This document shows positions 1 through 34,977 of a stretch of 34,977 bases of DNA, in pieces (the first letter of the stretch is position 1; every line of letters starts with the position of its first letter). The stretch lies in contig JASHOK010000010.1 of NCBI GenBank assembly GCA_030041175.1, positions 1 to 34,977 of the forward strand, given 5' to 3'. The stretch is from Thermoplasmata archaeon (GTDB taxonomy: Archaea; Thermoplasmatota; Thermoplasmata; Lutacidiplasmatales; UBA184). Below the pieces are notes generated by a model that was given only the letters and a program-made list of their open reading frames with translations, was not told the DNA's origin and made no database searches. The position numbers were made by a program, and so were the translations under genes.

Positions 1-152
1 CCCATCTCGGGGGCGATGCTTCCGACCCCGATTCGGAGCAGGGCCCCTTCGGAACCCGCGCTGAAGCTCTCGGCGTAGACTTGGCGGAACTGCGGATGGA
101 GGCCGTACGGGGGGGCGTCGCGAAGTTTTCTCTCTCGAGCGGGCATGCCCAT
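1..152 (-). CDS. Unidentified protein, N-terminal part only (runs off left edge)
   Basis: An open minus-strand frame begins at ATG 152 (or the in-frame ATG two codons later, at 146) and is still open at base 1, giving about 50 residues that start MGMPARERKLRDAPPYGLHP. GC-rich third positions and ordinary protein composition (FRQVYAESFSAGSEGALLRIG) support coding. A TATA-like TTCATAAG lies at 169-176 on the minus strand, about 26 bases before the second ATG, which fits a leaderless transcript starting at M3. No signal peptide, membrane segment or family motif is visible in this fragment and I do not recognise it. The frame also stays open upstream of the ATG, so a longer protein is not excluded, but the promoter position argues against it. 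Confidence 0.5.
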   Translation of the reverse strand, partial: MGMPARERKLRDAPPYGLHPQFRQVYAESFSAGSEGALLRIGVGSIAPEM

Positions 153-168
153 CGATGGGGGGTCCGGC

Positions 169-176
169 CTTATGAA
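169..176 (-). promoter_or_regulatory. TATA-like box for the left-edge gene
   Basis: TTCATAAG on the minus strand, an AT-rich island in GC-rich sequence. Its centre is 26 bases before ATG 146, the usual archaeal TATA to start-site distance. Assigned by position only. Confidence 0.4.
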
Positions 177-331
177 GCGCTCGCCCGCCGCTCCAGCGGC
201 CACTCCGCGCCGGCCGTCGTTAGCTGCCGCGGTGTGGAGGATCCCCTCGATTCCGGCGTCGCAGGTCCGGTCGGCGCCGTATCCGATCACCGTCCGGCTC
301 TCCCTCCATCCCGAGAGTCTCCGGACAGGTC

Positions 332-502
332 TCAGGCGGCATAAACGCCCTCCTCGACGACAAAGCGGCGCCGTGCGAGGTCCATCAGGTTCCGGGTGAA
401 CAGGAGACCGTAGAGCACCACGACCACAGCGAAGAGACACGAGACCCAGGCGGCGGCCGGGATGTTGCCGACGGCCAGGTTCGATCCGATGTACTTCATC
501 AT
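332..502 (-). CDS. Small membrane protein, unknown function
   Basis: Minus-strand ORF of 56 residues beginning MMKYIGSNLAVGNIPAAAW and ending at TGA 332-334. Third codon positions are mostly G or C, as in the confident genes. One clear hydrophobic helix (about residues 18-36, rich in V, L, F) is followed by a basic, amphipathic tail with LARRRF, so a single-pass protein with a cytoplasmic C-terminus is likely. The frame stays open upstream to about base 566 and reads as further hydrophobic residues (SLIAGIG before the first Met), yet no ATG, GTG or TTG occurs there. It may therefore be the C-terminal remnant of a longer decayed membrane protein. No clear promoter or ribosome binding site was found. 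Family not recognised. Confidence 0.4.
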   Translation of the reverse strand: MMKYIGSNLAVGNIPAAAWVSCLFAVVVVLYGLLFTRNLMDLARRRFVVEEGVYAA

Positions 503-700
503 GCCAATCCCGGCGATCAGGGAGGTGGTCCGTCGGATCCGTGAGGGAATCCGCGTGGTCGCCTAGTGGGCCCAGGCGTCGCGGACTCCACACCGGCCGG
601 ATCCTTCTCTGGCCTTCGACTGCACTCCAAGAACCGGTCCTCTTGGGATGGGCAGTCGCGTCCGGTAGCTCCGTCGAGGAACGGGATCGGGCCGACCCGG

Positions 701-1399
701 TCACCAAGGGGCCGGCTGTCGACCCATTCGCCGGATGAGGAGGGCGGTGCACCGGGCGAACGGCGTGCCACACACCATCCATCCGTCCGGTGAGCCGGCG
801 TCTCCCCGCTCAACGGAGGCAAAGAGGAATCCGGGTTCGAACGCCGAGACGACCTCCGCGAGAGCCGGCCGGTGCGGTGGACCGAGCGAGGATCGAACCT
901 CGCGCGGGATCCACGTGAGGAGGAACGGGCTCCCGGGCCGAAGCACGCGGGCGACTTCTCGGGCGTACGGCTGTCGCAGCCGGATCGGAAGACAATGGAA
1001 GCACCCGTTGTCGAGGGCTGCGCCGAACGTCCCCGACCGGAACGGAAGCGCGGCGGCATTGGCCGTGCGGAACTGGACCCGGAGTCCCGCCCGATGCGCC
1101 CTCTGGCTCGCGATGGCAATGGCGGTCTCCGAGATGTCGATTCCTGCCGCCGCGAATCCCCGACGGCGGAGCCAGAGGCTGTTGCTCCCGGTGCCGCAGC
1201 CGAGGTCCAGAACGGAAGTCCTCGGGGGAAACCGTTGGCCACGGACGGCCCGGACCAGCCAGGGCGACGGGCGTGCGGAATGCCACGGCATCTTCCGGTA
1301 GTCCTGGCGTGCATACCAGTCCTCCCACGCCACGAGCTCCTTCCGATCGGCGTTCGTTCCCCGACGCGCTGTGGCAGCCGAGGTCGTCGCAGGGGCCAC
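701..1399 (-). CDS. Class I SAM-dependent methyltransferase
   Basis: A Rossmann-fold methyltransferase of 232 residues. Motif I is VLDLGCGTGSNSLWLRRRG, followed by the acidic ribose-binding segment AAGIDISETAI and the ALDNGCFHCLP stretch in place of motif IV. The WEDWYARQDYRKMPWHS lead-in is typical of the small TehB/thiopurine-methyltransferase-like group, which methylates small toxic substrates; the substrate here cannot be told. Start choice: a longer frame has ATG at 1426, but that ATG lies inside a TATA-like AATTTATG (1424-1431), and GTG 1399 sits about 28 bases downstream of the box, so a leaderless GTG start is preferred. Its stop lies next to the small unassigned region 503-700. Family assignment is firm; substrate unknown. 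Confidence 0.85.
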   Translation of the reverse strand: MAPATTSAATARRGTNADRKELVAWEDWYARQDYRKMPWHSARPSPWLVRAVRGQRFPPRTSVLDLGCGTGSNSLWLRRRGFAAAGIDISETAIAIASQRAHRAGLRVQFRTANAAALPFRSGTFGAALDNGCFHCLPIRLRQPYAREVARVLRPGSPFLLTWIPREVRSSLGPPHRPALAEVVSAFEPGFLFASVERGDAGSPDGWMVCGTPFARCTALLIRRMGRQPAPW

Positions 1400-1423
1400 G
1401 TTCGATCGTACGCGGAGGCGTGG

Positions 1424-1431
1424 CATAAATT
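1424..1431 (-). promoter_or_regulatory. TATA-like box of the methyltransferase gene
   Basis: AATTTATG on the minus strand, about 28 bases before GTG 1399. It overlaps the alternative ATG 1426, which is the reason for rejecting that start. Confidence 0.5.
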
Positions 1432-1474
1432 CCGCGTGGGGGAAGTCGACCCGGCAGGGTCCGTCCGAGACCGC

Positions 1475-1999
1475 CTACCCGTGATGGGGGTGGCGGTGGC
1501 CCGTCGTTCCTCCGGCGACTGCGGGGGTTCCCAGCGCGTACCGGCCGAACGCGATGCCTTTGACCCCCCGCAAATCTTCAGCGGCGTTGACCACCTCGTC
1601 GCGCTTGCCGGCCAGGCCGATGAGCTGCATGCAGGAGCCTCCCTCGAGATGGACGTGCGAAGAGGATCGGACGTGCCCACCCCACCGATGTTCAACGGCG
1701 GTTAGTCGCTGCAGGACGTTGGGGGCATCGTGTCGATAGATGAGCAGCACGCTGGCCACCGAATCGGAGTCCGGGTCTCCGAGTTCGTGCTCGGCGAGTT
1801 CCTTGCGGATCAGCGCCCGGATGGCGTCGGACCGGCTCGGTGAGTTGCGTTCCCGGACCCAGCTGTCCAACAGGGCCAGGAGGTCCGGCTCGAGCGAGAC
1901 CCCCAAGCGGACCACGTAGGCGTCCTTCCGCCTCCCGTCGACCGGGGTTGCTGACGATCCGGCCTTCCGTCGACCCCCCCGCGATGTCCGCTTCGCCAT
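1475..1999 (-). CDS. nikR: Nickel-responsive regulator NikR
   Basis: NikR represses nickel uptake when Ni(II) is bound. The 174-residue product has a ribbon-helix-helix DNA-binding domain (about residues 28-70, RLGVSLEPDLLALLDSWV then SRSDAIRALIRKEL) and a C-terminal ACT-like metal domain. The four square-planar nickel ligands are present with exact family spacing: H104, H115, H117 and C123, matching H76/H87/H89/C95 of the E. coli protein (gaps of 11, 2 and 6). It has a basic N-terminal extension of about 25 residues and a His-rich tail (GHRHPHHG), longer than the usual ~135-150 residues. ATG 1999 is chosen; an in-frame ATG at 2038 would add 13 residues. The gene is divergent from the nickel permease at 2111, its obvious target, across a 111-base control region. 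Confidence 0.93.
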   Translation of the reverse strand: MAKRTSRGGRRKAGSSATPVDGRRKDAYVVRLGVSLEPDLLALLDSWVRERNSPSRSDAIRALIRKELAEHELGDPDSDSVASVLLIYRHDAPNVLQRLTAVEHRWGGHVRSSSHVHLEGGSCMQLIGLAGKRDEVVNAAEDLRGVKGIAFGRYALGTPAVAGGTTGHRHPHHG

Positions 2000-2110
2000 G
2001 AGACCCCTCGTCAGGCCTCCGAGTTCCGGTCCGCCCATAACGTTGCGGCCGGGGGTCCGAGGGTCCGTTGTGGGAGTGTTACGTTTTTGAAAAAGACCAG
2101 AAGGCTTTAC
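2000..2110. promoter_or_regulatory. Divergent control region between nikR and the nickel permease
   Basis: The only AT-rich part is at 2081-2097, containing the inverted repeat TTTTT-G-AAAAA (2084-2094). It lies about 25 bases before ATG 2111 and probably contains the permease TATA box. A short direct repeat of GGGTCCG occurs at 2053-2068. A 6-base palindrome AACGTT lies at 2038-2043. I see no GTATGA-N16-TCATAC-type NikR operator; archaeal NikR sites are not well enough defined to name one here. Confidence 0.4.
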
Positions 2111-3310
2111 ATGCTCGACGCCGTCCGCGGACCCGTGTCCGCGGCGTCGGTGGATGTCCCGAGTCCTCTCACGGAGGTCCGGAACCCCATCGTCCTCTCT
2201 CGGGCAGAGTGGGTCAAGGTCGTTCTCATCTACGCAGGGATTGCGGTGGCCACGGGCTTCGGGATCTACGCTACCTACTGGATCGGAACGCGGTACGCGA
2301 TCTTCTGGGCGCTCGGCATCCTCGCCTACACCCTCGGCCTCCGGCACGGGGTCGACGCCGACCACATCTGCGCCATTGACAACACCACCCGGAAGCTCCT
2401 GCAGCAGGACAAGCGCCCGATGACCGTCGGGACCTGGTTCTCCCTCGGCCATTCCACGATCGTCGTGGCGATGATCGGCGTCCTCGTGATCGCCACGCAG
2501 TTCATCGCCAGCAATCTCCCGGCCTTCGAGGCGGACGGCGCGATCCTGGGGACCCTCATCTCGGGCGCGTTCCTCTACATCATCGCGCTGATCAATTTCG
2601 TGATCTTCTGGGAGATCTATCTGATCTTCAAGTCGCTGCGCTCGGGGGCTCTCGACCAGAAAAAGCTCGACGAGGTGCTCCTGAAGCGCGGCTTCATGAA
2701 CCGGTACTTCGGCCGGCTGTTCAAGTTCGTCAACGAGCCGTGGCAGATCTACCCCATCGGGGTTCTCTTCGGCCTGGGTTTCGACACCGCGTCGGAGGTC
2801 GCCCTGATCGCGATCACGGTCGCGACCGCTACCGCAGCCGCGCACTTCCCCCTCTGGATGGTGATGGTGCTCCCGTTCATGTTCACCTGCGGGATGGTCC
2901 TGACGGACACGACCGACGGGTTCGGGATGCGCTTCGCGTACGGCTGGGCTTTCATGCGGCCGATCCGGAAGGTCTACTACAACCTGACCATGACCGTCAT
3001 CTCGGTCATTGTCGCGGTCGTGATCGGCACGATCGAGCTTCTCGGTGTGATCGCTTCCGAACTGAGGCTCTCCGGGGGTCCGTTCGGCTTCTGGACGACG
3101 ATGAACTGGTTGAACAACTCCAACGGCCCGTACGGCATCGAGATCTGGGGCTGGTGCGGGATCATCATCATCGCCCTGTTCGTCGGGAGCTGGATCGTTT
3201 CGATCGCGGTCTACCGCTGGAAGCACATCGAACAGGTCGGCTTCGGCAAGCCTCCCTCGGCACTCGAAGTAGCCTCTGCGGAGTCCATCCCGCCGATCGA
3301 GCCCGCCTAG
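2111..3310 (+). CDS. NiCoT-family nickel/cobalt permease
   Basis: High-affinity Ni2+/Co2+ uptake permease in the cytoplasmic membrane, 399 residues. The NiCoT signatures are all present: the metal-selecting HX4DH motif in helix II (H79, D84, H85 in LRHGVDADHICAID), LGHSTIV, GLGFDTASEVAL and the FTCGMVLTDTTDG loop. About eight hydrophobic helices are visible, with the usual large hydrophilic loop between the two halves. The frame can be read from a TTG at 2087, but ATG 2111 is placed about 25 bases after the AT-rich promoter element and is preferred. Divergent from nikR, so nickel-repressed expression is expected. No nickel enzyme is encoded in this window; the CO dehydrogenase further on is the Mo-Cu type. 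Confidence 0.93.
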   Translation: MLDAVRGPVSAASVDVPSPLTEVRNPIVLSRAEWVKVVLIYAGIAVATGFGIYATYWIGTRYAIFWALGILAYTLGLRHGVDADHICAIDNTTRKLLQQDKRPMTVGTWFSLGHSTIVVAMIGVLVIATQFIASNLPAFEADGAILGTLISGAFLYIIALINFVIFWEIYLIFKSLRSGALDQKKLDEVLLKRGFMNRYFGRLFKFVNEPWQIYPIGVLFGLGFDTASEVALIAITVATATAAAHFPLWMVMVLPFMFTCGMVLTDTTDGFGMRFAYGWAFMRPIRKVYYNLTMTVISVIVAVVIGTIELLGVIASELRLSGGPFGFWTTMNWLNNSNGPYGIEIWGWCGIIIIALFVGSWIVSIAVYRWKHIEQVGFGKPPSALEVASAESIPPIEPA

Positions 3311-3342
3311 CCGGGAATCCGAGACGGGTCCCCGGACTGGCC

Positions 3343-3780
3343 CTACGGCGGGGTCGCGAGCTTCCGCAACAGGTTCTGAAAGGTGGTGATCTCCCCTTCC
3401 GTCCAGCCGTCGAAGAGGGGGATGGCCGCGGCGTTGAACTGTCGGTGCAGCTGGTGATGGAAGTGGTGGCCGAGTAGGGTCACGCGGAGCAGCACGCGGC
3501 GCCGGTCCTTCCGGTCACGTGTCCGCTTCACGAGGTGCTCCGCCTCGAGGCGATCGACGAGGGTCGTGACGTAGCCGGGCGAGACGCCGAGAAGATTCGC
3601 GAGCTCCGTCTGCGTGACGCCGCGGTCGTGCATGATAAAGTGCAGGGCAAAGTGCTGCAGGATCGGGAAGCCTTCCCCGCGCGTCCCCCCTGTGCCGGCC
3701 ATCGCCCGGCCGAAGGCCCCGCGCATGAGGCTGAGGGTCTCCTCGACCTGGGCCTCGCGGTCGTTCGCGGATACCGTCAC
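3343..3780 (-). CDS. MarR-family transcriptional regulator
   Basis: A winged-helix MarR repressor, 145 residues. The recognition region TQTELANLLGVSPGYVTTLV and the wing RTRDRKDRRRVLLRVTLLG are typical. Start choice: a perfect Shine-Dalgarno GGAGGTGA (3788-3795) sits 7 bases before GTG 3780, giving a protein that starts VTVSANDREAQ. An ATG at 3828 in the same frame would lie inside the operator palindrome and is rejected. Divergent from the ABC exporter genes at 3872 and 4957, which it most likely represses, along with itself. The inducing ligand is unknown. Confidence 0.88.
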   Translation of the reverse strand: MTVSANDREAQVEETLSLMRGAFGRAMAGTGGTRGEGFPILQHFALHFIMHDRGVTQTELANLLGVSPGYVTTLVDRLEAEHLVKRTRDRKDRRRVLLRVTLLGHHFHHQLHRQFNAAAIPLFDGWTEGEITTFQNLLRKLATPP

Positions 3781-3787
3781 GTCGTTG

Positions 3788-3795
3788 TCACCTCC
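3788..3795 (-). promoter_or_regulatory. Strong Shine-Dalgarno site deciding the MarR start
   Basis: GGAGGTGA on the minus strand, 7 bases before GTG 3780. It is one of few strong ribosome sites in a window where many genes look leaderless, and it fixes the start. Confidence 0.7.
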
Positions 3796-3805
3796 CGGTA
3801 GACCA

Positions 3806-3861
3806 AGAGTCTTACTCTCAAAAATCATTTACTAGTAAATTATTTAATAAAGAAAGACTCT
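3806..3861. promoter_or_regulatory. Nested dyad operator between MarR and ABC exporter
   Basis: A perfect 14-base palindrome ATTTACTAGTAAAT (3827-3840) is centred at 3833.5. A second inverted pair, AGAGTCTT (3806-3813) and AAGACTCT (3854-3861), has exactly the same centre. Two symmetric half-site pairs on one dyad axis suggest binding by one or two MarR dimers, or DNA looping. The TATA-like TATTTAATAA (3841-3850) of the ABC operon, about 27 bases before ATG 3872, lies between the arms, so binding would block transcription. Confidence 0.75.
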
Positions 3862-3871
3862 CCCGTAAACG

Positions 3872-4960
3872 ATGTCGGCCGTCACGGCTCGCAGCCGGTT
3901 CGAGGAAGGGGTCGGAATCCCGTCCCCGACCCCGATGATCGCCGTCGAGGATCTGGTGAAGGTCTACGGTGGCGCCGACGGCGCTGGCGGTGCCGTCCGC
4001 GCCGTGGACGGCATCCGTTTCCACGTCGACACCGGTGAGTTCTTCGGCTTCCTGGGTCCGAACGGGTCCGGCAAGACGACGACGATCAAGATGCTCACGA
4101 CCCTCCTCCGTCCGACCAGCGGGCGGCTGAGCGTCGCGGGGTATGACGTCGTGAAGGACGCGGCCAAGGTTCGGCGGATCCTGGGCTATACCGGACAGTC
4201 CATCGGAGTGGATGGGGATCTGACGGGCCGAGAGAACCTGCGGCTCGTCGGGCATCTCTACCATCTTCCCGGCAATGTGGTCCGGGACCGAGTGGAGGAG
4301 CTCCTCGGACTCCTGCAGCTGACCGAGGCGGCGGACCGGCCCGCGAACACCTACTCCGGCGGCATGCGTCGGCGCCTCGACCTGGGGTCGGGGCTCGTCC
4401 ACCACCCGTCGCTCCTGTTCCTGGATGAGCCGACCACCGGCCTGGACCCGCAGACCCGTAACGCGGTCTGGGAGTACCTTCGCCGGGTGCACCGGGAGGA
4501 ACGCACGACCATCTTTCTCACGACCCAGTACATGGAGGAGGCCGACCAGCTGTGCGAGCGGCTGGCGATCATGGACCACGGACGGATCGTGGCGGAAGGG
4601 ACGCCACGGGACCTCAAGGCCGCGATTGGCTCCAACCTCGTGACGGTCCGGCTGCCCCTCGACGACGGGTTTACCGCGGCCCGCTCACGGGCCCTGGGCG
4701 TCGTGCAGAGCATTCCCGGGGTCGAAGACGTCGTTGAATTCGACCAGGGAGTGACGATGCGGGCCGCCCATGGCGGCGCGACCCTGCTGGAGATCCTGCA
4801 GCGCCTCGAATCGGCGCAGATCCCGGTTCAGGAGGTGGCCGCCTCGTCGCCCACGCTGGACCAGGTATTCCTTCGGCACACGGGCCGCGAGATGCGCGTC
4901 GAGGAAGTCCAGCCGCCGTCCCGGTTTGCAGCGGGCCGGGAACGACGGGAGGGGCGATGA
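3872..4960 (+). CDS. ABC transporter ATP-binding protein (DrrA-like)
   Basis: ATPase subunit of an ABC-2 exporter, 362 residues. Walker A GPNGSGKTT (62-70), the signature YSGGMRRRLDL (161-171), Walker B LLFLDEPTTGLD (181-192) and an H-loop in the TIFLTTQYMEEADQL stretch (Q replacing the usual H) are visible. The C-terminal ~100 residues form the DUF4162-like extension seen in daunorubicin-type DrrA proteins. Such systems export hydrophobic drugs, lipids or glycolipids. It overlaps the permease start by 4 bases (ATGA), so the two are translationally coupled. Controlled by the MarR operator upstream; the transcript appears leaderless. Confidence 0.9.
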   Translation: MSAVTARSRFEEGVGIPSPTPMIAVEDLVKVYGGADGAGGAVRAVDGIRFHVDTGEFFGFLGPNGSGKTTTIKMLTTLLRPTSGRLSVAGYDVVKDAAKVRRILGYTGQSIGVDGDLTGRENLRLVGHLYHLPGNVVRDRVEELLGLLQLTEAADRPANTYSGGMRRRLDLGSGLVHHPSLLFLDEPTTGLDPQTRNAVWEYLRRVHREERTTIFLTTQYMEEADQLCERLAIMDHGRIVAEGTPRDLKAAIGSNLVTVRLPLDDGFTAARSRALGVVQSIPGVEDVVEFDQGVTMRAAHGGATLLEILQRLESAQIPVQEVAASSPTLDQVFLRHTGREMRVEEVQPPSRFAAGRERREGR

Positions 4961-5832
4961 CGGCAGCGGAGTCGATCCACCAACGTTCGCCGGCGGTCCT
5001 CCCAGGGGTCGACGTGCTCGGCTACGCGGGGGGTCGGCTCTCCGAGGTCCTCTGGGTGGCGTACCGGAGCCTGCGCAAGCTGAGCCGGAATCCGTTCCTG
5101 CTCTTCTTCACCCTGATGATGCCGATCATCTGGCTCGGCATGTTCAGCCAGACGTTCGGTACGGTCTTCGAGCGCGCCGCGTCGTCGTCGGGACAGGCCC
5201 CCCTCGGCTACGACTACATCGCCGTGCTGCTGCCGGGGATCGCGGTCATGAGCGCCATCCAGAGCGCCGCGCAATCGGGATTTTCGATGGTGAGCGACAT
5301 CGAGACCGGGTTCATGGACAAGTTCCTCGTGGCGCCGATTTCCCGAAGCTCCGTCCTCGTTGGGAAGACCCTCGCGGATGGGATCCGCATGGCCGCCCAG
5401 ACGGGTATTGTCCTGGCGATCGCCTTCCTGTTCACCCTGCTCTTCGGCTGGCGGATCCCGTTCGCGTCCGGTCTCGCCGGGGATGCGATGATCGTACTCC
5501 TGACCGCCTCCTTCGGGGTGGCGTTCGCCGGACTCTCGAACTCGGTCGCGCTGTTCACGAAGAACACCGAGTCGACCATGGCCGTGAGCTTCACGCTCAC
5601 GTTCCCGCTGTTGTTCCTGTCGACCGCGATGCTCCCGGCAGCGCTCCTGCCCTCCTGGTTGCAGACGTTCTCGAAGTTCAATCCGGTGAGCTACGTCGCG
5701 TCCGCCGCCCGCTCGCTGATCCTTACGGGGTTTAACTGGACGGAGATCGGCCAGGCCTTCCTCGCCGTGGCGATCATTGGCGTCCTGCTCTACTCGCTCG
5801 CCGTGCTGGCGTTCCGCCGACAGGGCCGCTAA
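4957..5832 (+). CDS. ABC-2 type permease (DrrB-like)
   Basis: Membrane subunit partner of the preceding ATPase, 291 residues with about six helices. The motif around MDKFLVAPISRSSVLVGKTL is the conserved ABC-2 region between helices 2 and 3, and the NPVSYVASAARSLI stretch near the end is typical of DrrB/NodJ permeases. ATG 4957 overlaps the ATPase stop and is preceded by a GGGAGGGG ribosome site. Likely exports a hydrophobic compound sensed by the divergent MarR protein. Substrate unknown. Confidence 0.88.
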   Translation: MTAAESIHQRSPAVLPGVDVLGYAGGRLSEVLWVAYRSLRKLSRNPFLLFFTLMMPIIWLGMFSQTFGTVFERAASSSGQAPLGYDYIAVLLPGIAVMSAIQSAAQSGFSMVSDIETGFMDKFLVAPISRSSVLVGKTLADGIRMAAQTGIVLAIAFLFTLLFGWRIPFASGLAGDAMIVLLTASFGVAFAGLSNSVALFTKNTESTMAVSFTLTFPLLFLSTAMLPAALLPSWLQTFSKFNPVSYVASAARSLILTGFNWTEIGQAFLAVAIIGVLLYSLAVLAFRRQGR

Positions 5833-5919
5833 GACCGGCCCCGTCCGCCGACCCAGAGTCGGCCCCACCCGCGCGGGGATTCTTCCGACCCCCACCCGCC
5901 CGGAGCCGGGCGACAAAAG

Positions 5920-5950
5920 GTCAATATACTTGACAGTCAATAGACTTGAC
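5920..5950 (+). promoter_or_regulatory. Tandem MarR-type operator with embedded TATA box
   Basis: Two 15-base palindromes of the form GTCAA-N5-TTGAC, at 5920-5934 and 5936-5950, are repeated head to tail with a 16-base period. The first one carries the TATA-like AATATACTT (5923-5931), centred 26 bases before ATG 5953, so the transcript should be leaderless. Binding of the MarR-family product of the first gene would occlude both TBP and the start site: a compact autorepression switch. Confidence 0.78.
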
Positions 5951-5952
5951 TA

Positions 5953-6441
5953 ATGACGCCCCCATCTCCGACCCGAGCGAGCTACGCCAACGCGCCGTTG
6001 TCAGCGCTGCTGTACCTGACCCGTGGCACGTACACCGCCGCCGTGCAGCGAGCTCAAGCGACGGTGGGTTGCGAAGACGTCCCCGGATCCGCCGAAGTCA
6101 TCCTGAACGCCATGGAGTGGAGCGGGGCGCCGCTCGAGGCCGTCGTCCGCTTCCTCGGGATCACCAAGCAGGCAGTGAGCCAGACCGTCGAGACGCTGGT
6201 GGCTCGCGGATATTTGGACCGGTCGCGCGACCCTTCGGACCGGCGCCGGGTGAAACTCACCCTCACGCCACGGGGTCATGCTGCCGGGAAGGCGGGGCGA
6301 GCGGCCATCGAGGAAGTTGATCGAGCGCTCCGGAGCCGGGTCGGAGCCCAGCGGATCGCCCATACGCGCGAGACCCTGCTCGCACTCCTCGAGATCAAAC
6401 AGCGGGCCGGCGGTCCGGCACACTCCTCGGAGTCCGCATGA
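5953..6441 (+). CDS. MarR-family transcriptional regulator
   Basis: Winged-helix regulator of 162 residues, first gene of a three-gene operon. The recognition helix region GITKQAVSQTVETLVARGYL and wing RDPSDRRRVKLTLTPRG are standard MarR features. ATG 5953 comes 2 bases after the second operator palindrome. The stop overlaps the next ATG (ATGA at 6438-6441), so the regulator is co-translated with the CrtC/AttH-like protein and probably senses a substrate or product of that pathway. Confidence 0.88.
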   Translation: MTPPSPTRASYANAPLSALLYLTRGTYTAAVQRAQATVGCEDVPGSAEVILNAMEWSGAPLEAVVRFLGITKQAVSQTVETLVARGYLDRSRDPSDRRRVKLTLTPRGHAAGKAGRAAIEEVDRALRSRVGAQRIAHTRETLLALLEIKQRAGGPAHSSESA

Positions 6442-7523
6442 GCGCGCCGCCGCTCGCCCGTGTCGCGGACCGGGACGAGGACTACGCGAAACTCGGGGTT
6501 CACCGGGGCCCGGTCGAGGCCTGGGAGGACGGCATGCGGACCTCCGGCGGCCCGGGCAGCTACGAGTGGTGGTACTTCGACTCCCACCTGGACGATGGCT
6601 CCTCCCTGGTCATCACGTTCTACACCAAGTGGCTGTTGAATCCGAAGGGCCCGGAGGCCCCGATGGTCCAGATCGACCTGGACCGGCCGGGCCAGTCGAA
6701 GCGGGAGCTGTTTGTCCACGCGACCCCCGCGGAGTGCAGCGCGAGCAAGGAGCACTGCGAGGTTCGGATCCGGGACTGCTACTTCCGGGGCGACCTCCAC
6801 ACCTACCAGATCAAGGTCGTGGCGGAGGGACTCACGGTCGAGGCCGAGCTGGTGGGCCAGGTACCGTCCTGGCGGCAGGCCACGGGCGTCACCTACTTCG
6901 GGGCCCACGATGAGCACACCTTCGCCTGGCTGCCCTCCGTACCCCAGGGGCGAGTGACCGCCACGATCACGGTCCAGGGCGCTGCGCCTGAGCAGCTGAC
7001 CGGGATCGGCTATCATGATCACAACTGGGGGGACGTCGCGATGTCGAAGCTCCTCAACCACTGGTACTGGGGCCGGGCGCAGGCCGGCCCGTACTCGGTG
7101 ATCGCGGCGTATCTCTACGCCGAGAAGGCCTACGGACACGCCGAGCTGCCGCAGATCCTGATCGCCAAGGACGGTCAGATCGTGGCCGATCAGTCGTCCA
7201 AGGTCCGCCTCGTCCTGGAGGATGTCTTCACCGACGCCCACAGCCAGAAGCCGGTGGCCAACCGGGTGATCTACGAGTACACGCAGGACGAGCGGGTCCG
7301 GTACCGCGTGGTCTTCCAGCGGAGCCAGACCCTCCTGGACCAGAAATTCGCCGACACCGTCACCGGGATCAAGCACGCCCTCGCCCGGCTGGCTCGGGTC
7401 GACGGCGCCTACCTGCGATTCAGCGGCTCCGTGACGGTCGAAAAGTACGACGGCGACCGCCTCGTGGAGACGGCGAGCGACCCCGGAATTTGGGAGCTGA
7501 TGTATCTGGGCCATGTCGAATGA
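6438..7523 (+). CDS. CrtC/AttH-like lipocalin-fold protein
   Basis: 361 residues related to the hydroxyneurosporene synthase (CrtC, carotenoid 1,2-hydratase) and AttH lipocalin-like families. The two marker motifs are present: YEWWYFDSHLDDG near residues 42-54 and GIGYHDHNWG near 191-200. The rest is beta-rich (two lipocalin-like barrels in the family). Members act on hydrophobic compounds such as carotenoids, terpenoids or fatty acyl chains; the true reaction here is unknown. No signal peptide, so probably cytoplasmic. It sits between a MarR regulator and a CoA transferase, suggesting a regulated lipid or isoprenoid conversion. Confidence 0.75.
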   Translation: MSAPPLARVADRDEDYAKLGVHRGPVEAWEDGMRTSGGPGSYEWWYFDSHLDDGSSLVITFYTKWLLNPKGPEAPMVQIDLDRPGQSKRELFVHATPAECSASKEHCEVRIRDCYFRGDLHTYQIKVVAEGLTVEAELVGQVPSWRQATGVTYFGAHDEHTFAWLPSVPQGRVTATITVQGAAPEQLTGIGYHDHNWGDVAMSKLLNHWYWGRAQAGPYSVIAAYLYAEKAYGHAELPQILIAKDGQIVADQSSKVRLVLEDVFTDAHSQKPVANRVIYEYTQDERVRYRVVFQRSQTLLDQKFADTVTGIKHALARLARVDGAYLRFSGSVTVEKYDGDRLVETASDPGIWELMYLGHVE

Positions 7524-7589
7524 AGAGGGACCACGGATGACGGGCTGCGACCGCGACGATCACGCGATTCCCGGCGTGGAGGCGCTCCC

Positions 7590-9116
7590 GTGACGCCCGC
7601 CCGGAAGCCGGCCGCCGGGCCGGTGAATGAGGCCCTGCCGAAGCAGCTCGAGCGGCTGCTGGAAGGGACCGGGGTCCGGCCCTCCGACACCGGCGGTACG
7701 ATCATCTTCCGGGGCGAGGATCCGCTCTTCCCGAGCGCGATCCGCCTTGGCTCGGTGTTCGCGCTCTCGGCCATGGCGGCCGCCGTCGGCGCCGCGGCCA
7801 TCTGGAAGCTGCGGAGCGGCCAGGGCCAGAACCTCTCGATCGACCTGCGGCGATCCTCCCACGGGATCGACCCCGAGCTCACCTTCGGGCCGACGATCAA
7901 TGGATGGCCGTATCCGAACCCGATCGGCAACAACCACCCGTTCTCGGTCTTCCCCTTCGCCACCCGGGACGGCCGCTGGGTCTACCCGTCGGCGGTCTAC
8001 CCGGCGCAGCAGTTCGCGTGGACGGACTTCTTCAACTGCGGCCGCAACCACCACGCCGTGGCGGCCGCCATCAGCAAGTGGGACTCGCTCGAGCTCGAAA
8101 ACGCCGCCAACGAGGCCGGTCACACGCTCTGCATCGCGCGCACGGCCGAGGAGTGGGCACAGCATCCCCAGGGCCAGTACCTCGCGAAAGAGCCGGTCAT
8201 CGCTGTACGGAAGATCGCCGACGGGAAGCCACAGCCGTTCGGTCCGGCCAAGCGCCCGCTGTCCGGCATCCGGGTCCTCTCCGCCACGCACGCCGTCGCC
8301 GGCCCCGTAGTCGGACGGACGCTGGCCGAACAGGGCGCCGATGTCCTGCAGTTCAACCCCGTCGACGAGTTCGAGCATCCGTGGGTCTATGACGACGCGA
8401 ACGTGGGCTTCCGGTCGACCTTCCTCGACCTCCGGCGCCCGGACAACGCGCTCCAGGCCCGGGGCCTCGCGAAGGAGGCCGACGTCTTCGTGGACAACTT
8501 CCGGGGCCGCAAGCTCTCGAACTTCGGCCTCTCCCCGGAGCAGCTCGCCGCCGACCACCCGGGCATCGTCGTCGTGAGCGTCCGGTGCTACGGCTGGGGT
8601 GGTCCCTGGTCCGACCGCGGCGGCTTCGACATGCTCGGGTCGGCCTCCTCGGGCGTCGCGATGGCGGAGGGCGAGAACGGCAAGCCGTCGATGCCTCCGA
8701 CCGCGCTCATCAACGACTACGTGACGGGCTACATGGGCGCCGCCGGGGCCACGGCGGCCCTCGTCCGCCGGGCAAAAGAGGGCGGCAGCTACCACGTGAC
8801 CGTGAGTCTCGCTCGGAACGCCATGTGGTACCTCACCCTCGGGCTCGTGCCCCCCGAGCAGCGGACCTTTGCGGAGAACCCGTTCCGCCGCTTCGACGAG
8901 CTCGTGAACAAGCCGGCGGAACTGCTCCCGGTCGTGATGAAGCTCCGAGAGCGTCTCCTGCCGCCCGACCTCATCGAGCGGGACACGGTGCTCGGCCGGG
9001 TCAAGCGCCTCGCGCCGGCGGTGCAGTTCTCGAGGACGCCCGGCGGCTGGGAGGACCCGATCCTCACTCCGTACGGAGCGTCCAGCCCGACGTGGCTGTT
9101 CCGGGGTGCCGCGTAG
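7590..9116 (+). CDS. Two-domain family III (CaiB/BaiF) CoA transferase
   Basis: 508 residues. The C-terminal part carries the family III Rossmann half: LSGIRVLSATHAVAGPVVGRTLAEQGADV (from about 225), DVFVDNFR, GLSPEQLA, HPGIVVVSVRCYGWGGPW and the domain end GSYHVTVSLA. The N-terminal ~220 residues resemble the other half of a CaiB subunit (SAMAAAVGAAAIWKLRSGQG with NLSIDLR, then RDGRWVYPSAVYP and EEWAQHPQGQYL). This inverted half-plus-half layout matches a known group of ~470-500 residue bacterial CoA transferases, which move CoA between carboxylic acids. GTG 7590 start; 66 bases after the CrtC-like gene, presumably the same operon. Convergent with the next gene with 7 bases between stops. 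Substrate unknown. Confidence 0.82.
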   Translation: MTPARKPAAGPVNEALPKQLERLLEGTGVRPSDTGGTIIFRGEDPLFPSAIRLGSVFALSAMAAAVGAAAIWKLRSGQGQNLSIDLRRSSHGIDPELTFGPTINGWPYPNPIGNNHPFSVFPFATRDGRWVYPSAVYPAQQFAWTDFFNCGRNHHAVAAAISKWDSLELENAANEAGHTLCIARTAEEWAQHPQGQYLAKEPVIAVRKIADGKPQPFGPAKRPLSGIRVLSATHAVAGPVVGRTLAEQGADVLQFNPVDEFEHPWVYDDANVGFRSTFLDLRRPDNALQARGLAKEADVFVDNFRGRKLSNFGLSPEQLAADHPGIVVVSVRCYGWGGPWSDRGGFDMLGSASSGVAMAEGENGKPSMPPTALINDYVTGYMGAAGATAALVRRAKEGGSYHVTVSLARNAMWYLTLGLVPPEQRTFAENPFRRFDELVNKPAELLPVVMKLRERLLPPDLIERDTVLGRVKRLAPAVQFSRTPGGWEDPILTPYGASSPTWLFRGAA

Positions 9117-9123
9117 GGCGAGT

Positions 9124-9927
9124 TCAGATCTGTCGACCCTCCTGGATCGACACGGCCCGGATCCGGCCGAGCAGGAGGCTGGCGGCTGCCACGAGGACCA
9201 GCACCCATGCCGCGAGCCCCGCCACGCAGTACGGCCAGTACAGCGTCACCGAGCTGGACACGGCGAGTGTCGCGGTTGCCGGAGCCCCGCGGTACGCCTC
9301 AAAGAGGAGGCTCTCCATGTCGTTCCACGGCGACAGGTACAGCGCGGCGGCCGGGAGGGCCACGTAGAGCTGGGCGAAGCCGAAGATGTACGAGAGGACC
9401 AGCGGCACGAACTCGATGAAGCTCAGGCTGCGGAGCGTGAGGTAGTTCACGACGACGAGCACGAGCACCGTGCCGAGACCCATCATGAAGGCCCCCGCCA
9501 GCACAGAGACCCCCACGAGTCCGGCGAGGTTGGCCGGTCCGATGGCCGTTCCGAAGTGGGCGCTGAACAGCCCGCTCACGAGCCCCGCCATCACGAGACT
9601 GAGGAGCACGCCGATCGCCGCGGCCGCGACCAGGAGGGACGCGACGTAGGACACGGGGGTCAGCCGGGTGTAACGGAAGGAGAAGGCCAGCGCCTCGGTC
9701 CCGTAGGTCAGGCTGCTCGCGATGCTCATCGCGACGATCGTCAGCGAGAACAAAGCGATGATCGCGAACCAGGCCGACGTGTAGCCGACCTCGGACGGCC
9801 GGGTGTGCGCGAGCCCCACCGAGAACACGTACGCGCCCAGGACGAACCAGAACGCCATGAACGCGATCCCCCACAGCAGGATGTTCGGGTTGCGAAGGAC
9901 GGCGCGGGTGTACGGGACCGCGAGCAT
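9124..9927 (-). CDS. ABC-2 type transporter permease
   Basis: 267 residues with six or seven hydrophobic helices and short loops; the central GTEALAFSFRYTRLTPVSYVASLL segment has the ABC-2 permease pattern between helices 2 and 3. It overlaps the ATPase gene by one base (TGATG at 9925-9929) and forms a two-gene exporter with it. No clue to the substrate. Assignment rests on the pairing and topology more than on strong motifs. Confidence 0.75.
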   Translation of the reverse strand: MLAVPYTRAVLRNPNILLWGIAFMAFWFVLGAYVFSVGLAHTRPSEVGYTSAWFAIIALFSLTIVAMSIASSLTYGTEALAFSFRYTRLTPVSYVASLLVAAAAIGVLLSLVMAGLVSGLFSAHFGTAIGPANLAGLVGVSVLAGAFMMGLGTVLVLVVVNYLTLRSLSFIEFVPLVLSYIFGFAQLYVALPAAALYLSPWNDMESLLFEAYRGAPATATLAVSSSVTLYWPYCVAGLAAWVLVLVAAASLLLGRIRAVSIQEGRQI

Positions 9928-10724
9928 CAGACCGCCCGCTCGAGCAGGTAGCTCAGGTTGCTCGACCCTTTCATCGGGACATCGCCGGTGTCGAGGGTGA
10001 TCGAGAACTCGCCGACCGACGTTCGGAACGTCGTGAGCGCGCCCGGCCGCGCCCCCCGGCTCACGTAGAGACGGTCGAGGTCCGCCGTGCGAAAGCGCCC
10101 GAGGAGCCGTCCGTCGAACATGAAGTAGAGGTCCCAGTCCGGGAGCGCGTGCAGCAGTTCAAGCTCGTGCGTGTTCATCAGCACCGAGGCCGGGGACTGC
10201 CTCAACAGCTCGATGAACCGATGGCGCCGGCCAAAGTCGACGTTGTCGAATGGTTCGTCCAGGAGGAGCAACCGAGGAGAGAAGGCGAGCGCCAACAGGT
10301 CGCCGACCAGCTTCGTCTGGCCCGTCGAGATGCGATGCAGCGGCCGGTCCAGCACCTCGGTGAGGCTGAACTCCTCGACCCAGCGACGCAGCTCGTGGTC
10401 CGGGGCTCCCTTGAGGTCGCTCCAAAGCGCGATGAGCCCCCCGACGGAGATCGTCATCAGTCGGTACACGTCCGCGAGGTTCGTTCCGACGCCCAGCTCA
10501 CCCCGGAGGGTTCGGACGTCGTGCCCGAAGACGCGAACCGAGCCTTTCGTCAGCGGGGTGAGTCCCAGGGCCGCCTTGATCAGTGTGGTCTTGCCGGAGC
10601 CGTTGGGCCCGACCACGACCGCACGGCCGGCCCCGAGGTCCAACGTGGCGTCCGTGACGGCATCGGTGGCCGAGCCTCGGTACCGGACCGTCAGGTCTTG
10701 GATCGAGAGCGCCGATTCGGCCAC
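9927..10724 (-). CDS. ABC transporter ATP-binding protein with atypical signature
   Basis: 265 residues. Walker A VVVGPNGSGKTTLIK (about 36-50), Walker B LLLLDEPFDNVD and the H-loop histidine in LMNTHEL are intact, but the ABC signature reads ISTGQTKLVGDLLAL instead of LSGGQ, keeping the key S, G and Q. A C-terminal extension of about 60 residues follows. GTG 10724 is the start: a TATA-like GCTTTATG (10751-10758, minus strand) is centred about 30 bases upstream. First gene of a pair with the permease at 9124. Export is likely; cargo unknown. Confidence 0.85.
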   Translation of the reverse strand: MAESALSIQDLTVRYRGSATDAVTDATLDLGAGRAVVVGPNGSGKTTLIKAALGLTPLTKGSVRVFGHDVRTLRGELGVGTNLADVYRLMTISVGGLIALWSDLKGAPDHELRRWVEEFSLTEVLDRPLHRISTGQTKLVGDLLALAFSPRLLLLDEPFDNVDFGRRHRFIELLRQSPASVLMNTHELELLHALPDWDLYFMFDGRLLGRFRTADLDRLYVSRGARPGALTTFRTSVGEFSITLDTGDVPMKGSSNLSYLLERAV

Positions 10725-10750
10725 GGCTCCCGTTCCCTACACGGCCGACG

Positions 10751-10758
10751 CATAAAGC
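10751..10758 (-). promoter_or_regulatory. TATA-like box of the second ABC operon
   Basis: GCTTTATG on the minus strand, the only AT-rich stretch between the DyP stop (10783) and GTG 10724, centred about 30 bases before that start. Confidence 0.45.
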
Positions 10759-10782
10759 CCGGTGGAATCCCGACGCGGCCGG

Positions 10783-11583
10783 TCAGTCCGACGTGCCGGC
10801 CCGCGACGCGAACTCGCGAACGGCCTCCACGCACGGGACGAAGTAGTAGGCGCCGGTCAACGGCTTCGTGTACTTCGTGAGGGCGTCCCGGACGCCGTCC
10901 GGAACGCCGGCCATGCTCTCGAGCATCCGCGCGAGCGGCCGCTGCTCCTCGCAGAAGCCGACGAAGACCGTGCCGTGGTCCATCGCCGTGCCGTAGGGAA
11001 CGTTGCGCCGGAAGATCTTCCCGAAGACGTCCTGGTCCGTCCGCGCCGCGTGCGAATCGGCGGGCTTCGGGTCGAGTTCCGTGCTCTCCGGCTTGGTCCG
11101 ACCGATGGCACGCTCCTGGGCGGCGACCGGGAGCGCTTCCCACCGGGGAGAATCGTGCTGCCACTTCTGGAGCAGCAGGATGCTGCCGCCGGCACCGGCC
11201 TTGCCCTCCGGCACGACGGCCACCGTCGGGGCCTCGAGCAGCGTGGGGTTCTCCGTTCCATCGATGAAGCCGGTCAGGTCCCGGTCCTGCCGGTACGGCC
11301 AGCCGGCGATTTCTGCGGCGACTCGGGCCACCGGCGCCAGCGCCTGGACCGCGAGGCGCGCCTCGTCGAAGACGAGGTCCGCCGCCCCGCCCGAGAGCCA
11401 AAGCACGAGGTCGTGCTGCGTCGCCGGCATCACGAACCCGTCCGAACCGACCAGGTCATGGTTGAACCCCACGACCCCGGAGGGGATTCCGCGCGGGCGC
11501 ACGCTGTGCCAGAGCTCGGGCCGGAAACCCGAGACCAGGTTCACGCCCGCCATCGTAGTCCGAGGCTCCCGGAGACTGGCCAC
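10783..11583 (-). CDS. Dye-decolorizing peroxidase (DyP-type, YfeX-like); true start unresolved
   Basis: Heme peroxidase that uses H2O2 to oxidise dyes, phenols or porphyrins. From GTG 11583 there are 266 residues; the DyP signature GFIDGTENP is at 105-113 (catalytic D108), the likely proximal heme ligand is H178 in PADSHAAR, and the distal arginine lies in KIFRRNVPYG (R192/R193), with spacings close to those of YfeX. Homology clearly continues upstream in the same frame to about 11680: QPGIFALGANAQAYLELD reads like the conserved DyP N-terminus. That stretch is open back to a TAG at 11713-11715 but has no ATG, GTG or TTG. Either a non-standard start is used, a frameshift or error is present, or the gene is truncated. 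No signal peptide. Confidence 0.85.
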   Translation of the reverse strand: MASLREPRTTMAGVNLVSGFRPELWHSVRPRGIPSGVVGFNHDLVGSDGFVMPATQHDLVLWLSGGAADLVFDEARLAVQALAPVARVAAEIAGWPYRQDRDLTGFIDGTENPTLLEAPTVAVVPEGKAGAGGSILLLQKWQHDSPRWEALPVAAQERAIGRTKPESTELDPKPADSHAARTDQDVFGKIFRRNVPYGTAMDHGTVFVGFCEEQRPLARMLESMAGVPDGVRDALTKYTKPLTGAYYFVPCVEAVREFASRAGTSD

Positions 11584-11710
11584 CGCCGTGACCAGGGCCC
11601 TCGCCCCGGCGGCGGGGAGCCGGTCCAGCTCGAGGTAGGCCTGGGCATTGGCACCGAGCGCAAAGATGCCCGGCTGCGGAGTGTGCGCCGTAGCGTTGAG
11701 GACTGCCTCG

Positions 11711-11721
11711 GGCTAGATAGT
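11711..11721 (-). promoter_or_regulatory. Possible TATA box of the DyP gene
   Basis: AACTATCTAGC on the minus strand. Its centre is about 26 bases before 11690, where the DyP-like reading frame begins to resemble the family, supporting a start well upstream of 11583. Confidence 0.35.
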
Positions 11722-11778
11722 TCCTCTCTCCCCGCCCGGGGACTTCACGCCGGTCGGACCTAGGAGTCGCCCCCGCCT

Positions 11779-12975
11779 TCAGGGAGCGTCCGGAGGGGGC
11801 GGGTCTGCCCGCGGCGTGTCCCTCCAGGCGAATCGGATCAGGTACGGGGCGAGGAACGTGGTGACGACCGTGAGCGCGCCGATGAACGGGAGTACGAAGG
11901 CGCCGGTCGCCCCGACGTCGGAGCCGCCCTTGGCCACGACGATGGAGAGCTCCCCGCCGGATGCGGCCAGGGTCAGTGCCTCGCGTCGGGCGTGATCCGC
12001 AGGCACACGCACCCGGCGCGCGGCCAGGTACGTGACGACCATCTTCACACCGACCGCCGTCGCCAGGAACGCCGCGACCGGGGCGATGAAGTCGAGCAAC
12101 AGCCGGAGGTTCATCAGGGCGCCCATCGAGACGAAGAAGATCGCGCCGAACAGGTCCTTGAGCGGCGCCATCATTTCGTGGGCCTGGGCTTGCGCCTTGG
12201 ATTCGGCTACGAGAACGCCGGCCAGGAATGAGCCGGTGGCGACCGAGATGCCGAGGGCGATCGAGATCAACGAGAGTCCGAAGGCCAGGCCGAGTATCCC
12301 GAGCAGGAACAACTCCCGGACCCGGACCGCGCTCAGTCGGTCAATGAGGGGCCCGACCAACCGGGGGCCGATCGTGAGCGTCCCAACCAGGAAGACGACG
12401 ACCAGGATCAGGGAGACCGCGATCTCCACGATCGATAGATGCCCGTGTAGAGCCGTCGATTGCAGGATGCCGAGCATCGAGACGGTGATCACGTCCTCGA
12501 TGACCGTGACCCCCAGCACGAGACTGGCCTCGGAGCTCTGGAACACCCCGAGCTCCTGCAGGATGTTCGACACGATCACGGTGCTCGTGACGGAGATCGC
12601 GAGTCCGATGAACAGCGAGTCCCAGACCGGGAACCCGAACGCTCGCCCGACCAGGAACCCGGCGGCGAACGTGGCGAGGGATTCGGAGAGGGCGATGATG
12701 AGCGCGGTCCGGCCCACGGACCGCAGGCGGGCGATCGGATACTCGAGGCCCACGGCGAACAGCAGAAAGACGATGCCCATCTCGGCGAGGGCGCTCAGCA
12801 CATCGGGGTAATGGATGAGCGAGTACGGCGGAGTGTAGGGGCCGATGAGCATCCCCGCCACGATGTAGCCGATGAGGATCGGCTGGCGGATCCAGCGGAA
12901 GAGGATTGCCATGGCCAGGGCGACCAGCAGGACCAGCGCCAGGTCCTCGACGACCAGGATTTCCTGCAGAGCCAT
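11779..12975 (-). CDS. CPA2-type cation/proton antiporter (KefB/Na+:H+ exchanger family)
   Basis: 398 residues with 12-13 hydrophobic helices. Typical CPA2 segments include ILIGYIVAGMLIGP, the EMGIVFLLFAVGLEY helix and the core LGVTVIEDVITVSMLGI with its acidic E-D pair (CPA2 proteins use one or two acidic residues here for transport), then GSFLAGVLVAES and the late IFFVSMGALMN. Exchanges K+ or Na+ for H+. No C-terminal RCK/TrkA domain. ATG 12975 is preferred: a TATA-like CCATATGG lies at 13003-13010 on the minus strand, and the 50 extra residues available from 13125 are proline- and arginine-rich and unlike the family. Follows the P-type ATPase gene by 100 bases in the same direction; both act on membrane ion balance. 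Confidence 0.88.
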   Translation of the reverse strand: MALQEILVVEDLALVLLVALAMAILFRWIRQPILIGYIVAGMLIGPYTPPYSLIHYPDVLSALAEMGIVFLLFAVGLEYPIARLRSVGRTALIIALSESLATFAAGFLVGRAFGFPVWDSLFIGLAISVTSTVIVSNILQELGVFQSSEASLVLGVTVIEDVITVSMLGILQSTALHGHLSIVEIAVSLILVVVFLVGTLTIGPRLVGPLIDRLSAVRVRELFLLGILGLAFGLSLISIALGISVATGSFLAGVLVAESKAQAQAHEMMAPLKDLFGAIFFVSMGALMNLRLLLDFIAPVAAFLATAVGVKMVVTYLAARRVRVPADHARREALTLAASGGELSIVVAKGGSDVGATGAFVLPFIGALTVVTTFLAPYLIRFAWRDTPRADPPPPDAP

Positions 12976-13075
12976 GGGCGGCGCGCCCGGCAGCGGGATT
13001 CCCCATATGGACTCTCCGAGTGCACTTCCGGCCCGGCTCCCATCCCGACGTCCCCAGGTGTCAAGTCGGGGGCGA

Positions 13076-15481
13076 TTAGGCGGTGGCGCGGGCCGGGGGG
13101 AGCTGACCCAGCACCTGAGTGGCACGGAACACCCAGAGCTTCAGGCGATCGAGCAGGACGGCCATGGCTGCGACGATCCCGAGCAACGCCGCGACCAGTA
13201 GCGGCGGCACCGGCGCCATCAGGATCCCGAGCGAGGCCAGCGTACTCATCACCACGAGGTCGACCGTGGTCGCCAGCAGCATCGGGGTCGACGGCCGCGA
13301 GCTCCAGAACGCGCTTCGCTCTCGCATGAGGTACAGCGTGGCCTGCCCCGAGAAGACCAGGTCCAGGAACACGAGCGTCTGGAGCGTCGAGATGGGCCAG
13401 TGGACAACGTCGAGCCCGACCACCACGAGCGAGAATGAGAGGACCAGCCATCCCATCGCCATCGTACTCCCCACGACGACGAGGCGGCGGACGTCCCAAT
13501 GGTCGGGTCCCGGCGAGACCCTCGCCCGGTCTGTTCCCACGGACATGACCACGAAGTCGTTGGCGAAGATCATGAGGAGGATCAGGAGCGGGGTCGTCAC
13601 GAAGACCCCGGTCGCCACGAAGGCGAGCGAGAGCAGCACCACCTGCTCGATGGTCTTCGAGATCTTGTTGAGCATGTACGTCAGCAGCCGGCGGTAGACC
13701 CGCCGGCCGGATTCCACCGCTGCGACGATGCCCGCGAGACCCGGTTGGACCAGCACGAGCTTCGCAGACGCCTTCGCGACATCCGAGGCGTTCGCAACGG
13801 CGATCCCGACTTCCGCTTGTTTCAACGCCGGTGCATCGTTGACCCCGTCGCCGGTCATGCCCACGATGAAGCGGCGATGCTGGAGCACCCGGACGAGGCC
13901 AAACTTGTCCTCGGGATAGACGCCCGCGTAGCCGGCGAGCTCGGCCGAGTTCTCCGTGATGTCCTCCCGCGTCCCGATCGGTCCTCCCAGGCCCAGCGCA
14001 CCCGCCACCGAGGTCGCGGTGGGCACCGAGTCGCCGGTCACCATGACGACACGGATGCCGAGCTCCCGGAGTCGCTGAATGAGCCCCGGCGCGTCCTCCC
14101 GGATCGGGTCCGCGAGGGCGATGAGGCCGACCACCCGGAGGTGCCCCTCCGTACCGGCGCCAACCGCTAGGATCCGGTACCCTTCGGCTCCCCGGCGGTT
14201 CTGCCAGTCCTCCGACACGGGGAGCGCTTGCACGAACTTCGACACGACCGACGGTTGGCCGAGCAGGACCCGCCACTCGTCCGAGCCGTGACGGACGAGC
14301 GCCTCGGACCGCTTGTTGGCAGGGTCGAACGGCAGGAATGACAGGCGTTCGTAGGTGGGGGACCCATGCGCCTCGGCGGCGGAGAGGATCGCCCGGTCGA
14401 TCGGGTCCTGCGAGGAGCGGTCGCAGGCCGCGGCCGCAAGTCCGAGCAGTTCGGCCTCGGAGCCGGCCGACTCTGGAGCTAGGTCGGTCACCACCTGACG
14501 GTTCTGGGTCAGCGTTCCGGTTTTATCGGAGCACAGGAGGTCCATCCCCGCCGCGTCTTCGACAGCGGAGAGGCCGGTGACGAGGACCCCCTCCGCGGAC
14601 AGGCGACGGGACTCGTAGGCCGCGGCGATGGTCACCGTCGTCGGCATCGAGACCGGGACCGATGCGATCAGGAGGATCAGCACGAAGGGGACCAGCAGGG
14701 CCAGGTCCGTGCCGCGGACCAGCCCGTCGCCGACGAACAGCACGACCAGCACGGCATCCAGGGCGAGCAGATACTGGACGACCGTCAGCATCAGATCCTG
14801 CAGGTGGCTCCGAGCGTGCGCGGCCTGAACCAGCTCGGCCGTCCGACCGAAGTAGGTACCGGGTCCGGTGGCCGTCACGGTCGCCGTCGCCGACCCCCGG
14901 CGGATGATCGAACTCGAGTAGACCTTCGCGCCGACGTCCGCCGTAGCCGCGGTCGATTCCCCGGTCAGCATGGATTGGTCTGCCTCGATCGATCCTTCGG
15001 TGAGCCGGGCGTCCGCCGGGACGATGTCCCCCATCCGCAGGTGGATGCGGTCGCCCGGGACCAGCTCGCGGGCGGGGAGGCTCTTCCATTCCCCGTCCCG
15101 CTGCGCCGAGGTAGAGATCTCGAGCCGGCGCCGGAGCAGCTCGACGGCCTGCTGACCCCGCCGCTCCTGGACGGTCGCGAGCAGGGCGTTCATCGTCAGG
15201 AGTCCGGCCAGGATCACCGCCTCGGGCAGGTGCCCGAGGGCCAGTTCGAGCACGAGAGCGGCCTCGAGCATCCACGGCACGGGCCCCCAGAGCTCCCCGA
15301 GGAACTGACGGAGTGTGCTGGGAGTCTCCTCCCGGACCTCGTTGAACCCGAACCGGCCGCGCAGACGGTCCACCTCGGTCGCGGTGAGTCCACCGGGCGG
15401 GGCATCGGCCACGGGATCCTCCCTCGACCGGGTTCCGGGCGGGCCTGGGCGATCCATCGATGGCGAGCCCGAATCCGCCAT
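13076..15481 (-). CDS. P-type ATPase, P3A (plasma-membrane H+-ATPase-like)
   Basis: 801 residues. The actuator TGES is at 173-176, the phosphorylated aspartate D319 in CSDKTGTLTQN, the hinge MTGDGVNDAPALKQAEVGIAV follows, and the nucleotide domain contains DPIRED and MVTGD. The short N-terminus without heavy-metal CXXC motifs, the ~10-helix layout, PVSMPTT after helix 4 and the IFANDFVVMSVGTDRA helix with an N-D pair place it with P3A proton pumps such as the archaeal M. jannaschii homologue rather than Ca2+ or Cu+ pumps. ATP-driven H+ export would set the membrane gradient or protect internal pH. ATG 15481 is the first start; a TATA-like GGTTTGATGG overlaps it, so M9 at 15457 could be the true leaderless start. 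Confidence 0.9.
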   Translation of the reverse strand: MADSGSPSMDRPGPPGTRSREDPVADAPPGGLTATEVDRLRGRFGFNEVREETPSTLRQFLGELWGPVPWMLEAALVLELALGHLPEAVILAGLLTMNALLATVQERRGQQAVELLRRRLEISTSAQRDGEWKSLPARELVPGDRIHLRMGDIVPADARLTEGSIEADQSMLTGESTAATADVGAKVYSSSIIRRGSATATVTATGPGTYFGRTAELVQAAHARSHLQDLMLTVVQYLLALDAVLVVLFVGDGLVRGTDLALLVPFVLILLIASVPVSMPTTVTIAAAYESRRLSAEGVLVTGLSAVEDAAGMDLLCSDKTGTLTQNRQVVTDLAPESAGSEAELLGLAAAACDRSSQDPIDRAILSAAEAHGSPTYERLSFLPFDPANKRSEALVRHGSDEWRVLLGQPSVVSKFVQALPVSEDWQNRRGAEGYRILAVGAGTEGHLRVVGLIALADPIREDAPGLIQRLRELGIRVVMVTGDSVPTATSVAGALGLGGPIGTREDITENSAELAGYAGVYPEDKFGLVRVLQHRRFIVGMTGDGVNDAPALKQAEVGIAVANASDVAKASAKLVLVQPGLAGIVAAVESGRRVYRRLLTYMLNKISKTIEQVVLLSLAFVATGVFVTTPLLILLMIFANDFVVMSVGTDRARVSPGPDHWDVRRLVVVGSTMAMGWLVLSFSLVVVGLDVVHWPISTLQTLVFLDLVFSGQATLYLMRERSAFWSSRPSTPMLLATTVDLVVMSTLASLGILMAPVPPLLVAALLGIVAAMAVLLDRLKLWVFRATQVLGQLPPARATA

Positions 15482-15571
15482 CCATCAAACCGTACGAGGT
15501 CCGAGTCGCGACACGCCGAGTCGAGGGCCCCGGACGTCGGCCCGTGCCCGAGTGGCCAGACTGAGGGACAG

Positions 15572-17164
15572 TTACCGTACGGCGCCGGAGCTCAGGGGTT
15601 CGCCCGGGACCGGATGCTTGGGGCCGGACGGGGGCGGGGCCGTCGGACGGGGCCTTCCTTTTAGCGTCGGCAGATGCGCGAACTTGGGATGCCGGGCGGG
15701 CCCCAGCACTTCCTGTCCGAAGACGACCGCCACGCCGGCAAGGAGCGTGATGCCCGCGGCGATCCAGTACGCGTATTCGAAGGCGAGATGCGACGGGAGA
15801 CCGAGGCCGCCGTGGGGTCCAGTGGTCAGGAGGTAGGTAGCGAGGAGCGAGCCTGCGATGGGGGCGCCCACGCTGCCGCCGATATTTCGAAAGACATTGT
15901 TCATCGCCGTGGCCTGGCCCATGTCCTTCGGATCCACCGTGAGGACCAGCAGGTTGATGACCGAGGCGTTCAGGAGAGCGATGCCTGCTCCCACGACCGT
16001 CTCGTAAACCAGCGCCTGCGTCAGGTTCGACGCGATCGATAGAAGATAGAAGCCGAAGGCGGTGACCACGGCGCCGCTGATCGCAAAGGGCTTGACGCCC
16101 AGTCGCGAGACCACGAAGCTCACCGCCACCGCCACCACGATCATCGCCAGTGCCAGCGGCACGATCTGGAGTCCGGCGTTCAGGATGTTGAGGGACGGGA
16201 ACGTCGTATTGTAGCCGCCCGAGGCGAGCGGATACTCGAACTGGTAGATCAGCGAGAACAGCGCCACGTACATACCCAGGCCCACGATCGTCAGCACGGT
16301 GTTCGTCACCGCCACGTTCCGTTCGCGGAGCATGTGGGTATCCACGATGGGCTCGCGGCCGTGGTTCTTCCACCAGATCTCGTAAACGGCGAAGGGGACG
16401 AACAGGATCAGGCCGGCGCCGAGGAACCCGAGAGTCCGTAGGGAGGTCCAGCCCCAGAGTTGACCCTGGGAAAGTGCCACGACGACCCCGGCGAGCGCGG
16501 CTCCGAGAAGCCCCGCCCCAATGTAGTCCACCTTCGTGTCCGGCCGGCGGTAGGTCGACTCCCTCAGGAAGAGGATCACCAGGATCGCCAGGAGGACCAC
16601 GAACGGAATCGCGGAATGGTAGGTGACGCGCCACCCGTAGTTCTGAGAGACGAACGAGCCGAGGGGGAGGCTGATCACGAATCCGATCCCGAACATCGCG
16701 CTCAAGAGCCCCTGGGCCCGGGGGACGAGCTCCCGCGGGAACTCCTCCCGCATCAACGCCATCCCGAGCGGCATGATGGTGAGCCCGATGCCCTGGATCG
16801 TTCGGGCGGCCACCATGAAGGTGAAGTTCGGCGAGAACCCGGTCACGGATACCGCGGCCGCGTAGCCGAGCATCACGGCGGACAACACCCTGCGCTTGCC
16901 GTAGATGTCTCCGAGCTTCCCGACGACGGGAGACAGGGCGACGCCCGCGGCGGCATAGCTGGAAATGATCAGGCTGACCTGCGCCGTGTCCACTCCGAAG
17001 TCGCGTTGGATCGTGGGCAGCGAGGGAGTGAGCATTCCTTCGATGTACATCACCACGATGACGATGCCGGAGAGGAGGATCATGATCCGGTTGGCATACC
17101 GCCGGTCGAAGTTCTCCATTGTCTTGGGGACCGGTGCAGTCGACGGCGCAGGGGGGCCGGTCAT
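15572..17164 (-). CDS. MFS drug-type exporter, 14-helix (EmrB/QacA-like)
   Basis: 530 residues with about 14 transmembrane helices. Motif A is GKLGDIYGKRRVL after helix 2, and motif C-like glycine-rich sequence IGFVISLPLGSFV lies in helix 5, marking the drug:H+ antiporter-2 group. Proton-driven export of hydrophobic drugs, acids or metabolites is expected. ATG 17164 overlaps the MarR stop (TGA at 17161-17163 sharing bases with CAT 17162-17164 on the plus strand), so the two are co-translated and the exporter is controlled by that repressor. A proline-rich cytoplasmic tail closes the protein. Confidence 0.9.
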   Translation of the reverse strand: MTGPPAPSTAPVPKTMENFDRRYANRIMILLSGIVIVVMYIEGMLTPSLPTIQRDFGVDTAQVSLIISSYAAAGVALSPVVGKLGDIYGKRRVLSAVMLGYAAAVSVTGFSPNFTFMVAARTIQGIGLTIMPLGMALMREEFPRELVPRAQGLLSAMFGIGFVISLPLGSFVSQNYGWRVTYHSAIPFVVLLAILVILFLRESTYRRPDTKVDYIGAGLLGAALAGVVVALSQGQLWGWTSLRTLGFLGAGLILFVPFAVYEIWWKNHGREPIVDTHMLRERNVAVTNTVLTIVGLGMYVALFSLIYQFEYPLASGGYNTTFPSLNILNAGLQIVPLALAMIVVAVAVSFVVSRLGVKPFAISGAVVTAFGFYLLSIASNLTQALVYETVVGAGIALLNASVINLLVLTVDPKDMGQATAMNNVFRNIGGSVGAPIAGSLLATYLLTTGPHGGLGLPSHLAFEYAYWIAAGITLLAGVAVVFGQEVLGPARHPKFAHLPTLKGRPRPTAPPPSGPKHPVPGEPLSSGAVR

Positions 17165-17667
17165 CGGTGTCGTTCTCCCGCCCGTACGCCCGACGCCGTC
17201 GCCGCATCGAAGCCATCGCTGGCGTCGAGCTCCTGGCTGATTTGCTCCAAGTCCTGGCTCGCGGACTCCAGCCGCTCGGTGACGATCTGTTCGCAGACCT
17301 GCTTCCACTGACGCAGGAAGTCGGCCTGGATCTGCCGCATCAGCCGCTCCCCCTTGGGGGTGAGCGCCACGAGAACCTGGCGTCGGTCCTTGCTCCCATG
17401 CGCGCGGCGCAGGAGACCCATCTTCTCGAGCCCATCCAGCAGGCTCGTGGTGGCGGAGGGGGAGGCCCCCATCATCTCCACCCAGCGGGAAGCCGGTACG
17501 CGGCCCCCTCGGTGGACGAAGCCCAGGATCATCATCTGCGGAAAGCTGAGGCCCAGCGTGCGGGCCCGTTCCCGGGCGAGCCGCATCCAGCCGCGCGTAA
17601 GCTGAGACACCGCCTCCGCCAGCCGAGTCTCTGCCGAGCCGCGAGTGGAGCGTGCCGCCGGAGCCAT
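17161..17667 (-). CDS. MarR-family transcriptional regulator
   Basis: 168 residues. Winged-helix core VPASRWVEMMGASPSATTSLLDGLEKMGL and wing RAHGSKDRRQVLVALTPKG are clear; the long C-terminal helix (RQIQADFLRQWKQVCEQIV) is the dimerisation segment. ATG 17667 lies about 32 bases after a TATA-like element in an AT-rich operator region at 17669-17705. First gene of an operon with the MFS exporter, giving the classic repressor-exporter pair. Ligand unknown. Confidence 0.88.
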   Translation of the reverse strand: MAPAARSTRGSAETRLAEAVSQLTRGWMRLARERARTLGLSFPQMMILGFVHRGGRVPASRWVEMMGASPSATTSLLDGLEKMGLLRRAHGSKDRRQVLVALTPKGERLMRQIQADFLRQWKQVCEQIVTERLESASQDLEQISQELDASDGFDAATASGVRAGERHR

Positions 17668-17670
17668 ATA

Positions 17671-17705
17671 TTTCCAAAATAGAAAATTTCCAATTTAATA
17701 TAAAG
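17671..17705 (-). promoter_or_regulatory. Promoter and direct-repeat operator of the MarR-MFS operon
   Basis: On the minus strand: CTTTATATTAAA (17694-17705) is the TATA element, followed by two TTGGAAA direct repeats (17687-17693 and 17671-17677) with a 16-base period. The repeats lie between the TATA box and ATG 17667, where a bound repressor would block transcription. Operator role inferred from position. Confidence 0.55.
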
Positions 17706-17736
17706 TCATCCGCCCCCGGGGGGACGGCAGTCCGGG

Positions 17737-18693
17737 TCAGAATCGGAGTGCGGCGGCGGCCAGCAGGAAACCCAGGATCAGTCCCGACACCGGTCCCAGG
17801 GCCCAGCCGGTGAGAATGGCGCGGACAGGCTTCCACAAGACCGTGGCCTGGCCGCGCGCGATCCCCGTGCCCAGCATGGCACCGATTAGCGCCTGGTTCA
17901 TCGACGTGAAGAGTCCAAAGGACACCGCAACGAGGATCACGGTCGACTGTGCCAGCTGGGAGCTGGTGGCCATTCGAGCGTCGAGCTTCACAACGTCAAA
18001 CGCGACCCGCTCGAGAATCGGTCGTCCCCAGGTCAGAATACCCACGGCCAGCCCGACTCCGCCGACGACCCCCGCGAGCACGAGGCCGAACAGGCCGGTC
18101 ATGACGAACGCCCCGGACGCATTCGCCACATCATTGGCCCCCATGGCGAACGATGCCGCTCCGGCCACCCCGACGAGTCCGGCAATCGCCGCCTGCCCGA
18201 GCTTACCGTTGCGAGGGGCGACCGGCTTCCAGCGGTCCGCGATCCGCACGAACAAGTACCCCAACCCAAAGGCCGCGAATGGAGCCAGTGCCCAGAGCAC
18301 CAGCAGCGTCGCCAGCGTCCGCCCGTTCACCGCGATCCCGGCCGCGAGGCCCGCCCCCACGGCGGAGAAGACAAGGATCTGAATGGTCGACGTAGGCAGG
18401 GTAAGGAAGTTGTACGCGCTCGTCAGGATGAGCGCGGAGGCTACGATGGCGAGAGCCAGTCCCAGCGCGACGGACCCCGTAACGAGGATGCCGTGTCCGA
18501 CGGTGCTCTCCACTCGTTCACTCGCGATGGCCGCTCCGAGGAAAGCGAGAGGCGCCATCAGCAGGAGAGCGGGTCCTACGCGGATGGCCCCGGCGGCGTA
18601 CGGCATCCCGACACAGGCTCCGGTGTAGTGGGCGCCGATGCTCACGGCGAAGCCAAAGGCGGTGACCACGAGAAGGTCCACGACGATGGGCAT
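17737..18693 (-). CDS. PiT-family inorganic phosphate permease
   Basis: 318 residues, about ten helices. The PiT family is built from two inverted repeats, each with a G-N-D motif. The second repeat is intact here (FAMGANDVANASGAFVMTG). The first repeat at the N-terminus reads SIGAHYTGACVGMPYAAGAI, lacking the N-D pair but otherwise aligned. Substrate is normally phosphate or sulfate co-transported with H+ or Na+. The helix FGLFTSMNQALIGAMLGTGIA is also typical. ATG 18693; the upstream GCTTCTAGG at 18715-18723 may be its TATA box. No phosphate-regulatory (PhoU-like) partner is adjacent. The altered first repeat makes the substrate less certain. Confidence 0.8.
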   Translation of the reverse strand: MPIVVDLLVVTAFGFAVSIGAHYTGACVGMPYAAGAIRVGPALLLMAPLAFLGAAIASERVESTVGHGILVTGSVALGLALAIVASALILTSAYNFLTLPTSTIQILVFSAVGAGLAAGIAVNGRTLATLLVLWALAPFAAFGLGYLFVRIADRWKPVAPRNGKLGQAAIAGLVGVAGAASFAMGANDVANASGAFVMTGLFGLVLAGVVGGVGLAVGILTWGRPILERVAFDVVKLDARMATSSQLAQSTVILVAVSFGLFTSMNQALIGAMLGTGIARGQATVLWKPVRAILTGWALGPVSGLILGFLLAAAALRF

Positions 18694-18891
18694 TCCCTCT
18701 CAGGAGGAGGGCACCCTAGAAGCAGTTTCGGGCGGCCCGGTCCAACGGCCGGTTCCCGTCGGTCGCCGCCGGGGCGACGGAGGAAGGGACCATACCTGTG
18801 CGGCTGCCTAAGTCCTGAGCCCCCTAGCAATGTTGATAGGTCGCGTGCGGCTCGCCCTGTCACGGCCTAGCAGGGCCGAGAAGGGAGTGCG

Positions 18892-19767
18892 GTGATTCCG
18901 CCGGAATTCGATTATCATGCGGCAGGAAGTGTGGACGAGGCGATCGGACTTCTGACCGGTAATCCCGGGGAGGCAAAGGTCCTCGCGGGGGGCCAGAGCC
19001 TGATCCCGCTGATGAAGTTGCGACTCGCGTCGCCGAAAGTGCTCGTGGACATCAGCCGGATCGCCGACCTTTCCTACATCCAGGAAAAGGGAGATTGGCT
19101 GGTCATCGGGGCGGCCACGAAGGTGAACGACCTCAACGACTCGAAGCTCGTCGGGTCGAGCTACCCACTTCTCGCCGATGCGGCGGCCCACATCGCCGAC
19201 CCCTTGGTCCGGAACATGGGGACGGTGGGCGGCAACGTTTGTCACGGAGACCCCGGTAATGACCTGCCCGCCTGCATGGTCGCGCTCGGAGCCCAGTACG
19301 TCGTGCGAGGGCCGAAGGGCAACCGGACCGTGCCGGCCTCGGACTTCTACCAGGACACCTTCGTTACCGCACTCGACCCTTCGGAGATTCTCACCGAGGT
19401 GCAGATCCCGAAAGCCCAGCCGGGCACCGGGGGTGCATATCTCAAGATGGAGCGCAAGGTCGGGGACTTTGCGATTGCGGCAGTGGCCGTTCAACTCAGC
19501 GTCGATGCTAAGGGGACGGTCACGCGCGCCGGGATTGCGCTCACGAACGTCGGCCCGACCGTTCTCAACGCTCCCAAAGCCGCCGCCTCCCTGCTGAAGA
19601 AGAAGCCGTCGGACGCGGACCTGCTCGCCGCCGGGAAGCTGGCCGCAGAGGCCGCCCAGCCGACCTCCGACCTGCGGGGCCCGGCCGACTTCAAGCGGGG
19701 CGTCGTGCAGACCCTGACGCAACGCGCGGCGACGCTAGCGTGGAGCCGGGCGGGAGGTCAGCGCTGA
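18892..19767 (+). CDS. coxM: CO dehydrogenase medium subunit (FAD protein) CoxM
   Basis: 291 residues. FAD-binding subunit that passes electrons from the iron-sulfur subunit to the quinone pool or another acceptor. The two flavin motifs are present: [11 protein letters not shown] near residue 32 and [17 protein letters not shown] near 112, followed by the CODH FAD C-terminal domain. GTG 18892 is preceded by GGGAG at 18884-18888; a weak TATA-like TTGATAGG lies at about 18832-18839, giving a leader of roughly 30 bases. First gene of coxMSL, the bacterial gene order. Its stop overlaps the coxS start by one base. Confidence 0.93.
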
Positions 19768-20294
19768 TGGCGAGCACGGCGATCCCCCGTCTCACCTCTC
19801 CGCTCCCGATCAAGGGAGCGGCTCGTCGAATCCATGTCACGATCAACGAGGTGGACTTCGACATGGCGGTCGAGGACCGGACCCTGCTCGTGCACTTCCT
19901 CCGAGATGTTCTGGGGCTGACGGGCACCCATATCGGATGCGACACGACGCACTGCGGCGCCTGTACGGTGCTCCTCGACGGAAAGCCGGTCAAGTCCTGC
20001 ACCGTTCTCGCCGTCCAGGTGGACGGCCGGAAAATCCGGACGGTGGAAGGCCTCGAGACCGGGGGCAAACTGCACCCGGTCCAGGATGGCTTCGCGGCCG
20101 AGCATGGCCTCCAGTGCGGGTTCTGTACGCCGGGGATGATGATGACCGCGGTCGCCTTGCTCGCCAAGAACCCGAATCCGTCCGAGGACGAGATCCGGCG
20201 GGCGATCTCGGGCAACCTCTGCCGGTGCACGGGCTACATGAACATCGTGAAGGCGATCCAGCACGCCGCGAAGACCCAGGGAGGGAAGTCATGA
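19767..20294 (+). CDS. coxS: CO dehydrogenase small subunit (2[2Fe-2S]) CoxS
   Basis: 175 residues. N-terminal plant-ferredoxin-type [2Fe-2S] domain with C58, C63, C66 and C78 ([16 protein letters not shown]), and a C-terminal helical [2Fe-2S] domain with C117, C120, C152 and C154 ([10 protein letters not shown] and CRCTGY). It wires the Mo site of CoxL to the FAD of CoxM. ATG 19767 shares a base with the coxM stop; an in-frame ATG at 19740 would overlap coxM by 28 bases and is rejected. An N-terminal extension of about 20 residues precedes the ferredoxin fold. The stop overlaps the coxL ATG by 4 bases. Confidence 0.95.
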
Positions 20295-22630
20295 GCGCGA
20301 CCGTCCACGGAGGGATCGGACAGAGCCTCGGACGGAAGGAGGATGCCCGGTTCATCCGGGGGAAGGGGAACTACGTCGACGACATCCAGCTTCCGGGGAT
20401 GCTCTACCTCGATTTCACGCGCAGTCCCTACGCGCACGCCAAGATCACGGGCATCCATCCCGAGAACGCGCTGAAGATTCCCGGCGTGCTTGCGGTCGTT
20501 ACCGGTAAGGATCTCGACGCGGCGAAGCTGGCCTGGATGCCGACCCTGATGTCGGACACCCAGATGGTGCTCCCGATCGATACCGTGAAGTTCCAGGGGC
20601 AAGAGGTCGTCGCTGTCGTCGCCGAGAACCGGTATGCGGCGGCCGACGGCGCCGCGGCCGTCGACATCGACTACGACCCGCTGCCCGTCGTCACCGATCC
20701 GGTCAAGGCCCTCCAGCCCGACTCTCCGCTCGTCCGCCCGGACAAGGAAAAGAAGTCGAACCACATCTGGCACTGGGAGACCGGAGACAAGGCCGGGACG
20801 GACGACCTCCTGAAGAAGTCCGAGGTCGTCGTCCACCAGGACCTCTACATCCCCCGGATCAACGTATCCTCGATCGAGACGTGCGGGTGCGTCGCGCAGT
20901 TCGACGCCATGGGTCGCCTGACCGTCTGGATGACGACCCAGGCGCCGCACGCGATCCGGACGGTCTTCGCACTGGTCGCGGGACTTCCGGAGCAGAGCAT
21001 CCGGATCATCTCTCCGGACATCGGAGGCGGCTTCGGGGGGAAGGTGCCGGTCTACCCCGGCTACGTGGTGGCCGTGGTCGCGGCCCTCAAGACCGGTCAT
21101 CCGGTCAAGTGGGTCGAGACCCGGATGAACAACCTGATGTCGAGCTCCTTCGCCCGGGACTACCACATCTCGGCGGACATCGGATGCACGAAGGACGGGA
21201 AGCTCACCGCCCTCAAGGTGAAGACCATCGCGGACCACGGCTACGCCGACGCCGCCGCGAATCCGTCGAAGTTCCCGGCAGGCCTGTTCCACATCATCAC
21301 CGGGTCGTATCCGTTCCAGAAGGCGTTCGTGGAGGTGGACGGCGTCTACACGAACAAGCCGCCGGGAGGGATCGCCTACCGGTGTTCGTTCCGGGTCACG
21401 GAGGCCGCCTACTCGATCGAGCGGTTGATCGACGAGATCGCCCGCAAAGTGGGCATGGACCCGGCGGAGTTCCGGATGAAGAACTTCATTCCGCCGGAGG
21501 CGTTCCCGTTCCAATCGGCGCTCGGCTGGACGTACGACAGCGGAAACTACGCCGGGGCGCTCAAACTGGCGATGAAGATGATCGACTATCCGGCACTCCG
21601 CCGGGAACAGGCGGAGAGGCGCAAGAAGGGGGAGTTCATGGGCATCGGAATCTCCAGTTTCACGGAGATCGTGGGCGCCGGGCCTTCCCACACCTTCGAC
21701 ATCCTGGGCATCAAGATGTTCGAGTCGTGCGAGATTCGCATCCACCCCACGGGCAAGGTGATGGCCCGTTTCGGGACCAAGGCGCAAGGCCAGGGCCACG
21801 AAACCACCTATTCGCAGATCCTGGCCACGGAGCTGGGGATCCCGGCCGAGAACATCTCCATCGAGGAGGGCGACACCGACACGGCACCCTACGGCCTCGG
21901 GACGTACGCCAGCCGGAGCACTCCGACCGCGGGCGCCGCGGCGGCGGTCGCCGCACGGAAGATCCGCGAGAAGGCGCAGAAGATCGCCGCCCACCTCCTC
22001 GAGGTCAGCCCGGACGATATCGAGTGGAAGGACTACAAGTTCCAGGTCAAGGGAGTGCCCGAGAAGTCGAAGACAATGGCCGATGTGGCCTTCGCGGCGT
22101 ACACCAACCCCGCGCCCGGGGTGGAGCCCGGCCTCGAAGCCGTCGACTACTACGACCCGCCGAACATGACCTACCCGTTCGGGAGCTACATCTGTGTCGT
22201 CGACATCGACAAGGGGACGGGCCAGGTGAAGGTCCGACGCTTCGTCGCGGTGGACGATTGCGGCACGATCATCAACCCGATGATCGTGGACGGTCAGATC
22301 CACGGGGGTCTCAACATGGGCCTGGCGCCGGCGCTCTACGAGCAGATCACGTACGACGAGAACGGGAACATCCGGGGAAACTCCTTCCTCGACTACCTGG
22401 TCCCGACGTCGATGGAGTCCCCGCACTGGGAGACCGGGAAGACCACGACGCCGTCGCCCCATCACCCGATCGGTGCGAAGGGTGTCGGCGAGTCGCCGAC
22501 GGTCGGAGCGCCCGCGGCCATCGTCAACGCCGTGATCGATGCCCTGTCCCCCCTCGGAGTGACGAACATCGACATCCCGATCTATCCGTGGAAGGTCTGG
22601 CAGGTCCTCCACGACAAGGGCGTGACCTGA
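20291..22630 (+). CDS. coxL: Form I aerobic CO dehydrogenase large subunit CoxL
   Basis: 779 residues, the catalytic Mo subunit. The active-site loop reads [16 protein letters not shown], the form I signature AYxCSFR with the copper-ligating cysteine at C365; form II proteins have AYRGAGR instead. Other molybdenum hydroxylase markers are [16 protein letters not shown] for the cofactor and the C-terminal catalytic glutamate in [14 protein letters not shown]. The enzyme oxidises CO + H2O to CO2 with release of two electrons and two protons at a Mo-S-Cu site bearing molybdopterin cytosine dinucleotide. Translationally coupled to coxS (ATGA). No Tat signal; localisation is probably at the inner face of the membrane through CoxG. 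Confidence 0.95.
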
Positions 22631-22655
22631 TCCGACACCGCGAGGGCCGGGGCCG

Positions 22656-23105
22656 ATGAAGGTCGAAGGCCAGTTCCAGGTCGCCGCGGCGCCGGCCGCC
22701 GTGTTCGGGCTGTTCGCCGACCCTCGGCGGCTCCTGGATTGCCTCGACGACCCCCACACCGTCGACTCCGTGCAGGGGGACCAGTTCGGCGGGACGATCA
22801 CCACGGGGGTGGCGTTCATCCGGGGCACCTTCCGGTTCACGGGCCAGTACACCGAGCGGACGCCCGGCCAGTCGGTCACGACGAAGATCCGGGGCTCAGG
22901 GCTTGGGAGTGCGGTCGACGCCACGCTCCATGCCGGGATCACGCCGGCGGACAGCGGTGCCTCGCTGGCCTGGGCGGCCGATATCGTACTTACGGGCCCG
23001 GCGGCGACGCTCGGGGAGCGGCTGGTCCGGACGACGATCGAGAAGAAGGCCGCCGCGATGTTCGAGCGGGCGCGGCAACAGCTGGAACCAGCGAAGCCCG
23101 GCTAG
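22656..23105 (+). CDS. coxG: CoxG-like SRPBCC-family protein
   Basis: 149 residues of the CoxG/SRPBCC (START-like) fold: KVEGQFQVAAAPAAVFGLFADP at the N-terminus, LLDCLDDPHTVDSV, and an amphipathic C-terminal helix. CoxG proteins tether CO dehydrogenase to the membrane and are found next to coxMSL. Length matches the shorter, domain-only form without the hydrophobic C-terminal anchor seen in some bacteria. 25 bases after coxL, so the same operon. Its stop overlaps that of the convergent MocA-XdhC-YHS gene by 4 bases. Confidence 0.88.
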   Translation: MKVEGQFQVAAAPAAVFGLFADPRRLLDCLDDPHTVDSVQGDQFGGTITTGVAFIRGTFRFTGQYTERTPGQSVTTKIRGSGLGSAVDATLHAGITPADSGASLAWAADIVLTGPAATLGERLVRTTIEKKAAAMFERARQQLEPAKPG

Positions 23106-24790
23106 ACCTTGGCGTACCGCGCCGGCGTCCGCCGGAACTTCGCCAGGCAGCCGTCCGAGCAGAAACGATAGACCACGCCCCGGTAGGTCGTGTGCAGCGG
23201 ACCGGTCGCCTCGACCTCCATCCCGCAGATGGGGTCGATGGAGGGGGCGACGGCCGGGGTCCCCGGGACCGGGGCGGCCGCGGGCCGCGCGGTACGCCGG
23301 GCCTGCGTGATCTCGGAGAGGATGCTCAGGGCGATCTCCTCGGGTTCCCGGGCCGCGATATCGAGCCCCGCCGGGTTGTGCAGCGGACGGAGCAGGTCGT
23401 CGGAGATGCCCTCGGTCTTCAGCGCCGCGACGACGGCCTGCCCCCGCCGGTGGCTCGACACCAGGCCGACATAGCCCGGCGCCCGGGGGAGGATCGCCTT
23501 GAGGGCGCTCTCGTCGTACAGGCCCGTGGAGGCTACCACGACGAAGGTCGAGGGAGTGGTCAAACGCCCGAGGCGCTCGAGGTCCGGTTCCCACTGGACG
23601 CCGTCGGGGAAGTCCGACGGCCGGGCGCCCGGCGCGACTACGGTGACCCGGAAGCCGAGAAAGCCCCCCAGCGCGGCAACGGCCTTCGCGACCGGCGCTT
23701 CGCCCACGATCAGCAGGGATGGTTCCGGCACATGCGGCTCTACGTAGATCTCCATCGTTCCTCCACTCTCGCATTCCAGCCGACGGGAGACGACTCCGGG
23801 CACCCGCTCAGCCCCGTCCTCGGCCTCCGGGGATAAGCGGATCAGTCGCGGTACGCCGTCCTCGAGGGACCGGAGGGCCTCGGCGACCAGCACTCGGCCC
23901 GTGCAACTCCCCCCGACCCAGCCCGTTACCACCCGGTTGGGCCGTATGATGGCCTTGAAGCCGGGCTTGCCCGACGTGGGCGGACGGACGCTGACGACTG
24001 TCGCGAGCGCGAACGGTTCCTGCTCCCGCTCCAGCTGAATGGCGAGGGCCAGAACGTCGGGCAGGATCCCCTTCCGCGAGAGGCCTCGGACGGGGCCGGC
24101 CCGGTGCAGGGCCACCCGGTCGGCCACGAGCGACCGCAGCCGTTCCGGACCGGGGGACGCCTCCCCGTGTACCGCCTCTTCGAGGTGTGCCAGTTCGTCC
24201 GGGGTATCCACATCGATGAGAATGCCCGGGTCGGGTACAGGGACCTCGACCAGCTCTGCCGCGTGCTGGGGGAAGATCGCGCGACATCCGAGGTCCCCCT
24301 GGAGACCATCGAGCTCCGCCAGCAGCCCGTGGTCCAGCAGGACCGGATTGCCCCGCACGCCCTCGTAGGTCGGGATCAGGATCTTGGCCTTTCCGGCGGC
24401 GTATCGTTCGACGAGGGTCTCGAGCGTCTTCGGGCACACGAACGGTTGGTCGCCGAGCACGACGAGCACCGGGCCGCTGCCGGCCCGCAGGGAGGCGGCT
24501 CCGTGGCGTAACGAGCTGGCCATGCCTTCGGCAAAGTTGGGGTTCACGACGACCGTCGCCCCGTCGATCTCCACTCGTCGTCGAACCTCGCTGGCCTGCG
24601 ACCCCAGGACGACGACGATGCGGGTCGGGTGGACCTGCTGGACCGTGTCCAGAACTCGTCGAAGCAGCGGCTTGCCGAGGATGGGCACAAGCGGTTTGGG
24701 CTGCCCCATACGCGAGGACGTCCCCGCCGCGAGCACGATGGCCGAAACCGGCATCTTGGCGGCTGGTCGGCGCGGCGGCTTCGACGGCAT
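23102..24790 (-). CDS. MocA-XdhC-YHS three-domain fusion, Mo-cofactor maturation
   Basis: 562 residues in three parts. (1) About 14-205: MocA-type nucleotidyltransferase with LAAGTSSRMGQPKPLVPILG and GDQPFV, which adds CMP to molybdopterin to form the cytosine dinucleotide used by CoxL. (2) About 230-505: XdhC/CoxI-type protein with an N-terminal XdhC_CoxI region (EPFALATVVSV, GGSCTG) and a C-terminal Rossmann domain (LLIVGEAPVAKAVAALG), which carries and sulfurates Mo cofactor in the family. (3) About 515-562: YHS metal-binding domain with DPICGMEVE and FCSDGCLAKFRRTPARY. Known proteins usually have these as separate chains. Convergent with coxG; TATA-like GCTTAGAG at 24815-24822 about 28 bases before ATG 24790, so leaderless. 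The YHS cysteines suggest a metal, possibly copper, linked role. Confidence 0.88.
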   Translation of the reverse strand: MPSKPPRRPAAKMPVSAIVLAAGTSSRMGQPKPLVPILGKPLLRRVLDTVQQVHPTRIVVVLGSQASEVRRRVEIDGATVVVNPNFAEGMASSLRHGAASLRAGSGPVLVVLGDQPFVCPKTLETLVERYAAGKAKILIPTYEGVRGNPVLLDHGLLAELDGLQGDLGCRAIFPQHAAELVEVPVPDPGILIDVDTPDELAHLEEAVHGEASPGPERLRSLVADRVALHRAGPVRGLSRKGILPDVLALAIQLEREQEPFALATVVSVRPPTSGKPGFKAIIRPNRVVTGWVGGSCTGRVLVAEALRSLEDGVPRLIRLSPEAEDGAERVPGVVSRRLECESGGTMEIYVEPHVPEPSLLIVGEAPVAKAVAALGGFLGFRVTVVAPGARPSDFPDGVQWEPDLERLGRLTTPSTFVVVASTGLYDESALKAILPRAPGYVGLVSSHRRGQAVVAALKTEGISDDLLRPLHNPAGLDIAAREPEEIALSILSEITQARRTARPAAAPVPGTPAVAPSIDPICGMEVEATGPLHTTYRGVVYRFCSDGCLAKFRRTPARYAKV

Positions 24791-24814
24791 CCCGGGTCAA
24801 CGAGCCCGAGGCGG

Positions 24815-24822
24815 CTCTAAGC
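24815..24822 (-). promoter_or_regulatory. TATA-like box of the MocA-XdhC-YHS gene
   Basis: GCTTAGAG on the minus strand, centred about 28 bases before ATG 24790, giving a near-leaderless transcript divergent from the XdhC-like gene at 24902. Confidence 0.5.
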
Positions 24823-24871
24823 GTTTCCCGACGACCCCAGTGGACGGAGAGGACCCGGGCGGTCGCGAACG

Positions 24872-24879
24872 CTGAAATC
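24872..24879 (+). promoter_or_regulatory. TATA-like box of the XdhC/CoxF-like gene
   Basis: CTGAAATC, centred 26 bases before GTG 24902, the expected distance for a leaderless archaeal message. Confidence 0.45.
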
Positions 24880-24901
24880 CTCGTCTCCGCTCCTCGCAGG
24901 C

Positions 24902-25732
24902 GTGCACGTCTCCCACTATTCGCAGCGGCTGTCGGAGCTCGCCGCGAAGCGCGAACCATTCGCGGTGGCCACGGTGATTCGAACGGAGGGGTCGACTCTC
25001 GCCAAGACGGGATTCAAGCTGCTCGTTGCCCATGACGGAACGATCGCCGGAGGTACCCTTGGCGGGGGCTGCCCGGACGGACCGATCGTGGCGGTGGCGG
25101 AGGAAGCGATGCGGACCGGCGAGCCCCGAGTGGTGCGGGTCCACCTCGTGGACACGGAGAAGGCGGTCGAGGGAACCGTTCGGGAGGATAATCCGGACGA
25201 GATCTGGGTCCAGACGAACTGTGGAGGCACGCTCGAGGTCTACGTCGAACCGATGCTGCCGTCTCATCGGCTCGTCATCGTCGGTCAAGGGGGGAAGGAC
25301 GACCTCGAGGCCGCGCTGGTGCATCATGCCAAGCTGCTCGGCTTCGAGGTGGTCGTGATCGACCCGACGCCGGTCCTTCCCGAGGCGCCGCATCGGTTGA
25401 CCGAGGCCTCCACGGTCGACCCCGCTCAGCTCGGGCCGCACGACTACGTGGTCGTGCTCACGAAGGGCGAACGGGACGTGGCGGTGCTGGAAGCGATCTC
25501 GCACGCCCCCGTGAAGTTCGTGGGGCTGCTGGCGAGCCGGCACCGGCTGCGGCAGAACCTCGCCGACCTCGAGAAGCGCGGGGTCAGCGCCGACTTCCTG
25601 CGGTCGATCCACGCCCCGATCGGTCTCGATATCGGGGCCCGGACGCCGGAAGAGCTTACGGTGGCGATCCTGGCCGATATGCTCTCCACCAAGTACGGAA
25701 AGCACACGCCGCACACCGCGGCCAGCGGATGA
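24902..25732 (+). CDS. coxF: XdhC/CoxF-family Mo-cofactor maturation protein
   Basis: 276 residues. N-terminal XdhC_CoxI region (EPFAVATVIRTEGSTLAKTGFKL, GGTLGGGCPDG) and a C-terminal Rossmann domain (LVIVGQGGKDDLEAALVHHAKLLG) ending in the conserved GLDIGARTPEELTVAILADML. Such proteins bind Mo cofactor and help load CO dehydrogenase or xanthine dehydrogenase. It is a paralogue of the middle domain of the neighbouring fusion, so the locus has two XdhC units, comparable to bacterial loci with both CoxF and CoxI; the symbol reflects position and family, not a proven orthology. GTG 24902 start follows a TATA-like box by 26 bases. Convergent with moaA, 9 bases between stops. Confidence 0.85.
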   Translation: MHVSHYSQRLSELAAKREPFAVATVIRTEGSTLAKTGFKLLVAHDGTIAGGTLGGGCPDGPIVAVAEEAMRTGEPRVVRVHLVDTEKAVEGTVREDNPDEIWVQTNCGGTLEVYVEPMLPSHRLVIVGQGGKDDLEAALVHHAKLLGFEVVVIDPTPVLPEAPHRLTEASTVDPAQLGPHDYVVVLTKGERDVAVLEAISHAPVKFVGLLASRHRLRQNLADLEKRGVSADFLRSIHAPIGLDIGARTPEELTVAILADMLSTKYGKHTPHTAASG

Positions 25733-25741
25733 TCGGCCGGA

Positions 25742-26710
25742 TCAGCGCAACGGGTCGATCTGGATCAGCGGCGCGCGCATGCCGGTTCGGCGGGGATAGT
25801 CCCGAACATACGCCCCGTAGTAGGGAACTCTGCGAGCGACGACGTTCCGGAACGCGACGCGGAGATCATCGTCCGAGAGGCCCCGGGTCGGGATCAGGTC
25901 ATCGTTTCGGTTCAGGCAGCCTTTGAGCTCGCCTTTGTGAGTGACCCGGATCCGGTGGCAGTTCATGCAGAACTCTGGGTTGGCGACCGGGTCGACGACC
26001 TCGACCTCAGCCCCGTTGAAGAGGTAGACCCGTCGGTGGTGCATCTCGCGGATCAGGACCTGGTCCGCCTGCGCGTCCAGCCCGCGCTTCACCGCATCGA
26101 TGTCCACGGACCAGTCCCGGGCGCCGACCAGCTCGGGCATGAACTGGATGAGCTGCAACCGGAGCCCTTCCCGTCGCCGGATGAAGGCGATCAGTTCCGG
26201 GATGTAGGGGAGTGTGCGTTGGAAGACGACCAGGTTGAGCTTGACCGGCGTCAGGCCCACCTCGAGCGCCGCATCGATGCCGCGCAGCACGGGGGCTAGG
26301 GCCCCGCCGCGGATCGCCTGGAAGGCCCCGGGGTCGAGCGAGTCCACGGAGACATTGACCCGCTTGAGCCCGGCATTCCGGAGCCCTTCGGCACGCTGCG
26401 CGAGCAACGATCCGTTGGTCGTGACGGACACGTCGGGAACGTGGAGCACCGTCCGGGACACGATCTCCTCGAAGTCCGACCGCACGAGGGGCTCGCCACC
26501 GGTGTACTTCACCGAACGGATTCCGAACTCCCGCGCCAGGCGAACCAGGCGCTCGACCTCGTCGACGGACATCTCTTCCGGATGGGACTGACCGGGCCGG
26601 AGGACGGGCCCAAGGCCCTCGTCATGACAGTAGACGCACGAGAAGTTGCAGCGCTTGGTGATGCTGATGCGGATGTCCGTGACTTCGCGGCCGAAGGTAT
26701 CGACCAGCAT
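25742..26710 (-). CDS. moaA: GTP 3',8-cyclase MoaA
   Basis: Radical SAM enzyme for the first step of molybdopterin synthesis, 322 residues. The SAM-binding [4Fe-4S] cluster uses C21, C25 and C28 (CNFSCVYC), KYTGGEPLVR is the SAM glycine-rich motif, and the second cluster that binds GTP is formed by FCMNCHRIRVTHKGELKGC (C-x2-C-x13-C). The C-terminal GG of bacterial MoaA is replaced by a DPLR end, as in other archaeal forms. Encoded inside the cox locus, so cofactor synthesis is tied to CO dehydrogenase. Shares the TATA region at 26736-26744 with the divergent coxD gene and appears nearly leaderless. Confidence 0.93.
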   Translation of the reverse strand: MLVDTFGREVTDIRISITKRCNFSCVYCHDEGLGPVLRPGQSHPEEMSVDEVERLVRLAREFGIRSVKYTGGEPLVRSDFEEIVSRTVLHVPDVSVTTNGSLLAQRAEGLRNAGLKRVNVSVDSLDPGAFQAIRGGALAPVLRGIDAALEVGLTPVKLNLVVFQRTLPYIPELIAFIRRREGLRLQLIQFMPELVGARDWSVDIDAVKRGLDAQADQVLIREMHHRRVYLFNGAEVEVVDPVANPEFCMNCHRIRVTHKGELKGCLNRNDDLIPTRGLSDDDLRVAFRNVVARRVPYYGAYVRDYPRRTGMRAPLIQIDPLR

Positions 26711-26735
26711 CGGAGAGACCTTGGAGCCCGAATCC

Positions 26736-26744
26736 CTCTAAAGG
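26736..26744. promoter_or_regulatory. Shared TATA-like element between moaA and coxD
   Basis: CTCTAAAGG on the plus strand (CCTTTAGAG on the minus strand). It is centred about 30 bases before moaA ATG 26710 and about 55 bases before coxD ATG 26795, so it can serve moaA leaderless and coxD with a leader of about 29 bases. Confidence 0.45.
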
Positions 26745-26794
26745 TTTCTCCGAGCAGCCACGGAAAGAGTGATGGCCCGAGGCCCGTCTCGTGG

Positions 26795-27700
26795 ATGCAC
26801 CGTATGGTGGCCGACTCCGACCACTGGACCACGCCCGAGGCCGTGAAGCAGGCGCTCGCGGAGCAGCACTACCTGGCCGACCCGGCCCTGTCGATGTCGG
26901 TCTATCTCGCGGCGCAGCTTTCGAAGCCTCTGCTGCTGGAAGGGGAACCCGGCTGCGGCAAGACCGAGCTCGCGAAGGCGGTGGCCGCCGCGACGCGTGC
27001 CGAGCTCATCCGGCTCCAGTGCTTCGAGGGACTGGACGCCCGGTCGGCACTCTACGATTGGAACTTTCCGAAGCAGATGCTGACCATCCGGCTGCACGAG
27101 CACGAGAGCGGCTCGCGGGACTCCCTCGAGAAGGAGATCTTCACCGAGCGGTTCCTGCTCCGCCGTCCGCTGCTCCGAGCCCTCGAGGAGTCCGGGCCCG
27201 CTCGGCCGGTGCTGCTCATCGACGAAATCGACCGGGCGGACGAGGAGTTCGAAGGACTCTTGCTCGAGGTCCTGTCGGACTTTCAAGTGACGATCCCGGA
27301 GCTGGGTACGATCCGGGCCCGTCGACCCCCGTTTGTCGTGATCACGTCGAACCGGAGCCGCGACCTCAGTGATGCCCTGAAGCGGCGGTGTCTGTACTCC
27401 TTCGTGGACTATCCGACGGCGGACCGGGAGGTGGAGATCCTCCGCGCGCGCGTTCCGCACGTGGGTGAGCAGCTGGCCCGGGACGTGGTCGCGTTTGTCC
27501 AGCACCTGCGTGGCGAAAAGGAACTGGTGAAGCGCCCCGGGGTCGCCGAGACGATCGATTGGGCCTCTGCGCTGCTGGCGCTGCATCGCGACAGCCTGGA
27601 CCCGGCGGTGGTCGAACAGACCCTGGGATGCTTGCTCAAGGACGCCGGGGATGTCGAGCTGGCCCGGGACCGGGGTCTCGTCCACACGGTCGGCGCGTAG
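26795..27700 (+). CDS. coxD: MoxR-type AAA+ ATPase CoxD
   Basis: 301 residues. Walker A LLLEGEPGCGKTELAKA, Walker B PVLLIDEIDRADEEFE, sensor 1 VVITSNRSRDLSDALKRR and the arginine finger region place it in the MoxR group. In Oligotropha, CoxD is the ATP-driven chaperone that helps introduce sulfur and copper into the CoxL active site, acting with CoxE. It is followed 11 bases later by coxE, the standard MoxR-VWA pair. Start: ATG 26795 is the first in frame after the promoter; ATG 26804 is equally possible. The N-terminal WTTPEAVKQALAEQHYLAD is typical of CoxD proteins. Confidence 0.9.
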   Translation: MHRMVADSDHWTTPEAVKQALAEQHYLADPALSMSVYLAAQLSKPLLLEGEPGCGKTELAKAVAAATRAELIRLQCFEGLDARSALYDWNFPKQMLTIRLHEHESGSRDSLEKEIFTERFLLRRPLLRALEESGPARPVLLIDEIDRADEEFEGLLLEVLSDFQVTIPELGTIRARRPPFVVITSNRSRDLSDALKRRCLYSFVDYPTADREVEILRARVPHVGEQLARDVVAFVQHLRGEKELVKRPGVAETIDWASALLALHRDSLDPAVVEQTLGCLLKDAGDVELARDRGLVHTVGA

Positions 27701-27711
27701 CCCCCGAGTCC

Positions 27712-28866
27712 ATGACGACCCCCTTGCCGGCCGCCGACCATCTGCATCGGCGGCTGGTGGACTTCGTCGGTGTTGTACGCGACCGCGGGGTCTCCGTGGG
27801 CGTCGGCGCCGAGGTGGACCTCGCCCGCGCCCTGGAGGTTCTGCCCGAGGTGCATCGGGGGCACTTCCGGGACGCATCCGTGGCGGTCCTCGCGAAGTCT
27901 CCCGAGGAAGCCCGAGTGGTGCTCCAGGCCTTTGACGACTTCTTCGATGCCGGCCCGCGTCGACCCGGTCTCCCGTTCACCGGTCAGCAGAGCCGAGCCT
28001 CGTCCGCACCGACGACCCTCGGGCGCGCGGGCCGCACTCCGAAGCCGGACGAGACGGACGCACCCACGGGGACCACCGTCTTCGGCAGTTACAGCCCGGA
28101 CGCGCCGGGCGCGGGGCACCCGCTGACGCCCGTACCGGCCCGAGAGCTCCTCGACCTGCGTCGAGGCGCCCGACGATTTCGGCGGCGGACCGCGACGCTG
28201 CCGGGTCGGCGGCGGGTCCGCTCCCGCCGCGGGTCGGTGGACGCCCTGGCCACGGTCCGTCGGGCCCTTGGCCGAGGAGGGGAGTTCGTGGAGCTGGTCC
28301 GGGAAGCGCCACGGCCCGGTCGGGCGGAGTTCGTGATCCTGTGGGATGTCAGCGGTTCGATGCGGGAACATGACGCGGAGCTCTTCGCGCTGGTCTATTC
28401 GCTCGAACGGGTCTCGCGCAGCGCCCGCGTGTTCGCCTTCAGCACCCGCGTCGAGGAGGTGACGGAGGAGATCCGTCGCAACGGATACGAACGGGCCACG
28501 CGCGCCGTAGCGACCCGCCTTGCCGCGGAGGCTGGCGGCACCCGGATCGGCCCCTGCCTCCAGGAATTCTCGGACCGGTTTCCCGGAGTGCTCGGCGACC
28601 GGTCCACGCTCGTGGTGGTCAGCGATGGGTGGGACCTGGCCGAGCCCACCGCCCTCGGGGAAGCGCTGCGACGGCTGCAGCGGCGCAGCCACCGCGTGGT
28701 CTGGGTCAGTCCCTACGCCCGACGCCCGGGATTCGCCCCGCGGACCGCAGGCCTCGTCGCGGCGCTCCCGTTCACGGATGAGCTGCTGGGCCCCGAGGAT
28801 TTCCGTTCGCAGTACCCGCTCCGTCCGATCGAGACCGAAGCACGGACGGTCCCGAGCGCCAGCTAG
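27712..28866 (+). CDS. coxE: von Willebrand factor A protein CoxE
   Basis: 384 residues. The C-terminal half is a VWA domain with the MIDAS motif DVSGSM (in EFVILWDVSGSMREHD), followed by AFSTRVEEVT and LVVVSDGWDLAEP. The N-terminal half has the CoxE helical domain, joined by an arginine/proline-rich linker (about residues 95-190, including RRGARRFRRR). CoxE partners CoxD in assembling the Mo-S-Cu centre. ATG 27712 is 11 bases after the coxD stop; a longer in-frame extension over coxD is antisense to nothing and rejected because it would overlap coxD by 140 bases. Stops overlap by 4 bases with the convergent membrane protein gene. Confidence 0.9.
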   Translation: MTTPLPAADHLHRRLVDFVGVVRDRGVSVGVGAEVDLARALEVLPEVHRGHFRDASVAVLAKSPEEARVVLQAFDDFFDAGPRRPGLPFTGQQSRASSAPTTLGRAGRTPKPDETDAPTGTTVFGSYSPDAPGAGHPLTPVPARELLDLRRGARRFRRRTATLPGRRRVRSRRGSVDALATVRRALGRGGEFVELVREAPRPGRAEFVILWDVSGSMREHDAELFALVYSLERVSRSARVFAFSTRVEEVTEEIRRNGYERATRAVATRLAAEAGGTRIGPCLQEFSDRFPGVLGDRSTLVVVSDGWDLAEPTALGEALRRLQRRSHRVVWVSPYARRPGFAPRTAGLVAALPFTDELLGPEDFRSQYPLRPIETEARTVPSAS

Positions 28867-29816
28867 GGCGGTGTCGACGCCGGGGCCGGTGCCTCGGCTC
28901 GGCCGGGGATCGGCGTCTCATCCCCCGCCGTGGAGACGGCGCCCGCCAGGCCCCAGCGGGCCAGGAGGAACCACTCCACCGTCATCACGACAAAGGACGC
29001 GAGACCGAACGGGAAGGTACTCCAGACCGTGCTGCGGACCAGGAACGACAGAGCCTCCCCCGCGACCATCGCGAGGAACCCGAGCGCCACCCCGAGACCG
29101 ACCCAGAGGTATCGAGGGGCCGGTGCTGCGCTGCGCCAGACCTCTCGCACCAGCAGCACGAACGTGCCGGTCATGACCACCGCCATCCCGATGGCACCGA
29201 CCTCCGGGTCCGGGACGACCCAGGGACCGACGGCCGCCGACGCGGAAAACCCGTAGAGCACCCATCGCTCCCGGGGCCGGATCGGTAGCCAGGTGACGAG
29301 AAAGGCCATCGTCACGAGCATCGCCCAGAAGAACCACGCCGAGGTGCCCGCGTCGCCGACGAGCGTGGCGAGGCCCGGCCATCCTTCCGCCGAGTACGTC
29401 GCGGGCCCGACCTGGGCGAGCACGAAGGTGAGGCCCATGAGGAGCTCGTTACCGACCATCAGGAGGGCGAACCCCAGCGGCCAGAGCAACCCGTGCGACG
29501 GCAGAAACTTCGTGCCGGCCCGAAAGAGCAGACTGATGGCCCAGAGGCCGACGACGGCCATCATGCTGTTCAACGCGATGAAGACCGAAACCGTGGAGGC
29601 CTGGCCCGGAGAGATGACCGCGTAGATGCCGGAGAACCAGAGGGCCATCGACATCAGCAGGATTCCGAGCAGCAGAATGGCGGTCGCCAGCGTGGGGCGC
29701 TTTCCACTCCGGGGAAAGAGGGCGGTCAGGATGTACAGGTTCCCCGCCACCATGAGCACCGCGAGCAGGAGGAAGACCGGTAGCCACTGACTCGGGGTCG
29801 GAAGGGCGGGAATCAT
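28863..29816 (-). CDS. Multi-pass membrane protein, unknown function
   Basis: 317 residues with about eight hydrophobic helices, starting MIPALPTPSQWLPVFLLLAV and ending in an alanine/proline-rich soluble tail. No transporter, enzyme or redox motif is recognised; helices carry few charges except E in VGNELLMGL and GEALSFLV. Downstream partner of the 442-residue membrane protein (22 bases between them), so the two are likely one unit. Convergent with coxE. Placement beside the cox locus hints at a link with aerobic electron transport or metal supply, but nothing in the sequence proves it. Confidence 0.7.
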   Translation of the reverse strand: MIPALPTPSQWLPVFLLLAVLMVAGNLYILTALFPRSGKRPTLATAILLLGILLMSMALWFSGIYAVISPGQASTVSVFIALNSMMAVVGLWAISLLFRAGTKFLPSHGLLWPLGFALLMVGNELLMGLTFVLAQVGPATYSAEGWPGLATLVGDAGTSAWFFWAMLVTMAFLVTWLPIRPRERWVLYGFSASAAVGPWVVPDPEVGAIGMAVVMTGTFVLLVREVWRSAAPAPRYLWVGLGVALGFLAMVAGEALSFLVRSTVWSTFPFGLASFVVMTVEWFLLARWGLAGAVSTAGDETPIPGRAEAPAPASTPP

Positions 29817-29838
29817 CGAGGGGCACCCGCTCGAGGAA

Positions 29839-31167
29839 TCACGGGGCCTGCCCGGTCGCCGGTGGCGTCAATCCGGCCCCTGGGGGGTCAACGGACTTCA
29901 ACGCCGCCAGGGAGGAGGGTACCGGTAGCCTTCCCGGCGTGTGGTTCTCCGGTTGGGCCGGCGGCGGCGTGCGCTCCGGTGCCGTCGCTGCGGCCCACAG
30001 CAGGGGACGCATCGCGGCCCGGGGTCGGAGGCCCAGGATGATCCCGAAACTGCCGAGGAGAGCGTACTGGAAGGCCCATCGCAAGAGGAGTGCGGGTCCG
30101 ATGGAAAGGCCTGGAGACACGGCCCCCCAGGCGGCAGAGCCTCCCGCCAGTCCCGCGATCTCGTTCCCGAGCCCGTGCCAGCCTGCGGCGGCCACGGGGG
30201 GAGGAAGACCGACGAGCAGCGACACGCCGGCGATCACGAGCAGCGCGCGTAGCACGAGGCCCGGGACCGTTGACATCCAACGCACGAGGAACCGGTAGGC
30301 GGAGACCGGCACCAGGGCCGCGACCACGGCAGCGAGGCCGACCAGGACATGCTGCAGCAGCCAGCCGGTCCACACGACCAGCGACGCAGTACCGGGGTTC
30401 ACCGTGAGCCAGGCAGCGACCAGCGCCAGCGCCCAGGTGACTCCGGCGGCGAGAAGGAACACGCGAAGTGCAGCGCCGGCCGCGAAGCGCCGGTCCAGGG
30501 GAGGCGTGCCGAGCTCCAGCCGATCGGCCCCCGGTTCCGCCGAGGCGAGGGCCCCGTAGACCGTGAGCAGCTGTTCTTGGGCGAGCAGAGCGACGTAGAG
30601 AATTCCGAGCTGAAAGACCCCGAGGTACCAGTTGTCGGTCAGCAGGGTGGCGAGGTTCGTGCCGGTGGCTTGGGCGGTCAGTCCGATTCCAGCCGTCGCG
30701 GCGGCCGTAGTGGAACAGCACGCGCCCAGCGTGACGAGAGCGATCATCGCCGGGGTGAGGCCGGCCGCCGTCCCGACCGCGGCGGGCCGTCCGGCCGAGC
30801 TCCGCCGGCGGAGGAAGTTCGCCGTCAACACCACGGCGACCGACATCCCGAGACCTACGCCCGCCGACGTGAGGACCATGAAGATGGTCGGCAGGAACGG
30901 CAGTTCGAGGGCAAAGTACGGGGTTGCCGTGAGCAGGCCCGGGTAGTCCCAGCTGGGCGTGCCGGTCAGGAGAATGGCCCAGAAAGAGGACAGGTGCGCC
31001 GGAGGCCAGAAGATCGAGAGCATTCCACCGACGAGCATCGCGATCGTTGCGTAGACCGCGGCGATGACTACCGCGAGTAGCAGGATCCGCCGTCGCTGCA
31101 ACAGCGAGCGAGAGTGCGCCAGCGTCAGCAGAGACCAGATTCCGGGTCCAGCCCGGCGCTCGGGCAT
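29839..31167 (-). CDS. Multi-pass membrane protein with a conserved-looking CC motif, unknown function
   Basis: 442 residues with about eight or nine helices. The third hydrophobic segment holds LGACCSTTAAATAGIGL, with two adjacent cysteines, a feature often used for metal or heme binding, though not diagnostic. Soluble ends are proline-rich (AQPENHTPGRLPV). ATG 31167 (MPERRAGPGIWSLL) is preferred to the longer frame from 31377, whose extra 70 residues are arginine/cysteine-rich and overlap the MFS gene; a TATA-like GGCCATATCA (31198-31207) lies about 34 bases before ATG 31167. Operon with the 317-residue membrane protein. Not recognised as any named family. Confidence 0.72.
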   Translation of the reverse strand: MPERRAGPGIWSLLTLAHSRSLLQRRRILLLAVVIAAVYATIAMLVGGMLSIFWPPAHLSSFWAILLTGTPSWDYPGLLTATPYFALELPFLPTIFMVLTSAGVGLGMSVAVVLTANFLRRRSSAGRPAAVGTAAGLTPAMIALVTLGACCSTTAAATAGIGLTAQATGTNLATLLTDNWYLGVFQLGILYVALLAQEQLLTVYGALASAEPGADRLELGTPPLDRRFAAGAALRVFLLAAGVTWALALVAAWLTVNPGTASLVVWTGWLLQHVLVGLAAVVAALVPVSAYRFLVRWMSTVPGLVLRALLVIAGVSLLVGLPPPVAAAGWHGLGNEIAGLAGGSAAWGAVSPGLSIGPALLLRWAFQYALLGSFGIILGLRPRAAMRPLLWAAATAPERTPPPAQPENHTPGRLPVPSSLAALKSVDPPGAGLTPPATGQAP

Positions 31168-31274
31168 GAGAACGGCCGATGAGGGGGGTGGACGCCTGAT
31201 ATGGCCTCCGTACGGACTTTTCCCGCCGCCAGTTTTCTCCCCAACGCCGCACCTCGCGGGGGGGCCGTTCCGCA

Positions 31275-32501
31275 CTAGAAGCTGAGTCGGCGAATGCCCG
31301 GTAGCAGGACAGGACCGAGACCGGCACACCCGAGGTAGGTGGCGGCGATCACGAGCGCGAGCAACGGCGCACCCCACACCGCGGCCAGTGTCCCCACGAC
31401 GAGTGCGCCGACCGCCGTCGGAATCCCGCGGAACAGGTAGAGGTTGGTCAGCACCCGGCCGAAGCGGTCCTGCGCCACGACTCCTTGGATGTACGTGAGA
31501 TACGCCGAGTAGAATGCAGCCGCCACGACTCCGGTCAAGCCCCAGAGGATGAGGCTGGGGCCCAGCATCGGCGCGGCGTAGACCGACGCGAGGATCAGAA
31601 CCCCCTCGGCCGCGGTAGCGCCGAGCAGGTAGACGGAGACCGAACGGCGAGGGTTCAGGTAGCCGAGGGCCAGCCCTCCGAGAACTCCGCCGATCGTGAA
31701 CGATGTGAACAGCAGCGCATAGCTGAACGTCGGGTCGGCGAACTCTCGCTGGGTGAGGAAGGTGATGAGCAGCGGCGCCGCTCCGACGAAGAATCCCTGG
31801 GCGCTCGAGAAGATCGCCAGCTGCAGGAGCGGCCGACCGACTCCCCGACCGAGTTCTCTCCAGCCATCCCAGAAGTCCTCGAGAAACCCCGTGGTCGGCG
31901 TCCGTTCCGACGGAAGCGAGAGCGGAATGACCAGCAGAGCCGCGGCCACATTGAGCAGCGCATAAACGTACATCCCACCGCCCGCTCCGACCAGGAGCAG
32001 GAGGGCGGCGCCGATGCCAAAGCCCGCAACGGTGTTGATCCCGGTGATCGTGTTGAACAGCGCGTTAGCGCGGAACAGTTCTCCGGACGAGGCGAGTCGT
32101 GGAATGAGCGCGTTGTCGGCGGTCCAGGTGAAGTCCCAGACCAACGAGATCCCGGCCACGAGAGCCAGGAGGGCCGGTACCGTGAGATGGCCACTCTGTA
32201 CGGTGAGCCCAATGCCGAAGGCAAATACGGCCTGAAGTCCGTAACCGAGGAGAAGAACGGTCCGGAGGTTCCGGGCACGGTCTACGGTGGGACCTGCGAT
32301 GAAGGTCACGGAGTAGGCGCCGAACTCGACCAGCACGACGAGTCCGGCGACGGCCAGGTTGTGGGAGATCTGGTACGAGAGCAAGAGGATGGCAATCTCG
32401 TAGATTGCGTAGCCTCCCCAGGCGACTCCCGACGACGTCAGCCCGAGCGCCATCCGGCGGTTCCAGAACAGCTCGAGGTACCCTCGGTCCGTCTCCGCCA
32501 C
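31275..32501 (-). CDS. MFS exporter, 12-helix
   Basis: 408 residues, 12 helices. Motif A-like segment AGPTVDRARNLRTVLLLGYGLQA follows helix 2, and NALFNTITGINTVAGFGIGA resembles the helix 5 region of enterobactin/macrolide exporter-type MFS proteins (MFS_3). GTG 32501 start. Divergent from a winged-helix regulator across only 32 bases, which suggests control by that protein. Substrate unknown. Confidence 0.82.
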   Translation of the reverse strand: MAETDRGYLELFWNRRMALGLTSSGVAWGGYAIYEIAILLLSYQISHNLAVAGLVVLVEFGAYSVTFIAGPTVDRARNLRTVLLLGYGLQAVFAFGIGLTVQSGHLTVPALLALVAGISLVWDFTWTADNALIPRLASSGELFRANALFNTITGINTVAGFGIGAALLLLVGAGGGMYVYALLNVAAALLVIPLSLPSERTPTTGFLEDFWDGWRELGRGVGRPLLQLAIFSSAQGFFVGAAPLLITFLTQREFADPTFSYALLFTSFTIGGVLGGLALGYLNPRRSVSVYLLGATAAEGVLILASVYAAPMLGPSLILWGLTGVVAAAFYSAYLTYIQGVVAQDRFGRVLTNLYLFRGIPTAVGALVVGTLAAVWGAPLLALVIAATYLGCAGLGPVLLPGIRRLSF

Positions 32502-32533
32502 GGCGGTCCCAGTCCTTCGGAGAGAAAAGACGG

Positions 32534-32992
32534 ATGGAAAACACCGAAGGGGCCAATGTTCAAGTAAGCCCCGACCTGTCCATGAGTCGGTATCGCATGC
32601 CCTTCGGAAAGGCGAGTACTCGGCCCTCCGAGTTCGAGAGTTCTCCGCTGCCGGAGGGCGCCCAGCTGGTCGACCGGATCGCCAACGAACTCGACCTGCT
32701 ATCGCGCAACGTGGAGATCCTCGAACGGCTGGGCGACAAGAACCCGCTCGGGATCATCCGGCTCAGCGAAGCCCTGCGCCTCCCGATCCACAAGGTGCGC
32801 TACTCGCTGCATCTGCTGGAGCGGGAGGGGGTGATACAGCCGTCGGCCGAAGGGGCCGTGCTGACCGACAAGGCCCGACAGTTCTGGATGCAGCTCGACG
32901 AATCTCTCGACCGGATGGCGGCCGTAATGCAGCAGTTGAAGCAGAAGGCCAGCGCGCACCAGGGCAAGGCCGCGGTCGGTCCCAAAGGCTAA
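32534..32992 (+). CDS. Archaeal winged-helix transcriptional regulator
   Basis: 152 residues. The middle (about 45-110) is a wHTH: VEILERLGDKNPLGIIRLSEALRLPIHKVRYSLHLLEREGVI, with a wing QPSAEGAVLT; it is flanked by a disordered N-terminus and a helical C-terminus (SLDRMAAVMQQLKQKAS) fit for dimerisation. Such small proteins are common archaeal regulators. Divergent from the MFS exporter (32 bases). Its stop codon TAA is part of the TATA-like GCTAATAG used by the tRNA genes downstream, so transcription of the two units is closely packed. Confidence 0.78.
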   Translation: MENTEGANVQVSPDLSMSRYRMPFGKASTRPSEFESSPLPEGAQLVDRIANELDLLSRNVEILERLGDKNPLGIIRLSEALRLPIHKVRYSLHLLEREGVIQPSAEGAVLTDKARQFWMQLDESLDRMAAVMQQLKQKASAHQGKAAVGPKG

Positions 32993-32995
32993 TAG
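32988..32995 (+). promoter_or_regulatory. TATA-like box of the tRNA pair, overlapping a stop codon
   Basis: GCTAATAG contains the TAA stop of the winged-helix gene and is centred about 30 bases before the tRNA-Asn 5' end at 33022. A 7-base stem GCACCGG (33001-33007) / CCGGTGC (33017-33023) lies between box and tRNA. Confidence 0.45.
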
Positions 32996-33021
32996 ACGAG
33001 GCACCGGTCGGCGCCGCCGGT

Positions 33022-33126
33022 GCCGCCGTAGCTCAGCGGCAGAGCGCTCGGCTGTTAACCGAAGGGTCAGCGGTTCAAAGGTCCGGGACGCCTCGCGCGA
33101 CCGGTCTGAAACTCCGCTCGGCGGCG
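33022..33126 (+). tRNA. tRNA-Asn (GTT) with a 33-base intron in the T-loop
   Basis: Acceptor stem GCCGCCG (33022-33028) pairs fully with CGGCGGC (33119-33125), discriminator G 33126. D stem GCTC (33031-33034) pairs with GAGC (33042-33045). Anticodon stem 33047-33051/33059-33063 encloses CTGTTAA with anticodon GTT at 33054-33056; only the outermost pair (C-A) is a mismatch. The T stem AGCGG (33069-33073) pairs with CCGCT (33114-33118), but 33 extra bases (33080-33112) split the loop. Removing them restores the canonical TTCAAAT loop, insertion between positions 59 and 60. Mature length 72; no encoded CCA. Asn assigned by anticodon GUU. Confidence 0.9.
33080..33112 (+). other. tRNA intron at position 59/60 with bulge-helix-bulge splice motif
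   Basis: Central 4-base helix: exon TTCA (33074-33077) pairs with intron TGAA (33107-33110). The two 3-base bulges are AAG (33078-33080, cut after 33079) and ACT (33111-33113, cut after 33112). The outer helix is the T stem itself; the inner helix is GTCCGG (33081-33086) with CCGGTC (33101-33106), one T-T mismatch. This is the symmetric archaeal splicing-endonuclease motif. Confidence 0.88.
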
Positions 33127-33141
33127 CCCCCGGCTCCCGAT

Positions 33142-33217
33142 GGGCCCGTAGCTTAGCCCGGCTCAGAGCGACCGGCTCATAACCGGTCGGTCGGCGGTTC
33201 AAATCCGTCCGGGCCCA
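33142..33217 (+). tRNA. tRNA with CAT anticodon (elongator Met or Ile2)
   Basis: Acceptor GGGCCCG (33142-33148) pairs with CGGGCCC (33210-33216), discriminator A 33217. D stem GCTT/GAGC; anticodon stem ACCGG (33171-33175)/CCGGT (33183-33187) around CTCATAA, anticodon CAT 33178-33180; T arm GGCGG-TTCAAAT-CCGTC with one G-T pair. No intron, no CCA. The initiator is unlikely because the anticodon stem lacks the three G-C pairs typical of initiators. Elongator Met and Ile2 (CAU modified to decode AUA) cannot be told apart; the acceptor resembles archaeal tRNA-Ile. Probably co-transcribed with tRNA-Asn, 15 bases away. Confidence 0.9.
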
Positions 33218-33313
33218 CTCCCCGACCGACCGGTGTCGACCCGCGGCCGCCCGTCCGTTACCGCCGTTGAGCCAAATGGGTAAAGTGGCTATCGGTACCA
33301 TTCTCGATAGAAA

Positions 33314-33805
33314 ATGGCCGTTCTCACTGACGACATGAAACGGGTGGTCCGCGCGCAGCGACTCGGCTATGTCGCGACCGTCTCGGCCGACGGGCACCCG
33401 AACGTCTCTCCGAAAGGATCGGTCGCGGTCTGGGACGATGACCATCTCGTGTTCGCGGACGTCGAGTCGCCCCGCACCATCCGCAACCTCGGGACAAATC
33501 CGAACGTCGAGGTCAACGTGGTCGATCCCGAGGTCCGGAAAGGCTACCGGTTCAGCGGAAAGGCGACCGTCCTCCGGGCGGGCGATCAGTACTGGAAGGC
33601 GATCGAGCACTACAAGTCGGAGGGTGCGGACATTCGGCGGGTCCGGGCGATCGTGATCGTCGCCGTGGAGAACGCGGCGCCGGTCGTCTCTCCATGCTAC
33701 CTTACTGGGCTCGCCGAAGAGGAGGTCGCCGCCCTCTGGGCCGAGTGGCACCGGAAAGCGAAGGACAAGACGGTGGTGGACCTGATTCCGCCGAACGACT
33801 TCTAG
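33314..33805 (+). CDS. Pyridoxamine 5'-phosphate oxidase-like flavoprotein
   Basis: 163 residues of the PNPOx-like split-barrel fold, which binds FMN or a related flavin such as F420. The N-terminal strand pattern LGYVATVSADGHPNVSPKGSVAVWDDDHLVFADV and SPRTIRNLGTNPNVEVNVVD are classic. Members oxidise or reduce small molecules with flavin; the substrate is not evident. ATG 33314 follows a TATA-like GTAAAGT (33280-33286) by about 31 bases. 18 bases before the DUF420-like gene, so likely one operon. Confidence 0.85.
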   Translation: MAVLTDDMKRVVRAQRLGYVATVSADGHPNVSPKGSVAVWDDDHLVFADVESPRTIRNLGTNPNVEVNVVDPEVRKGYRFSGKATVLRAGDQYWKAIEHYKSEGADIRRVRAIVIVAVENAAPVVSPCYLTGLAEEEVAALWAEWHRKAKDKTVVDLIPPNDF

Positions 33806-33823
33806 GAGAGGCAGAGTCCCTCG

Positions 33824-34282
33824 ATGGGTGGCCTCTTTCCTCCCAACGCCCCGGCCACGTCGGACGTGGCAGCGGTCGTGGAGGTGGCGCTCGCCGTGGC
33901 TCTGGTGGTCGGCGCATTCCTGGCGCGTACCGGTCACCTCCGGGCGCATCGCTATCTCCAGAGCTCGGTCATCCTGGTGAACATCCCGATCGTCCTCTAC
34001 GCGATGGTCCCTCCCTACCTCGAGTACATCGCCCCGGGGCTGCCCGCACATTTGGCGCAGCCGAGTTCGTTGATCCCGTCGATCATGCTGGTCGCGGGAG
34101 CGGCAGCCGAGTTGCTCGGAATCTACATCATCCTGGTCGCCGGCACGACCTGGATACCGGAGCGGTACCGCTTCCGGAACTACAAGATATGGATGCGGAC
34201 CGAGCTGGGACTCTGGTGGGCCGTGGTCGTCTGCGGGCTGCTCACGTACTGGCTCTTCTTCGTCCCCGGCGCAGCGCTGTAG
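33824..34282 (+). CDS. DUF420-like membrane protein
   Basis: 152 residues with four hydrophobic helices. The loop ARTGHLRAHRYLQSSVILVNIPIVLY and the later RYRFRNYKIWMRTELGLWW resemble DUF420 proteins, small membrane proteins often found near terminal oxidase and cytochrome genes. The function is unknown; histidines in GHLRAHRY could bind heme or metal. Follows the PNPOx-like gene closely. Family placement by pattern memory only, moderate confidence. Confidence 0.65.
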   Translation: MGGLFPPNAPATSDVAAVVEVALAVALVVGAFLARTGHLRAHRYLQSSVILVNIPIVLYAMVPPYLEYIAPGLPAHLAQPSSLIPSIMLVAGAAAELLGIYIILVAGTTWIPERYRFRNYKIWMRTELGLWWAVVVCGLLTYWLFFVPGAAL

Positions 34283-34335
34283 GCTCGGGCTCCGACCCGA
34301 GGCCCGGAATCGGGAACCCCCTCTCACGCTCCAAA

Positions 34336-34345
34336 CATCTATAAT
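34336..34345 (+). promoter_or_regulatory. TATA-like box of the Kelch protein gene
   Basis: CATCTATAAT, an AT-rich island centred about 32 bases before ATG 34373. Confidence 0.5.
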
Positions 34346-34372
34346 GCTCAGACTCGGTCGCGCAGCGCCTCG

Positions 34373-34977
34373 ATGTCGTCGTGGCGAGCCTCTCCGCCTT
34401 CGGGTATCCGGCTAGCGGTGCTCGGAGTTGTCCTCGTTGCGATCCTCGTGGCGGATCCCGAAGTCCGGGCGCCGCTGCCGCCACAGGCCGTGGCGCCCGC
34501 CTCCGACGCCCATGGTCTCGTCCCGAGCGTCGACACGACCACGACTCTGGGCGAATGGGCCGACCTGACCACCGTCTCCGGGGCCGTCCCCGAGCCACGC
34601 CAGGGGTATGCCATGGACTACGACCCGGCGTTGAATGCGATCATCCTGTTCGGTGGAGCCGACACGAACGGCAACCCCTTGGGAGATACCTGGGAGTACA
34701 CCCAGAGCGGATGGACGAATCTGACCCCGAGCCTGAGTGTATCTCCGGCGCCGCGCGGTGAACCGGCCATGACCTATGACCCGGCGCTGGGCGGCCTCCT
34801 CCTCTTCGGTGGAAAGTTCGCTACCGGCCCTCTGAATGCCTACGACGACACCTGGGAGTTCAACGCCTCCGGATGGACCCAGTTGAGCCCGGCCACGTCG
34901 CCCCCGGAGGAAGCCGGCGAGCTCATGGACTTTGACGCCGCCGACGGATACGTGTTCCTGTGGGGCATCGCCGGCAG
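34373..34977 (+). CDS. Kelch-repeat secreted or surface protein, N-terminal part (runs off right edge)
   Basis: At least 201 residues, open at the end of the window. Residues about 10-28 (IRLAVLGVVLVAILVADP) form a signal peptide or membrane anchor. After a low-complexity linker come repeated Kelch-like blades: MDYDPALNAIILFGG, then DTWEYTQSGWTNL; MTYDPALGGLLLFGG, then DTWEFNASGWTQL; MDFDAADGYVFLWG. Each has the D-x-A/x ... FGG and W-E-Y/F ... W pattern of a beta-propeller blade. Such proteins are abundant on the surface of Thermoplasmata and related archaea and probably bind ligands or sugars. ATG 34373 is placed by the TATA box; an ATG at 34344 is out of frame. Confidence 0.85.
   Translation, partial: MSSWRASPPSGIRLAVLGVVLVAILVADPEVRAPLPPQAVAPASDAHGLVPSVDTTTTLGEWADLTTVSGAVPEPRQGYAMDYDPALNAIILFGGADTNGNPLGDTWEYTQSGWTNLTPSLSVSPAPRGEPAMTYDPALGGLLLFGGKFATGPLNAYDDTWEFNASGWTQLSPATSPPEEAGELMDFDAADGYVFLWGIAG

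Follow-up and report, generated by a model that had tools for sequence, protein, structure and literature searches.

Position 59/60 is already listed among the non-canonical sites of archaeal tRNA introns, with Crenarchaeota and Nanoarchaeota cited as the lineages where such introns abound; Euryarchaeota with α4 or α2 splicing endonucleases are said to have introns in fewer than 10% of their tRNA genes, one each and at 37/38 only (PMC4090602). Korarchaeum has been named the only α2 archaeon with non-canonical introns, and many tRNAs split at such positions, some of them by two introns, are described from Thermoproteales (PMC4033280) and from Atabeyarchaeia and Freyarchaeia (PMC11291895). As to the fused α′2 enzymes, the one from Archaeoglobus is said to require a strict 3-nt bulge (PMC12397907), and the homodimeric Ferroplasma enzyme can remove a bulge-helix-bulge (BHB) intron set in a 7-base hairpin loop of lacZ mRNA (PMC8707768), a precedent with a 2-base 5′ bulge, as against the 3-base bulges of the gene described below. 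Introns of the 59/60 type are detectable by tRNAscan-SE 2.0 (PMC8450103), and databases may therefore contain some of them already. For Thermoplasmatota, no report of 59/60 introns was found in the open-access papers searched, and the paper naming the order Lutacidiplasmatales (PMC9287336) does not use the word “intron” in its main text. Intron type and position are known; the lineage, the scale and the enzyme pairing appear to be undescribed in the papers searched.

The gene considered here lies in an acid-soil archaeon, on a stretch of 34,977 nucleotides that was analysed as a whole (the window). A preliminary description, made from the letters alone, had taken the genome for one of Thermoplasmatota, and rightly so: its family is that of Ca. 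Lutacidiplasma silvani, order Lutacidiplasmatales (PMC9287336), since the tRNA-Asn locus of one family genome (G365) is identical over 2,342 bp to that of Ca. L. silvani AcS3-62 (L076) and that of another (G272) matches isolate SubAcS10-22. Compared with known 59/60 BHB introns, the intron is alike in position, motif, small size and presumed splicing by protein; it is unlike them in its lineage, in the company it keeps (at least 12 isotypes in one genome) and in being paired with a fused α′2 enzyme that has no specificity loop. It is very probably a protein-spliced BHB intron in a single tRNA-Asn gene, cut by a strict α′2 enzyme at a site resembling 37/38.

Anatomy of the tRNA-Asn gene

By its sequence, window 33022-33126 on the forward strand is a tRNA-Asn(GUU) gene, complete once 33080-33112 is taken out. 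Its parts and its neighbor are as follows; a slash marks the splice site.

33022-33079, forward strand: exon 1, tRNA positions 1-59, with anticodon GTT at 33054-33056 (sequence; match to Rfam RF00005 on the 5′ part)
33069-33073, forward strand: 5′ strand of the T-stem, AGCGG, 5/5 pairs with 33114-33118
33074-33077, forward strand: exon strand of the BHB central helix, UUCA (positions 54-57), 4/4 pairs with 33107-33110
33078-33080, forward strand: bulge at the 5′ splice site, AA/G (sequence and pairing)
33080-33112, forward strand: intron, 33 nt, between positions 59 and 60 (excision restores the tRNA; orthologous introns in the family)
33107-33110, forward strand: intron strand of the BHB central helix, UGAA (pairing with UUCA)
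33111-33113, forward strand: bulge at the 3′ splice site, AC/U (sequence and pairing)
33113-33126, forward strand: exon 2, positions 60-73, made up of U60, the 3′ strands of T-stem and acceptor, and discriminator G (sequence)
33114-33118, forward strand: 3′ strand of the T-stem, CCGCT (sequence; pairing with AGCGG)
33142-33217, forward strand: uninterrupted tRNA with anticodon CAU, 15 bases downstream of tRNA-Asn (ARAGORN, called Met; Rfam tRNA)

Exon 1 leads from the acceptor strand GCCGCCG through the anticodon GTT and the T-stem strand AGCGG to TTCAAA; exon 2 resumes with T33113 and CCGCT and ends with the acceptor strand CGGCGGC and the discriminator G33126. The acceptor is paired in 7/7 positions and the T-stem in 5/5, and excision of the 33 nt (GGTCCGGGACGCCTCGCGCGACCGGTCTGAAAC) leaves both stems intact and a 7-nt T-loop, TTCAAAT, the same as in the adjoining tRNA. 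Together, the two junctions make up a canonical BHB: UUCA pairs with UGAA over 4 bp, flanked by two 3-base bulges. The preliminary description had claimed just this, a tRNA-Asn with a 33-base T-loop intron at 33080-33112 and the archaeal splicing motif of two 3-base bulges around TTCA/TGAA, and was correct in every detail. When the intron is shuffled, the observed pairing of central and inner helix is reached with p = 1.25e-4. No self-splicing group I or II ribozyme core was found: the intron has 33 nt, and the window's Rfam matches are to tRNA alone. With a standard tRNA on removal, a central helix of about 4 bp and 3-nt bulges, 33080-33112 is predicted to be a BHB intron. In the precursor, T-loop bases U54, U55, C56 and A57 would pair with UGAA near the 3′ end of the intron; an α′2 endonuclease homodimer would cut each 3-base bulge between its second and third bases; and RtcB, the gene for which is present in the genome, would join A59 to U60.

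Such genes are easily overlooked. As the preliminary description anticipated for standard searches, ARAGORN misses tRNA-Asn altogether, and the Rfam tRNA model returns only a mis-bounded fragment, 33022-33075, at 31 bits. Common finders miss or mis-bound genes of this kind, so tRNA counts used for completeness in the class may be too low. Two observations concern the neighborhood. The anticodon stem of tRNA-Asn (33047-33051/33059-33063) has a C/A mismatch at 27-43, absent from the preliminary description; an A/A mismatch is common at this pair in relatives from the family (L041, L076 and others). The downstream CAU tRNA is probably tRNA-Ile2(CAU): its acceptor and D-arm resemble those of tRNA-Ile(GAU) (L011), and there are further CAU genes in the genome, one intron-bearing (L019) and one initiator (L227).

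Introns at 59/60 in the genome and beyond

The tRNA genes of the genome (G000; 1.79 Mb, 89% complete, 98 contigs) were collected by Rfam family search together with anticodon and pattern searches. At least 12 are interrupted at exactly 59/60: besides Asn, these are Arg-UCU, Arg-UCG, Asp-GUC, Glu-CUC, Lys-UUU, Gly-UCC, Ser-GCU, Ser-GGA, Ser-CGA, Ala-GGC and Gln-CUG. Genes split at this bond make up the majority of the genome's weak tRNA matches. All 12 tRNAs have a full 5-bp T-stem, and every one of the introns allows a drawing with 3-base bulges; central pairing amounts to 42/48 (20.9 ± 3.2 in shuffles) and inner-stem pairing to 50/60 (22.9 ± 3.7), values that 0/20,000 shuffles reach in either case. 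The fourth central pair is a non-standard A·G in half of them (6/12), and also in 2/5 of the genome's canonical 37/38 introns (Tyr, a CAU tRNA, Glu-UUC, Leu-UAA and Trp), which share their register with the 59/60 introns. A T-loop scanner gave zero matches on shuffled and reversed control sequence; four of its matches in real sequence (L009, L012, L016, L238) were rejected as false for weak central pairing and overlap with other tRNAs.

Could the 33 bases simply be retained, leaving a tRNA-Asn that works in translation with an enlarged T-loop hairpin? In ordinary tRNAs the T-loop contacts the D-loop; twelve different tRNAs are split at the same bond, with bulges and central helix preserved, and excision restores a T-loop of exactly 7 bases, all of which makes retention highly improbable. 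That this is a dead copy, with a working gene in the 11% of the genome that the assembly lacks, can appeal to an assembly that is 89% complete and in 98 contigs, yet it is scarcely credible. This tRNA-Asn is the sole one found, by Rfam and anticodon-pattern searches, in the 89%-complete genome, with no uninterrupted copy; an intact tRNA-Asn pattern occurs in none of the 24 family genomes sampled, several of them 97-100% complete. The nearest named relative, isolate JOPF056 (L145), differs by one change in the intron, and identity reaches 98% over the 202 bp of the Asn/CAU tRNA pair, as against 88% in the surrounding 1.7 kb; the intron stem, moreover, covaries (see below).

The intron does widen the published distribution of the 59/60 position, as the preliminary description had foreseen for a Thermoplasmatota genome (class and family labels, such as f4 and f6, are those of the search tool, and most of the genomes are MAGs). 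An interrupted tRNA-Asn pattern is present in 21 of the 24 family genomes and in 0 of 366 other genomes of the phylum. Inspection adds one more, G004, which escaped the pattern because its variable loop reads GATC, so that the tRNA-Asn intron is present in at least 22/24; G186 and G355 stand outside this count. The intact pattern is found in 104 genomes outside the family. A pattern for other isotypes matches 115/160 genomes of the class (the reversed control gave scattered matches only); 56 of 60 loci collected for checking are complete tRNAs with a 59/60 intron, and some ten further families of the class proved to have complete tRNAs of this sort. Family f4 has the intron in Arg-UCU in the members checked; family f6, with some two dozen genomes, gave no match to the 59/60 intron pattern. 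T-loop introns are widespread in a class described as having tRNA introns only beside the anticodon. Outside the phylum, the matches listed place tRNA-Asn 59/60 introns in Bathyarchaeia, Lokiarchaeia, an Asgard-group MAG, Nanohaloarchaeota, Aenigmatarchaeota and Nanoarchaeota MAGs; the loci among these listed matches include L038, L045, L049, L053, L068, L085, L093, L102, L106 and L151. Bacterial near-matches (Cellulosilyticum, Kyrpidia, Eisenbergiella and others) were rejected as introns, having no matching acceptor stem or no short, plausible intron.

Introns elsewhere in tRNAs of the genome were noticed as well. By eye, Lys-UUU, Arg-GCG and initiator Met have apparent D-loop introns; those of initiator Met (L227, contig C27) and Arg-GCG (L234, contig C30) can be drawn with a 4-bp central helix and 3-base bulges, and tRNA-Lys(UUU) (L232, contig C83:46300-46800) is apparently interrupted twice, in the D-loop and at 59/60, a double-intron tRNA such as the archaea with many non-canonically split tRNAs possess. 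The 37/38 intron of tRNA-Trp (L231, contig C88:11161-11267) is 89 nt long, room enough for a C/D box guide RNA, an arrangement seen in other archaea.

Covariation and origin of the introns

Forty-three distinct tRNA-Asn introns of 32 nt share a ten-pair inner stem, which is 88% paired and has 91 compensatory cells, that is, cells with both sides changed; when one strand is slid by 1-3 positions, pairing falls to 42-52% and compensatory cells to 16-35. The stem is strongly conserved by compensatory change. The central helix of the Asn relatives is paired in 236/296 positions, as against 127 ± 8 in shuffles, often with one mismatch, C·C or A·G, and the 3′ bulge is nearly always A, any base, then, after the splice site, a pyrimidine (A-N/Y).

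Where did the introns come from? In Thermoproteales, recent spread by transposition between tRNA genes has been proposed, and introns there are very similar across isotypes. The same could be imagined here, where 12 isotypes are interrupted at the same position by introns with similar 3′ ends and where the Ala-GGC and Ser-CGA introns of the genome are unusually, if mildly, alike. However, introns of different isotypes are no more alike within a genome (0.111) than between genomes (0.101), while from genome to genome introns in one isotype resemble each other (0.247 as against 0.120 permuted, 0/2000), and eight interrupted isotypes are common to all three family genomes compared. Neither the cross-isotype similarity nor the specificity loop of the crenarchaeal enzymes is found here. 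Intron similarity in the three genomes gave no general signal of recent transposition, and we regard such an origin as improbable. Same-isotype likeness and shared isotypes fit vertical inheritance of an old set of introns, which would have been preserved by compensatory change.

The splicing endonuclease and the T-arm site

Which enzyme would remove these introns? A PF01974 search of the genome finds one EndA open reading frame, outside the window and 355 aa long from its likely GTG start. The protein comprises two units, with two PF01974 and two PF02778 stretches; its best PDB matches are 5x89, an EndA-like protein that comes top and that we take to be from Methanopyrus kandleri, and the Archaeoglobus enzyme 2gjw, and in the alignment Tyr291, His299 and Lys330 of the C-terminal unit occupy the positions of the Archaeoglobus triad. 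In the Archaeoglobus construct 3p1y, which on our reading of its sequence carries the crenarchaeal loop, additional residues mark the site of that loop; aligned with 3p1y, the corresponding segment (AYGSRIGHRLELSL) has no CSL/ASL insertion between YGS and the LxLSL strand (here LELSL), and the same is true of the aligned relatives' EndA. The preliminary description had named α4, α2β2 and ε2 as the subunit types to expect; the enzyme is predicted to be none of these, but a fused homodimeric α′2 type without a crenarchaeal or ARMAN loop, the element credited with admitting non-canonical introns. It resembles the α′2 enzymes of Archaeoglobus (2gjw) and Ferroplasma in its single fused two-unit chain, its C-terminal triad and its want of a CSL/ASL, and differs from them in being longer, with a fuller N-terminal unit. 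A single two-unit EndA was found in nearly all of 30 relatives searched, the exceptions being G219, with none, and G101 and G290, with one extra weak match each.

If the enzyme has no specificity loop, how might it cut at a non-canonical position? The answer may lie in geometry. Position 59/60 is in effect the twin of 37/38: in each case a 5-bp stem closes a 7-base loop and the site follows loop nucleotide 6, and at both the central helix would form on loop bases 1-4, with 3-base bulges on either side. The differences are the T-arm site itself and the use of a conserved UUCR, instead of the anticodon loop, in the central helix. A strict α′2 enzyme that reads the BHB and not the tRNA would then see a canonical substrate in the T-arm. 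The sequence UUCR is near-universal in T-loops, so the same architecture would fit most tRNAs; about a dozen carry it in the family. The preliminary description, which called the intron non-canonical and concluded that it would imply an endonuclease able to cut such sites, was right about the position; since 59/60 shares its loop geometry with 37/38 and the motif is canonical, a relaxed enzyme would not be needed.

The intron could nevertheless be real and be excised by a relaxed, crenarchaeal-like enzyme, with a missed second subunit or some other specificity element. Homodimeric forms are able to cut BHL-like motifs (PMC8707768), some relatives have imperfect central helices, and the C·C third pair of many Asn relatives suggests more latitude than would be expected from the Archaeoglobus enzyme, which is described as strict. 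The length of α′ may be cited too: it is about 350 aa in the intron-bearing families checked (P0001, L195, L196, L198) and 292-299 aa in two families without detected 59/60 introns (L202, L222). Such an enzyme is unlikely, however, given the one two-domain EndA open reading frame in the genome and in nearly all relatives checked, the lack of an insertion at the CSL/ASL site between YGS and LELSL, and the 3-base bulges that can be drawn for 12/12 introns.

We lean, if only slightly, to the reading that 59/60 introns are pervasive alongside a loopless α′2 enzyme because the T-arm offers a strict enzyme a second canonical site. If so, the diversity of tRNA intron positions would be limited by the geometry and sequence of the arms, not by acquisition of a specificity loop, in contradiction to the usual account in which loop and introns co-evolve. 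One enzyme and one transcript would suffice to test that co-evolution model directly in vitro. A link between α′ length and intron load is possible, judging by the two short representatives, and the longer chain in the intron-bearing families may be a further adaptation.
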